From the NCBI GenBank assembly GCA_902778665.1, contig CACYYN010000025.1:1-50576 (forward strand): a DNA stretch of 50,576 bases, given 5' to 3'. The position numbers and the translations under genes are program-made. The stretch's first letter is position 1; every line of letters starts with the position of its first letter. This DNA is from Oscillospiraceae bacterium (GTDB taxonomy: Bacteria; Bacillota; Clostridia; Oscillospirales; Oscillospiraceae). This document shows, in pieces, positions 1-50,576 of this stretch. Under the pieces are notes generated by a model. It had not been told where the DNA came from. It was given only the letters and a program-made list of their open reading frames with translations, and did no database searches.

Positions 1-3000
1 CCGTCCGCCGGAGAGGCCTTTGCCAAAATAGTCATTGCTGTCTCCGGACAGATGAATGGTGATCCCTTTTGGCAGGAATGCCCCGAATGACTGCCCGCCG
101 CCTCCTTCAGCACAAATGGTGACAGTGTCGTCCGGCAATCCTCCCGGAGATGCTTTTGTGAGCTCTGAACCCAGAATTGTACCGAAGGTGCGGTCTTTGC
201 TCGATACACGAACGGAGATGGAGATCGGGGTTCCTGTCTGCAGTGCCTCCCTGCAGGCTGGGAGAAGAACACGCATATCCTTCGTATCCTCCAGATGGAA
301 ACGATAAACGGATGAGGCTTCGAAATGAGTGTTACTGTCGCGGTCACTGCCGAGAAGCTGGTCGACCAGTACGGAATGCGCCTGTACGTCTGTCAGTCCC
401 GCTTTTCGCCGGAGCAGAGAGCGTCTGCCAATCAGCTCGTCTACGGTTTTTACACCGAGGTGAGCCATTATTTCCCGAAGCTCCTGTGCGGTAAAGCGCA
501 TGAAGTTTTCCACATATTCCGGCTTCCCGCGGAAACGGCAGCGCAGATCAGGATTTTGTGTGGCAATGCCCATAGGGCAGGTATCCAGATTGCACACGCG
601 CATCATTACGCACCCCATGGCGATCAGGGGTGCTGTGGCAAAACCGAATTCCTCCGCACCGAGGATAGCCGCAATTGCAACGTCTCTTCCTGTGAGGAGT
701 TTTCCGTCCGTTTCAAGGATTACCCGCTGTCGGAGGCCGTTTTCAATGAGTGTGCGGTGCGCCTCGGCAAGTCCAAGCTCCCATGGCAGCCCTGCATTGT
801 GAATGGAGCTTCTGGGAGCTGCGCCGGTACCTCCGTCATAACCGGAAATCAGAACCACCTGTGCTCCGGCTTTCGCGACACCGGATGCAATGGTGCCTAC
901 ACCTGCTTCACTGACCAGCTTGACAGAGATGCGGGCATCCCGGTTTGCGTTTTTTAGGTCATAAATCAGTTGGGCAAGATCTTCGATGGAATAGATATCA
1001 TGATGAGGAGGGGGGCTGATCAAACTGACGCCGGGAGTGGAATATCGGTTTCTGGCAATCCAGGGATAAACCTTCTTTCCCGGGAGATGTCCGCCTTCTC
1101 CGGGCTTAGCACCCTGTGCCATTTTGATCTGAATCTCTTTTGCGGAGCAGAGGTAACGGCTCGTCACGCCGAATCGTCCGGATGCAACCTGCTTGATGGC
1201 ACTGTTTTTCTCTGTGCCGAGGCGTGACGGCTCTTCACCTCCCTCACCGGAGTTTGATTTGCCCCCAAGGCGATTCATGGCAACGGCGAGACATTCGTGG
1301 GCTTCTCTGGAGATGGAGCCATAGGACATGGCACCGGTTTTAAAGCGCCGGACAATGTTTTCAATGCTCTCAACCTGCTCTAAAGGAATTCCACCATCTT
1401 CCGGGTAGGCGAAATCGAGCAGAGACCGCAGTGTCTGCGGTGCCTTCTCTTGAAAAAACCGGCTGGAATAGGACTTATATTTTTCATAATCTCCCTTCTG
1501 CACGGCTTCCTGCAGCAGAATAATGGTTTCGGCGTCAAAAAGATGCTGCTCTGTCCGTGAGCCGTCGCGCATTTTATGCATCCCGACGCTGTCAACTCTG
1601 GTATCTACACCCAGGCCGAGCGGGTCAAATGCGTGGCTGTGGTGGTATTCGACTGCATTTCCGATCTCTTCCATGCCAATGCCACCCACGCGGCTTACAG
1701 TATGGGTGAAATAGCGGTCAATCACATCCTTCCGAATTCCGACTGCCTCAAATATCTGTGCGGATTGGTATGACTGGATGGTGGAAATGCCCATTTTAGA
1801 GGCAATTTTTACGATTCCGTGGAGAACGGCACTGTTATAGTCCTGAATGGCAGTGTTGGCGTCTTTGTCAAGAAGACCGAGCTCAATGCACTCCTCAATG
1901 CACTCATGTGCAAGATAAGGGCAAATCGCCCGCGCACCGTATCCGAGCAGTAGCGCAAAGTGATGTACTTCCCGAGGCTCTGCACTTTCCAGAATGATGG
2001 ATACTGCTGTACGTTTTCTCGTCTGAATGAGATACTGCTCCATGGCGGAAACAGCGAGTAAGGAGGGAATCGCCATGTGGTTTTCATCAACACCCCGGTC
2101 GGAGAGAATAAGTATATTCGCACCCTGCTTGTAGGCTTTATCGCACTGAATAAAAAGGCGTTCCATCGCTCTTTCCAGCGGGGTGTTCTTATAGTAGAGC
2201 AGGGAGATTGTCTCTACATGAAATCCCGGCTTTTTGATTGCCTTGATTTTCAGCAGGTCAACGCCTGTCAGAATCGGGTTATTAATCTGTAGCACGGTGC
2301 AGTTTTCCGGCTTCTCAATCAGAAGGTTACCATCCCGGCCTACATAGACGGTTGTGTCGGTGACGCACTCCTCACGGATGGCGTCAATAGGCGGGTTTGT
2401 CACTTGGGCAAACTGTTGTTTGAAATAATCAAAGAGAGGTGGGTACTGTCGGGAAAGGGCAGCGAGCGGCACATCGGTACCCATGGATGCAATCGGTTCA
2501 CTTCCGTTGAGAGCCATAGGCAAAATGGTGTCTTTAATCTGCTCATAGGAATACCCGAAAGCACGGTAGAGCCTGTCCCGCATCTTCTGGCTGTGATGGG
2601 GAACTTTTCTGTTGGGAATCGGCAGTTCGGCGAGTTGGACAAGATGCTGATCCAGCCATTCACCGTAGGGCTGGCGGGAGGCATAGTAACTCTTAATATC
2701 CTCGTCCTCCAGTAGCTTTCCCCTGCGGGTGTCCGCCAGCAGCATTTTACCTGGCCGCATCCGATCCTTCCGGATGATGTGTTCCTCCGGGAGGTCTAAA
2801 ACGCCAACCTCAGAGGAAAGGTACAGCCGGTTGTTATCTGTCAGATAATATCGGGAAGGGCGAAGCCCGTTCCGGTCCAGAATAGCACCGACCACTTCAC
2901 CATCGGAAAAGAGAATGGAAGCAGGGCCGTCCCAAGGTTCCATCATGGTGGCGTAATAACGGAAGAGATCTCTCTTCTTTCGGGGCATGTAGGGGTCATT

Positions 3001-3951
3001 TTTCCAGGGCTCCGGGATGGTAATCATCATTGCAAGAGGCAGATCAATCCCATTCATTACAAGAAACTCCAACGTGTTGTCCAACATGGCGGAGTCTGAG
3101 CCTGATGTGGCGACTACAGGAAAAATCCTGTCCATGTTCTCCTGCAGAAAAGGGGAGGACATTGTCTCCTCCCGGGCGAGCATGCGGTCTACATTGCCGC
3201 GTATGGTGTTGATTTCACCATTATGAAGAATGTAACGGTTCGGATGAGCACGCTCCCAGGAAGGCGTTGTGTTTGTAGAAAAGCGGGAGTGTACCATGGC
3301 GATTGCAGAGCAGAAATCCTTCTTCTGCAGGTCGCTGTAGAAGCCTCTGAGCTGGCTTACAAGGAACATCCCTTTGTAGACAACCGTTCGGCTGGAAAAG
3401 CTGGCTACATAGGTATCACTGTTAGATTGCTCAAACTCACGTCTGACAACATAGAGTTTCTTTTCAAATGCAAGTCCGCGTGGGGTGTCTGTAGGCCGCT
3501 GCACAAAGCACTGCATGATAAAAGGCATGCATTTGCGGGCAACCTGACCGAGAATTTCCGGATGGGATGGTACAACACGCCATCCGAGAAATGGTAGTCC
3601 TTCCTTCTCGGAAATAATCTCAAACATTTTCTGTGCCTGTCGGCGGGGCAGAACCTCCTGCGGAAAGAAAAACATGCCGATGCCGTAGTCACCTTTTTCA
3701 GGGAGGACTATATTCTCCTTTTCGGCCGCCTTCCTGAAAAAGGGGTGACAGATCTGTGTAAGAATTCCAACGCCGTCACCGATCTCTCCCGTGGCATCCT
3801 TTCCGGCACGATGTTCCAGCTTCTCAATGATTTTCAGCGCATCATCCACAATCTCGCGGCTCTGGCGTCCTCTGATGTCGACAACTGCGCCAATCCCGCA
3901 GGAATCTCTGTCCTGCAGGTTTCCATATGAAAGCCATGTGTTATCACTCAT
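1..3951 (-). CDS. gltB: Glutamate synthase large subunit (3' end beyond window)
   Basis: Transfers the glutamine amide to 2-oxoglutarate to make two glutamates (GOGAT), in the cytosol. The reading frame runs open from the ATG at 3951 to the window edge, 1317 codons, against about 1500 for the family, so only the C-terminal beta-helix domain is missing. The N-terminal class II glutamine amidotransferase begins after a 17-residue propeptide with the nucleophile Cys18 in the context DRDSCGIG. The 3Fe-4S ligands Cys1114, Cys1120 and Cys1125 show the family spacing C-X5-C-X4-C inside the FMN-binding domain. The start codon overlaps the pyrG stop (ATGA, 3948-3951), so the two are translationally coupled. 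It is the last visible gene of the glnN-asnB-pyrG-gltB unit. Whether gltD follows cannot be seen. Confidence 0.96.
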
Positions 3952-5567
3952 ATCTGATTCCTCCCAAGGGCGCGGTTCAGAGAAGCACGCACAAAACCTG
4001 TGAAGAGCGGGTGCGGTTTGTTCGGCCGGCTTTTGAATTCCGGGTGATACTGCACGCCGACGAAAAACGGATGATTATGAAGCTCCACGGTTTCAACCAG
4101 CTTGCCGTCCGGCGAAGTCCCACTGACAACAAGACCGGCTTTCTCCAATATGTCACGATACAGATTGTTGAATTCATACCGGTGCCGGTGTCTTTCCGTT
4201 ATTATTTTTGTTTTATAGCACTTCTCCATCATTGTGCCTTCCCTGATCATACAGGGATAGGCACCCAGACGAAGGGTGCCGCCTTTATCAATATTGTCAT
4301 TTTGGCCCGGCATAAAATCGATGACTTTATAGGGGGCATTCTCATCAAACTCTCGTGAGTTAGCCCCTGCAAGACCCGCTGCGTGCCTGGCAAATTCTAT
4401 CACCGCAATCTGCATGCCGAGACACAGCCCCAGATACGGTATCTGTTCTTCCCGCGCATATCTTGCAGCAAGAATTTTCCCCTCCGTCCCACGGCAGCCA
4501 AAACCGCCCGGAACCAGAATTCCGTCCGCATCGCCCAGCAGAGATGCACAGTTTTCCTCTGTAACCGATTCCGAATCTACCCATCGCAGATTTATTTCCG
4601 TGCTCTCAGCGTAACCGGCATGTTTCAGAGCCTCCATGACAGACAGGTAAGCGTCATGGAGTTGGACGTATTTGCCCACTAATGCAATGGTAGTCTTATG
4701 CCGGAGATGGTGGATCGAGTCGACCATCTGCTCCCATGCGTTCAACTCGGGAGGCGGTGCTGCAATGCCCAGCCTGCGGCAGACCAGTGAAGAGAAGTTC
4801 TGTTTTTCCAGCATCAGCGGGCACTCATAGAGTACATCAAGCGTGCGGTTTTCAAGTACACATGCAGGCTGGATATTGCAGAACATTGCAACCTTGCGGA
4901 AAATCGCAGGATCTTCAATTGGAACGTCTGACCGGAGTACGATAAGATCCGGATGAATTCCCATACCCTGCAGTTCTTTGACGGAATGCTGGGTAGGTTT
5001 TGTCTTATGCTCGTTGCTCCCCTGCAGATACGGCACCAGCGTGACGTGGATAAACATGGCATTTTCTTTCCCAATCTCCAGCCCGACCTGACGGATTGCC
5101 TCGATAAAGGGCTGGCTCTCAATATCCCCGATGGTTCCGCCGACTTCGGTAATAACCACGTCTGCTCCGGTCTTCTTTCCAACATTATAGATGAAGGTTT
5201 TAATCTCATCTGTGATATGGGGGATGATCTGAACAGTGCTGCCAAGATACTCACCCCGACGTTCTTTGTTCAGAATATTCCAGTATACCTTCCCGGTGGT
5301 CAGGTTGGAGTATTTGTTCAGATCTTCATCGATAAAACGTTCGTAATGGCCCAGGTCCAGATCCGTTTCTGCACCGTCTTCCGTTACATAAACCTCACCA
5401 TGCTGATACGGGCTCATGGTTCCCGGATCAACATTGATATACGGGTCAAGCTTCTGGGCGGCTACCTTAAGGCCTCTCGCTTTGAGAAGCCGGCCCAGAG
5501 AAGCGGCAGTTATGCCCTTCCCCAGACCGGATACAACACCGCCTGTAACAAAAATATATTTTGTCAT
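3948..5567 (-). CDS. pyrG: CTP synthase (glutamine hydrolysing)
   Basis: Makes CTP from UTP, ATP and glutamine in the cytosol. The 539-residue length is normal (about 535). The N-terminal amidoligase domain starts with the motif [13 protein letters not shown] (residues 6-18). The C-terminal class I amidotransferase has the nucleophile Cys382 in GLCLGMQ and the His508/Glu510 pair in YHPEF. It lies 18 bp after asnB and overlaps gltB by 4 bp, so it is part of the leftward glutamine-using operon. It is preceded by AAGGAAAAAG as ribosome binding site. A pyrimidine gene in a nitrogen operon is unusual but fits, because it is another glutamine amide consumer. Confidence 0.97.
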
Positions 5568-5585
5568 GGCTTCTTTTTCCTTTTC

Positions 5586-7169
5586 TCACATGCCGCTTTT
5601 GCCGTAGTTGGACAGTACACGGGCAGACGGATCGTCCACATTGCAGCCTTCCCATTCTTTGTTCGGCATCCAGAAATCCTTTACCATCTTTGCCTGACCG
5701 GGATAATGCTTCTCGAAGATTTCCCGGTAGAGGAGGCTTTCTTTGGTAAACGGCCGGGCAAAATCATATGCTTCGCGTTTTTCCTCAAATTCCGCATCTG
5801 TGTAAAGACTGTTTGCATATTCCTTCAGGTCATCTACCATGGAATGGCCGACTGCGTCGGAAAATGCAGCCTTTTGTCGCCAGAGGATGGAATCCGGCAA
5901 AAGCCGGTCTTTCTCAAAAGCCTTTCTCAACAGATATTTACCCATGCCGTAAGTGTTGATTTTCAAAGCCGGGTCGATAGACATGACATATTTTACAAAT
6001 TCCAGATCCCCGAAGGGTACACGAGCCTCCAGAGAGTTGACGGAGATGCATCTGTCAGCCCGCAGAACATCATACATATAGATTTCATCAATCCGCTTTT
6101 TTGCCTCCTGCTGGAATGCCTCGGGAGACGGTGCAAAATCGGTATACTTATAGCCGAACAGCTCGTCGCTGATCTCGCCTGTCATAAGCACACGAATGTC
6201 TGTCTGCTCATGGATGGCTTTGCAGCACAGATACATTCCCATGCTTGCCCGGATAGTTGTGATATCATAGGTGCCCAGCATGGCAATGACCTCTTCCAGG
6301 GAATCCAGTACCTGCTGGCGGGTCATATAAACTTCCGTGTGCTCTGCACCGATATAGGAAGCGGCAAGCCTGGCATATTTAAGGTCAATGGCGTCAGTGT
6401 CCATTCCGATAGCAAAAGTCCTCACATGCCTGCCGAGTACTCTTGACGCAATGGCACATACCAGGCTGGAATCTACCCCGCCGGAGAGCAGGAAGCCCAA
6501 TGGTGCATCAGCATCAAGACGCTTATCCACGCCGAGAATCAGCTTTTCACGGATTTTTCTGCAGATTTCATCCAGATCACCGGTGATATAGTGATCTACT
6601 GTGGTCAGGTCTGCATAACGGACGAACTTCCCGTCTGCAAAATAATGTCCGGGAGGGAAGGGAATAATCTCATCACAGAGCCCAACCAGGTTTTTCGCCT
6701 CACTGGCAAATACCAGGGAACCATCGTCCAGCTTGCCATAGAACAGCGGGCGAATGCCGATGGGATCCCGTGCAGCAATCAGAGAATCCTTTTTGCTGTC
6801 ATAGAGAACCATGGCAAACTCAGCATCCAGCTTGGAAAACATCTCCAACCCGTATTTGTGGTAGAGCGGAAGGATTATTTCACAGTCGGAGTCACTGATA
6901 AAATGATATTCCTTCGATAACTCCGCCTTCAGCGGGCGGAACAGATAGAGCTCACCGTTGCAGACACACATGTCTCCATCCAGATGAAATGGCTGCATGC
7001 CTTCTTCATGTAATCCCATAATAGCCAGCCGGTGGAAGCAGAGCATGCCATTCCCGGCCTTTTCCATGCGGCTCATGTCAGGGCCGCGGGATTTCGTCCG
7101 ATCAAAAAATTGTTTGATGTCCTCTTCACTGATGGAGGAAATCGAGGTGAATCCCATAATAGAGCACAT
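5586..7169 (-). CDS. asnB: Asparagine synthetase B, glutamine-hydrolysing
   Basis: Converts aspartate, ATP and glutamine to asparagine in the cytosol. After Met removal, Cys2 (MCSIMGF) is the N-terminal nucleophile of the class II amidotransferase half. The synthetase half carries the ATP pyrophosphatase loop SGGVDSS at residues 229-235. The 527-residue length matches the compact bacterial AsnB type (about 500-560). A strong AGGAGGT lies 6-7 nt before the ATG. It follows glnN by 35 bp and precedes pyrG by 18 bp, without a terminator in either gap, so it is cotranscribed with them. Confidence 0.96.
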   Translation of the reverse strand: MCSIMGFTSISSISEEDIKQFFDRTKSRGPDMSRMEKAGNGMLCFHRLAIMGLHEEGMQPFHLDGDMCVCNGELYLFRPLKAELSKEYHFISDSDCEIILPLYHKYGLEMFSKLDAEFAMVLYDSKKDSLIAARDPIGIRPLFYGKLDDGSLVFASEAKNLVGLCDEIIPFPPGHYFADGKFVRYADLTTVDHYITGDLDEICRKIREKLILGVDKRLDADAPLGFLLSGGVDSSLVCAIASRVLGRHVRTFAIGMDTDAIDLKYARLAASYIGAEHTEVYMTRQQVLDSLEEVIAMLGTYDITTIRASMGMYLCCKAIHEQTDIRVLMTGEISDELFGYKYTDFAPSPEAFQQEAKKRIDEIYMYDVLRADRCISVNSLEARVPFGDLEFVKYVMSIDPALKINTYGMGKYLLRKAFEKDRLLPDSILWRQKAAFSDAVGHSMVDDLKEYANSLYTDAEFEEKREAYDFARPFTKESLLYREIFEKHYPGQAKMVKDFWMPNKEWEGCNVDDPSARVLSNYGKSGM

Positions 7170-7204
7170 TGTCCTTACCTCCTGTTTGCTGCACGCCTGC
7201 TCTG

Positions 7205-9298
7205 TTATACACCGAAGAGCAGATCGCCGTAGGTCGGGAAGGGCCAGTAGCTCCTGGCGGTGAGTGTTTCTGCTTCGTCACATGCCGTGCGCAGTTCGGC
7301 CATTTTCGGAATGATAATATCTCTGATGTGGACGGACTGGAAGGTCACATTTTCCAGACTGTCCAGTTCGGTTATATCTTTTTCCAACTCCTCTGCCGCC
7401 TGATCTATGCTGTCTGACAGGGCACCAAGACGTTTGAGAAGCTTTGTTTCATAGGCACATGCTGCGGAGGGATCCAGAGTCTTTCGTTTAGAAACGCCTT
7501 CTGCAGCGGCATTGCTGTAAGCCATCACAGCAGGGAGAATTTCTTTCCTGGTCATATCTGTCATGGTGAGCGCTTCGATACGGACCGTGCGCACATAGTT
7601 CTCCAGCTGAATCTCATATCGGGAGCGTAATTCACTCTCGGCAAACACACCCTGTTCTGTCAGCATGCGGATGTTTTTCTCATCTAGCAGCTTCTGCAGA
7701 GCATCCGGAGTTGTGCGCAGATTCAGCAGTCCCCGCCGGTTAACAGCTTCCTGAATCCATGCATCCTCGTATCCGTTTCCGTTGAAGATAATGCGTTTAT
7801 GGGCGATAATGGTTCTCTTAATCAGTTCATGCAGGCAGTCATTAAAGCTTTCGGCCTTTTCCAGTTCATCTGCAAACTGCATCAACGCATCCGCTACCGC
7901 TGCATTGAGCATCATGTTCGGGCAGGCAATGGAATCATTGGAGCCAACCATGCGAAATTCAAATTTATTGCCGGTAAAGGCGAAGGGGGAGGTGCGGTTC
8001 CGGTCGGTTGTGTCACGGGGGAACCGGGGCAGAACATCGGACCCGAGGCGGATATGCTTCCGCTCAGCTCCTTCATAGGGTGCGTCTTTTTCAATTGCAT
8101 CCAGAACGGCAGTCAGCTCGTCGCCGAGGAAGATGGATATCACAGCGGGAGGAGCTTCGTTTGCTCCCAGACGGTGGTCGTTGCCAGCGGATGCTACACT
8201 GAGTCTCAGCAGATCCTGATAATCATCTACAGCCTGAATTACGGCCATCAGGAAGAGCAGAAACTGCGCATTCTCGTGTGGGGTTTCACCGGGAGAAAGC
8301 AGGTTGATACCAGTGTTGGTAGACATGGACCAGTTGTTGTGCTTTCCGCTCCCGTTGACGCCTGCAAAGGGCTTCTCGTGCAGCAGGCAGACAAGTGAGT
8401 GCTTTCTCGCTACCTTCTTCATAATCTCCATGGTAAGCTGGTTTTTATCAGTTGCCACGTTGGTGGTGGTGTAAATCACCGCAAGCTCATGCTGTGCCGG
8501 GGCGACCTCATTGTGCTCTGTTTTGGCATAGATGCCAAGCTTCCACAGCTCTTGGTTCAGTTCTTCCATAAAAGCCTGTACCCGGGGCTTGATTGATCCG
8601 AAGTAATGATCGTCCAGTTCCTGCCCTTTCGGTGGTTTCGCTCCAAACAGGGTTCTGCCGGTGTAAATCAGATCCTTGCGTTTCAGGTACATATCCCGAT
8701 CCACCAGAAAATACTCCTGCTCAGGGCCCACATTGGTAATCACCCGTTTGACATCGGTGTTGCCGAACAGGCGCAAAATACGCAGAGCCTGCCGGTTCAG
8801 CGCCTCCATGCTGCGGAGCAGCGGGGTTTTTTTATCCAGGGCCTCGCCGCCATAAGAGCAGAAGGCTGTCGGAATGCAGAGTGTTTTCCCTTTCAGAAAG
8901 GCATAACTGGTGGGATCCCATGCGGTGTACCCTCTGGCTTCAAAAGTTGCCCGAAGACCTCCGGAAGGGAAGGAAGAGGCGTCCGGTTCGCCTTTGATCA
9001 GTTCTTTCCCGGAAAATTCCATAATTGCCCGTCCGTCCGGGGAGGGATTAATGAAACTGTCATGTTTCTCAGCGGTGATTCCGGTCAGCGGCTGAAACCA
9101 GTGTGTGAAGTGCGTAGCGCCTTTCTCAACAGCCCAGGAGCACATAGCAGAAGCAACGGCGTTGGCAAGCTCCGGGTTAAGGGGGGATCCGTCTTCTATT
9201 GTCTGATGAAGCGACTGGTAGACTTTTTCTGGCAGCCTTGCACGCATTACCTTGTCATCAAAAACGTTACTGGCAAAAACATCCGGTATAAGGTCCAT
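7205..9298 (-). CDS. glnN: Type III glutamine synthetase
   Basis: ATP-dependent amidation of glutamate with ammonia. The 697-residue protein has the large GSIII architecture (type I enzymes are about 440). It starts with a GSIII-like N-terminal region, contains the conserved stretches [15 protein letters not shown] and [10 protein letters not shown], and the metal/substrate motif [11 protein letters not shown] that corresponds to the central catalytic segment of GS folds. AGAAGAGGAG precedes the ATG. It is the first gene of the leftward operon. The leader has a TTGACA-17-TATGAT promoter and an intrinsic terminator with an ANTAR-type hexaloop hairpin, so expression is likely controlled by antitermination through the divergently encoded ANTAR protein (inference). 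A second, type I synthetase lies on the other side of the intergenic region. Confidence 0.96.
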
Positions 9299-9324
9299 GG
9301 TTTCATTCTCCTCTTCTTAACAAT

Positions 9325-9382
9325 AAAAAAGAGACAGCGGCGTAAGGGGATAATTGCCCCTTTTGAGACACCGTTGTCTCTT
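9325..9382 (-). terminator. Leader terminator with ANTAR-type hexaloop hairpin upstream of glnN
   Basis: On the minus strand the leader can form GAGAC-[AACGGU]-GUCUC (9380-9365), a 5-bp stem with a six-base loop that has A at position 1 and G at position 4, the hallmark of ANTAR-bound RNA hairpins. The same 5' arm (AAGAGACA) can instead pair with UGUCUCUU (9336-9329) through an extended, nearly continuous stem enclosing a second AAGGGG/CCCCUU hairpin, followed by a U run (9330-9325): a classic terminator. The two folds exclude each other. Known ANTAR targets usually have two hexaloop hairpins; only one canonical loop is visible here, the second having a seven-base loop. Confidence 0.75.
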
Positions 9383-9392
9383 AATGGCATGC

Positions 9393-9421
9393 ATCATACG
9401 CTTTTTGTTGCCGACTGTCAA
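9393..9421 (-). promoter_or_regulatory. Promoter of the glnN-asnB-pyrG-gltB operon
   Basis: Minus-strand TTGACA (9421-9416), 17-bp spacer, TATGAT (9398-9393). Predicted start is about 7 nt downstream, immediately before the hexaloop hairpin, leaving no room for further upstream RNA structure. Confidence 0.8.
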
Positions 9422-9422
9422 C

Positions 9423-9452
9423 GAATGATTTCCGTATGAAAATGATTCATTC
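9423..9452. promoter_or_regulatory. Repeat element between the divergent glnN and glnA promoters (possible operator)
   Basis: AATGATT occurs twice in direct orientation (9424-9430 and 9441-9447), and GAATGA (9423-9428) is the inverted partner of TCATTC (9447-9452). It directly abuts the glnN -35 box and lies upstream of the glnA -35 box. A protein binding here could touch both promoters. No candidate regulator is identified. Confidence 0.35.
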
Positions 9453-9480
9453 TGCAAACCGTCAGGAGCATAATCCGAGC

Positions 9481-9509
9481 TTGCACAACAGTTTGCGCTG
9501 CGATAAAAT
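9481..9509 (+). promoter_or_regulatory. Promoter of glnA-ANTAR operon
   Basis: TTGCAC (9481-9486), 17-bp spacer, TAAAAT (9504-9509). The short leader contains GAGGAGG (9521-9527) and no terminator, unlike the divergent glnN leader. Confidence 0.65.
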
Positions 9510-9535
9510 AAACAAAAAACGAGGAGGACAGCCGT

Positions 9536-10744
9536 ATGAAATATACTCCGGAAGAAGTGCTGCTTTACCTGAAGGAGGAAGACGTCAAGTTTGTGCGCAT
9601 GTCTTTCTGTGATCCCTTCGGCCGACAGAAAAATGTGGCGATTATGGCTGATGAACTGCCGCGGGCGTTTGAATACGGCATAGGTTTTGATGCCTCCGCT
9701 ATCGATGGGTTTAACGGTGAAGTACGTTCTGACCTTTTTCTGCAGCCTGATCCCTCTACATTGGTGGAGCTTCCGTGGCGTCCGCAGCACGGTAGAGTTT
9801 GCCTGATGTTCTGTAATATTTTCCGCCCCGACGGATCTCCCTTCCCATCCGATACCCGCCGTATTCTGGCACAGGCTGTGCAGTGCGCCGAGAAAATGGG
9901 ATATTCGTTTGCCTTCGGTACAGAAATGGAGTTTTATCTCTTTAAGACGGATGAAACCGGAAATCGTACCATGGAACCGCTCGATCAGGCTGGGTATATG
10001 GACATAGCGCCGGATGACAGGGGAGAAAATGTTCGACGTGAGATCTGCCTGACGCTGGAGCGGATGGGGATGCACCCGGAGGCATCCCACCATGAGAGCG
10101 GACCGGGGCAGAATGAAATTGATTTTCGTTATGCCGATCCGATTTCTGCGGCAGACAATGCAGTGCTGTTTCGCAGTGTGGTGAAGACCATAGCTTCTTT
10201 AAACGGACTGTGGGCTGACTTTTCACCCCGGCCTCTTTCAGACTTCGATGGAAGTGGCATGCATATCAATATTTCAGCCCGAAAAGACGGAAGAGAGATG
10301 TCACCCCTTGCACTGGTCCCGGGCTTGACAGATAAAATATGCGAGATGACGGTTTTCCTCAATGCCGCAGAAAATTCCTATGCCCGCCTGGGGCGGGATA
10401 AAGCACCTGCTTACGTTACCTGGTCGGAAGAAAACCGTTCCCAGCTGATCCGTATCCCTGCTTCTGCCGGAGAATACCGCAGGCTGGAGCTCCGCTCCCC
10501 GGATTCTACTGCGAATCCGTACCTTGCCTTTGCCCTGATTATTCATGCCTGTCTGGAAGGTATTTCAGAGGGGCTTCCTCTGCCGGAAGCTGCCGATTTT
10601 AACACATTGCACGCAGCTGCTCAGCTTCTTCAGCCTTACAGAAAGCTGCCTGCCTCACTTGCTGAAGCACGTTCGGCGGCAGCTGAAAGCAGTTTTATTC
10701 GCGCTGTTCTGCCGGAGGAAGTAATCTCTGCCTATTGTGTTTAA
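9536..10744 (+). CDS. glnA: Compact type I glutamine synthetase
   Basis: ATP-dependent synthesis of glutamine from glutamate and ammonia. It is 402 residues against about 444 for Bacillus GlnA. Catalytic motifs are present: Glu130 and Glu132, HHESGPGQNEIDF (185-197), GSGMHIN (239-245), NRSQLIRIP (300-308) and LELRSPDSTANPYLAF. The usual GSS(I/V)EGF is changed to ASAIDGF (53-59), the FMPKPLFG segment to the shorter SPRPLSDFDG, and the C-terminal helical tail after the PxxLxEA motif is missing. It has its own promoter and is followed after 49 bp by the ANTAR gene. Because known GSI tails take part in subunit packing and regulator contacts, the shortened enzyme may be regulated differently (inference). 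Confidence 0.9.
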   Translation: MKYTPEEVLLYLKEEDVKFVRMSFCDPFGRQKNVAIMADELPRAFEYGIGFDASAIDGFNGEVRSDLFLQPDPSTLVELPWRPQHGRVCLMFCNIFRPDGSPFPSDTRRILAQAVQCAEKMGYSFAFGTEMEFYLFKTDETGNRTMEPLDQAGYMDIAPDDRGENVRREICLTLERMGMHPEASHHESGPGQNEIDFRYADPISAADNAVLFRSVVKTIASLNGLWADFSPRPLSDFDGSGMHINISARKDGREMSPLALVPGLTDKICEMTVFLNAAENSYARLGRDKAPAYVTWSEENRSQLIRIPASAGEYRRLELRSPDSTANPYLAFALIIHACLEGISEGLPLPEAADFNTLHAAAQLLQPYRKLPASLAEARSAAAESSFIRAVLPEEVISAYCV

Positions 10745-10793
10745 TTATACTCCCGTCCTGACGGGTAAATAATGGAGAAAGGGGGAGAATCGG

Positions 10794-11387
10794 ATGGTTT
10801 TTCAGGCCAACACGTACAGCGTGCTTTTGGTATCGGCTTCTGAGAAAAATGTTGCTGCTACCCTCCCGCTTCTCCCGCCGTCTGATTTTTACCCGGTTGC
10901 GGTAGCAGGCAGCGTAAATGAAGCCCGGCGCAGACTGATGGAAGAGAGCTTCGATCTTGTTATTATAAACTCTCCTCTTCCTGATGATGCAGGGATCCAG
11001 TTTTCGATGGATGTATCTTCCACCACAGATGCAGGGGTGATGCTGATGGTAAGGAGCGACATCTATGAGGACACTTATTACAGTGTGTTGCCTGCCGGTG
11101 TGGTAACGCTCTCCAAACCTACCAGCATTCAGATGGTCTCGCACAATCTTAGGGTGCTCTGTTCTATCCGGGAAAGGCTTCGCAGTGTAAAGAAGCAGCA
11201 GAACACAGTGGAAGAGAGAATGAAAGAAATCCGTCTGGAAAACCGGGCAAAACTGCTGCTGATCCAATGCCTGAGCATGACCGAAACGGAGGCACACCGT
11301 TACATACAGCAGCAAGCCATGGATCGGCATCTTTCCAAACGGGAAGTTATTGAGAATATTATCCGGACCTATCATCCGGATACCTGA
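10794..11387 (+). CDS. ANTAR-domain transcription antiterminator with pseudo-receiver (NitR-like)
   Basis: 197 residues. The first about 120 residues follow a CheY-like receiver pattern, but the phosphoacceptor position in FDLVIINSPLP is Asn59 rather than Asp, so it probably does not work by phosphorylation. A coiled-coil linker (about 125-145) leads to a C-terminal ANTAR three-helix domain with LSMTETEAHRYIQ and LSKREVIENI. ANTAR proteins bind RNA hairpin pairs and prevent termination. In clostridia, similar proteins beside glnA act on nitrogen genes (NitR; from memory). The fitting target is the terminator in the adjacent glnN leader. It is transcribed with glnA and followed by a strong terminator. 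Confidence 0.88.
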   Translation: MVFQANTYSVLLVSASEKNVAATLPLLPPSDFYPVAVAGSVNEARRRLMEESFDLVIINSPLPDDAGIQFSMDVSSTTDAGVMLMVRSDIYEDTYYSVLPAGVVTLSKPTSIQMVSHNLRVLCSIRERLRSVKKQQNTVEERMKEIRLENRAKLLLIQCLSMTETEAHRYIQQQAMDRHLSKREVIENIIRTYHPDT

Positions 11388-11402
11388 AACGAAAAAAGAA
11401 GT

Positions 11403-11435
11403 GCTCCCTGCAGATCAAAACCTGCAGGGAGCATA
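11403..11435. terminator. Bidirectional terminator between ANTAR gene and lysR
   Basis: GCTCCCTGCAG (11403-11413) pairs perfectly with CTGCAGGGAGC (11422-11432). A T-rich stretch follows on both strands, with a six-T run on the minus strand just past the stem. It serves the convergent ANTAR and lysR genes. Confidence 0.8.
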
Positions 11436-11467
11436 GCTTCGTTTTGAGGGACAGTTTTTTCGGTGAG

Positions 11468-12418
11468 TCACAGATATTTTGTCTCTGCCGGAGGGAAGTA
11501 TTCCTTTTCCGGCATCTGATAAATCTGCCTGCCCTGACGTTCTTCCTCCTGGCAGTCAGTCACATAGTTGATGAATTCCTGCACCAGTTCTGTGCAGTGC
11601 TGATCAAGGTTCCTGACAAGGAAGTACTCTATCTGTCGGGAGCTCTCTGTAATAATCTTCTTTACCAGATGCTCGTTTGCTGTATAGGTGGTGAGTGGAT
11701 AAATGCAGATTCCTACGTTCTGTTCGGCCAGAGCAACCGCGTCAATATAGCTGGATAGCTCACAGACGATATTCGGTTCCTCACCGATCTCTTCAAACCA
11801 GTTCCTGATGGCAATTGCTCTTGAATGACGGCTCGGGACGATCAGAGGTTCGCCTGCCAGGGCTTTCAGCGGGATAAACTCACTTTTATCCTGCGCAAGA
11901 GGATGCTTGGTGGAGATAATGGCAACCCAGGGCTCGCGGCCGACAGAGATGCCTTCCAGTTGCTCAGTGCTGTAAGGTGCAGCAATCAGAGCAAGATCAG
12001 CTAAACCGTGCTGCAGACGCTCAATTGCTTCATCGCCGTCTCCGTTCCAGAGGCGGAAAGTTACCTGCGGAAATTCCATCCGGAAACCCGCAATCCATCT
12101 GGCAAGCAGATAGGGGGCACGGCCTTCTACCAGACTGATATTGATGCTGCCGTTCAACCCCTCCAGAGAGTGCATTTCCAGTTCCGTCTGCTCTGACAGC
12201 TCAAGAATCTGCTTTGCCCGGCGAAAAAGCAAGGCCCCGGCATCAGTCAGCTGCAGGCGGCGTTTGCCACGGATAAACAGCTGTACACCCAGCTCCTGCT
12301 CAAGGCCTTTGATCTGGCTGCTCAGTGGAGGCTGGCTCATTCCGAGCCTCTCCGCAGCACGGGTCATGTTCATTTCCTCTGCTGCTGTGACAAAATATTT
12401 CAGTGCACGTAAATCCAT
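11468..12418 (-). CDS. LysR-family transcriptional regulator, likely of the liv operon
   Basis: 316 residues, normal for the family (about 300). The N-terminal winged helix-turn-helix is clear: MDLRALKYFVTAAEE, then NMTRAAERLGMSQPPLSSQI (approximate residues 17-36) and the LGVQLFIRGKRRLQLTDAG wing. The rest is a periplasmic-binding-protein-like effector domain of two subdomains. It is divergent from the liv importer with a LysR-type box between the promoters, the standard arrangement for a regulator that controls itself and its neighbour (inference). The effector is unknown; an amino acid or related nitrogen signal would fit the context. Confidence 0.92.
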   Translation of the reverse strand: MDLRALKYFVTAAEEMNMTRAAERLGMSQPPLSSQIKGLEQELGVQLFIRGKRRLQLTDAGALLFRRAKQILELSEQTELEMHSLEGLNGSINISLVEGRAPYLLARWIAGFRMEFPQVTFRLWNGDGDEAIERLQHGLADLALIAAPYSTEQLEGISVGREPWVAIISTKHPLAQDKSEFIPLKALAGEPLIVPSRHSRAIAIRNWFEEIGEEPNIVCELSSYIDAVALAEQNVGICIYPLTTYTANEHLVKKIITESSRQIEYFLVRNLDQHCTELVQEFINYVTDCQEEERQGRQIYQMPEKEYFPPAETKYL

Positions 12419-12462
12419 TCTTACACCCTCTTCAATACCCCTGTTAAAATTTTACGCGGCAC

Positions 12463-12491
12463 ATTATAACACACCGGAACGAAACACACAA
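12463..12491 (-). promoter_or_regulatory. lysR promoter
   Basis: Minus-strand TTGTGT (12491-12486), 17-bp spacer, TATAAT (12468-12463). Confidence 0.6.
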
Positions 12492-12503
12492 CATTGTTTT
12501 TTG

Positions 12504-12518
12504 ATATAAAAATCGTAT
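12504..12518. promoter_or_regulatory. Candidate LysR box (ATA-N9-TAT)
   Basis: ATATAAAAATCGTAT fits the T-N11-A consensus of LysR-type sites with ATA/TAT dyad ends. It is centred about 54 bp upstream of the predicted livJ start and between the two divergent promoters, as expected for a recognition site. Such short AT-rich dyads also occur by chance. Confidence 0.45.
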
Positions 12519-12529
12519 TACTCCACTGA

Positions 12530-12558
12530 TTGACAATGGTTTTCCAATGACGTATAAT
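12530..12558 (+). promoter_or_regulatory. liv operon promoter
   Basis: Perfect TTGACA (12530-12535), 17-bp spacer, perfect TATAAT (12553-12558). It is one of the strongest consensus promoters in the window. Confidence 0.85.
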
Positions 12559-12573
12559 CTCTGGCATATTCGG

Positions 12574-12622
12574 ACAGCAAAGGCGCTGTGCTTGGAGCAC
12601 GTCGCCTTTGCTGTACTTTTTT
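12574..12622 (+). terminator. Leader hairpin with U-run before livJ (attenuator-like)
   Basis: ACAGCAAAGGCG (12574-12585) pairs with CGCCTTTGCTGT (12603-12614), with an inner GTGCT/AGCAC stem, followed by ACTTTTTT (12615-12622) and at once by the AGGAGG ribosome binding site of livJ. This has the form of an intrinsic terminator in the 5' leader. Only about 10 nt of transcript precede it, so no alternative antiterminator fold is visible. It may give partial termination or act as a 5' stabilising structure. Confidence 0.7.
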
Positions 12623-12636
12623 AGGAGGAAAAACGT

Positions 12637-13861
12637 ATGAAACAATCCAGATTACTCAGTGTTCTCCTTGCACTTGCCCTGCTCTTCGGCACACTGCTTG
12701 CAGGTGATGCAGTATTCGCAGAGGAGGATCCGATCATGATCGGCGTGATCTCGCCGAATACCGGAGCACTCGCTGCATACGGCACCGGAATTGTTATGGG
12801 AGCTGATCTTGCTGTGGAAGAAATTAATGCAGCAGGTGGCATCCTCGGCCGTGAGGTTCAGTTGATCAAGACTGATGATCAGAGCGACCCGACAGAATGC
12901 CTGAATTCCTTCAACTCCCTTGTGGCGAAGGGAATAGGCTTGATCGTTGGTTCAGCTACTTCCGGTTGCACCTCTGCTATTACGGATGCGGCCAATGAGG
13001 AAGAAGTCTGCATCCTATCACCCACTGCAACCGCTGACTCTATTACAACAGAAGACGACTTCATCTTCCGTGCCTGCTATGCAGACAGTTTCCAGGGCGC
13101 TATTGCAGCAGCTTATGCAAAGCAGGCGGGTTTTGACAGAGTGGGTATAGTCTACTGCGCGGCGGATGTCTATTCCAAAGGCCTGTATGACTCTTTCTCC
13201 AAAGCATGTGAAGAATACGGCATTGAAGTGGCAGCAGCACAGTCCTCCGCCTCTCTTGACGTGCAGGACTATACCAACCAGTTCGCAGCTATGGTGAATG
13301 CAGGCGTTGAGTTCGTCTATGCACCTTACTATTATGATGTCATCGGCCCGTATGTGGTGCCTCAGGCTCGAGCAGCCGGTTACAACGGGATCATCATGGG
13401 CGCAGACGGATATGACACAACCCCCGACTATGTGGTGGCAGGAGCCGATCTTACAGCTTTCAACAATGTGTACTGGACCAATCACTATGATAGCCGATCT
13501 TACAGCTTTCAACAATGTGTACTGGACCAATCACTATGATCCTAGCGATACTTCTGAAAAGGTCAGCTCTTTTGTAAAAGCTTTTGAGGCAAAGTATGGT
13601 TCTATCCCCAGTGCTTTCGGTGCTACGGGGTATGACTGCGTCTATATGTACAAACAGGCAATTGAAGCTGCGGGTTCGGAAGACGCTAATGCCGTCCGTG
13701 ATGCACTGGCAGATCGCTCTGCTGTGTATGAGTGTGTTACCGGCACATTCTCGCTGGATGAAAGCGGCACTCCGCTTAAGGGTGCTGCCATCATTTCTTT
13801 CCAGTCTGACGGCAACTCCGTGACATCCACGCTGATTGATGTCGTGACACAGCTTCCGTAA
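12637..13861 (+). pseudogene. livJ: Branched-chain amino acid ABC transporter substrate-binding protein, frameshifted by a 49-bp tandem duplication
   Basis: Extracytoplasmic ligand-binding protein of the importer encoded downstream. The signal peptide is visible (MKQSRLLSVLLALALLFG, cleavage near VFAEEDP). The type I periplasmic-binding fold starts with IMIGVISPNTGALAAYG. At 13443-13491 a 49-bp unit is repeated exactly at 13492-13540. Because 49 is not a multiple of three, frame 1 ends at 13539 with a short aberrant tail and the rest of the protein continues in another frame to the stop at 13861. Removing one copy gives an uninterrupted protein of 391 residues, normal for LivJ. Either the strain has a recent inactivating (possibly reversible) duplication, or this is an assembly or sequencing error. 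The gene has a strong promoter and ribosome binding site. Confidence 0.9.
13443..13540. repeat. Exact 49-bp tandem duplication inside livJ
   Basis: Copy 1 is 13443-13491 and copy 2 is 13492-13540; no differences were seen. The unit begins AGCCGATCTT and ends CACTATGAT. It is directly adjacent with no spacer, and shifts the reading frame by one base. Confidence 0.97.
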
Positions 13862-13892
13862 ATAAACGGAGAATCCCGACAGCAAATAATCA

Positions 13893-13930
13893 GACGCCGG
13901 GGATAAAGGATTTCCTGAATCCCCGGCGTC
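13893..13930 (+). promoter_or_regulatory. Intercistronic hairpin between livJ and livH
   Basis: GACGCCGGGGA (13893-13903) pairs perfectly with TCCCCGGCGTC (13920-13930). There is no U run, so it is more likely an mRNA-stabilising or processing hairpin that lets the binding protein be made in excess over the permease, as in many ABC operons (inference). Confidence 0.65.
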
Positions 13931-13956
13931 CCGCATGGAAGAATAGGAGGCCGTCT

Positions 13957-14853
13957 GTGAATACTTTTTTTCAAACGCTGATCGTCGGGCTTCGGCTTGG
14001 CAGTATCTATGCCCTCGTTGCACTCGGATATACGATGGTATACGGCATTATCCGCCTGATTAATTTTGCACACGGTGATTTTATCATGGTCGGCGGATAT
14101 ACGATGATTTTTACGGTTCCTGTTGCACTACGCCTTGGTCTGCCGGCATGGGTTGCGGTACTGGCAGCAGTTGTTGTCTGTTCTCTGGTAGGCATCGGCA
14201 CGGAACTAATTGCATATAGGCCGGTGCGGAAAAAAGGCACCAATATGACAGCTCTGATCACTGCCATTGCCATGAGCCTGTTCCTCGAGAACCTTGCCCA
14301 GGCAATTCCTTCCATTGGGCCGAATCCCAAAGTAGCCAGTCAGATCTTCAAGGCAGGAGGAATTCATATTGGATCGGTAACGATGGAGTATACCACCATT
14401 ATTACGTTGGTGCTCAGTGCAGTCGTTATGCTGATCCTCTATGCATTTACACAGAAGACAAGACTCGGCCGGGCTATGCGGTGTGTTTCAGAAGATAAAG
14501 CTGCAGCTACACTGATGGGAATCAATGTAAATAGCACGATTCTGCTGACATTTGGCATTGGATCCGGGCTCGCTGCAGTAGCAGCGTTGATGTATATGGC
14601 TCAATATCCCAAAGTATATACCACGATGGGCTCATTATTGGGCTTGAAGGCATTTGTTTCTGCTGTTCTGGGAGGAATCGGAATTGTTCCTGGGGCTGTT
14701 CTGGGAGGAATCGTGATCGGTCTGGTGGAGTCCTTCACCACCACTTACATCTCCTCCAGCATGGCAGACACCTTTGTTTTCCTGATCCTTATCGTTGTGC
14801 TGATCATCAAACCTGCAGGAATTATGGGAAAGAATGTGGGTGAAAAAGTATGA
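13957..14853 (+). CDS. livH: Branched-chain amino acid ABC transporter permease LivH
   Basis: Inner-membrane permease subunit, 298 residues, about eight membrane segments. The start is GTG at 13957, supported by AGGAGG six bases upstream. The N-terminal LRLGSIYALVALGYTMVYG and RLINFAHGDF are the LivH family signatures. It overlaps livM by 4 bp (ATGA, 14850-14853). It forms the channel with LivM, energised by LivG and LivF. Confidence 0.96.
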   Translation: MNTFFQTLIVGLRLGSIYALVALGYTMVYGIIRLINFAHGDFIMVGGYTMIFTVPVALRLGLPAWVAVLAAVVVCSLVGIGTELIAYRPVRKKGTNMTALITAIAMSLFLENLAQAIPSIGPNPKVASQIFKAGGIHIGSVTMEYTTIITLVLSAVVMLILYAFTQKTRLGRAMRCVSEDKAAATLMGINVNSTILLTFGIGSGLAAVAALMYMAQYPKVYTTMGSLLGLKAFVSAVLGGIGIVPGAVLGGIVIGLVESFTTTYISSSMADTFVFLILIVVLIIKPAGIMGKNVGEKV

Positions 14854-16001
14854 AAAAGAGTAAAGTCGCAAGAGGATATTTTCTCAACACAGTCGTCATT
14901 ATCCTGCTGTTTACAGCCTTTCAGATTTTGACATCTGCAAAAGGATCACAGGGATCCTTTAAACTGGTTCTGATCCCGAGTATATGGCAATGCTGCTATC
15001 TGATGGTGTTGGCAGCATCTCTGAATCTTGTGCTGGGATTCATGGGGCAGCTCTCTCTGGGACATTGCGGCTTTATGGCAATCGGTGCCTATACGGCTGC
15101 GCTTCTCAGCCTGGCCTGTGAGCGAGCGGAATTATTTGAGGGAAAGTCAGATCCCGCGTTTATTCTTGTCCTGTTTTCCAGTGTGATAGCTGCAGGGCTG
15201 ATGGCCGCTGTGTTGAGCCTGTTGGTCGGTATTCCTGCACTGCGTCTGAAAGGAGACTATTTAGCTATTATCACCCTTGGGTTCGGCATGATTATTATCA
15301 ACATCATCAATAACCTGCCGTTCTGCGGACAGGACGGTTTGGCGTTGGGATCTGCCGGTGCTTCGCTTTATAAAAACGGTCTCGGGTTCGGAAGTAAGGC
15401 AAAAGTGCAGTTTATCTGGTTTGCGCTCCTGGTCACTATTATTTCACTTGCCCTGATGTTTATGTTTATCCGCTCTAAATACGGCAGGGCGATCAAAGCC
15501 ATCCGCGATGATGAGATAGCAGCATCGGCATCCGGAATTAATACTGCAAAATTCAAGGTGATGACATTTGCCTATTCTGCTTTTTTTGCCGGGGTTGCAG
15601 GAGCACTGTATGCCTGCACCAATGCTACACTTTCCACCTCATCATTTGCATTTACCAACGGAGGTATTCTAAATTCTACGTTCGTCGTGGTTATGGTGGT
15701 GCTTGGTGGAATGGGCTCTCTCACTGGCTCTGTGATTGCGGCTGTCATTATGTTCCTGATCAACTATGAAATCAAAAACGGTCAATGGGTCAGCGCCCTT
15801 CCTGCATCTCTCAGTGGAATTTTCGAGTATCCGATGCTGGTGTATGCGGTAGTTCTGATTGTAGTGATTATGTTCCGCCCGAAAGGAATCTTCGGAACCT
15901 ATGAGTTTTCACTCCAGAACCTGATCCCGGATATCAGACGTGCTCTGGAAATGCACCGCACTGCTGATGCGGAAAAAAAGGAGGCGAATGGCAATGCCTG
16001 A
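14850..16001 (+). CDS. livM: Branched-chain amino acid ABC transporter permease LivM
   Basis: Second membrane subunit, 383 residues. The LNLVLGFMGQLSLGHCGFMA motif and IPALRLKGDYLAIITLGFG are typical of LivM. The C-terminus is cytoplasmic and charged. It overlaps livH by 4 bp and livG by 8 bp, showing tight translational coupling. Confidence 0.96.
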   Translation: MKKSKVARGYFLNTVVIILLFTAFQILTSAKGSQGSFKLVLIPSIWQCCYLMVLAASLNLVLGFMGQLSLGHCGFMAIGAYTAALLSLACERAELFEGKSDPAFILVLFSSVIAAGLMAAVLSLLVGIPALRLKGDYLAIITLGFGMIIINIINNLPFCGQDGLALGSAGASLYKNGLGFGSKAKVQFIWFALLVTIISLALMFMFIRSKYGRAIKAIRDDEIAASASGINTAKFKVMTFAYSAFFAGVAGALYACTNATLSTSSFAFTNGGILNSTFVVVMVVLGGMGSLTGSVIAAVIMFLINYEIKNGQWVSALPASLSGIFEYPMLVYAVVLIVVIMFRPKGIFGTYEFSLQNLIPDIRRALEMHRTADAEKKEANGNA

Positions 16002-16767
16002 CGAAAGAGTACCTGTCCTGGAGACAAGAAAGCTTGGTATCACGTTCGGTGGCCTGAAGGCAGTTTCAGACTTCAACATCCGTATCTATCCGGGAGAACT
16101 GATCGGTCTTATCGGACCAAACGGAGCGGGAAAAACCAGTGTCTTCAATCTGTTAACCGGAGTCTACGCACCGACGGAAGGTACTGTCATTCTGGAAGGA
16201 AAACCTCTAAACGGCAAAAAAACCTATCAGTTTGTGGAAGCAGGCGTTGCACGAACTTTTCAGAATATCCGTCTGTTTAAACAGATGTCGGTTATTGAGA
16301 ATGTGAAGACAGCCTGCACAAAGGATATTCATTACGGCCTCTTTGCCGCAAGCTTCCGAACACCGAAGTTCTGGCGGGCAGAAAAAGCTGTGACAGAAAA
16401 AGCCATGGGTCTGTTGAAAATCTGCGGTCTCACCAATGAAGCGGAACTCCCTGCGGCAAGCCTGCCTTATGGAAAGCAAAGAAAGCTCGAGATTGCCCGA
16501 GCTCTCGCAACAGATATGAAAATTCTACTGTTGGATGAGCCCGCGGCAGGTATGAACCCAACCGAGACTGCGGAGCTTCTTGCCTGCATCAACACGATCC
16601 GGGACAGGTTCGGAATTGCCATTCTCCTCATCGAGCATGACATGTCTCTCGTTATGAATATATGTGAGAAGATTCAGGTAATTGATTACGGGCAGACCAT
16701 CGCATTCGGAACACCCGCTGAAATAGCGGCAAATCCCAAGGTGATCGCAGCTTATCTCGGCGAGTAA
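15994..16767 (+). CDS. livG: Branched-chain amino acid ABC transporter ATP-binding protein LivG
   Basis: ATPase subunit, 257 residues from the chosen start. Walker A is GPNGAGKTS, the signature is LPYGKQRKLEIARAL, and Walker B is ILLLDEPAAGMNP. An upstream in-frame ATG at 15988 is only three bases from AAGGAGG (15978-15984), so the ATG at 15994, nine bases away, is preferred. The end of livM overlaps this start. Confidence 0.95.
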   Translation: MPDERVPVLETRKLGITFGGLKAVSDFNIRIYPGELIGLIGPNGAGKTSVFNLLTGVYAPTEGTVILEGKPLNGKKTYQFVEAGVARTFQNIRLFKQMSVIENVKTACTKDIHYGLFAASFRTPKFWRAEKAVTEKAMGLLKICGLTNEAELPAASLPYGKQRKLEIARALATDMKILLLDEPAAGMNPTETAELLACINTIRDRFGIAILLIEHDMSLVMNICEKIQVIDYGQTIAFGTPAEIAANPKVIAAYLGE

Positions 16768-16778
16768 GGAGGGTTACC

Positions 16779-17483
16779 ATGCTGGAAGTGAAAGATTTAA
16801 ACCTGTATTACGGCGCTATTCACGCTCTTAAAGGAATCTCTCTGACAGTGAAGGACGGAGAACTTGTTTCTCTCATCGGAAGCAACGGAGCGGGAAAGAC
16901 TTCAACCCTGCACGCCATCTCCGGCCTGCTGCCGATCTCCTCCGGATCTTTAACACTGGATGGCAGGGATCTTCGGAAAGTCCATCCGAATAAAATCATC
17001 AATCTCGGGCTTGCGCATGTTCCGGAAGGCAGGCATGTTTTTGCCCGTATGACAGTTGAGGAAAACCTGCTGATGGGCGCATATATTATCCGGGATTCCA
17101 AAAAGATCATGAAAAATCTGGAGAAGGTTTACAGCTATTTTCCCCGGTTGAGAGAACGCTATAAACAGCTGGCAGGTACTCTCTCCGGAGGGGAGCAGCA
17201 AATGCTTGCCACCGGTCGTGCCTTGATGACAGATCCGTCGATACTCCTGATGGACGAACCGTCCATGGGCCTTTCACCTCTGCTGGTGAAGGAGATCTTT
17301 TCTATTATCCAGACGCTGCATGACAGTGGAATTACTATTCTGCTGGTGGAGCAGAATGCCAAAATGGCACTTGCGGTTTCAGACCGGGCATATGTTCTGG
17401 AGACAGGGAAGATATCTATGAGCGGGCCGGCTTCGGAACTCGCCAATGATGACCGAGTCCGCAAGGCGTATCTCGGTGCGTAA
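16779..17483 (+). CDS. livF: Branched-chain amino acid ABC transporter ATP-binding protein LivF
   Basis: Second ATPase, 234 residues, as usual for LivF. Walker A is GSNGAGKTS, the signature is LSGGEQQMLATGRAL, and Walker B is SILLMDEPSMGLSP. AAGGAGGG precedes it. It is the last transporter gene; the substrate is assigned only from the family, and related importers carry other amino acids, amides or urea. Confidence 0.95.
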   Translation: MLEVKDLNLYYGAIHALKGISLTVKDGELVSLIGSNGAGKTSTLHAISGLLPISSGSLTLDGRDLRKVHPNKIINLGLAHVPEGRHVFARMTVEENLLMGAYIIRDSKKIMKNLEKVYSYFPRLRERYKQLAGTLSGGEQQMLATGRALMTDPSILLMDEPSMGLSPLLVKEIFSIIQTLHDSGITILLVEQNAKMALAVSDRAYVLETGKISMSGPASELANDDRVRKAYLGA

Positions 17484-17494
17484 GGAGAAAATGT

Positions 17495-18127
17495 ATGAGA
17501 AGAATAGTCATTACAATTGCCCGCGAGACGGGCAGTGGCGGACATAACATTACCCGCAAACTTTCGGAGAGAATTGGAATACCCTATTATGACCGCGACC
17601 TGCTCCGGAAGGCATCAGAGGTTAGCGGCATACATGAAGGGCTTTTCGGCGCAGCCGATGAGAGAATCGGCTTTCGGGAAATGATCTCTGCGGCAGAAAA
17701 GGTCTATACCGGGGAAATACTCCCTCCGGACAGTGATGATTACATTTCAACCAGAAATCTGTTCAGTTTCCAGGCAAAGATCATCAAGGAACTTGCCGAG
17801 GAAGAAAGCTGCATTATTCTCGGCAGATGTGCAAACTATCTTCTCCGGGATCGGGATGACATCCTGCGGGTGTTTATCCATGCCCCGCTGGAAGCAAGGA
17901 GAGAACGTATCGCGGAATATTCCCTTTCATGGTCAGAGCGGGAGATCCTGCGGCATATCCGCACGGAAGATAAAAGGAGAGCAGCGTATTATCATTACTA
18001 TACCGGGGAGGAATGGCGAGATGCTTCAGCATATGATCTCTGCCTTGACTCAGAACGGCTGGGAGAAGACGGCTGTGTGGAGCGTATTCTCAGTATTCTC
18101 CCGTTTTACAGCAGGGAGCAGGAATAG
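17495..18127 (+). CDS. Cytidylate-kinase-like P-loop protein
   Basis: 210 residues, following livF by 11 bp with AAGGAG before the ATG. The N-terminus VITIARETGSGGHNITRKLS is a P-loop with the GSGG form of the cytidylate kinase-like family (Cytidylate_kin2), followed by IPYYDRDLL and a nucleotide-kinase-like lid region with RRERIAEY. The family is widespread in clostridia, often as a stand-alone protein, and its true substrate is not established. It could phosphorylate a nucleotide or another small molecule. Cotranscription with the importer is inferred from spacing. Confidence 0.85.
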   Translation: MRRIVITIARETGSGGHNITRKLSERIGIPYYDRDLLRKASEVSGIHEGLFGAADERIGFREMISAAEKVYTGEILPPDSDDYISTRNLFSFQAKIIKELAEEESCIILGRCANYLLRDRDDILRVFIHAPLEARRERIAEYSLSWSEREILRHIRTEDKRRAAYYHYYTGEEWRDASAYDLCLDSERLGEDGCVERILSILPFYSREQE

Positions 18128-18139
18128 ACAACCATAAAA

Positions 18140-18182
18140 CAGAGCACCCGGCTGGTCAATTCACATCCGGGTGTCTGCTTTA
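18140..18182. terminator. Terminator between liv/cmk-like operon and SIS gene
   Basis: CAGA-CACCCGG (18140-18151, one bulge) pairs with CCGGGTGTCTG (18167-18177), then CTTTA. It is placed between convergent genes. Confidence 0.6.
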
Positions 18183-18187
18183 TCCTG

Positions 18188-18811
18188 TTAGAGTGCTGCT
18201 TTTTGGTTAAGAAGACTGCTCAGCCGCTCGCCGACGGCACCACCGGGGTGGATAGCAGCAAACTGGGCGGCCTGAAATCCGGTTTCCTCAATCATGGCAG
18301 CCTGCAGCGCGTGAAAGAGAACACAGCACACGGTGGTAGAGGTGGTTCCCTGAGCGTTCCACTTGTCGGTTTCCCTGGTTACCGTGATTCTGAGCACCAC
18401 ATCCGATGACTTTGCAATGGGCGATTTCAGATTTTCCGTAACGGAAATGATCTTTATTCCCTTCTCCTTGCAGAGCTCGACGATGGGGATCAGTTCGCTG
18501 CTCTTTCCGCCTCTTGAGATGACGAGCATCACATCATCCTTCTGCAGAAAACCGATAGCCCCATGCACGGCTTCGGCAGGAGAGATAAACCTTGCCGGCC
18601 TTTCCATGCAGCACATCAGATGGGCAAAATGTTGTGCTGCTATCCCGGAATGTCCGCACCCTGTGGCGGCAATTTTCGGGGCGTGGATCAGCATATCAAC
18701 AGCTGAGCAGAATGCATCCTCGTCCAGAGTTGACTTCATTTTTGCAATGCAATCGGCTTCTATCTCATAGGCGTTTCTTGCCGCCTGCAGAATAGTATCT
18801 CTTGTGCTCAT
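18188..18811 (-). CDS. SIS-domain sugar-phosphate isomerase (KpsF/GutQ-like, no CBS domains)
   Basis: 207 residues, a single SIS domain with GCGHSGIAAQHFAH and ISRGGKSSELIPIVELCKEKG (phosphosugar-binding loops) and the C-terminal AIHPGGAVG typical of the KpsF/GutQ arabinose-5-phosphate isomerase branch, but lacking the CBS pair of the KdsD type. The start overlaps the stop of the upstream G1P dehydrogenase gene (18808-18811), so the two are coupled. The product probably interconverts an aldose/ketose phosphate; the partner gene suggests a route that meets triose or glycerol phosphate metabolism (inference). Confidence 0.85.
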   Translation of the reverse strand: MSTRDTILQAARNAYEIEADCIAKMKSTLDEDAFCSAVDMLIHAPKIAATGCGHSGIAAQHFAHLMCCMERPARFISPAEAVHGAIGFLQKDDVMLVISRGGKSSELIPIVELCKEKGIKIISVTENLKSPIAKSSDVVLRITVTRETDKWNAQGTTSTTVCCVLFHALQAAMIEETGFQAAQFAAIHPGGAVGERLSSLLNQKAAL

Positions 18812-20172
18812 GCTTTCTCTTCAATCCTGTTCAACCGTAGCTGGACTCCATCTGAAAGCTCATCCAAAAGCCCCAGATCATATACCGTCTGGAAGACTGT
18901 ATATCTTGCCCGTACTTCTTTACAGTAGAGAAAAGTGTCCTTCAGTGTGGCAGCATCGATGCCTATCGCGGAGGGTAAATACGGGCATCCGATCTCTTTC
19001 AGCAGATTCATGAGATATTCTGCCGAGGGCATCGTTTTTAACTGTTCGCAGATCTCCTGCCAGTGTTGCTGCATGCTGTCGATTCGCCTCAGACAGTTCT
19101 CAGGCGTGTTCTTTCCGGCGCTGTTCTCTATTTCAATTACCTCATCGGCTGCTGTTCCGTATGTTCGCCGGATTTCTTCTTCCCATCGTTTGCGGTCAAA
19201 ACGCTTCACAAAGTCTCTTGCACGGTCAAAATCGATCTCTTTCTGCAGAAGTTCCTCAATCAGCATCAGCACCAGCACCGTGCCGACGGCTACCTGCTCT
19301 CCATGCATTGCATGCTGCATGCCACGCTGCTCCATTACGGTTTCCCAGTAGTGTGACATGTGATGTTCTGCTCCGGATGCGGGGCGGGAATTCCCGTACA
19401 GGCTGATGCTTGCACCGGAAAGAACAAGCCCGTTCATAACGTCACCCAGTGCATCGGGATCCCGATCCTTAATCCTTGGGGCAATTTCCAGCACATGAGC
19501 AAGGCAATCCTTTACAAGATCTGCAATGTTTTTGCAGTAATGTTCTCCGTTGATGATCCTGCCCAGTTCCCAGTCATTCTGACAGGTGATTTTGCCGATC
19601 AGATCGCCGAATCCTGCAACGGTCATCCGGTATGGAGCGGTTTTGAGGATATCCGTATCGCCGATGATCAGCTCGGTTGTGTGAGCCTGCATGGTTTTTT
19701 TCAGGTTGTTCACATTCATAATCCCGATTGACGCGGCAAATCCGTCCATCGGAGCACCGGTCGCTACCGTGAAACAGGGCAGTTTAAGCTTGTAGCTGGA
19801 AAAACGGATCATATCCGTGATTGACCCTGTCCCCACGCCGATCATCACATCGCAGTCCTCGGGAAGATTCAGAACAATCTCTCCCAGCGTTGCTTCGTCA
19901 AAACCGGTGTGCTTCAATATCAGTGTCCGGCTTTCAACCCCGGCTTCATGCAGAAGTGTGGCACATTTTTCTCCTGCTATCCGGTGTGTTATTTCATCGC
20001 AGACGATATAAGGGTGTGCATATCCGAATTTCCTGGTATAATCCGGCAGAGTACGGATTGCTCCCGGCGCGATCTCCACCGCACGGATCGGAACATAATG
20101 CTTGTGCCCGCAACTGCACTGAAGCTCTGTTGCCAGATAGTCCTCCAGCTTATGGGGTTCGTCATACATCAT
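18808..20172 (-). CDS. araM: sn-glycerol-1-phosphate dehydrogenase (AraM/EgsA family)
   Basis: NAD(P)-dependent reduction of dihydroxyacetone phosphate to glycerol-1-phosphate, cytosolic. Family marks: IGVGTGSITDMIRF (dinucleotide loop), TGAPMDGFAASIG, FGDLIGKITCQNDWELG, and the metal histidines in ASGAEHHMSHYWE and HAMHGEQVAVG. The frame is open up to 20289, but the region from there to 20261 reads as a promoter, so translation must start later. ATG at 20172 (454 residues) is chosen; TTG at 20181, eight bases after GAGG, is possible. Bacterial G1P dehydrogenases are much rarer than archaeal ones. Bacillus AraM feeds a heptaprenylglyceryl lipid, so a lipid or a catabolic role are both open. 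Confidence 0.88.
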   Translation of the reverse strand: MMYDEPHKLEDYLATELQCSCGHKHYVPIRAVEIAPGAIRTLPDYTRKFGYAHPYIVCDEITHRIAGEKCATLLHEAGVESRTLILKHTGFDEATLGEIVLNLPEDCDVMIGVGTGSITDMIRFSSYKLKLPCFTVATGAPMDGFAASIGIMNVNNLKKTMQAHTTELIIGDTDILKTAPYRMTVAGFGDLIGKITCQNDWELGRIINGEHYCKNIADLVKDCLAHVLEIAPRIKDRDPDALGDVMNGLVLSGASISLYGNSRPASGAEHHMSHYWETVMEQRGMQHAMHGEQVAVGTVLVLMLIEELLQKEIDFDRARDFVKRFDRKRWEEEIRRTYGTAADEVIEIENSAGKNTPENCLRRIDSMQQHWQEICEQLKTMPSAEYLMNLLKEIGCPYLPSAIGIDAATLKDTFLYCKEVRARYTVFQTVYDLGLLDELSDGVQLRLNRIEEKA

Positions 20173-20260
20173 TTGGCTCAAAACAGATTCCTCACTTTCC
20201 GATGCACTGTCGGGGGATTTCAGCCCTGGAGTGCATTTAATATCGGCATTTCTGAACAGA

Positions 20261-20289
20261 AATATACCACCAAATCCCCATTCATACAA
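20261..20289 (-). promoter_or_regulatory. Promoter of araM-SIS operon
   Basis: Minus-strand TTGTAT (20289-20284), 17-bp spacer, TATATT (20266-20261). It lies inside the 5'-most open frame of araM and argues for the shorter coding sequence. Confidence 0.55.
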
Positions 20290-20308
20290 TACATTCTTAT
20301 TCTGGAGT

Positions 20309-20340
20309 AAAAGGGCACCGCTTCTTTCGGAGCGGTGCCC
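20309..20340 (-). terminator. Terminator downstream of permease remnant
   Basis: GGGCACCGCT (20313-20322) pairs with AGCGGTGCCC (20331-20340). On the minus strand a TTTT run follows the stem. Confidence 0.75.
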
Positions 20341-20357
20341 TCTGAAAATCTGTGAGA

Positions 20358-20800
20358 TTATTCGTACCGCAGAGCATTGATGGGTTTCAGCTTTGCAGCT
20401 TTATTTGCAGGGTAGATGCCGAAAATCAGCCCAACAGCAATAGAGAAGCTCAGGGCGAGCAAGGCAACAGAAGGGGAGATGACAAAGGTTACTTCCGTGA
20501 CAAAAACGTTCAGCACAGATAGAATGATGATACTCAGCACCATCCCAATGATACCACCCATCAGAGATATAAATATGGATTCTATCATAAACTGGATAGT
20601 GATGTCGCTGCGCTGGGCACCGATGGCTTTTCGAATGCCGATTTCCCGGGTGCGCTCGGTGACAGAGACCAGCATGATATTCATAATGCCGATTCCACCG
20701 ACCAGCAGAGAGATTCCGGCAATTCCTCCCAGCATAAGGGAGAGCGTATTCATGACGGTTCCCATTATGTCCATAATATCAGACATGTTGATGATCGTAT
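20358..20800 (-). pseudogene. C-terminal fragment of a MacB/FtsX-type ABC permease
   Basis: About 142 residues remain, starting MSDIMDIMGTVMNTLS, with LLVGGIGIMNIMLVSVTERT, REIGIRKAIGAQRSDI and the ending KAAKLKPINALRYE. This is the end of a MacB-like permease: three of the four membrane helices and no extracytoplasmic domain. Intact members are about 400 residues. Upstream of the first ATG the frame is lost within 15 bp and the sequence becomes transposase coding on the other strand, so the 5' part was removed at an insertion junction near 20793-20800. No ribosome binding site is visible. It is probably not functional. Confidence 0.85.
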
Positions 20801-20925
20801 ACTATGACCTCAAATTCAAAGAGGTCAATGTTGGCCAGCACAAACGTGCTCTCGCTTTAACTGCCAGAAAACTGGTTCGGCTTGTCTTTCGACTGCTGAA
20901 AGACAACCGCCTCTATATCCCATGA
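20796..20925 (+). pseudogene. IS110-type transposase C-terminal remnant
   Basis: The plus frame reads YYDLKFKEVNVGQHKRALAL then TARKLVRLVFRLLKDNRLY before a TGA. The HKRALALTARKLVRLVF stretch resembles the extreme C-terminus of IS110/IS1111-family transposases (established family feature, judged by eye). Everything upstream is the antisense of the permease fragment, so only the last about 40 codons of the transposase survive. Confidence 0.7.
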
Positions 20926-21249
20926 TGTTCTGATCCAGCATCATGATTCAGGCCCTGTTCAAAATTTCAGCGGGCAGGGCTGGCGTAAGCTTACCCTTGT
21001 CTGTCATTATCTGCCCTGCCTGGGCTTCTAGATTCGAATTCTTTCTTTATTTTCCTATAGACTTATTACCATTGGACTTTTCGAAGATTTCATACGTGCG
21101 GACTCCTTCTTGTTTTGAAAATTGCATTTCAATATAGCATATTTTATCAAATAAATATAAACAAACTATTAACTTTGCCGGAATGAATATAAGAATACAC
21201 CGGTTCACTTGAGACAAAAACCGGTGTAAGAAATTTGGCATGCTGGTGC
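20926..21249. other. Non-coding stretch after the IS remnant
   Basis: 324 bp without a supportable gene. The first part (20971-21020) can fold: GGCAGGGC (20973-20980) with GCCCTGCC (21013-21020), enclosing the 10-bp palindrome GTAAGCTTAC (20985-20994); this may be non-coding end sequence of the IS. From about 21040 to 21190 the sequence is markedly AT-rich, unlike its surroundings. It ends in the terminator-like hairpin at 21197-21227. Confidence 0.5.
21197..21227 (-). terminator. Possible terminator of ylmH
   Basis: ACACCGGTT (21197-21205) pairs perfectly with AACCGGTGT (21219-21227). The downstream minus strand (ATTCTTATATT) is only moderately U-rich. Confidence 0.5.
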
Positions 21250-22005
21250 TCAGAGATATATTTCAGCACTTACAAAAAGCCTGTCTTTTTTCGACCGTCC
21301 GCCGATCTCGCTGACTCTGCCTTTGCCCTTACCTCGTACGGAGAGAATGTCACCTTCTTTGACGGGGGCATCCGGCTTTTCACATACGGAGTAATTGAGA
21401 GAGACAGCTCCAATCCGGATTAATTCTGCGGCTGTGGTGCGCGAAATGCCGAACATATCACCCGTCACTGCATCCAACCGAAGGCTTTTCACGGTGAAAG
21501 ATATGTTCTTTACCCGTCGCTCGGGCACAGGCACGTCGGAAAGGGCGATCATCTCAGCCTTTACGCTGGTTCTTCCTACCTTGTCAAGATTCTGAGTGAT
21601 CGCGGAAGCGACTGTGGAAAGACAGAAAACATAGGCGTAGTCATCAAAGAGAAGGATATCTCCGATTCTGTCCCGTTCAATGCCGAGGCCGAGTATAGCT
21701 CCCAGATAGTCTCTGTGTCCGGGAGAGCCAAAAAAAGCTTTGATTCGGATTGCCTTGATGGTATCACTTACATCAAAGTTTTCTGCATCCTGATAATAGG
21801 GGAGAAAAAATGCCACTCTTCTCTCACAGCCTTCTATTCCGCCGGATAGAAGAAGGGAAGTATCTCCCAGATCGAGTCTGGTGTTTTCCAGCAGATTTGT
21901 TTCTGCAGGGGTTAGAAAGAGAGAACTGGTGACATAGCCGTTTCTCTCACACCGTTGAGCAAGATCGCTTATTCTTTTCAAAAAATCATTCTGTTCCATA
22001 ATCAT
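21250..22005 (-). CDS. ylmH: YlmH-family S4-domain RNA-binding protein
   Basis: 251 residues. The N-terminal about 170 residues are the YlmH domain (VAFFLPYYQD, RDYLGAILGLGIERDRIGDI) and the C-terminal S4 domain contains RLDAVTGDMFGISRTTAAEL and IRIGAVSLNY. YlmH binds the ribosome/tRNA and takes part in quality control of stalled large subunits in Bacillus (recent literature, from memory). It usually lies in the division cluster beside sepF; here it stands alone. No ribosome binding site precedes either ATG (22005 or 21999), and the -10 box ends only 2 bp before the first, so the mRNA is probably leaderless and may begin at 21999. Confidence 0.92.
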   Translation of the reverse strand: MIMEQNDFLKRISDLAQRCERNGYVTSSLFLTPAETNLLENTRLDLGDTSLLLSGGIEGCERRVAFFLPYYQDAENFDVSDTIKAIRIKAFFGSPGHRDYLGAILGLGIERDRIGDILLFDDYAYVFCLSTVASAITQNLDKVGRTSVKAEMIALSDVPVPERRVKNISFTVKSLRLDAVTGDMFGISRTTAAELIRIGAVSLNYSVCEKPDAPVKEGDILSVRGKGKGRVSEIGGRSKKDRLFVSAEIYL

Positions 22006-22007
22006 GT

Positions 22008-22036
22008 ATCATAATATATGAAAAAGTAGAGGTCAA
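22008..22036 (-). promoter_or_regulatory. ylmH promoter, nearly touching the start codon
   Basis: Minus-strand TTGACC (22036-22031), 17-bp spacer, TATGAT (22013-22008). Transcription would begin at or inside the first codons. Confidence 0.65.
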
Positions 22037-22086
22037 GGAAAACATAAGCATGACAAACGAACTACAAATAGCCCGGACAACTTTTG

Positions 22087-22115
22087 TTGACATATTCTTC
22101 CCAATAAGGTAAAAT
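22087..22115 (+). promoter_or_regulatory. Promoter of the dehydratase operon
   Basis: TTGACA (22087-22092), 17-bp spacer, TAAAAT (22110-22115). A leader of about 50 nt follows without obvious structure. Confidence 0.8.
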
Positions 22116-22174
22116 AGAGTCACGTTATTCTACACGGAAACAATATGGAGATCTTGCATTAGGAGGGAGATATC

Positions 22175-23395
22175 TTGAAAGATCTGAAACATCTAATCTT
22201 TTTCGAGGATCTGCTTCAGGAAGCGAATAACGAGCTTGTCCGCAAAGGCAAGGAGGAAGGCCTCCGAGCTATCGGCTATACCTGTTATTTTATGCCTGAA
22301 GTGCTTCTCGATCTGCCGGGTTGCTTCTCTGTCCGCCTTCGTGCACCGCGTTGCACTTCACCGGACATCGCCACCTACTATCTGTCATCCCGTGTCTGCC
22401 ACTATGCCCGTTCTCTGATGGAGCGTGCACTGGAGGGTGGGTACAATTTCCTCGATGCACAGATGGCAACAGAAACGTGCACGGCAACATGTCGTTTTCA
22501 GGAGCATCTGCAGCAGAAGCATCTGGATACGGTGCAGGATATGCAGATTATCCAGAATCCTGACTTTTTTGTCAGCTTCTGTGATGTGCCGTTTAAAAAC
22601 ACAGAAATCAGCTATGAGCATTTTCGGAAGCAGCTTCGTGCCCATGTATTGGATGAACTGACTGCCCACTTCGGCATTGATACTTCTGATGAGGCAATTC
22701 TCAAAGCTGTGGAGCAGCACAACGAGGTCTGTCGGCTGATCAATGAGATCGGTGATTACCGCAAGCTGGATAATCCCACAATTACAGGCTATGAGTTTGC
22801 AGTGATTCAGCTTTGCAGCCTGACCTGCCCGAAACATCTGATTCTCCCGTATCTTCGCGAGACCGCTGAAGAACTAAAGACCCGAGAGCCGGACGATAAG
22901 AAGCAGTTCCGCTGCAAAGCAGTACTGTGCGGGTCCGAAAATGACGACCCCGATTTTATCAAGCTGATTGAAAGCTGCGGAGCGCTTGTTGTCTGTGACA
23001 GATACTGCTACGGGGCGGTAGAGTCCCGTGTACCGATCGAAATCAAAGAAGGCCAGGATCCGCTGGATGCCATCGCCAGGCATTATCTTCTCACCAGCAA
23101 TTGCCCTCGCTTTATGCCGCAGGATGAAATGCGCGGCAGGAAAAAACGTCTTGCAGAACTTTGCAAGGAGTATCATGCCGATGGGCTGATTGTGGCGTCC
23201 AACAAGTTCTGTGAATACTGGAGTTATGAGCGTGTGATTGACACAGTAGTCATGCGGCGTGATTACGGCATTCCGGTCTGCTCCATAGAGAAGGAGTATA
23301 TCAATGCCGCTTCCGGTCAGCTTCGAACCCGCTTCCAGGCATTTGTGGAGAGTGTGGAACTAAAACAGATCAAGGAGGACAAGGTAGATGTTTGA
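22175..23395 (+). CDS. 2-hydroxyacyl-CoA dehydratase subunit (HgdB/FldC-like)
   Basis: 406 residues, start TTG at 22175 set by AGGAGGG seven bases upstream. It shows the family pattern throughout: GYTCYFMPEVLL, SSRVCHYARSLMERAL, NFLDAQMATETCTATCRFQE, DPLDAIARHYL, LIVASNKFCEYWSYER and the C-terminal SGQLRTRFQAFVE. Conserved cysteines in these motifs are candidate 4Fe-4S ligands. Such dehydratases remove water from 2-hydroxyacyl-CoA by ketyl radical chemistry in amino acid fermentation and need an ATP-dependent activator. It overlaps the next gene by 8 bp. The physiological acyl group cannot be told from sequence alone. Confidence 0.9.
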   Translation: MKDLKHLIFFEDLLQEANNELVRKGKEEGLRAIGYTCYFMPEVLLDLPGCFSVRLRAPRCTSPDIATYYLSSRVCHYARSLMERALEGGYNFLDAQMATETCTATCRFQEHLQQKHLDTVQDMQIIQNPDFFVSFCDVPFKNTEISYEHFRKQLRAHVLDELTAHFGIDTSDEAILKAVEQHNEVCRLINEIGDYRKLDNPTITGYEFAVIQLCSLTCPKHLILPYLRETAEELKTREPDDKKQFRCKAVLCGSENDDPDFIKLIESCGALVVCDRYCYGAVESRVPIEIKEGQDPLDAIARHYLLTSNCPRFMPQDEMRGRKKRLAELCKEYHADGLIVASNKFCEYWSYERVIDTVVMRRDYGIPVCSIEKEYINAASGQLRTRFQAFVESVELKQIKEDKVDV

Positions 23396-24995
23396 TAAGA
23401 AAAAAGTCAAGAAAGCCCTTCGTGATTTCTGGTACGGCAAACCCCACGGGGAACGCCGTCTCGGTGATATCCTTGAGGATAAAACCGGGCTTTACAAACA
23501 CAGAGAATGGCGTGGTGTCAAAGACACAAGTTACTATTTCTGGAACATCTGGTGCTACAACTATTTCCAGATGGTAATGGACATTATGAAAAACGGCGGC
23601 CCCATTGTTTTTGCAAAGGGTCTCTGGCGTTACCGTTGGGTCGGACAGACCTATCTCCCGGTCCTCCACTGGTTTGACCGTGGCTTGCAGGGACTGCGCG
23701 GAGAAGCTATGAAGGCATCCGCCTGGCATTACCGCGGAATGGTTGCCACCACAATTCGTCAGTTCCAGAGAATGTTCGTCTGCGATGCCAAGATCAACGG
23801 CGGCAAAGTCAATGATGAGCATGAGAAAACCATTGCCATCAACGAGACAGTCTGGGGCGGCATCTTTTATCCGTGGGATGGGAAGCTTGTTTCTGTTCCG
23901 ATGGAAATGATCCCCTACTTCGTCACATGCCATGTCAATTCCCACACTGTGCTGAATTACATCGATGCGGTTCAGTCTATCGGCCTTCCGGGTGACCCAT
24001 GCCCCATGTGCCAGGCAGAGTCCGGCCTGTTTGTTCTTGACGACATGCCCGACTATGCCAAAGCCATGGTTACCTGCAATGAGGCCTGCGACGCCTCTGT
24101 TGCAACCTCCATTCTGCAGGACTGGTTCTTTGACAAGCCCCTCTTTGCACTCCCCATGCCCATGCAGTTTGATGACCCGTTGGTCAAGGAAAACTGCATG
24201 AAGGAGATAGAACAGTGCTGGCGCTTTATTGAGCAGCAGTACGGTGTCCCGTTCAGTTGGGACAAACTGAAGGAAAAGCTTGAGAAGCAGAATGAACTGC
24301 AGCGCTTCGAATGGGAGAAATGGGATGTAGCCTCTCACACAAAGAACTACCCCATCAACGGCGTTGCCCAGGCACTCTACCGCATTTACCAGACCCAGTA
24401 CGGTGACTGGGAAATCTGGCATGAGGTGGATAAGAAGGTTCGCAAAATTATGGAGAAATGTGTCAGCAAAAATATCGACACCTTCCCCAAGACCCGCCAC
24501 AGAGTGATCGCCTGGTCCTGTGCTCCGCTTTATTATTCCAACTGGTGCACCTGGGCATACAACTGCTGGGGGCTCAATGTGGTCATCAATATGGACTCTC
24601 TGATGTTTGATATGACCATCCGTACAGATACCTATGATCACGCACTGGAAGATATGGCCCAGTACCATATGTGGGCACCGATGCGCCGTATGGCAGTTGG
24701 CGGTATGAACCATATCTTTGAACTCTGGGAGAATATGGAGAAGTTCAATTGCGATATGGTCGCTATGTACGACCAGCTCCAGTGCAAGGGTATGCAGGGT
24801 GTTCACGGCCTGTTTGAGGATGAGTTCCGACGCAGAAATATTCATGCGTTCTGGCTGCCCCATGCACTGCCTGACAGCAGAACTGTATCCCGGGCAGAGA
24901 TCCGTAACGCAATCAATGATTACATGACCACCGTCATGCATGAAGAGCCTCTGGATCCCTCTCTTCTTGACTTTGACGATTCCATGACATGGTAA
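23388..24995 (+). CDS. 2-hydroxyacyl-CoA dehydratase family large subunit (divergent)
   Basis: 535 residues, longer and more divergent than HgdA (about 480). Cysteine-bearing motifs GDPCPMCQAESGLFVLDDMP, VTCNEACDASVATSI and IAWSCAPLYYSNWCTWAYNC fit the family's cluster-binding and substrate regions. The protein is unusually rich in Trp and Tyr. The 8-bp overlap with the smaller subunit and the same order as other dehydratase operons support a heterodimer. No activator ATPase (HgdC type) or CoA-transferase is present in the window, so these must be elsewhere or the complex differs. Confidence 0.8.
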   Translation: MFDKKKVKKALRDFWYGKPHGERRLGDILEDKTGLYKHREWRGVKDTSYYFWNIWCYNYFQMVMDIMKNGGPIVFAKGLWRYRWVGQTYLPVLHWFDRGLQGLRGEAMKASAWHYRGMVATTIRQFQRMFVCDAKINGGKVNDEHEKTIAINETVWGGIFYPWDGKLVSVPMEMIPYFVTCHVNSHTVLNYIDAVQSIGLPGDPCPMCQAESGLFVLDDMPDYAKAMVTCNEACDASVATSILQDWFFDKPLFALPMPMQFDDPLVKENCMKEIEQCWRFIEQQYGVPFSWDKLKEKLEKQNELQRFEWEKWDVASHTKNYPINGVAQALYRIYQTQYGDWEIWHEVDKKVRKIMEKCVSKNIDTFPKTRHRVIAWSCAPLYYSNWCTWAYNCWGLNVVINMDSLMFDMTIRTDTYDHALEDMAQYHMWAPMRRMAVGGMNHIFELWENMEKFNCDMVAMYDQLQCKGMQGVHGLFEDEFRRRNIHAFWLPHALPDSRTVSRAEIRNAINDYMTTVMHEEPLDPSLLDFDDSMTW

Positions 24996-25009
24996 CGGAG
25001 GAAAGACGA

Positions 25010-25246
25010 ATGAAAAAATGTGGATGTTCTCTGGGAAAAGCCCTCCTGAAACTCTGCCTGAAGCTGTTTGGAATATGCTTCGCAGCCCTCGCTGTGCTGT
25101 TCACAATTTTCTTCTTTGACCTGGATGGGAAACTCCTCTACTACGTGGTGGAGCCTTTCCTGAAAAAACACTACGACGATATGGAGAGAAAAGATACCCT
25201 GAAAGACCTCTATGACGTCGATAAATATCCCAAACGTGAATTCTGA
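25010..25246 (+). CDS. Small single-pass membrane protein in the dehydratase operon
   Basis: 78 residues from the ATG at 25010, supported by GGAGG nine bases upstream; 15 bp after the dehydratase stop. A Cys-rich amphipathic N-terminus (KKCGCSLGKALLKLCLKLFG) merges into one hydrophobic segment (about residues 20-38), followed by a charged tail rich in Lys, Asp and Tyr. No family recognised. Position suggests a role with the dehydratase, for instance membrane attachment, but this is a guess. Confidence 0.7.
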   Translation: MKKCGCSLGKALLKLCLKLFGICFAALAVLFTIFFFDLDGKLLYYVVEPFLKKHYDDMERKDTLKDLYDVDKYPKREF

Positions 25247-25272
25247 CCTCTCAGAAGACTGTTTTTCATCAG

Positions 25273-25308
25273 ATACCCGTCTGCCTTGCATGACAGACGG
25301 GTATTTTG
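25273..25308 (+). terminator. Terminator of the dehydratase operon
   Basis: ATACCCGTCTG (25273-25283) pairs with CAGACGGGTAT (25294-25304), then TTTT. Confidence 0.85.
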
Positions 25309-25311
25309 CGC

Positions 25312-25340
25312 TTTCTTTTTCCTGCGCTTTACGATATAAT
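25312..25340 (+). promoter_or_regulatory. Promoter of the enolase-like gene
   Basis: Weak -35 TTTCTT (25312-25317), 17-bp spacer, perfect TATAAT (25335-25340). Confidence 0.55.
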
Positions 25341-25376
25341 AAAAATATGATTTCCTGATGAAAGGCGGAGGCGTGT

Positions 25377-26027
25377 ATGAAGCAGTATTTTGAAATTGTA
25401 GATGTAACAGCCAGAGAAGTGGTAGGACTCAAATTTGAGCCGACTGTTGAGGTCGAAATAACCCTGGATGATGAGACGGTGGGCAGGGCATCGGTTCCCT
25501 CTGGCATGAAAAATGCCAGAGAAGTATCGATCGCAGTGGATAATGTAAACATGGAGATTTCTGAGGCAATTCTGGCAATGAATGCGCTGGATCAGCCGTC
25601 TATTGACAGGCTGCTGCTGGAAATTGACGGCACGGACAATGCTTCCCGTCTTGGCGCGAATGCCTTGATGGCGGTTTCTCTTGCCTGTGCAAAGGCAGCA
25701 GCAGAATCTTCCGGCTTGTCCCTGTATAATTACATTGGAGGAGTCAATGCAAAGATGATACCGGATATGACAGATGCCGGTGAAGCTCTTTGCCTTTCTG
25801 ATTTCCCGACTCTGACGCAGTTCCTGAATGCTGCGGCGACAGAGAAAAAAGACAGGAAAAAGCTTGTTATTTCTGCCGGAGATGGAGAAGCGGAGGACAG
25901 CGTTTTGGCGGATCTGGGTGTCGCTCTGAATGCTGAGGGAATTGTCTCTTCCTCGCCCGCTGTTTACAATGAGCTTATGAGGATTGAAGAAGAGCTTTTT
26001 GATGTTCCGGAATATCCGGAGCAGTGA
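25377..26027 (+). CDS. Shortened enolase-like protein lacking the catalytic barrel
   Basis: 216 residues against about 430 for enolase. Residues 6-122 follow the enolase N-terminal domain: IVDVTAREV, PTVEVEITL, VGRASVPSG, LGANALMAVSLACAKAAAES, SLYNYIGG. Residues 163-208 match the extreme end of enolase: LVISAGDGEAEDSVLADLGV, ALNAEGIVSSSP, YNELMRIEEEL. The roughly 220 residues between, which hold the Mg ligands and catalytic acids/lysine of the TIM barrel, are absent, and the conserved DSRGNPT, SGASTG and GQIKTGAPSR motifs are altered. The frame is open, has GGCGGAGG before ATG and its own promoter, so it looks like a maintained pseudoenzyme and not a decaying gene (inference). A regulatory or binding role is possible; none is known. 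Confidence 0.8.
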   Translation: MKQYFEIVDVTAREVVGLKFEPTVEVEITLDDETVGRASVPSGMKNAREVSIAVDNVNMEISEAILAMNALDQPSIDRLLLEIDGTDNASRLGANALMAVSLACAKAAAESSGLSLYNYIGGVNAKMIPDMTDAGEALCLSDFPTLTQFLNAAATEKKDRKKLVISAGDGEAEDSVLADLGVALNAEGIVSSSPAVYNELMRIEEELFDVPEYPEQ

Positions 26028-26078
26028 TTTTACAGTTGATTTCAGCCGGAACAGAAGACTTTGCGGAGAACAGGAAAA

Positions 26079-27200
26079 ATGAAAAAGAAATTGGCTTTTC
26101 TTCCGTTCGTTTTGCTCTTAACCTTGGTTGTGACTGCATGCGGGGTGAAAAAGGTTCCGGTTTCTTCAATTATCTCTGGAGAGATACGAAACCAGGCGGG
26201 CAGAAGTTTCGAAGTTTCTTATTCCGACGAGGAAACACGCGCAATGTCCAATTATATGATGGAAGGCCGGTTTCTGCACAACGGAAAGACGCTTTACGGA
26301 TCCCGGCATGATGAATCGGGGACGCCCTATCTCTGCCGGATGAAATTCACCGCCGGGGAAAAGGGAATGTACGTCCGTGAGACGAAGCCTCTCAAAAGCC
26401 ATACAGATGCGAAATATCTGAATTTGATCGGAGATTATCTCTATTATCTTCAGACGGATTGCCTGACAGGAGAAACAGCTATTGCCCGTGTTGTGGCAGC
26501 TGAAGGATCGGGTGCAGAGCCGGAGATCCTTTATGCGGGAGCGTGTGACTTCCTCAACGTCAGGGGTGGGAGACTTTATTTCACCGATGCCTCCAATCAT
26601 CTTCTGTCTATGGCATCAGACGGGTCAGACCTGCAGACAGTGCTTTCTGATAAAGAGATCTATTACCCGTGGTTCCTCTCAGACGATCTTCTCCTTTTTC
26701 AGGACGATGCGGACGGAGAGAGCCTTCACATGAGATATTTCCCTACGGGATTTGAGCTTCGAGTCGCCTCCGGGCGGGTCTGCTGCTTCGTAGTCAGAGA
26801 CTCTGAACTCTGGATTGCCCGTGCGGAAGATGCCGGAAGTGAAAGATGCAGGCTTTGCAGGCTGGATCTGAATACATTTCTGAGCGGATTTGATCCGACG
26901 GCTCGTCCGGATGTCTCTTTTCAATTCCGGACGGAAGAATCTGCGGAAGCCATCGGCCCGCTATTCTCCATTAACGGCAGCCATATCAATGCATCCAATT
27001 ATCGCATGGCCGATTTGGAGGATTGGCGCGCGCTCTCAGATGATGCCTGGCAGAATGGGTTCAAGGCTGCATGCCAGTATGTGTCTAAAGATTTTGAAAT
27101 CTTTTATGACTATAACGATGAGGGGCTGATCACCGATATGCTCTTTTACGAGCCAGCGGTCAAGCGATCCGGTTTTATCGAAATTTATCGGTATTCGTAA
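26079..27200 (+). CDS. Lipoprotein of unknown function, probable beta-propeller
   Basis: 373 residues from the ATG at 26079 (GGAGAACAGG upstream; the open frame extends 18 bp further to a TTG). Signal peptide KKKLAFLPFVLLLTLVVTAC with lipobox VTAC, so anchored outside the membrane by a diacylglyceryl cysteine. The body has repeating units such as YLNLIGDYLYYLQTD, FLNVRGGRLYFTDASNHLLS and WFLSDDLLLFQDDADGES, resembling the strand pattern of DUF5050-type bacterial propellers. It is 51 bp after the enolase-like gene, without a terminator between, so the two are probably cotranscribed. Confidence 0.75.
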   Translation: MKKKLAFLPFVLLLTLVVTACGVKKVPVSSIISGEIRNQAGRSFEVSYSDEETRAMSNYMMEGRFLHNGKTLYGSRHDESGTPYLCRMKFTAGEKGMYVRETKPLKSHTDAKYLNLIGDYLYYLQTDCLTGETAIARVVAAEGSGAEPEILYAGACDFLNVRGGRLYFTDASNHLLSMASDGSDLQTVLSDKEIYYPWFLSDDLLLFQDDADGESLHMRYFPTGFELRVASGRVCCFVVRDSELWIARAEDAGSERCRLCRLDLNTFLSGFDPTARPDVSFQFRTEESAEAIGPLFSINGSHINASNYRMADLEDWRALSDDAWQNGFKAACQYVSKDFEIFYDYNDEGLITDMLFYEPAVKRSGFIEIYRYS

Positions 27201-27266
27201 TAGGAAAAAGATATTCCATCCATATCAAAGCTGTTGACCGAGGGGAATTTTGGCGGGAATTTATTC

Positions 27267-27295
27267 TTTACACAGGCATTATCTTGTAGTATATT
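27267..27295 (+). promoter_or_regulatory. Promoter of the CofE-like gene
   Basis: TTTACA (27267-27272), 17-bp spacer, TATATT (27290-27295). Confidence 0.6.
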
Positions 27296-27341
27296 TTTAG
27301 AGTCGTTGTTTAACCAATTCTTTCTGTAAGGAGAAATGTCA

Positions 27342-28541
27342 ATGAGTCGTTTAGTAGGTACCGTTTCCCGTGGAATCCGTGCACCCATTATCCGTGAAGG
27401 AGATGACATTGCAAAAATTGTTACGGAATCTGTCTTAGCTGCGTCTGCAGATGAAGAATGGGGTTTCCGTATTCGCAACAGAGATGTCATTGCGATGACA
27501 GAAGCGATTGTGGCCCGTGCCCAGGGAAATTACGCCACGGTTGATGACATTGCTGCAGATGTAAAAGCAAAACTCGGAGGGGAGACGATAGGCGTTGTTT
27601 TCCCGATCCTCAGCCGGAACCGGTTTGCTATCTGCCTCCGTGGAATTGCTAAAGGAGCAAAAAAAATTGTCCTGATGCTTTCTTACCCGTCCGATGAGGT
27701 GGGCAACCATCTGGTCTCTCTGGATGAGGTGGAAAAAGCGGGAATTGACCCGTTTAAGGATGTTCTCTCTCTGGAAAAGTACAGGGAACTGTTTGGCTAT
27801 AAAGTTCACCGTTTCACAGGTGTAGATTATGTGGATTACTATGAAAAGCTGATCCATGATTCCGGCGCCGAGTGTGAAATCATCTTTGCCAACTCTCCGG
27901 CTGCAATACTGAACTATACAGACCATGTTCTCTGCTGTGATATCCATACCTGCCCGCATACAAAGAAGATTCTGAAAAACGCCGGCGCAGCTGTTGTGCT
28001 CGGACTGGATGAGATTCTGAACGCTCCGGTGAACGGCTCCGGATACAATGAAGACTTTGGCCTTCTTGGAACCAACAAAGCTACAGAGGATAAGGTGAAG
28101 CTCTTCCCGCGTGACAGCCAGCATATCGTTGATCAGATTCAGAAAAACATCCTGGAAGCGACCGGCAAACAGGTTGAAGTTATGGTTTACGGTGACGGTG
28201 CATTCAAAGATCCCGTCGGTGAGATCTGGGAATTTGCAGATCCTGTCGTAGCCCCATTCTATACAGCCGGGCTTGAGGGAACGCCGAACGAACTGAAAAT
28301 CAAGTACCTTGCCGATAATGATTTCTCCGGGCTGGAAGGGGAAGCACTCAAAGAAGCCATCAAGGGCGAAATTGAGAAGAAGGATGCCAACCTGGTGGGT
28401 AAGATGGCATCGGAAGGCACAACACCCCGTCGGCTTACCGATCTGATCGGATCTCTGTGTGATCTGACCTCCGGTTCCGGCGATAAGGGAACGCCGATTG
28501 TCTATATTCAGGGCTATTTTGACAACTACACAACCGAATAA
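27342..28541 (+). CDS. Coenzyme F420-0:L-glutamate ligase-like protein (CofE family)
   Basis: 399 residues. The N-terminus RLVGTVSRGIRAPIIREGDD and later ANSPAAILNYTDHVLCCDIH, NAPVNGSGYNEDFGLLG, MVYGDGAFKDPVGEIWEFAD and SEGTTPRRLTDLIGSLCDLT follow the clostridial branch of the F420 gamma-glutamyl ligase family, which is longer than archaeal CofE (about 250). AAGGAG (27328-27333) favours the ATG at 27342 over that at 27336. Clostridia with this gene mostly lack F420 synthesis, so the substrate is unknown; amide-bond formation with glutamate on another molecule is plausible. Monocistronic, with a promoter and a terminator of its own. Confidence 0.85.
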   Translation: MSRLVGTVSRGIRAPIIREGDDIAKIVTESVLAASADEEWGFRIRNRDVIAMTEAIVARAQGNYATVDDIAADVKAKLGGETIGVVFPILSRNRFAICLRGIAKGAKKIVLMLSYPSDEVGNHLVSLDEVEKAGIDPFKDVLSLEKYRELFGYKVHRFTGVDYVDYYEKLIHDSGAECEIIFANSPAAILNYTDHVLCCDIHTCPHTKKILKNAGAAVVLGLDEILNAPVNGSGYNEDFGLLGTNKATEDKVKLFPRDSQHIVDQIQKNILEATGKQVEVMVYGDGAFKDPVGEIWEFADPVVAPFYTAGLEGTPNELKIKYLADNDFSGLEGEALKEAIKGEIEKKDANLVGKMASEGTTPRRLTDLIGSLCDLTSGSGDKGTPIVYIQGYFDNYTTE

Positions 28542-28542
28542 A

Positions 28543-28595
28543 TAAAAAAAACAGCAGACAGATTGCTCTAGAGGCTCTGTCTGCTGTGTTTTTAT
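28543..28595. terminator. Bidirectional terminator between CofE-like and glycosyltransferase genes
   Basis: ACAGCAGACAGA (28551-28562) pairs perfectly with TCTGTCTGCTGT (28576-28587), with A and T runs on the two sides, serving both convergent genes. Confidence 0.9.
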
Positions 28596-30142
28596 TTTGG
28601 CGTCACGACAAGGAACTTCCCGTAACTGACGGCATTATATAGTTCATCGGGGAATCGCTGCATATCGTCAGCTGCAGCTACGTACACCGCATTCTCTGAC
28701 GGATCAGGATCAGAAGGTATATGAAATGTAAAGCGATCATGAAATGCTCCGCTCTGATAGTATTTGGCATCGATATCCAGATAAAACAGAGAAAGAATTT
28801 CACTCACATGGGAAAAACCTTTATATTGTGCGTCGGCAGAGATGTAGATTTTTTCTGCATCGCTGCCTTTTATTGAGGTTACGGCAGTTCCAAAATCCTG
28901 CATGAAATCCTCGGATGCCTGCCGGGCATAAGAAGTGAAATATGTGAAAGTAAAAATGCAGAAAACTGTGAGATAGGCAGCCGGAAGCAGAAAACGGAGA
29001 TAGCGGAGAATCCTGTTTTCGGAACAGATGTGAAAGACAGCATAGATGCCGGTTCCCGTGAAAATAATCAGAGGATAGAAGATCATGTTGATCCGGTTGA
29101 TATTTACATTTGCGGTGATTAATCCTTCCGCTACAGCTGTCAGAAACCAGATTATGGTCAGTGCGGCCCCTGTATTCTTTCGGGTATGCCTGAAGAGAAT
29201 GACCATTCCAGTCAGCATGAACGGAACGGAAAAAGGATATAGAGTCCCGAATCCTCGGATCTCATTCCAGGCAGGGCCTCTGTAAATCTGGAAAAGAATC
29301 TGGAAGAGAGCTTCGGCATTTCGCTGCAGCTGTGTCAAAGGCTCTTCGGAGAAAAACAGAATGTCACCGGAGCGCATCGAATAAGGAAAGTAAGGAATTG
29401 TGAAGAAAGGCGTTTCAATAGAGTTGAAGCCAAAGGCGTTGATGATCATGCAGGCAATAAACGGCCATGCCAGCAGAAAATACACCGCTGCCGCGAAACA
29501 TGCCTGCCGGAAAGTTATCAGCTTCCTGCGCAGAAGCATAATGCATGAGAAAAGCAGAATGATCGGGACGGTGTAGATGGAAATCCCGTAACAGTACATG
29601 CTCAGAGCGAAAAACACCATGGAAAGATACAGAGAAGTTTTTTTACCGTCGCTTCCTCGATTGAGTAAGCAGATCCCCGCCAATAGAAAATGGGGGAAAA
29701 GATTACAGTCGATTGCCCACCTGCTCTGTATAATATGCCATGGATTGATTGCTGTCAGAAGAAACACAACGAAAGCGAGACGCTCTCCAGCGCTGTCTTT
29801 CACAAACAGATACACTAGACCAAGTGAGGCAAGGCTTACCAGCAGCATGGGCAGTCTTGCTGAGAATACCGAAAGCCCCCAAATCCGAATTGCAGGCACC
29901 ATCAGATAACTCAGAAGTGCGCTCATCTGCCCGAAGCCCCATGCCGTCAGATGAACGGGATATTTCATGCCGAACCGGTCTGTTCCATAGTCGGCAAGGG
30001 CTTTCGCGTCCACGGCAGCCATGGCACCGTCCTGGTTCATGCCGCCGGGCACGACACCGAAACGGTATGTGCGAACGAGTATAGCCAGAAATATGGCAAA
30101 AAGAAACACAATTTTATAGATTTTTTTCTTGTCTATTTTCAT
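28592..30142 (-). CDS. Polytopic membrane glycosyltransferase (GT39/ArnT-like)
   Basis: 516 residues with about ten to eleven hydrophobic segments and a C-terminal extracytoplasmic domain of about 120 residues (from FTYFTSYARQASEDFMQDFG). The first loop GGMNQDGAMAAVDAKALADY carries the acidic residues typical of GT-C dolichyl/undecaprenyl-phosphate sugar transferases, and INPWHIIQSRWAIDCN fits the second conserved loop. It probably moves a lipid-linked sugar onto an acceptor outside the membrane. No ribosome binding site precedes the ATG; a TATAAT ends six bases before it, so a leaderless transcript is likely. Confidence 0.8.
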   Translation of the reverse strand: MKIDKKKIYKIVFLFAIFLAILVRTYRFGVVPGGMNQDGAMAAVDAKALADYGTDRFGMKYPVHLTAWGFGQMSALLSYLMVPAIRIWGLSVFSARLPMLLVSLASLGLVYLFVKDSAGERLAFVVFLLTAINPWHIIQSRWAIDCNLFPHFLLAGICLLNRGSDGKKTSLYLSMVFFALSMYCYGISIYTVPIILLFSCIMLLRRKLITFRQACFAAAVYFLLAWPFIACMIINAFGFNSIETPFFTIPYFPYSMRSGDILFFSEEPLTQLQRNAEALFQILFQIYRGPAWNEIRGFGTLYPFSVPFMLTGMVILFRHTRKNTGAALTIIWFLTAVAEGLITANVNINRINMIFYPLIIFTGTGIYAVFHICSENRILRYLRFLLPAAYLTVFCIFTFTYFTSYARQASEDFMQDFGTAVTSIKGSDAEKIYISADAQYKGFSHVSEILSLFYLDIDAKYYQSGAFHDRFTFHIPSDPDPSENAVYVAAADDMQRFPDELYNAVSYGKFLVVTPK

Positions 30143-30177
30143 ATTTCTATTATACTATGGGTACGCAAAATGAGCAA
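30129..30177. promoter_or_regulatory. Overlapping divergent promoters of glycosyltransferase and PfkB kinase genes
   Basis: Minus strand: TTGCTC (30177-30172), 17-bp spacer, TATAAT (30154-30149). Plus strand: TTGTCT (30129-30134), 16-bp spacer, TATACT (30151-30156). The -10 boxes overlap on opposite strands, so polymerase can occupy only one at a time. Confidence 0.6.
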
Positions 30178-30191
30178 GAGGGGGAGAGAAT

Positions 30192-31082
30192 ATGATTGAT
30201 GTTGTCTGCATCGGACAGGCAGTTCTTGACTGTATAACAAGGGGGAAGGAATCAAGCCCCTACAGGCCGAACGTATACCGGGCGGAATCGATCCGGCTCC
30301 ACACAGGGGGCGATGCCGTAAACGAGTCAATGGCACTTGCCGGAATGGGATTTCAAACGGCAATTGTCTGCGGCCTTGGATGGGATATTGCAGGGAATCT
30401 GATAGAGAATGAGCTCGCAAGAGCGGGCGTCAATACAGCCGGTATCCGGAGAATCGAGGGGATGGATACACCGATAGCAAATCTTCAGGTTGCTAAGGAC
30501 GGCAGCCGGATTTCCGTAAACTCAGGTGCCACCAGACTACCGGGCTACAGAATCCTGCCGGAGGAGATTCCGGAAGCGAGCATAGTCTCTTTCGCCAGCC
30601 TGTTTCGCCCGCCGCTGGAGGATTATTCAGCTCTGAGGGAACTGATCCTTGCTGCCAGGGAAAAGGGAGCTGTCATTTGCGCAGACACGAAACTTCCGTT
30701 AACAGATACAGTTCTGCTGGAGAATCTGAAAGAAGTTCTTCCACTGATTGATTATATCTTCCCCAACGAGAAGGAAGCTGCTTATTATTCCCAAAAGGAG
30801 ACATTTCCCGAGATGGCAGCTGAATTTCGGCGACTCGGTATCAGAAATGTGATTATTAAAACCGGTGCCGAGGGCTGCTTTGTCAGTGGACAGAAGGGAG
30901 AATTCTGCCTGCCGGCAGTTCCGGTTTCCGACGTGGTGGATACCACTGGAGCGGGAGATAACTTTGTGGCAGGGTTCCTTTCCGGTATTCTGAGAAGCTG
31001 CTCTCTGAAAGATTGTGCATCGCTTGGCCTGGAACAGGCAGCCCGATCCATCACACACACGGGCGGGGGAACCACACTGTAA
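30192..31082 (+). CDS. PfkB-family carbohydrate kinase
   Basis: 296 residues, ribokinase fold. N-terminal VCIGQAVLDCI and the GGDAVNESMALAGMG substrate loop, then the C-terminal signature DTTGAGDNFVAGFLSG with the catalytic Asp. GAGGGGGAG precedes the ATG. It phosphorylates a sugar or nucleoside; the exact one cannot be read. No sugar transporter or isomerase is adjacent, so there is no context help. Confidence 0.9.
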   Translation: MIDVVCIGQAVLDCITRGKESSPYRPNVYRAESIRLHTGGDAVNESMALAGMGFQTAIVCGLGWDIAGNLIENELARAGVNTAGIRRIEGMDTPIANLQVAKDGSRISVNSGATRLPGYRILPEEIPEASIVSFASLFRPPLEDYSALRELILAAREKGAVICADTKLPLTDTVLLENLKEVLPLIDYIFPNEKEAAYYSQKETFPEMAAEFRRLGIRNVIIKTGAEGCFVSGQKGEFCLPAVPVSDVVDTTGAGDNFVAGFLSGILRSCSLKDCASLGLEQAARSITHTGGGTTL

Positions 31083-31095
31083 TAATTATTACCAA

Positions 31096-31127
31096 GAAAA
31101 ACGGAGCGTAAAACACGCTCCGTTTTT
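31096..31127. terminator. Bidirectional terminator after the PfkB kinase
   Basis: ACGGAGCGT (31101-31109) and ACGCTCCGT (31114-31122), flanked by AAAA and TTTTT, between convergent genes. Confidence 0.9.
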
Positions 31128-31152
31128 AAACTATGGAATAATCCTTGCTCTG

Positions 31153-34100
31153 TCAGGGCCTATGCCACACTGCGTATAATGTGACAGTTTCACCGTTTGT
31201 AATGGTGTGCCCCAGTGTAGTGTCTGAGATTCTTGTTCTGTTGAGGAATGTCGGTTCGGATGCATTCGGATCTGTACTCCAGCCCAGAAAAACATAGCCT
31301 GAGAGACGGTAACTGCAGCTGGTCAGAGCATAGGTCCTGCCGAAGAGCCTGTTGGTAAGCGGCCTCATGGTTCCGGTCACATTCCCACGTCCTTGGGCAT
31401 TCCCGTCAAAAATGATATCATATTTGCACTGTGACCATTTTGCGTACACGGTGATGGCTCCGCTGCTGTCCAGATTTTCATTGATGGTGATAACAGGCGT
31501 GCGGAAGGAAGACTCTTTATACCACCCTTCAAACACATAGCCTTCACGGGTAAGCCCCTGCAGCACAATTGACTGTCGTACGCTATAGCTTGTAGGATTC
31601 GGGTTGATGTCGGAAGCTTTGACGTTCCGATAAGTAATCCGGTAGGTTACCTCTGTCCACTGGGCGTAGAGGGTGATTACTGCACCGTTCTCCGAGGCGA
31701 GAGAGGTGACACGAGAACGGTTAACATAACCTGTGCCTGAACCATCCGGTGCGGTGTTCCATCCGGCAAAGGTGTATCCGGTGCGTTTGAAGGTGTTGTT
31801 TTTGAGGGAATAGCTTCTGCCGACAATGCACCCCTCCAGAGAATCCATCGTTCCGTACCCGCCGTTCGGCTCAAACCGGACGGAATAAGTGTAAGGTGAC
31901 CATTTCGCATAGAGTGTCAGATTTCCGGAAGTTCCGTGTTCAATTGAAGTTACGGCATTGGCGAAGTGGGAATCGGTGTACCAACCGAGAAAGACATATC
32001 CGGAGCGGCTGAGCCCCGAAAGACTCTGTGTTGCATCCTCTGCAGTATATTCGGAAGGGTTCGTGTTTCCGTCTGTATCCAGCACATTCCTGTAGGTGAT
32101 TTTATACTGGACCGGTGCCCACTGGGCGTAAAGCGTCAGTACAGCACCATTCTCAGATGCAAAGTTGGCCTGACGTGCTCTGTTGCTGTAAGCGGTTCCT
32201 GATCCGTCCGGCATGGTGTTCCAGCCGCTGAAGATGTATCCTGCCCGACGGAAGGAATTGGAGGTGAGTGTTACGCTGTTTCCTACAACCCGGTTTTCCA
32301 TAGCCCGCATGTTGCCCGAGGTTGCTCCGTTTCCGTCAAATACGATGCTGTACTGATGAGCAGTCCATACAGCATAAAGAGTGACCGTTGCTCCGTTGGT
32401 AACAGAGAGGTTGGAGATAGCGGCACCGTCTTCATATAGTGCTCTTCCACGGGCGGATGTTGCCCAACCTGTGAAGGAATAGCCTTCTCTTGTAAACGTG
32501 CAGGTGGGTAGAGTATAGGTTGCACCGTAGTTACACATACTCCCTGCCATTTCTCCATTGCCTCCGTTGCTGTCAAAGGACAGAAGATAGGCATTTGTTG
32601 CCCAGATTGCATAGAGTGTGACGGTGCCGTCGGCATCTGCTGTCAGATTGCTGACGCTCTGCCTGTCTGTAAATTCAGCAGAAGAAGCTGACGGGCTGGT
32701 TGCCCATCCGATAAAGGCGCTTCCGTCCCGACGGAAACCATTGGCAGTCAGAGCAGCAGTTCTGTCATAGGTCATCGCCTGTGTCCGCTGATTGCCGGAA
32801 GCCCCGTTAGGGTCAAATACAACCGTATAGGTGTTGGCCTTCCATTTGGCGTAGAGAGTGAGATCACCTGTGGTTTCGGATGTGATCTTTGAAACCGCAG
32901 CGCCGGAAAGGGAAGAGGATGTATACCATCCGCCAAAGGTGTACCCGGCTCTGGCAGGGTCTGCCAGCAAGGTTTCAATACCTGCTGTGTAGGATGAGGG
33001 ATTTGATGTTGCGTTGGTTCCGCCGTTGCATTCATAATGAACACTGAAGCTGAGTGCATCCCCGCATCTCGTACACACGCCGTTTGCAAAGTCATGTCCG
33101 AGAGCACTGACAACAAGCTCTTCTGCAGAAACAGGATTGACGTGCTCTTCTGTGAGAAAGATCTTGCCGCATTCATCGCATATCCAATGGGCCAGAGTGC
33201 CTGCTTCTGTGCAGGTTGCCTCAACCGCCTCATGGAAGGTAAGGGCAGTGTGTTTTTCTTCTTCGGAAGCTGAAGAGCTGCCGGAGTAATCATTATCCGG
33301 AACAGGATAGGAGGAACTGAAAGAAGCGTTGCTGAATTTATCCCCTTTTGAGGAATAGCCGCTTTGCTTGTGATTCTGCAGCCACCAGGTGTTTCCTCTT
33401 AAAAAGTAAAGATAAGAGGATCTCCCGGCATCCCAGGTCGCATCCAGATGGTAATACTTATTTCCTACCTGGGCAATATTCCAGGCGTGCATCATTGCCT
33501 TGCTGTCAATCACGCGTGCACGCAGGCCGGCCTCCAGGCACAGACGGTAAAAAGCAACAGAGTATCCCTGGCATACCGCTTTTTTCTGAACAAGGGCGGC
33601 ATACCCGGAATATTTTAGAGTATAGGAACCATCATTTGCATGAGCATCGTCATAGGTGACATTGGAGCAGAGGTAATCGTAAATCGCTTTGATTTTCTGA
33701 TACTCTGTTTTCCCGGAAAGATTGAGCTTGCTGAGAACTGCATTCACAGCGTTTGTCATTTCAGCTTCCTGAGTTGCTGTGGTATAATAGAGGGGGGCAA
33801 AATTGAAAAGATAGGAATACTGACCGGAGCCGTCCAGTTGGACCGGACCTGCGCCTGTGGCATTGTATCCTCCAAATTCATAGAGAAGGTAATCTCCCTC
33901 TGTAGGGACGCCGGTATGAGTAACCGCAGATGCATAGATATTGGAACACACCGTATTCCAATCGAGCTTTTCGGAAGACTGATAAAAGATCTTGATTTCT
34001 GCAGTTCTGGAAATCATGGCGGATTTCAGGGCACTGCCGGCGGACGAGGTATCCTTGTAAAAGGTATCGGCCGAAGAGAAGATAGAATTTGGAGCAGCCT

Positions 34101-34968
34101 GGAAGGTTACGGAATAGCCTGCCTGATTTCCGGTGTTCGCTTCCACATAGTCAGCAATTGTGTCTCCGAGTTGCTGAAGAAGATCAGCACACGCTTCCGG
34201 TGTCGTGGAGGCACCAGGGATATCTGCAGCATCCACAACTGCAGAGTAAATGGGATTGACCATCGTTACAGAGTGTACTTCCATATCGACAATCTGATCT
34301 GCTATGGGATCTGTTGCAGTCAGTACAATATCGAAATTCTGCTCCGGCTTATCCCATTCCACCCCAAAAAGGGTGTAATCTATGGATTTAAAATGGCCGC
34401 TTGCATCCTCAAAGCGGTATGCATAGATGCCGGGGGAGAGATAATAGATGTCGTAAAAGGGCTTCAGAGAAACCGGATCGATGTAAGGATCTATGAGTTG
34501 CCAGTTCTCGTTGTAAACCTGAAGTCCGGATAGATTCTCCGGCTGCGTGCCCAAAAACTGGACCTTTACAACAGAATATACGGTAACACCGTCAGCTTCC
34601 ATCAATATCTCGGCAGAAGGGAGGGTGGCCGCAGCAGAGTCCACTGTCGGAGCAGGAGCGGGAGCAGATACAGATTCGGAATCCGGTGCAGAAGGCGGCT
34701 CGGGATTTGACGCATCTTTCGGTCCTGGTGTTGGGTCGGCAGTCGGCAGAGGCGTTGTCTCAACGGGTGATTCCTGCACATGATCGGAAGAAGGTTCCGA
34801 ATAAGATTCAGAAGCCTGATCACCGGAGAGTTGAATGGAACCGGGCTGCAGCATATTATCGGATGTGTTGCCTGTTCCGTCACTGGTTACAGCCAAAGCA
34901 GGAACCTGCAAAAAAGAAAAGCATAATACAAAAATCAGAAACAGTGAAAGCCATTTCTTGCAAAACAT
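31153..34968 (-). CDS. Large secreted protein: transglutaminase-like domain plus eight Listeria-Bacteroides-type repeats
   Basis: 1271 residues from the ATG at 34968, set by GGAGGT eight bases upstream; an in-frame ATG at 35034 would put 22 residues before the signal peptide. Signal peptide MFCKKWLSLFLIFVLCFSFL with cleavage near ALAV. A Pro/Ser/Thr-rich linker follows. The transglutaminase-like domain has the triad Cys466 (KAVCQGYS), His494 (MMHAWN) and Asp509 (YHLDATWD). A small CDECG/CTRCGD segment follows, then eight repeats of about 70-80 residues with the pattern Y-x-GY-x-F-x-GW and ending LYAKW or LYAQW (flg_new/InlB B-repeat type). There is no LPxTG sorting motif. It is probably a secreted or wall-associated protein acting on peptides or envelope. 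Confidence 0.88.
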   Translation of the reverse strand: MFCKKWLSLFLIFVLCFSFLQVPALAVTSDGTGNTSDNMLQPGSIQLSGDQASESYSEPSSDHVQESPVETTPLPTADPTPGPKDASNPEPPSAPDSESVSAPAPAPTVDSAAATLPSAEILMEADGVTVYSVVKVQFLGTQPENLSGLQVYNENWQLIDPYIDPVSLKPFYDIYYLSPGIYAYRFEDASGHFKSIDYTLFGVEWDKPEQNFDIVLTATDPIADQIVDMEVHSVTMVNPIYSAVVDAADIPGASTTPEACADLLQQLGDTIADYVEANTGNQAGYSVTFQAAPNSIFSSADTFYKDTSSAGSALKSAMISRTAEIKIFYQSSEKLDWNTVCSNIYASAVTHTGVPTEGDYLLYEFGGYNATGAGPVQLDGSGQYSYLFNFAPLYYTTATQEAEMTNAVNAVLSKLNLSGKTEYQKIKAIYDYLCSNVTYDDAHANDGSYTLKYSGYAALVQKKAVCQGYSVAFYRLCLEAGLRARVIDSKAMMHAWNIAQVGNKYYHLDATWDAGRSSYLYFLRGNTWWLQNHKQSGYSSKGDKFSNASFSSSYPVPDNDYSGSSSASEEEKHTALTFHEAVEATCTEAGTLAHWICDECGKIFLTEEHVNPVSAEELVVSALGHDFANGVCTRCGDALSFSVHYECNGGTNATSNPSSYTAGIETLLADPARAGYTFGGWYTSSSLSGAAVSKITSETTGDLTLYAKWKANTYTVVFDPNGASGNQRTQAMTYDRTAALTANGFRRDGSAFIGWATSPSASSAEFTDRQSVSNLTADADGTVTLYAIWATNAYLLSFDSNGGNGEMAGSMCNYGATYTLPTCTFTREGYSFTGWATSARGRALYEDGAAISNLSVTNGATVTLYAVWTAHQYSIVFDGNGATSGNMRAMENRVVGNSVTLTSNSFRRAGYIFSGWNTMPDGSGTAYSNRARQANFASENGAVLTLYAQWAPVQYKITYRNVLDTDGNTNPSEYTAEDATQSLSGLSRSGYVFLGWYTDSHFANAVTSIEHGTSGNLTLYAKWSPYTYSVRFEPNGGYGTMDSLEGCIVGRSYSLKNNTFKRTGYTFAGWNTAPDGSGTGYVNRSRVTSLASENGAVITLYAQWTEVTYRITYRNVKASDINPNPTSYSVRQSIVLQGLTREGYVFEGWYKESSFRTPVITINENLDSSGAITVYAKWSQCKYDIIFDGNAQGRGNVTGTMRPLTNRLFGRTYALTSCSYRLSGYVFLGWSTDPNASEPTFLNRTRISDTTLGHTITNGETVTLYAVWHRP

Positions 34969-35041
34969 CTCTGGATACCTCCGGGACTGAATGACTGGTG
35001 CAAGATCAGTTTCAGGCAGTGAGCCTATTTTCATATCGCAT

Positions 35042-35070
35042 ACTATACACTATTTGTCATATTTTTGCAA
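35042..35070 (-). promoter_or_regulatory. Promoter of the transglutaminase-like gene
   Basis: Minus-strand TTGCAA (35070-35065), 17-bp spacer, TATAGT (35047-35042), giving a leader of about 65 nt to the ATG at 34968. Confidence 0.65.
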
Positions 35071-35134
35071 TAAAATTTTACTAATTAGGAAATGTGTTTA
35101 CAAAATAAAAACAGAAACGATATGCAGAACCAAA

Positions 35135-35180
35135 TAATCCCCGGGAGGGGGTTCCGAAAATCACGAATTCGTGATATGAT
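35135..35180 (+). promoter_or_regulatory. csoR promoter with perfect palindrome in the spacer and a C/G-tract dyad upstream
   Basis: -35 TTCCGA (35152-35157), 17-bp spacer, -10 TATGAT (35175-35180). The spacer holds the perfect 16-bp palindrome ATCACGAATTCGTGAT (35160-35175). Upstream is TAATCCCCGGGAGGGGGTT (35135-35153), a C-tract/G-tract element flanked by A/T like operators of the CsoR/RcnR family. Either could be the self-repression site. Confidence 0.55.
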
Positions 35181-35224
35181 AAAATACACATACAGGTATT
35201 GATTCAAGGAAAGGCTGATTGAAT

Positions 35225-35581
35225 ATGCAGGAAGAAATCTATTTCCATGACCACGGGGATGGGGTTGTTCACAGCCATACAGGAAGCCCGGATAATGAAG
35301 ACCATCACCCACATTCGCATTCCCACACGCATACGCAGACCAAAGTAGTTGTCAATCGGCTTGCCAGGGCAATCGGTCATCTGGAGCATGTGAAGCGTAT
35401 GGTCGAGGACGGGCGTGACTGTACTGAGGTGCTGATTCAACTGGCTGCAGTGCGATCTGCTCTCAATAATACGGCTAAGATTATCATTAAAGATCATATA
35501 GAGCATTGTATTTCAGATGCGGACAGCGGGAATGAAGAGAGCCTGAAGGAACTGAATGAAGCAATAGACAAGTTCATATAG
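35225..35581 (+). CDS. csoR: CsoR/RcnR-family metal-sensing repressor with His-rich N-terminal tail
   Basis: 118 residues from the ATG at 35225; a TTG six bases earlier is possible. The four-helix DUF156 fold starts at VVVNRLARAIGHLEHVKRMV. Ligand residues Cys66, His91 and Cys95 have the exact spacing of the Cu(I) site of CsoR (C-X24-H-X3-C). The first 36 residues contain ten histidines (HDHGDGVVHSH, HHPHSHSHTH), unusual for CsoR and suggesting additional Ni, Zn or Co binding. No copper ATPase or chaperone is adjacent, so its regulon lies elsewhere or only itself is seen here. Confidence 0.9.
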   Translation: MQEEIYFHDHGDGVVHSHTGSPDNEDHHPHSHSHTHTQTKVVVNRLARAIGHLEHVKRMVEDGRDCTEVLIQLAAVRSALNNTAKIIIKDHIEHCISDADSGNEESLKELNEAIDKFI

Positions 35582-35586
35582 AATCA

Positions 35587-35625
35587 GCGGGTTTGCAATA
35601 CGAATGATGCGTAGTGCAAACCTGC
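35587..35625 (+). terminator. Probable csoR terminator
   Basis: GCGGGTTTGCA (35587-35597) pairs with TGCAAACCTGC (35615-35625) with one G-U pair; a TTTTTT run comes only 14 nt later, so termination may be weak. Confidence 0.45.
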
Positions 35626-35687
35626 TTCTGATATATGAGTTTTTTGAGGAATAATTCTATTTCATGGCTGAAGAGAAATGGATTCTG

Positions 35688-35716
35688 TTGACTCATACGA
35701 TGAAAAAAAGTATAAT
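35688..35716 (+). promoter_or_regulatory. xpaC promoter
   Basis: TTGACT (35688-35693), 17-bp spacer, TATAAT (35711-35716). Confidence 0.75.
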
Positions 35717-35757
35717 AAACAAACATGATCATGTTATCAGGGTGAGGTCAGGTTATA

Positions 35758-36972
35758 ATGGATAACAGAAACAACAGAAACAACGGAACGTCCGAATTTT
35801 TTTCCTGGTTTATCATTGCGCTATTGTTCGCTGGGGGAGGCTGGCCTATTGCACTGTTCCTCCTTTTTCGCAAACTGTTCTCTTCTGATGTTCCGAGGGA
35901 GCAACGCAGGGAAGCCCCTTCTCTTACCAAAGAGCAGGAGCTGAAGCAGCAGCAGGAAGAACTGGAGAAAATGAAAAAGAAACTCCAGCAGAAGGAGACA
36001 ACCCAGAAAGCGAAACAGGCAGTTCGTTCTATTCTGCAGTCTCCGAAAGAGAATAACAGCTCCTCCTGGCTGCTGATGATAGCCGGAGCTCTGATTATGG
36101 CGGGAGCTGTGTTCTGGGGGATTCCCACAGCTATTGAGGCAGGGGCTGCCTATTCCATCGGAACTGCGGTGGCTTCCTTGTTTGGCGGCGGATGCATGCT
36201 GGCAAGCGGTATTCTGATGAGAAGGGCTCTTCAGCGCTATTCTGCTTATCTCGCCATCATAGGCCCAAATGAAGCTGTAGAGATTGAGACGCTTGCAAAG
36301 AAGGTCGGGGTAAAACCAAAACAGGCAGAGCGAGATCTTCAAAAGATGATTGAGAAAGGCTACTTTGGAAAAAGTGCCTATATCAACAAAGAACTGGGCT
36401 ATATTTTCATGAGCAGCAGAGCGGATGAAGAGCTCACCAGAGCAAGAGCTGCAGCAATGGAAAAAACCCGGGAGACTTCCAAAAAAGAAGCTGTCAAACA
36501 GAGTGCCGAGGCGTATGATCAGATCCTTGACAAAATCAAAGCTGTGAATGATCGGATTCCGGACCCGGAAATGACAGAAAAGATTAACCAGATTGAATCT
36601 ATTACCAGGGAGATCTTTCGAGCGGTGGAACAGGCTCCTGAAAAGCGAGGCAAGATTGATCGTTTCATGAGTTATTTCCTGCCCACAACGCTCAAGCTCC
36701 TGGAGTCCTACGCCAACCTGGAGAAAACAAATATCGATGGCAAAAATATCAATCAGAGTATGCGCTCCATTGAGATTGCCATGGACACCGTGGTTGACGG
36801 TTTCCGGCATCAGCTTGATGAACTGTATAAGTCAGATGCTGTGTCCATCGAAACGGAAATTGACGTGCTCACAAAGATGATTAACCGTGAGACCGTTACA
36901 ACCAGACAGGAGTTCGGTCTCGGAGGACAGGCTGTTCAGACGGCTCCCCAACAGAAATCACAGAAAGATTAA
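35758..36972 (+). CDS. xpaC: XpaC-like membrane protein
   Basis: 404 residues. An N-terminal hydrophobic helix (about 16-38), a charged coiled coil (about 57-90), two further membrane segments (about 101-145), a winged-helix-like stretch (VEIETLAKKVGVKPKQAERD) and a long helical C-terminus including KIDRFMSYFLPTTLKLLESY match the XpaC (5-bromo-4-chloroindolyl phosphate hydrolysis) family. XpaC usually pairs with TelA (toxic anion resistance), which is absent here. Function is not established. The gene stands alone with its own promoter. Confidence 0.8.
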   Translation: MDNRNNRNNGTSEFFSWFIIALLFAGGGWPIALFLLFRKLFSSDVPREQRREAPSLTKEQELKQQQEELEKMKKKLQQKETTQKAKQAVRSILQSPKENNSSSWLLMIAGALIMAGAVFWGIPTAIEAGAAYSIGTAVASLFGGGCMLASGILMRRALQRYSAYLAIIGPNEAVEIETLAKKVGVKPKQAERDLQKMIEKGYFGKSAYINKELGYIFMSSRADEELTRARAAAMEKTRETSKKEAVKQSAEAYDQILDKIKAVNDRIPDPEMTEKINQIESITREIFRAVEQAPEKRGKIDRFMSYFLPTTLKLLESYANLEKTNIDGKNINQSMRSIEIAMDTVVDGFRHQLDELYKSDAVSIETEIDVLTKMINRETVTTRQEFGLGGQAVQTAPQQKSQKD

Positions 36973-37050
36973 TCGTTTTTGCATAAATAATTAAGGATAA
37001 CATCCTGTGGATTTATCCTGAAAAATCATTACTTTCATACAAGATGCTGA

Positions 37051-37079
37051 TTGACATTCTGGTCAGCTGATGATAATAT
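37051..37079 (+). promoter_or_regulatory. Promoter of the apbE-rnf operon
   Basis: Perfect TTGACA (37051-37056), 17-bp spacer, TAATAT (37074-37079), and a leader of about 45 nt. No promoter of similar quality was seen between here and 45.0 kb, so this may drive the whole electron-transfer operon. Confidence 0.75.
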
Positions 37080-37128
37080 GACGAAGATCGAATCTGTACG
37101 ATCAAATATAAACATAGGAGTTAGTAAA

Positions 37129-38127
37129 ATGAAAAAAATTCTTGCAATCACACTTCTTCTTTGCATGATGCTTGTCATGGGCGCATGGTCGGCTTCCGGG
37201 GAAGAGTACACTCTAGGTATGGGCGTTGTTGTCAGCACGGATTCTTCCAAGACCAACAATGCACAGGTTGATGCAACGGTTGCTGCCGTTGTTCTCGACA
37301 AGGACGGCAAGATTGCTGCCTGCCGTATTGACTGCGCACAGAGCAAGATGGATGTCACTGACGGCGAAGTCGATGCAGAGAAGGAATTCCTCTCTAAGGT
37401 CGAGCTGAAGGAAGACTACAATATGGTCAAGTTCTCCGATGCTACACTTGAGTGGTATCAGCAGGCTGCCAATTTCGAGGAATACTGTGTCGGCAAGACT
37501 GTTGAAGAGGTTCTTGCCGCTGAGACAGTTCTCAACGAGGAAGGCCACACCGTGTTTGTTGATGAAACACTCTATGCATCTGTTTCTATTTCTATCGCTG
37601 ATATGCAGCAGGCTGTCGCCAAGGCATGTGCTGACGATCAGGCTGTCACCTTCACCGCCAATGGCGAAGTGACCTTCGGTCTTGCCTGCAACACCGAAGC
37701 TACCGAGTCTGTTGCCGCCACCGACGATGCTGACGGTGTTGTCAAAATGTACACTGATTTCGCAGCAGCTGTTGTAGATGCTGACGGCAAAGTCGTCGCA
37801 AACCTCCAGGATGCCATCCAGCCCCAGATCGTCATCGACGTTGACGGCGAGATTGGCGACATCACCTTCCGCGGCACCAAGCGCGAGCTGAAGGAAGACT
37901 ACAACATGGTCAAGTTCTCCGATGCCACACTGGAGTGGTATCAGCAGGCTGCCAACTTTGAAGCCTTTGCCAACGGCAAAACGGCTGAAGAGCTCGCCGG
38001 TGTTGAGACGGTTGTTAACGAAGAGGGCCATCAGGTCTTTGCTGATGAAACACTGTACGCATCTGTCTCCATCAGTGTTGACGGCATGACTTCCGTTCTT
38101 CTCAAGGCGATCGATTACGCACGCTGA
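37129..38127 (+). CDS. Secreted two-repeat protein heading the apbE-rnf operon
   Basis: 332 residues from the ATG at 37129 (TAGGAG upstream). Signal peptide KKILAITLLLCMMLVMGAW, without a lipobox cysteine. The mature part is two homologous units of about 150 residues, each with a strand region (VAAVVLDKDGKIAACRIDCA / AAAVVDADGKVVANLQDAI), the helix YNMVKFSDATLEWYQQAANF, a GKT-VEEV / GKT-AEEL element and a closing LYASVSIS. The family is common in clostridia but has no assigned function that I know. Position before apbE and rnf suggests an extracytoplasmic redox or flavin partner; the SDAT in each helix is not the canonical flavinylation motif. Confidence 0.8.
   Translation: MKKILAITLLLCMMLVMGAWSASGEEYTLGMGVVVSTDSSKTNNAQVDATVAAVVLDKDGKIAACRIDCAQSKMDVTDGEVDAEKEFLSKVELKEDYNMVKFSDATLEWYQQAANFEEYCVGKTVEEVLAAETVLNEEGHTVFVDETLYASVSISIADMQQAVAKACADDQAVTFTANGEVTFGLACNTEATESVAATDDADGVVKMYTDFAAAVVDADGKVVANLQDAIQPQIVIDVDGEIGDITFRGTKRELKEDYNMVKFSDATLEWYQQAANFEAFANGKTAEELAGVETVVNEEGHQVFADETLYASVSISVDGMTSVLLKAIDYAR
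37402..37962 (+). repeat. Internal near-identical 78-bp repeat pair in the secreted protein gene
   Basis: Units 37402-37479 and 37885-37962 encode 26 identical residues (ELKEDYNMVKF...QQAANFE); the six base differences seen are all synonymous. The rest of the two domains has diverged more, so the segment was homogenised recently or is under strong selection. Confidence 0.9.
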
Positions 38128-38150
38128 GTTTTATCCCCAAAAAACAGGAG

Positions 38151-39227
38151 ATGGTTTCAATTCGTTTCGGCAGTCAGTTCCGTTTCTTCGCCCTGGTGAT
38201 TGCGGCATCACTGATTCTGACAGGATGCGGCGGACCGGTCCAGGAAGCGAAAGTAATTGAGCCGAAAGGGAAGGTTTATTTCACCTATTTCGATACAGTC
38301 TCCTACATCTATGATTATTCTGGCGATTCGGCAGAACGGTTTGATGACCGTTCTGCCGAAACAGCGCTTCTGCTGGAAGAATATCACCGGCTCTTTGATA
38401 TTTATCATGAATATGCCGGCATGAATAACCTTTGCACCCTCAATAAAAATGCCGGTGGAGAGGCTCTCGCTGTAGATGAAAAGCTGATCAATTTTCTCCA
38501 GTATGCCAAAGCAATGGAGGAACTGACCCACGGCGAGATGAATGTGATGCTCGGTGCTGTCCTGCGTTTGTGGCATGAGTGCAGGGAGGAAGCCTCATCT
38601 TCACCATCTGCGGCAAGAATTCCGACGGAAGAGGCTCTTCACGCTGCAGCCGAGCATACCTCAATTGACCTGTTGGAGATCGATGCAGATAATAAAACGG
38701 TGCGTATAGCAGACCCGGAGGCGTCCATTGACGTCGGCGCACTGGGAAAGGGTTACGCAACGGAAATGGCTGCCCGTATGCTTGAAGAACAGAACGCTCA
38801 GGGTTATGTGCTCAACATCGGCGGTAATATCCGCATTATCGGATCACGCCCGGACGGTACCGGATGGAAAACCGGGATCCGCAACCCGTCTGATCCGGAT
38901 GGCGCTTTTGCCATGCAGATCTATATTGCCGACACTGCATGTGTCAGCTCCGGCGTATATGAGCGGTTTTTCGTTGCAGAGGGAAAACGTTGGCATCACA
39001 TCATCGATCCGGACACGTTTTATCCGGCGGCTTATTACACCGCACTGACGGTCGTTACGAAGGACAGCGGCTTGGCTGACGCACTGTCTACAGCGCTGTT
39101 TTGTATGGATTATGAACAGAGCCGTGGTCTTGTGGATTCGCTGGATGGTGTTGAGGCATGCTGGTTCTTCGCAGACGGAGAATATCGTGAGACAGATGGT
39201 TTTGCAAAACTGATTGTAGAAAAATAG
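38151..39227 (+). CDS. apbE: FAD:protein FMN transferase (ApbE), lipoprotein
   Basis: 358 residues. Attaches FMN by a phosphoester bond to Ser/Thr of extracytoplasmic flavoproteins, needed for RnfD and RnfG. Lipobox LILTGC near residue 26 anchors it outside the membrane. Family motifs: YFDTVSYIYDY, the GEMNVMLGAVLRLW region, SIDVGALGKGYATEMAARML, NIGGNIRIIG, GWKTGIRNP, SSGVYERFF, HHIIDPDTFYPA. The AGGAG directly abuts the ATG at 38151, an unusually short spacing; no better start is seen. It lies 23 bp after the secreted repeat protein and 35 bp before rnfC. Confidence 0.95.
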   Translation: MVSIRFGSQFRFFALVIAASLILTGCGGPVQEAKVIEPKGKVYFTYFDTVSYIYDYSGDSAERFDDRSAETALLLEEYHRLFDIYHEYAGMNNLCTLNKNAGGEALAVDEKLINFLQYAKAMEELTHGEMNVMLGAVLRLWHECREEASSSPSAARIPTEEALHAAAEHTSIDLLEIDADNKTVRIADPEASIDVGALGKGYATEMAARMLEEQNAQGYVLNIGGNIRIIGSRPDGTGWKTGIRNPSDPDGAFAMQIYIADTACVSSGVYERFFVAEGKRWHHIIDPDTFYPAAYYTALTVVTKDSGLADALSTALFCMDYEQSRGLVDSLDGVEACWFFADGEYRETDGFAKLIVEK

Positions 39228-39262
39228 GTTTTTATTTTTTATAGGAAAGCAGGAATTAATCC

Positions 39263-40600
39263 ATGGCTTTATTTACCAAAAAGATCTCAGCAGTAAAAGT
39301 CCCTCATCATAAAAATACAGCTGCTGTTGCATCTGTTGTGGCCCCTCCGCCTCCGGAGGTGCTGATTCCAACCAATATGCAGTCCGGAGATGCCTGTGTG
39401 CCGATTGTTTCTGTGGGCGATAAGGTAAAGGTCGGACAGGTTATTGCGAAGGCAGGCAGCAGAAATTCAGTTCCGCTGCATGCGACTGTTTCCGGCACTG
39501 TTACAGCCATTGAACCCTATAAGCTGACCGGGCGTGCCGCCGAGGCAATCCGGATCCAATCTGACGGGAAAATGGAACGTGACCCATCCCTCGCACCGCC
39601 TGTAGTAAAAGATCTGGACAGCTTTCTCCAGGCTGTTAACGATTCAGGTGTGGTTGGTTTGGGTGGTGCAGCTTTTCCGGTATGGGCAAAGCTGGATGCC
39701 ATCCGGAAAAATCCCATCCCGACGGTGCTTGTCAATGGCGCAGAGTGTGAGCCGTATATCACAAGCGACCATCGCATGATGCTCGAGCATGCCGACTGGA
39801 TCAAAAAAGGCATTGAGCTTCTGAAAGAATATCTCCATTCGGAAGAATTCATTATCGGAATTGAAAAGAACAAACCGGATGCAATTGAACATCTGACGCA
39901 GGTTTTTGCAGGGGACAGTGCCGTACGCGTCATGCCGCTGGAAAGTGTTTACCCGCAGGGTGCAAAGCAGGTCCTGCTCTACAATGCTACCGGCAAGGTT
40001 GTCGGCCCCGGTCAGCGTCTGGCTTCACTCGGCGTGATCATTATCAATGTGACGAGCCTTGCCATGGTGGGCCGTTATTTCACTGACGGCACACCTCTGG
40101 TGAGCCGCAGCATCACGGTGGACGGTTCTGCTGTTTCGGAACCGAAAAATATTGAGTTTCCGATCGGCACGCCCATTTCCTATGTGTTTGAGCAGTGCGG
40201 TGGCCTGAAGAATTCACCGCGTAAGATTATTTACGGCGGCGCTATGATGGGCAAAACGGTGACAGATCTGAATGCACCTGTCCTCAAAGCAACCAACGCC
40301 ATCCTGGCGTTTGATGAGAAAGACAGCAGCAAGAAGCCTGCTGCTCCTTGCATTCACTGCGGCAGATGTGTGGAAGCTTGCCCGCTGAATCTGAATCCGA
40401 CTGAGTTCTCCCATGCAATGGAAATCGATGACGAGGACCGTCGTGCGGAAATTCTGAACAGAGAACAGGTCTCTCTGTGCATGGAATGCGGTTGCTGCTC
40501 CTTTGTCTGCCCTGCCCACAGGCCGTTGGCAGAAAACAATACCGCAGCCAGAGGTTTTATCCGGAAATACAACGCTGCAAAGAAAGAAGGAGGGAAGTGA
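39263..40600 (+). CDS. rnfC: Ion-translocating oxidoreductase complex subunit RnfC
   Basis: 445 residues, peripheral cytoplasmic subunit that oxidises or reduces NAD with FMN and two 4Fe-4S clusters. N-terminal lipoyl-like region with VSVGDKVKVGQVIAK, the GLGGAAFPVWAKL loop (NuoF-like), VLVNGAECEPYITSDHRMM and a C-terminal ferredoxin part with CIHCGRCVEACP and CMECGCCSFVCP. First of the five consecutive rnf genes. Confidence 0.97.
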   Translation: MALFTKKISAVKVPHHKNTAAVASVVAPPPPEVLIPTNMQSGDACVPIVSVGDKVKVGQVIAKAGSRNSVPLHATVSGTVTAIEPYKLTGRAAEAIRIQSDGKMERDPSLAPPVVKDLDSFLQAVNDSGVVGLGGAAFPVWAKLDAIRKNPIPTVLVNGAECEPYITSDHRMMLEHADWIKKGIELLKEYLHSEEFIIGIEKNKPDAIEHLTQVFAGDSAVRVMPLESVYPQGAKQVLLYNATGKVVGPGQRLASLGVIIINVTSLAMVGRYFTDGTPLVSRSITVDGSAVSEPKNIEFPIGTPISYVFEQCGGLKNSPRKIIYGGAMMGKTVTDLNAPVLKATNAILAFDEKDSSKKPAAPCIHCGRCVEACPLNLNPTEFSHAMEIDDEDRRAEILNREQVSLCMECGCCSFVCPAHRPLAENNTAARGFIRKYNAAKKEGGK

Positions 40601-40601
40601 T

Positions 40602-41540
40602 ATGGAAGTGAATCTGATCTCCTCGGCTTCGCCGCATATCCACAGCGGTTCATCAAGCCGTCTCATTATGGCGGATGTGATTATCGCTCTGCTTCCGGCA
40701 GCTGTCGCTTCTGTGATCCTGTTTGGTACGTATGCACTTTGGATGATCCTTGTGTGCATTGCCAGTGCTGTCGTGTCTGAGTTTGTCTTTAATGCCGTTA
40801 CCGCAAAAGAGCAGACGCTCGGGGATCTCAGTGCTGTCGTAACAGGGCTTCTGCTTGCACTGAATCTCAGTACCAATGTTGCACTCTGGCAGGGGGCTCT
40901 CGGAGCATGCTTTGCCATTTTTGTGGTAAAATGCCTGTTCGGTGGCATGGGTCATAATTTTGCAAATCCTGCCATTACTGCCCGTGTTTTTCTGCTTCTT
41001 GCTTTTTCATCCGTCGCCGGCGGCGCAAATCCGATCATCAACGCCGGGGTGGATGCTGTCAGCTCCGCTACACCGCTTGAACTGATTACACAGGGAAGCA
41101 CCGATGCACTCCCGGCCCTGAAGGACATGTTCCTCGGGCTTCGCGGTGGAACAATCGGCGAAACATGCATTCTTGCACTGCTGGTCGGTTATGTCTATCT
41201 TGTTGCCCGTAAGGTGATTAAGTGGTATATTCCCGCAATATTTGTCTGCACGGTGTTTGTCTGTTCCTGGATCATTACGGGAAGCCTGAATCTTGCTCTT
41301 TATGAGATTCTTTCCGGCGGTCTTATCCTTGGTGCAGTGTTTATGGCGACGGATTATGTCACAACGCCGATCCATGCCGGCGGGCGCATGCTGTTTGCTC
41401 TCGGCTGTGGGCTGATCACAGTGGCGATTCGGTTTGTGTTCTCCTATCCCGAAGGCGTTTCTTTCTCGATCCTCTTTATGAATATTCTCACCCCGTGGAT
41501 CGAAAAACTCACGCGCAACAGGCCGTTGGGAGGTGTCTGA
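40602..41540 (+). CDS. rnfD: RnfD, membrane flavoprotein subunit
   Basis: 312 residues from the ATG at 40602 (AAGGAGGG upstream), 1 bp after rnfC. About nine membrane helices. FMN is expected to be bound covalently to Thr157 in DAVSSATPLE, which matches the SGAT-type ApbE target except that Gly is Ser. GMGHNFANPAITARVFLLLAF and ATDYVTTPIHAGGR are family motifs. Confidence 0.96.
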   Translation: MEVNLISSASPHIHSGSSSRLIMADVIIALLPAAVASVILFGTYALWMILVCIASAVVSEFVFNAVTAKEQTLGDLSAVVTGLLLALNLSTNVALWQGALGACFAIFVVKCLFGGMGHNFANPAITARVFLLLAFSSVAGGANPIINAGVDAVSSATPLELITQGSTDALPALKDMFLGLRGGTIGETCILALLVGYVYLVARKVIKWYIPAIFVCTVFVCSWIITGSLNLALYEILSGGLILGAVFMATDYVTTPIHAGGRMLFALGCGLITVAIRFVFSYPEGVSFSILFMNILTPWIEKLTRNRPLGGV

Positions 41541-41541
41541 T

Positions 41542-42840
41542 ATGGAAGGTAAAAACAATGGTCTTGCCAGGGGCATTCTGACCCTGATCCTGATTGTGGC
41601 GGTTTTTTCCGGCATTCTTTACGGTGTCAATGCTTATACTGCTCCGATTATTGAATGGAATGATAATGCTGCACTTCTGGCCCCTCTTTACACGCTTCTT
41701 CCCGATGCATCCGGCTTTGAACTCTTGTATGACTATACTGCTCCGGAAAACTCCTCTCTGAAGGATGTTCCGTCAACCGTCCGGTATATCCATGCAATTT
41801 CAGAAAACGGCGGATATGCGCTGCAGCTTTCCACCACGGAAGGCTTTACCGGAGACCCGATTGATCTTTCGTTTGCTGTTGACGCTGACGGAAAAATTCT
41901 GAACGCACAGGTCGATGCCTATCCGGATACCAAGGATATGGGTGTTGACGAATATCCGCTCACCTATATCGGGCAGGATTCCGCTCTTGCCGATGTCAGC
42001 ATCGTTGCCGGCGTAACCTATTCTTCGTCTGCTTTCAGACGGGCAGTGGCGGATGGCTTCTTTGCTCTGACAGAGAATGGTCTTGTAGCCGAAGGGTATA
42101 AAGACCCTGTCCAGGCTTTAACGGAAGTTCTGCCGGTTGTTTTTCCGGGAATTGCCAATAATGCAGGTGTCGTCCAGACAGAGGAGATTCAGAGCACCGG
42201 AGACAAATTCAATTCTGCTATGAAATCGACCATCGATACCGGCGCTGCTTTCTTTGCAGGAGAAGGGGATGACCTTTATCTGATTACGGTCAATGCTTTC
42301 GGCACTGTCAAAGCCTATGATACCAAGGGGCGCGAGATTACAGATTCTGTTCCTGCTGAAGCCCTTGAACAGGCGAAGGCAGATGCTGCCGCATCTGCCA
42401 AAGACTTCCTGAAAAAAGATACCAGGGCTTTCAAAAAGCTGACGGGAGACGATATGGAGCTCACAGCTCTTTCTCTCGATACGTTCAACTCCGTGACGGG
42501 AGCTTACAAGCTCGTTTCCGGCGGAAATACCTACTACGGCTTTACCTCACGTACCTTTGGCTTCGGGGATATGGCAATCGTTACCCGTTATGTTCTGGAT
42601 GAAAACGGAGCAATCGTGAAAATGAATGCGGATGAGCTGATCCTTGAAAAAGATTACTTCTCCAACTATACGCTGGACGAAACATCCTATAAGGAAGGTT
42701 TCCAGGGCATTACAGAGAGTACCTTTACCGGGGATGAGACGCTTATTACCGGAGCTACAATGACGTCGAATGCGGTGAAGACCGCTGTGCAGGATATCTT
42801 TGAAGCCTTTCAGAATCTCAAAGAGAACGGAGGGATCTGA
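41542..42840 (+). CDS. rnfG: RnfG with two tandem FMN-binding domains
   Basis: 432 residues from the ATG at 41542, about twice the usual RnfG (about 200). One N-terminal membrane helix (GILTLILIVAVFSGILYGVN) and two FMN-bind domains outside the membrane. The second has the canonical ApbE target ITGATMTSNAV with Thr406. The first has the degenerate VAGVTYSSSAF with Thr159 retained. The doubled protein could carry one or two covalent flavins in series. It starts 1 bp after rnfD and ends 2 bp before rnfE. Confidence 0.93.
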   Translation: MEGKNNGLARGILTLILIVAVFSGILYGVNAYTAPIIEWNDNAALLAPLYTLLPDASGFELLYDYTAPENSSLKDVPSTVRYIHAISENGGYALQLSTTEGFTGDPIDLSFAVDADGKILNAQVDAYPDTKDMGVDEYPLTYIGQDSALADVSIVAGVTYSSSAFRRAVADGFFALTENGLVAEGYKDPVQALTEVLPVVFPGIANNAGVVQTEEIQSTGDKFNSAMKSTIDTGAAFFAGEGDDLYLITVNAFGTVKAYDTKGREITDSVPAEALEQAKADAAASAKDFLKKDTRAFKKLTGDDMELTALSLDTFNSVTGAYKLVSGGNTYYGFTSRTFGFGDMAIVTRYVLDENGAIVKMNADELILEKDYFSNYTLDETSYKEGFQGITESTFTGDETLITGATMTSNAVKTAVQDIFEAFQNLKENGGI

Positions 42841-42842
42841 TT

Positions 42843-43502
42843 ATGACGGAACATAAATCTTTGCGTATGCTTGCAGCGGAAAATCCTTCGATGATCCTTA
42901 TCCTGGGAATTTGCCCGCTCTTCGGTTCAACGGCTGATGTCCGTGCAGCGCTTGGCATGGGCTGCCTTGTGCTTGTGGCACTTCTGGCTTCCTCGTTGAT
43001 TATGGGGTTGTTGAAGCATTGCATTACCCGGCAGTTTGTCGTTCCTGCAGCTTTTCTGGTTTGCGCCGGTGTCGTCTCTGTTCTGGAGCTCCTCTTCCAT
43101 GCATGGTTCCCGGGGCTTTATCAGATTCTCGGTGTTTATGTTTCTGTGCTTTCGGTCAATCTTCTGCTCTTCGCTGCCACAGCAGACAGCTGTGAGCAAA
43201 GTGTTGAAAAAGCGATCAGTCAGGCTCTGGTGGTTGGGCTCATTTTCTTAGCCGTTCTGCTGTCGGCGTCCGTAATTTGTGAGGTGTTTGGTAATGCCAG
43301 CTTTGCAGGGATTGAGATCCCTGCACTGAAAGATTACAAAATCAGTGTGCTGGTTCAGCCAGGCGGCGCTCTGCTGACAGGGGCGTTTCTCGCAGCGGTG
43401 CTGAATGCGGTGGCAGAAAAAGCAACCTCATCCGAATCCGTTTCTGATTGGTTTGCTTCTTCCTTCGGAAATGCTGAAAAAAAGGAGGAGAGTGAGTCAT
43501 GA
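42843..43502 (+). CDS. rnfE: RnfE membrane subunit
   Basis: 219 residues, six membrane helices. ENPSMILILGICPLFGSTADV is the RnfE/NqrD N-terminal signature with the cysteine proposed to help hold an iron-sulfur centre within the membrane together with RnfA; the GLLKHCITRQFVVPAAFLVC and VSVLSVNLLLFA regions correspond to the other half-helices. It overlaps rnfA by 4 bp (ATGA). Confidence 0.95.
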   Translation: MTEHKSLRMLAAENPSMILILGICPLFGSTADVRAALGMGCLVLVALLASSLIMGLLKHCITRQFVVPAAFLVCAGVVSVLELLFHAWFPGLYQILGVYVSVLSVNLLLFAATADSCEQSVEKAISQALVVGLIFLAVLLSASVICEVFGNASFAGIEIPALKDYKISVLVQPGGALLTGAFLAAVLNAVAEKATSSESVSDWFASSFGNAEKKEESES

Positions 43503-44074
43503 TAGAAACCTATACTGTGAAATCCCTGATTCTGCTGGTCATCAGCGGTGTGCTGGCAGGCAACTTTGCACTGGAAAAGCTGATGGGTGCAGCTCCTGTT
43601 TTCGGCCTCTCCCGTAAGGAGAATAATCTCACAGCTCTTGGTGTCGGTGTGCTGGTTGTTATGCTCATTTCGGCGCCTTTACTCCGGGCAGTGAGGATGT
43701 TTTTCCTTGCTCCTGCAAATCTGCTCTTTCTGCAAAATATCTGCTTCACTGCGTTGATCCTGTGTGTGGCATATCTGGTGGCATGGCTTGCCGGTGCCCT
43801 TCTGAAACGGCCGATGGGACCATATTTTCTGATTCTTGCGGTTAACAGCGCTGTCTTTGGGCTGGCTGTCACTGCAGCGAGCGACGGTCTTTCTCTCACC
43901 GCAACAATGCTGACGGCACTCGGGGTCGGCCTTGGATATCTCTTCACGCTGTTTGTGTTTGCCGGCCTCCGGGAAAAGATTGATGATTTTTATGTGCCGA
44001 AGGCGTTTCGCGGCCTCCCGGTCCAGCTTCTGGCAGCAGCCATCATTTCCATGGCCCTGCTTGGTTTCAAATGA
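43499..44074 (+). CDS. rnfA: RnfA membrane subunit
   Basis: 191 residues, six membrane helices, inverted-topology partner of RnfE. LLVISGVLAGNFALEKLMGA and the central LLFLQNICFTALILCVAYLV (family cysteine) fit RnfA/NqrE. It overlaps the next gene by 4 bp. In usual Rnf operons rnfB follows rnfA; here it is replaced by a NusG-domain-II gene. Confidence 0.95.
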   Translation: MIETYTVKSLILLVISGVLAGNFALEKLMGAAPVFGLSRKENNLTALGVGVLVVMLISAPLLRAVRMFFLAPANLLFLQNICFTALILCVAYLVAWLAGALLKRPMGPYFLILAVNSAVFGLAVTAASDGLSLTATMLTALGVGLGYLFTLFVFAGLREKIDDFYVPKAFRGLPVQLLAAAIISMALLGFK

Positions 44075-44442
44075 GTACCGATCGGAAAACATTCCGGCTT
44101 GATATTCTGCTGATCCTGTTTTTCCTTCTTCTTTCTGCTGCAATGTTTGTTTTTATGCACTTCCGGCAGCAGGAAGGTGGGTGGGCAGTCGTCACTGTCA
44201 ATTCCAGAGAAGTAGCCCGTTATTCTCTCCTGCAGGATGGACGTTATGTCCTGAATAACGGGACAAACACGCTTGTCATAGCAGACCGTGCTGCATGGAT
44301 GGAAGATGCACTCTGTCCGGATCATATCTGTGTCGATATGGGGAAAATCCGTTATTCCGGTCAGAGTATTGTCTGTCTCCCAAATCGCGTAGTAGTCTCA
44401 ATTGAGGGCGTGTCAGGGGAGGCCGATCTGTATATCGGATAA
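44071..44442 (+). CDS. NusG-domain-II membrane-anchored protein (EetA-like)
   Basis: 123 residues. One N-terminal membrane helix (LDILLILFFLLLSAAMFVFM) and an extracytoplasmic NusG domain II with SREVARYSLLQDGRYVLNNG, DALCPDHICVDMGKI and GQSIVCLPNRVVVSIEG. The two cysteines in CPDHIC and VCLP are typical. Proteins of this family sit beside Gx transporters in Gram-positive extracellular electron transfer loci (EetA in Listeria, from memory). Translationally coupled to rnfA by the ATGA overlap. Confidence 0.88.
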   Translation: MSTDRKTFRLDILLILFFLLLSAAMFVFMHFRQQEGGWAVVTVNSREVARYSLLQDGRYVLNNGTNTLVIADRAAWMEDALCPDHICVDMGKIRYSGQSIVCLPNRVVVSIEGVSGEADLYIG

Positions 44443-44459
44443 AGCCTGCCCGCTTAAAT

Positions 44460-44505
44460 GGGATGGAAACTTCCGGAGTCTTTTTCTTCCGGATCTTTCC
44501 ATCCC
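44460..44505 (+). promoter_or_regulatory. Nested hairpin between NusG-II gene and Gx-transporter gene
   Basis: GGGATGGAAA (44460-44469) pairs with TTTCCATCCC (44496-44505), with an inner TCCGGA/TCCGGA stem (44472-44477 and 44488-44493). The downstream TCTCTATTTCC is weakly U-rich, so it may be a partial terminator or a processing site that lowers expression of the last gene. Confidence 0.55.
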
Positions 44506-44535
44506 TCTCTATTTCCTCAGACAGGAGGTTTTTTC

Positions 44536-45024
44536 ATGAAAACCAGAAAACTGACATGGATGGCTCTTTCTATTGCCTTAGCCATGGTTATGTCTTTTAT
44601 AGAGAGCCAGATCCCATCCTTTGTTCCAATCCCGGGGGTTAAAATGGGCCTTGCCAATATTGTTGTTGTGTTTGCCCTTTATCGCTTCGGATGGAAGGAG
44701 GCTCTCGGTATCTCGATGCTTCGCGTGATTCTGGTCTCGCTTTTATTTGGCCATCTTGCAAGTTTTTTCTATAGCTTTGCCGGGGCTCTGCTGAGCTTTG
44801 CAGGAATGGTGCTTCTGAAACATTCAGGCAGATTTGGTCATGTCGCTGTGAGCGTAACCGGCGGCGTGTTGCATAATATCGGGCAGATTGCCATGGCATG
44901 CATTCTGCTGGGAACAAACGCAATCGCCTATTATCTCCCGTTTCTGATCCTCTCCGGGACGATCGCCGGCATCCTGATCGGGTTGGTCGCTGCGATGCTT
45001 GTGAAGAGAATACCGGCGGATTGA
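44536..45024 (+). CDS. Gx-transporter-family membrane protein (EetB-like; heptaprenyl diphosphate synthase component I family)
   Basis: 162 residues from the ATG at 44536 (AGGAGG upstream). Five to six hydrophobic helices. IESQIPSFVPIPGVKMGLANIVVVFA, then SMLRVILVSLLFG and GGVLHNIGQIAMA are characteristic of the family, which resembles the S components of ECF transporters. In Gram-positive electron-transfer loci it pairs with the NusG-II protein and quinone genes. Probably a small-molecule permease or quinone-related membrane component. Confidence 0.88.
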   Translation: MKTRKLTWMALSIALAMVMSFIESQIPSFVPIPGVKMGLANIVVVFALYRFGWKEALGISMLRVILVSLLFGHLASFFYSFAGALLSFAGMVLLKHSGRFGHVAVSVTGGVLHNIGQIAMACILLGTNAIAYYLPFLILSGTIAGILIGLVAAMLVKRIPAD

Positions 45025-45047
45025 CGAAAAACCCGTAATATGCGCGG

Positions 45048-45076
45048 TTGACTTTATCTCTGATTAGGTATATTCT
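45048..45076 (+). promoter_or_regulatory. galK promoter
   Basis: TTGACT (45048-45053), 17-bp spacer, TATTCT (45071-45076). Confidence 0.6.
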
Positions 45077-45137
45077 AACATTATAGGGAGTTTCGCTTGA
45101 AATCAGACCTAAAACATAATATAGGGGTATCATTAAT

Positions 45138-46217
45138 ATGAAAAGAATGATTTTCACACCGGGCAGAACCGAACTTGCAGGCAACCACACAGACCACCAG
45201 AAGGGCAGAATCCTTGCTGCAGGCGTTGCGCTTGGCCTTACCGCAGTCTATGAAGAAAATGACAGCTCCATAGCGAATGTTCGCTCCGTCGGATACGAAC
45301 AGTTCGAAGTAAAGCTCAGCCAGCTGAATCCGGTCCCTGCTGAGTTTGGCAGCAGCAAGTCCCTCGTGCGTGGGATGCTGGCCGTGTTCCAGGAATGGGG
45401 TCTTCAGATCGGAGGATTCAATGCCGAGATTACCAGCACACTTCCGGCAGGATCCGGTCTCAGCTCGTCTGCTGCATTCTCTGTTCTGATCGGAAAGATC
45501 CTCAGTGAGCTCTACAATGACGGCAAAGTCGACCCGGTTGTAGTTGCCCGTGCTGCCCAGGAGGCGGAAAACCGATTCTTCGGTAAGCCCTGCGGCCTGA
45601 TGGACCAGCTTGCCTGCTCCCTCGGTCACTGCGTTTATGTTGATTTCAGCACCAATGAAATTGTTCCTATTACAGCTCAATTCAAAGATATGGGTCTTAC
45701 CCTCTGCCTGACAAACACTGGCGGCAGCCATGCCGGGCTGGATTCGTCCTATGCCCGCATTCCTGCCGATATGGTGTATATTGCAAATCTCTTCGATAAG
45801 GGCGTCCTTGCCGATGTTGACCCTGTGGAATTCTATGCCAAGGGCTGGTCTCAGGAAGACAGGCCTGTCCGTCGTGCCATGCATTTCTTCGGAGAGAATG
45901 AAAGAGTTCCCAAGATGCGGGACGCTCTCATCGCCGGAGATGGGGAAACCTACATGAAACTGATGAATGAATCGGGCCGTTCTTCCGAGCAGCTTCTGAA
46001 TAATATTGTCACCAGTGCCACGGGAGACACCAAGCTGCAGGAAGGGCTTGAGCTCAGCAGAACCCTTCTCGAAGGAAAGGGTGCATGGAGAGTTCACGGC
46101 GGCGGATTTGCCGGATGCGTGCAGGCCCTGATGCCGACGGACTATTTCGCCACCTATAAGGAAGGCATGGAAAAAGTGTTCGGAGTCAACTCCTGCACGG
46201 AAATCAGACTCGCCTGA
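45138..46217 (+). CDS. galK: Galactokinase (GHMP family)
   Basis: 359 residues, slightly shorter than typical GalK (about 385). N-terminal PGRTELAGNHTDHQKG (galactokinase signature, with Asn replacing the usual Glu in GEHTD), GHMP ATP loop LPAGSGLSSSAAFSVLIGK, CGLMDQLACSLG with the catalytic Asp, and the C-terminal WRVHGGGFAGCVQAL. Phosphorylates galactose at C1; a related GHMP sugar kinase remains possible because of the altered signature. No galT or galE neighbour. The ribosome binding site is weak. pepT follows after 33 bp. Confidence 0.9.
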   Translation: MKRMIFTPGRTELAGNHTDHQKGRILAAGVALGLTAVYEENDSSIANVRSVGYEQFEVKLSQLNPVPAEFGSSKSLVRGMLAVFQEWGLQIGGFNAEITSTLPAGSGLSSSAAFSVLIGKILSELYNDGKVDPVVVARAAQEAENRFFGKPCGLMDQLACSLGHCVYVDFSTNEIVPITAQFKDMGLTLCLTNTGGSHAGLDSSYARIPADMVYIANLFDKGVLADVDPVEFYAKGWSQEDRPVRRAMHFFGENERVPKMRDALIAGDGETYMKLMNESGRSSEQLLNNIVTSATGDTKLQEGLELSRTLLEGKGAWRVHGGGFAGCVQALMPTDYFATYKEGMEKVFGVNSCTEIRLA

Positions 46218-46250
46218 TTTACCATTCAGAAAGAAAGGAAAACATTCCGG

Positions 46251-47465
46251 ATGGAAAGCGTTAAAGATAAGTTCCTGCGCTATATCGCTGTTGATACGCA
46301 GTCCGCTGAAGCGGAAACTGTTCCAAGCACAGAGAAGCAGTTTAACCTTGCCCGTATGCTTTGCGAAGAGCTTAAAGCAATGGGAGCTTCAGATGTAAGA
46401 CTGGATGAGGAACATGCATACGTCTATGGTTTTATTCCCTCTAACGTGGAAGAGAATATCCCTGTGCTGGGTTTTGTCGCTCACATGGACACCTCACCTG
46501 CACTTTCCGGAAAAGATGTGAAGGCCAGATGCATAGCAAATTATGACGGCAAGGACATCTGCCTCAATGAGGAGAAGCAGATTTTCATGCGCGTGGAGGA
46601 GTTCCCCGAGCTCCCGGGATATGCGGGTAAAGAGCTGATCGTAACAGACGGTACCACACTTCTCGGCGCCGATGATAAAGCAGGTATCGCTGAGATAATG
46701 TCCATGGCAGAATTCCTTCTCAACCATCCGGAAGTTCCCCATGGGAAAATAGCCATTGCCTTTACCCCGGATGAAGAAGTAGGACATGGCGTTGACTTCT
46801 TTGATATCCCCGGTTTTGGTGCTGCCGCAGCATATACCGTGGATGGCGGAGCCTTGGGCGGCATCGAGTACGAGACGTTTAATGCAGCCTCTGCGCGTGT
46901 CCGCATCAACGGCAGAAGCATTCATCCTGGCAGTGCAAAGAATAAGATGCGCAATGCGCTTCGCATCGCGCTCGAGTTGGATTCACTGCTTCCCGAGGCT
47001 GATCGGCCGGAGCATACAGAGGGGTATGAAGGTTTTTATCATCTCGATGCCATGAACGGCACGGTGGAGTCTGCCGTGATGGATTACATTATCCGTGACC
47101 ATGACCGGCAGAAATTTGAAGCCAGAAAGGCATTCTTCGCCTCCTGCTGTGATTTCCTCAATAAGAAATATGGGGAAGATACTGCTGTGCCCGAAATCAA
47201 TGATACGTATTATAATCTCAAAGACGCCCTCACGGATCATATGGATCTCATAGACCGCGCCTGCGAAGCGATGCGCTCCATCGGGGTGGAACCGGTCATC
47301 ACTCCTGTCAGGGGTGGAACGGACGGCTGCCACTTGTCCTATTCCGGGCTCCCGTGCCCGAATCTCTTCACCGGCGGTCATAACTACCACGGCAAATACG
47401 AGTATATTGTCAGGGAGTCTATGGAAAAATCAGTGGAGCTCCTCCTCGCCCTTGCCAGAAAGTGA
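46251..47465 (+). CDS. pepT: Peptidase T (tripeptide aminopeptidase)
   Basis: 404 residues, usual length about 410. M20 zinc peptidase: VAHMDTSPA (metal His and catalytic Asp), GADDKAGIAEIM (bridging Asp), TPDEEVGHGVDFFD (catalytic Glu and metal Glu), YTVDGG, the SIHPGSAKNKM dimerisation-domain loop and LFTGGHNYHGKYE (metal His). Cytosolic release of N-terminal residues from tripeptides. AAAGGAA lies upstream. Confidence 0.95.
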   Translation: MESVKDKFLRYIAVDTQSAEAETVPSTEKQFNLARMLCEELKAMGASDVRLDEEHAYVYGFIPSNVEENIPVLGFVAHMDTSPALSGKDVKARCIANYDGKDICLNEEKQIFMRVEEFPELPGYAGKELIVTDGTTLLGADDKAGIAEIMSMAEFLLNHPEVPHGKIAIAFTPDEEVGHGVDFFDIPGFGAAAAYTVDGGALGGIEYETFNAASARVRINGRSIHPGSAKNKMRNALRIALELDSLLPEADRPEHTEGYEGFYHLDAMNGTVESAVMDYIIRDHDRQKFEARKAFFASCCDFLNKKYGEDTAVPEINDTYYNLKDALTDHMDLIDRACEAMRSIGVEPVITPVRGGTDGCHLSYSGLPCPNLFTGGHNYHGKYEYIVRESMEKSVELLLALARK

Positions 47466-47491
47466 GAGCTTAGAAGAAGGGATCAATTCTT

Positions 47492-47537
47492 AAGTGCCGT
47501 TTTTGCAGGAGCTGACTGCAAAAACGGCACTTATTTT
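47492..47537 (+). terminator. Strong terminator after pepT
   Basis: A perfect 16-bp stem, 47492-47507 with 47517-47532 (AAGTGCCG...CGGCACTT), followed by ATTTT. Confidence 0.85.
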
Positions 47538-47547
47538 GCGATCGGAA

Positions 47548-47576
47548 TTGACAAAAACAACATTTCATAATATGCT
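47548..47576 (+). promoter_or_regulatory. Promoter of the NAD-biosynthesis operon
   Basis: Perfect TTGACA (47548-47553), 17-bp spacer, TATGCT (47571-47576). The leader is only about 25 nt, too short for a riboswitch. Confidence 0.75.
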
Positions 47577-47607
47577 CATACTATATCAGCAGCTTCAGGA
47601 GATCGCT

Positions 47608-48246
47608 ATGAGTACAACCATTATCTGTGTCGGGCAGTCTGTGTGCCCGGTGAAGGGGAAATACAATTCTGCAGGCTTTGATGCAGCTGTTGCTGCTTCT
47701 CAGGAGGCGGCGATTCTGCCCTATAACGGTAAACAGTATAACCCTGCCGGCAGAATTGTTCTGCTCGGTGAGGGGAGGCTTGCCCGGGAAACGGCAGATC
47801 AGATGATTCTTCCCTGCAAGGCAGAGATCGACCCGCTGCTCAATGAAATTCCGCTGAGGTCTTTCATGGACACGGACAGAGAGTATCCGGCTGAAACCTG
47901 GCTTAGAAAGGCTGCCGGACAGCGTAAGCACGGGGATGTACGTCAGAGTGAATCGCGAATGCAGGTGATAGAGAGAGTTGACCGGCTGATTGAGAAAATT
48001 CAGGGGAAAGACTGCATTCTTGTGACCTATCCTCTGTTTCTGGCAGAGCTGCTTGACCGGCTGCGGATTCACAGCTATGTGGTTCAGCGTACCGGCATGC
48101 TGAAGATTCAGCCTCTGGAAAGATTCGTGATCTCTCGGAAGGGTGAACACTGCGGCGGCTGTCAGCACAACTGCTTTCTTTCCAATCCCGGATGCGGGGT
48201 AGGGCGAGACAAAGCAATGCGAAAAGGGCTGCAAGTCCGTTCTTGA
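47608..48246 (+). CDS. Degenerate histidine-phosphatase-like protein with four-cysteine tail
   Basis: 212 residues from the ATG at 47608 (AGGAG upstream). The layout follows the histidine phosphatase (phosphoglycerate mutase) superfamily: strand-loop start IICVGQSVCPVKGKYNSAGF, LLGEGRLARETADQMI where family members have S-x-x-x-RA-x-QTA, and ILVTYPLFLAELLDRL where they have VTHG. But the nucleophile RHG is replaced (VGQ) and the second His is Tyr141, so phosphatase activity is not expected. The C-terminus has Cys182, 185, 189 and 196 (C-X2-C-X3-C-X6-C), a possible metal or iron-sulfur site. It is first in the nadE-pncB-nadD unit, 54 bp before nadE with no terminator between. Function unknown; assignment to the superfamily is by eye. 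Confidence 0.65.
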   Translation: MSTTIICVGQSVCPVKGKYNSAGFDAAVAASQEAAILPYNGKQYNPAGRIVLLGEGRLARETADQMILPCKAEIDPLLNEIPLRSFMDTDREYPAETWLRKAAGQRKHGDVRQSESRMQVIERVDRLIEKIQGKDCILVTYPLFLAELLDRLRIHSYVVQRTGMLKIQPLERFVISRKGEHCGGCQHNCFLSNPGCGVGRDKAMRKGLQVRS

Positions 48247-48300
48247 CCGGGAGCATAGGATAGCATATAATATGAAAAATCTGAGAATCCGGAGGAAAAG

Positions 48301-49080
48301 ATGAATCGGGTTTTAAGTGATTATCTGGCGAAGAAGGACTATAAGAAGGTTGCTGCCGACTGTGTGGAATGGATCCGCAGCTGGTTCCTGGAAAACGGAC
48401 CGGATTCTCCTGCGGTAATCGGGATCTCCGGCGGAAAAGATTCTTCCGTCGTGGCAGCTCTCTGTGTGCAGGCACTGGGCAGGGAGAGGGTATTCGGTGT
48501 GCTGATGCCTGACGGTGTACAGAAGGATATTGAGGTTGCCCGCCACCTCGTGCAGTATCTTGGCATTCAAAGCGCTGAGGTCAATATCCATGCAGGGGTG
48601 GAAGCGGTGAAGGCCTCCATAGCCGAAGGTATGTCAGGGGCTTCATTCAACACCCAGTCTCTCACCAATATTCCGCCTCGCATCCGCATGACGACGCTGT
48701 ATGCCGTCTCCCAGACAATGAACGGCAGGGTCTCCAACAACTGCAACCGTTCTGAAAACTATGTGGGCTATTCCACTATCTTTGGTGATGCAGCGGGAGA
48801 TTTCTCCCCACTGGCAAATCTGACGGTTGCGGAAGTAAAAGAAGTGGGCAGGGCTTTGGGGCTGCCGAATGAGTTTGTCGATAAGGCTCCGGCTGACGGC
48901 CTGTCTGATAAAACCGATGAAGATGCCTTCGGCTTTACCTATGAGCAGATGGATACACTGATTCTCACCGGATTCTGCGATGATGATGCTATCCGTGAGA
49001 AAATCGAAAGGCGGCATGCGGCAAATCTCTTTAAGCTTCGCCCTATGCCTGAATTCAACCCGGAAAACGGAAAGGAATAA
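48301..49080 (+). CDS. nadE: NAD synthase, ammonia-dependent
   Basis: 259 residues, without the N-terminal glutaminase domain of the long form, so it uses free ammonia. PP-loop ISGGKDSSVVAALC, VSNNCNRSENYVGYSTIFGD (adenylate site) and ADGLSDKTDEDAFGFTYEQMD. Converts deamido-NAD and ATP to NAD in the cytosol. GGAGG precedes the ATG. pncB starts 8 bp downstream. Confidence 0.97.
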   Translation: MNRVLSDYLAKKDYKKVAADCVEWIRSWFLENGPDSPAVIGISGGKDSSVVAALCVQALGRERVFGVLMPDGVQKDIEVARHLVQYLGIQSAEVNIHAGVEAVKASIAEGMSGASFNTQSLTNIPPRIRMTTLYAVSQTMNGRVSNNCNRSENYVGYSTIFGDAAGDFSPLANLTVAEVKEVGRALGLPNEFVDKAPADGLSDKTDEDAFGFTYEQMDTLILTGFCDDDAIREKIERRHAANLFKLRPMPEFNPENGKE

Positions 49081-49088
49081 GTCCTCTT

Positions 49089-50546
49089 ATGAGAAAACAG
49101 CACGAAAACAGAAACCTCTCCATGGTGATGGATTTTTATGAAATGACCATGGCAAACGGATATTTTGCTGCAAGGGATACGGATACTCTGGCGGTATTCG
49201 ATGTTTTTTACAGAAAAAACCCGGATAATGCGGGCTTTGCAGTTTTTGCAGGGCTGGAACAGATTATTGAATATATCAACAACCTGCATTTTGACGAGGA
49301 TGACATTGCCTATCTCCGCAGCCAGAATCTCTTCTCCGAGGAGTTTCTGGAGTATTTACGGTCTTACCGCTTTCATGGAGATATCTACGCCATGCCGGAA
49401 GGCACCGTGATCTATCCCAATGAACCTCTCGTTACGGTGGTGGCACCGCTGCTGGATGCACAGCTGATTGAAACGGCGCTTCTGCTTGAGGTAAATCATC
49501 AGTCTCTGATCGCCACAAAGGCCAACAGAATTGTCCGTGCGGCAAAGGGAAGAGGCGTGTCAGATTTCGGCGCAAGACGGGCACACAATGTGGATGCTGC
49601 GGTGTACGGTGCCCGTGCAGCCTATATCGGGGGCGTCACCGGTACGGCCACCGTTCTGGCAGGGGAGATGTTTCAGATTCCCATTTCCGGCACCATGGCC
49701 CACAGCTGGGTCATGTTCTGTGACTCGGAGTATGAAGCATTCAAAAAATACGCCGAGACGTACCCGGATAGCACGGTTCTTCTGGTAGATACCTATGATG
49801 TGCTGAAAAGCGGTATCCCCAATGCAATCCGTGTGGCGAAGGAGATTCTGGAGCCCATGGGAAAACGCCTCAGAGGAGTCCGCCTGGATTCCGGAGACCT
49901 TGCTTACCTCTCCAAGGAAGCCAGAAAAATGCTGGATGAGGCCGGGCTGGAAGACTGCCTTATTGTTGCCTCCAACGGGCTTGATGAATATACCATTCGC
50001 TCCATCATCCATCAGGGCGCGAAAATTGACAGCTTCGGCGTAGGAGAACGGCTGATTACATCTGCATCCAATCCGGTTTTCGGTGCTGTCTATAAAATGG
50101 CAGCGGTAAAGAAAGACGGTAAACTGATTCCTAAAATAAAGGTCTCCGAAACGGCTGAAAAGATTACCAATCCCGGACTGAAAAAAATATACAGGGTTTA
50201 CAATGAGGAAGGAAAGGCCATAGCAGACTATCTTGCTCTCTTTGATGAGGTGATTGACTCCTCCAGGCCGGTTCGCTATGTGGATCCCCAAAAATATTGG
50301 AAGGAGAGAAGCTTTGAAAACTGCACCTTCAAAAATCTTCAGGTGAAAATTTTTGAGGATGGGAAGCAGATCTACCATTGCCCTTCTGTAGAGGAAATCC
50401 GTCAGTATCTGCGCGATCAGCTGAAAAATGAGATCTGGGAGGAAGAACAGCGTTTTGAAAATCCCCATGGTCATTATTATGATATGAGCCCGGCCATGTA
50501 TGAGCTCAAAATGAATCTTCTCTACCACCTCGGGAAAACAAAATGA
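49089..50546 (+). CDS. pncB: Nicotinate phosphoribosyltransferase
   Basis: 485 residues, long Gram-positive type. Converts nicotinate and PRPP to nicotinate mononucleotide (salvage entry). LSMVMDFYEMTMANGYF at the N-terminus, VSDFGARRAHNVDAAVYGAR, GTMAHSWVMFC, LLVDTYD, GVRLDSGDLAYLS and IVASNGLDEY are family motifs. It overlaps nadD by 4 bp (ATGA). Confidence 0.96.
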   Translation: MRKQHENRNLSMVMDFYEMTMANGYFAARDTDTLAVFDVFYRKNPDNAGFAVFAGLEQIIEYINNLHFDEDDIAYLRSQNLFSEEFLEYLRSYRFHGDIYAMPEGTVIYPNEPLVTVVAPLLDAQLIETALLLEVNHQSLIATKANRIVRAAKGRGVSDFGARRAHNVDAAVYGARAAYIGGVTGTATVLAGEMFQIPISGTMAHSWVMFCDSEYEAFKKYAETYPDSTVLLVDTYDVLKSGIPNAIRVAKEILEPMGKRLRGVRLDSGDLAYLSKEARKMLDEAGLEDCLIVASNGLDEYTIRSIIHQGAKIDSFGVGERLITSASNPVFGAVYKMAAVKKDGKLIPKIKVSETAEKITNPGLKKIYRVYNEEGKAIADYLALFDEVIDSSRPVRYVDPQKYWKERSFENCTFKNLQVKIFEDGKQIYHCPSVEEIRQYLRDQLKNEIWEEEQRFENPHGHYYDMSPAMYELKMNLLYHLGKTK

Positions 50547-50576
50547 GAATCGTCCTGTACGGCGGCAGTTTTAACC
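50543..50576 (+). CDS. nadD: Nicotinate-nucleotide adenylyltransferase, N-terminal 11 codons
   Basis: The ATG overlaps the pncB stop, and the frame begins MRIVLYGGSFN, the start of the nucleotidyltransferase GG(S/T)F(N/D)P motif of NadD. Only 34 bp are inside the window. It completes the salvage order PncB, NadD, NadE. Confidence 0.8.
   Translation, partial: MRIVLYGGSFN

Follow-up and report, generated by a model that had tools for sequence, protein, structure and literature searches.

The locus for flavin-based extracellular electron transfer (EET) in Listeria has the gene order Ndh2-DmkA/B-EetA/B-FmnB-PplA. The Rnf complex, as represented by those of A. woodii (9eri) and C. tetanomorphum (7zc6), is a ferredoxin:NAD+ oxidoreductase. 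Partial NQR/RNF-like systems have been described for one-way electron flow from NAD(P)H to the outside (Meheust 2021, PMC8238504; Huang 2024, PMC11334425); as far as the available text of these papers describes them, they consist of an RnfD-NqrF (PF00175) fusion with one FMN-bind protein, and the flavinylation threonine of RnfD is absent. Na+-NQR has been proposed to derive from an rnf operon that had lost rnfB (Reyes-Prieto 2014, PMC4014512), and has kept the RnfA/E-type cluster (PMC12174285).

The operon analysed here, hereafter called the variant operon together with its relatives, shares features with each of these systems. It encodes homologues of RnfC, D, G, E and A in operon order and retains the NADH, riboflavin and FMN sites of Rnf, but lacks RnfB and the ligands of the membrane [2Fe-2S] cluster of RnfA/E, and adds a second FMN-bind domain on RnfG as well as Sec and ApbE genes. 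The NQR/RNF-like systems are alike in concept, but the NADH module of the variant is RnfC, the RnfD threonine is kept and RnfG, E and A remain; RnfD carries PF03116 only and is not fused to a PF00175 NAD-binding domain. Since RNF is defined as requiring RnfB in the available text of these papers, the variant operon falls outside both published classes. Like Na+-NQR it is an rnf duplicate without rnfB, but the changes are opposite, as in NQR the RnfC cofactors disappeared and NqrF was added, whereas in the variant the cluster was lost, RnfC was retained with its two 4Fe-4S motifs, and no NqrF-type domain occurs among the genes; the variant thus mirrors the origin proposed for Na+-NQR. With Listeria-type EET it shares ApbE (PF02424), an EetA/EetB-like pair (the EetB-like member being PF07456) and a secreted two-domain FMN-bind-like protein; in contrast, neither the nine genes of the operon nor the 404-aa gene that precedes them include Ndh2 or a DMK synthesis gene, the electron donor would be RnfC-RnfD, and the Sec motif is non-canonical.

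Gene content and layout of the operon

The stretch of DNA that was analysed (the window) comprises 50,576 nucleotides of an Oscillospiraceae bacterium (contig CACYYN010000025.1, assembly GCA_902778665.1). The operon is real: the genes Sec-ApbE-RnfC-D-G-E-A-NusG_II-Gx lie on one strand between 37129 and 45024 (Table 1), and the single run proposed by the initial annotation is borne out by Pfam calls for every gene from ApbE to Hpre_diP_synt_I (Gx), with additional NCBIfam calls for the Rnf genes and ApbE. All five Rnf subunits are over their Pfam cut-offs. RnfG (48.5 of 102 bits), RnfE (97.7 of 213) and RnfA (102.5 of 229) score under their NCBIfam cut-offs and are therefore divergent. Position 37051, previously taken as the start, falls on the -35 hexamer in a promoter-like match, a kind of match found 12 times in the region against 8.1 expected in shuffled sequences; the ATG of Sec is at 37129, and the start of Gx is corrected to 44536. 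ATGA overlaps had been reported at several junctions, of which two are present, RnfE/RnfA at 43499 and RnfA/NusG at 44071. A search against Rfam gave no match.

Table 1. Features of the variant operon and its surroundings (window coordinates)
Feature	Position	Strand	Basis or remarks
Junction where sister holds ~9-kb block with canonical rnf	35582..35757		collinearity
Sigma-70-like promoter, extended -10	37051..37079	+	TTGACA-17-TAATAT, 10/12, TG before -10; consensus match only
Sec, secreted, 332 aa, two FMN-bind2-like repeats	37129..38127	+	signal peptide by eye; AF2 model; profile match
ApbE FMN transferase	38151..39227	+	PF02424, E 1.7e-61
RnfC, FMN/NADH domain and two 4Fe-4S motifs retained	39263..40600	+	TIGR01945, 411 bits
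RnfD, covalent-FMN Thr157, riboflavin residues N122, D251	40602..41540	+	TIGR01946, 274 bits
RnfG, two FMN-bind domains	41542..42840	+	PF04205 on domain 1 only; T159, T406
RnfE, divergent, one of two cluster cysteines left	42843..43502	+	PF02508; C25-position Cys kept, C108 position Leu
RnfA, divergent, both cluster cysteines lost (Ala, Ser)	43499..44074	+	PF02508
NusG domain II protein (EetA-like)	44071..44442	+	PF07009, E 8e-29
Gx / Hpre_diP_synt_I (EetB-like, probable FAD-export S component)	44536..45024	+	PF07456, E 6.5e-43

RnfB and the cluster cysteines of RnfA and RnfE

Pfam and NCBIfam calls confirm that rnfB is absent from the operon. In the window's own assembly, which is 84% complete, TIGR01944 matched nothing over cut-off and PF04060 nothing at all, and a relocated canonical copy may lie in the missing ~15%. 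Incompleteness as the reason for its absence was rejected, because the relatives also have no rnfB in the operon and because the contig of the sister genome (G320:C105, 44317-81683) is collinear with window positions 21250-50546 except for one gap, at which the window is unbroken over 176 bases. As the labels variant and canonical used absence or presence of RnfB, the lack of rnfB in variants is partly a matter of definition; a scan based on Sec only, covering 80 of 98 relatives, made no use of these labels. RnfC was found in the run at 72 of the 80 Sec loci, 63 loci reach RnfE or beyond, 59 of these have at least 800 bases past the last operon gene, and rnfB was present in the operon at none of the 63. 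A 336-aa Fe-S protein upstream of Sec at L072 and L134 was rejected as RnfB, having Fer4 domains only. RnfB-like matches elsewhere in the 80 loci lie on the opposite strand, one being a true canonical copy (L109) and two scoring 42 bits (L123, L128).

The loss of cysteines from RnfA and RnfE is a new finding that the initial annotation did not contain. Only one of the four [2Fe-2S] cysteines remains in the window, and none or one is left in 59/59 variant operons with both subunits called, compared with all four in 16/16 canonical operons. In A. woodii Rnf numbering, C25 and C113 of RnfA are each kept in 0/59 variants, C108 of RnfE in 0/66 and C25 of RnfE in 24/66, with 16/16 at each position in canonical operons. 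These counts and those given below for the RnfC, RnfD, RnfG and Sec sites in variant operons use 68 distinct operons (an earlier tally of 86 loci included duplicates); dropped rows were L141 and L157 for RnfE, and for RnfA L075, L101, L127, L129, L133, L141, L149, L157 (uncalled) and L160 (80 aa). Six of these nine RnfA genes were recovered by tblastn and, read by eye, lack both cysteines; L141 and L157 show nothing after RnfD. In A. woodii, mutation of the cluster cysteines of RnfA/RnfE abolished ferredoxin-dependent NAD+ reduction (PMC11889175). Because RnfB is absent and too few cysteines remain for the membrane [2Fe-2S] cluster to be bound in the known manner, entry of electrons from ferredoxin by the known route is impossible.

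Judged by identity, RnfA and RnfE diverge fast and RnfC and RnfD stay conserved: when sets are matched at 60-75% identity in RnfD, RnfE/RnfA average 42/44% identity in variants versus 68/72% in canonical sets, and RnfC 61% versus 52% (73 rows, 5 of them duplicates, as also for the ion-path residues below). This fast divergence, together with the many relatives that hold both copies, could point to a decaying rnf duplicate, or to a complex that borrows RnfB and its function from the canonical copy. We regard this as very unlikely, since dN/dS between window and sister is 0.02-0.16 for eight operon genes (all but NusG_II; the 404-aa gene upstream gave no value, dS being saturated), the conservation of RnfC and RnfD is similar to that in canonical sets, and the gene order, compared across relatives, is identical in dozens of species. 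A normal rnfB elsewhere in the genome had been named as evidence that would speak against an Rnf-derived export route, and by our reading a canonical RnfA/E pair is indeed present in 17 of the 19 genomes of the genus that carry the variant pair; however, variant RnfA/E have no cluster to receive electrons from RnfB. Moreover, the variant stands alone in the window's assembly and in the 95%-complete genome G273, with no rnfB at E <= 1e-20, a threshold at which weaker matches are not counted.

RnfA and RnfE are retained wherever the contig extends far enough, and their dN/dS of 0.12-0.16 indicates purifying selection. They may still move ions, and it is conceivable, though improbable, that without their cluster they still carry Na+ or H+ across the membrane, powered by changes in the conformation of RnfG as it shuttles between RnfD and an external acceptor. 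Of the ion-path residues, E115 of RnfE is present in 63/71 relatives, R/K67 in 53/71 and N112 of RnfA in 62/64; in the window E115 is replaced by Ala, and an E115A mutant of A. woodii grew like the wild type. On the other hand, T110 of RnfA is Ala in 59/64, E88 is kept in only 9/64 and the window has Val at R67, whereas T110G and R67A mutants of A. woodii did not grow; in addition, the Na+ affinity of Rnf is governed by the redox state of the cluster (both according to the available text of PMC11889175).

The NADH-flavin arm and the secreted protein

With very few exceptions, RnfC, RnfD and RnfG have retained their flavin and Fe-S sites. RnfC aligns with 9eri_C across residues 13-430, and its two 4Fe-4S motifs are found in 64/64 full-length relatives. 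The RnfD residues N122, Thr157 and D251 correspond to N123, T156 and D249 of 9eri_D, which are retained in 63/63, 62/63 and 63/63 variant operons, respectively. The doubled RnfG of the initial annotation is upheld: the protein is long (432 aa), its model matches RnfG structures (best E 4.6e-5), and the FMN-site threonines T159 (codon 42016-42018) and T406 (codon 42757-42759) do not vary across 21 aligned sequences, that of the window among them. Threonine occupies each of the two sites in 64/64 variant operons, and the second column in a 70-row set holds threonine in 69 rows and a gap in one. Rows dropped from these counts were L101 and L107 for RnfC, L097, L101, L108, L141 and L166 for RnfD, and L107 for RnfG. 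These kept sites, taken with the cysteine loss, show that the ferredoxin-RnfB-[2Fe-2S] arm is gone and the NADH-RnfC-RnfD-RnfG arm is the part retained, in agreement with the earlier view that this is not the standard ferredoxin:NAD+ complex.

The secreted two-domain protein, Sec, has two FMN-bind2-like repeats and a signal peptide recognised by eye; it matches no Pfam family over cut-off. Its AF2 model (pLDDT 82.6) gave no Foldseek match at E <= 0.001, and hhalign against RnfG (probability 54%, 40 columns only) led nowhere. A profile match to 2kzx (E 5e-4) spans the SGAT segment of the latter. Ser or Thr occupies the SGAT acceptor position in both repeats in 61/61 Sec proteins of 300-420 aa (length limits dropped L098 and L165); the segment reads ASVS in the window and A-[STGNE]-[CV]-[ST] in relatives, and the consensus flavinylation motif is absent. 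The window Sec has no lipobox; among its relatives the lipobox pattern missed clear cases, and its tally was left unused.

The NusG_II/Gx pair had been read as a marker of EET. In Listeria, EetB is required for FAD supply to ApbE, an eetA deletion has no EET phenotype, and eetB adjoins Rnf in 572 Clostridia genomes (Rivera-Lugo 2023, PMC9973259). The pair, or Gx alone, also lies in the run of 9/16 canonical operons, which were picked for RnfA similarity and not at random. Because EetB supplies FAD to ApbE and the pair flanks canonical Rnf, it is weak evidence for EET, and EET deduced from the pair alone was rejected.

Proposed direction and role of electron transfer

With half an Rnf complex, the operon probably links NADH to an electron-transfer partner outside the cell. 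Both the direction and the acceptor are inferred, and we consider outward transfer from NADH to flavin through RnfC-RnfD-RnfG-Sec reasonably likely. RnfC would oxidise NADH, RnfD would carry the electrons across the membrane, and RnfG would hand them to Sec, the two-domain FMN-bind2-like protein, from which they would go to an acceptor outside the cell, be it flavin, iron, quinone or a further extracellular reductase. As a redox-dead scaffold, RnfA/E would still hold RnfG, the operon's own ApbE and likely FAD supplier Gx would serve the arm, and the system would allow a fermenter to regenerate NAD+ rather than drive ion pumping with ferredoxin.

Outward movement of electrons costs membrane potential unless compensated, which counts against this model. 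The same holds for the non-consensus motif of Sec, the missing lipobox of the window Sec and the negative Foldseek result, the retention of RnfA/E, and the canonical Rnf that many relatives also carry. Inward movement is energetically favourable for the cell, and the same arm, fed by a donor outside the cell, could reduce NAD+ by way of Sec, RnfG, RnfD and RnfC and build membrane potential; nothing in the sequences fixes the direction, and Rnf is reversible, reverse transfer being named in PMC11889175. We nevertheless consider uptake unlikely. No extracellular donor enzyme is encoded among the operon genes, and a Sec relative (L204) lies in a Listeria-like EET locus with Pyr_redox_2 (Ndh2-like), polyprenyl synthase, UbiA, NusG_II, Gx and ApbE, the Listeria route being known for outward flow.

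If outward transfer holds, the variant would show which half of Rnf can work alone, since it is a naturally occurring loss of the RnfB-[2Fe-2S] input, achieved in structural papers only through mutation, and would offer gut and rumen Oscillospiraceae a route to dispose of NADH electrons extracellularly. Labelling such operons as ferredoxin:NAD+ pumps would credit genomes with an energy-conserving step that is absent in them.

We tentatively propose, with some doubt, that the RnfC-RnfD arm is a portable NADH dehydrogenase for EET that may have been excised from the pump several times in gut Clostridia, and that its partner Sec may represent a new class of secreted flavoproteins that have two domains and an unusual ApbE site and that would also serve Ndh2-type EET. 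Candidate cases are the Sec clade with redox-dead RnfA/E, the RnfB-less loci L221-L224 with degraded cysteines, and the bare RnfC-RnfD at L210 and L216, where Sec relatives adjoin ApbE-RnfC-RnfD alone, a separate recruitment.

Operon layout and the absence of rnfB

The operon consists of nine genes, encoding the secreted two-repeat, FMN-bind2-like protein Sec (332 aa), ApbE, RnfC, RnfD, a long RnfG, RnfE, RnfA, a NusG_II (EetA-like) protein and the EetB-like protein Gx (Hpre_diP_synt_I). The initial annotation had placed its start at 37051, but this position marks the -35 box of a promoter-like sequence match, not a gene start; the genes begin at 37129. The ATGA overlaps described at several junctions are present, but at two junctions only; five intergenic gaps are 1 to 35 bases long, and 93 bases precede Gx. 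An inverted repeat between the NusG_II and Gx genes, GGGATGGAAA...TTTCCATCCC, was seen by eye and was not called by the terminator scan. Elsewhere in the window, a secreted 1293-aa transglutaminase-core protein with seven Listeria-Bacteroides repeats shares just 47% identity with its counterpart at the syntenic position in the sister species G320.

The absence of rnfB was upheld for the whole assembly (2.73 Mb, 79 contigs, 84% complete), in which TIGR01944 gave ten sub-threshold matches and none above its cut-off. No match was found there with PF04060 (RnfB Fe-S domain), a profile that matches 5 of 14 control genomes, and the assembly has no RnfA/RnfE-family gene above cut-off besides the window's two. 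Incompleteness of the assembly is ruled out as the cause at this site, because window positions 21250-50546 are collinear with one contig of G320. In the window, 176 bases separate a metal-sensing repressor from a 404-aa gene. At this place G320 carries a block of roughly 9 kb that holds canonical (rnfB-containing) rnfC, a fused rnfD-rnfG reading frame (by eye), rnfE, rnfA, rnfB and three more genes. Next to this canonical rnf lie two membrane genes that by eye resemble cytochrome-c-biogenesis genes, and a gene for a Cytochrom_C552 (NrfA-like) protein of 426 aa (PF02335, E 6.5e-76) with four CxxCH motifs; the block appears to encode an Rnf with a nitrite-reductase-like module. The canonical rnf and NrfA-like block is entirely missing from the window.

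Cluster ligands and constraint in the remaining subunits

The membrane [2Fe-2S] cluster of A. woodii Rnf is liganded by C25 and C113 of RnfA and C25 and C108 of RnfE, and mutation of these cysteines abolished ferredoxin-dependent NAD+ reduction and autotrophic growth, according to the available text of Kumar et al. 2025 (PMC11889175). The corresponding positions were located by alignment to the A. woodii structure 9eri in 68 distinct variant operons (without rnfB) and 16 canonical ones, RnfB absence or presence defining the two classes. In the variants, C25 and C113 of RnfA are each retained in 0/59 and C108 of RnfE in 0/66, with C25 of RnfE kept in 24/66. Where both subunits were called (n=59), 37 operons have none of the four cysteines and 22 have one, as does the window, in RnfE; all four are present in 16/16 canonical operons. 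A tblastn search brought up six more variant RnfA genes, which by visual inspection also lack both RnfA cysteines.

The other cofactor sites are conserved among variant rows within length limits: the RnfD riboflavin/covalent-FMN residues (N 63/63, T 62/63 with one Ser, D 63/63) and the two 4Fe-4S motifs of RnfC (64/64). The doubled RnfG was borne out, as both FMN-bind domains keep their Thr in 64/64 variants; the second Thr column holds T in 2 and a gap in 13 of 15 canonical RnfG proteins. At RnfD identities of 60-75%, RnfE and RnfA are on average 42.0% and 44.4% identical among variants versus 67.5% and 72.4% among canonical operons, and RnfC 60.5% versus 52.2% (1435 variant and 24 canonical RnfE pairs, not independent of each other). 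The dN/dS values between window and sister are low (RnfC 0.020, RnfD 0.046, RnfG 0.067, RnfE 0.124, RnfA 0.157, Sec 0.053, ApbE 0.083, Gx 0.048). The operon genes are therefore not decaying, but the constraint on RnfA and RnfE is looser and of another kind.

The residues along the Na+ path give a mixed picture. T110 of RnfA is Ala in 59/64 variants and E88 is retained in 9/64; in RnfE, E115 is retained in 63/71 and position 67 is R or K in 53/71, the window having Ala at 115 and Val at 67. In A. woodii, T110G and R67A mutants did not grow and E115A did (PMC11889175, available text). Because of this mixed pattern and the growth of E115A, we do not claim a loss of ion movement for all relatives.

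The secreted partner and a possible electron route

Sec matches no Pfam family above its cut-off. A profile of 17 relatives matches the structure 2kzx (E 5e-4), the Sec motif being aligned to its SGAT segment, and in the AlphaFold model (pLDDT 82.6) the two halves of the protein resemble each other. FMN-bind2 domains are described as about 160 aa long and often even-numbered (Huang et al. 2024, PMC11334425, available text); one Sec (L098) has four repeats. Among 61 Sec proteins of 300-420 aa, the acceptor position is Ser or Thr in both repeats of all 61, in motifs including AGCT, ASCS and ASVS. Since ApbE partly tolerates single Gly-to-Ala, Ala-to-Val and Thr-to-Ser changes (review PMC12052999, as far as accessible), flavinylation of Sec is possible. 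A lipobox-like N-terminus occurs in 44 of these 61; none was seen by eye in window or sister Sec.

The losses of RnfB and of the cluster that it reduces amount to one functional loss, that of the ferredoxin arm. The remaining arm, which in Rnf lies between RnfG and NAD+, is complete and is supplemented by another flavin domain, an ApbE of its own and a secreted partner protein. In the simplest reading, electrons would pass from NADH through RnfC, RnfD, RnfG and Sec to an outside acceptor, both direction and acceptor being inferred. Gx is likely the FAD exporter for ApbE and not an electron carrier (Rivera-Lugo 2023, PMC9973259, available text).

In its accessible parts, Meheust 2021 (PMC8238504) defines RNF by RnfB, notes multi-flavinylated RnfG proteins and proposes one-way NQR/RNF-like systems, whose architecture differs from the variant operon. 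The origin of Na+-NQR has been placed at rnfB loss (Reyes-Prieto 2014, PMC4014512, available text), a loss shared with the variant operon, but NQR retained the opposite arm. For Desulfotignum, rnfCDGEA with a sixth, cytochrome-like gene is named (PMC4046663, available part). Our literature search, covering the main texts of openly accessible papers, found no account of an Rnf with cluster-less RnfA/RnfE or of a Sec-ApbE-RnfCDGEA operon.

Distribution and other gene contexts

A scan of species genomes gave 98 Sec relatives, of which the best 80 were kept. Judged by title, these best 80 of 98 come from MAGs of Oscillospiraceae, Ruminococcaceae or other Clostridia type, many of them obtained from the guts of ruminants or other animals. 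Also among them are a single Lachnospiraceae, two Bacillota, an unplaced bacterium and two short contigs with a Spirochaetales label (L158, L170), which may reflect binning errors or transfer. Sec shares its run with a variant RnfC in 72 of the best 80 (the others being L158, L170, L177, L178, L180, L184, L186 and L187). In 63 of these 72 the run extends to RnfE or beyond, 59 of them with at least 800 bases past the last operon gene, and rnfB is inside the operon in 0/63. RnfA/RnfE-family genes occur in 39/41 genus genomes; by our reading, a divergent pair is present in 19/41, of which 17 also hold a canonical pair. The related genome G273 (95% complete) has the variant alone, with no rnfB at E <= 1e-20. 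In the RnfC+RnfD tree, a thinned set of 37 variants forms a single clade (support 0.92).

An order-wide search found Sec in 42 of 394 genomes (E <= 1e-10), and 20 matches were examined as loci. At L204, Sec-ApbE occurs with a Pyr_redox_2 (Ndh2-like) protein, polyprenyl synthase, UbiA, NusG_II and Gx; this is the gene content of the Listeria EET locus, with Sec where PplA would be. An Ndh2-like gene is missing from the stretch in view at L205 and L208, where Sec and ApbE are accompanied by Gx, NusG_II, UbiA and polyprenyl synthase; L206 resembles these two loci, but is cut by a contig end. Two loci, L210 and L216, have the order NusG_II-Gx-Sec-ApbE-RnfC-RnfD, with no RnfG, E, A or B within the 18-19 kb in view. 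Their RnfC/D pair with each other (support 1.0) and lie next to another canonical clade (0.89), so RnfC-RnfD were recruited next to Sec independently, a minimal two-subunit recruitment of Rnf. At L215 and L217, Sec-ApbE lies downstream of a canonical rnf.

Among 11 genomes checked, four more rnfB-less loci with lost cysteines (L221-L224) were found outside the Sec clade, their RnfC/D taking two other positions in the tree. Upstream of RnfC, L224 encodes a protein of 734 aa that contains SGAT and TGAT motifs.

Coordinates of features in the window and in related genomes
Feature	Location	Strand	Remark
Variant Rnf operon	window 37129-45024	+	
Inverted repeat	window 44460-44505		
Transglutaminase-core protein	window 31153-35034	-	
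Canonical rnf and NrfA-like block	G320:C105 58718-67281		L220/L104
Four-repeat Sec	L098:13533-15506		
Sec-ApbE with Ndh2-like gene	L204:5510-12619		
Sec-ApbE-RnfC-RnfD	L210:8327-14112		
Sec-ApbE-RnfC-RnfD	L216:4888-10636		
rnfB-less locus	L221:8852-13373		both RnfA cysteines lost; RnfE retains both
rnfB-less locus	L222:8480-12904		all four cysteines lost
rnfB-less locus	L223:9103-13070		one RnfA cysteine lost; RnfE not found
rnfB-less locus	L224:3727-9373		one RnfE cysteine lost; RnfA not found
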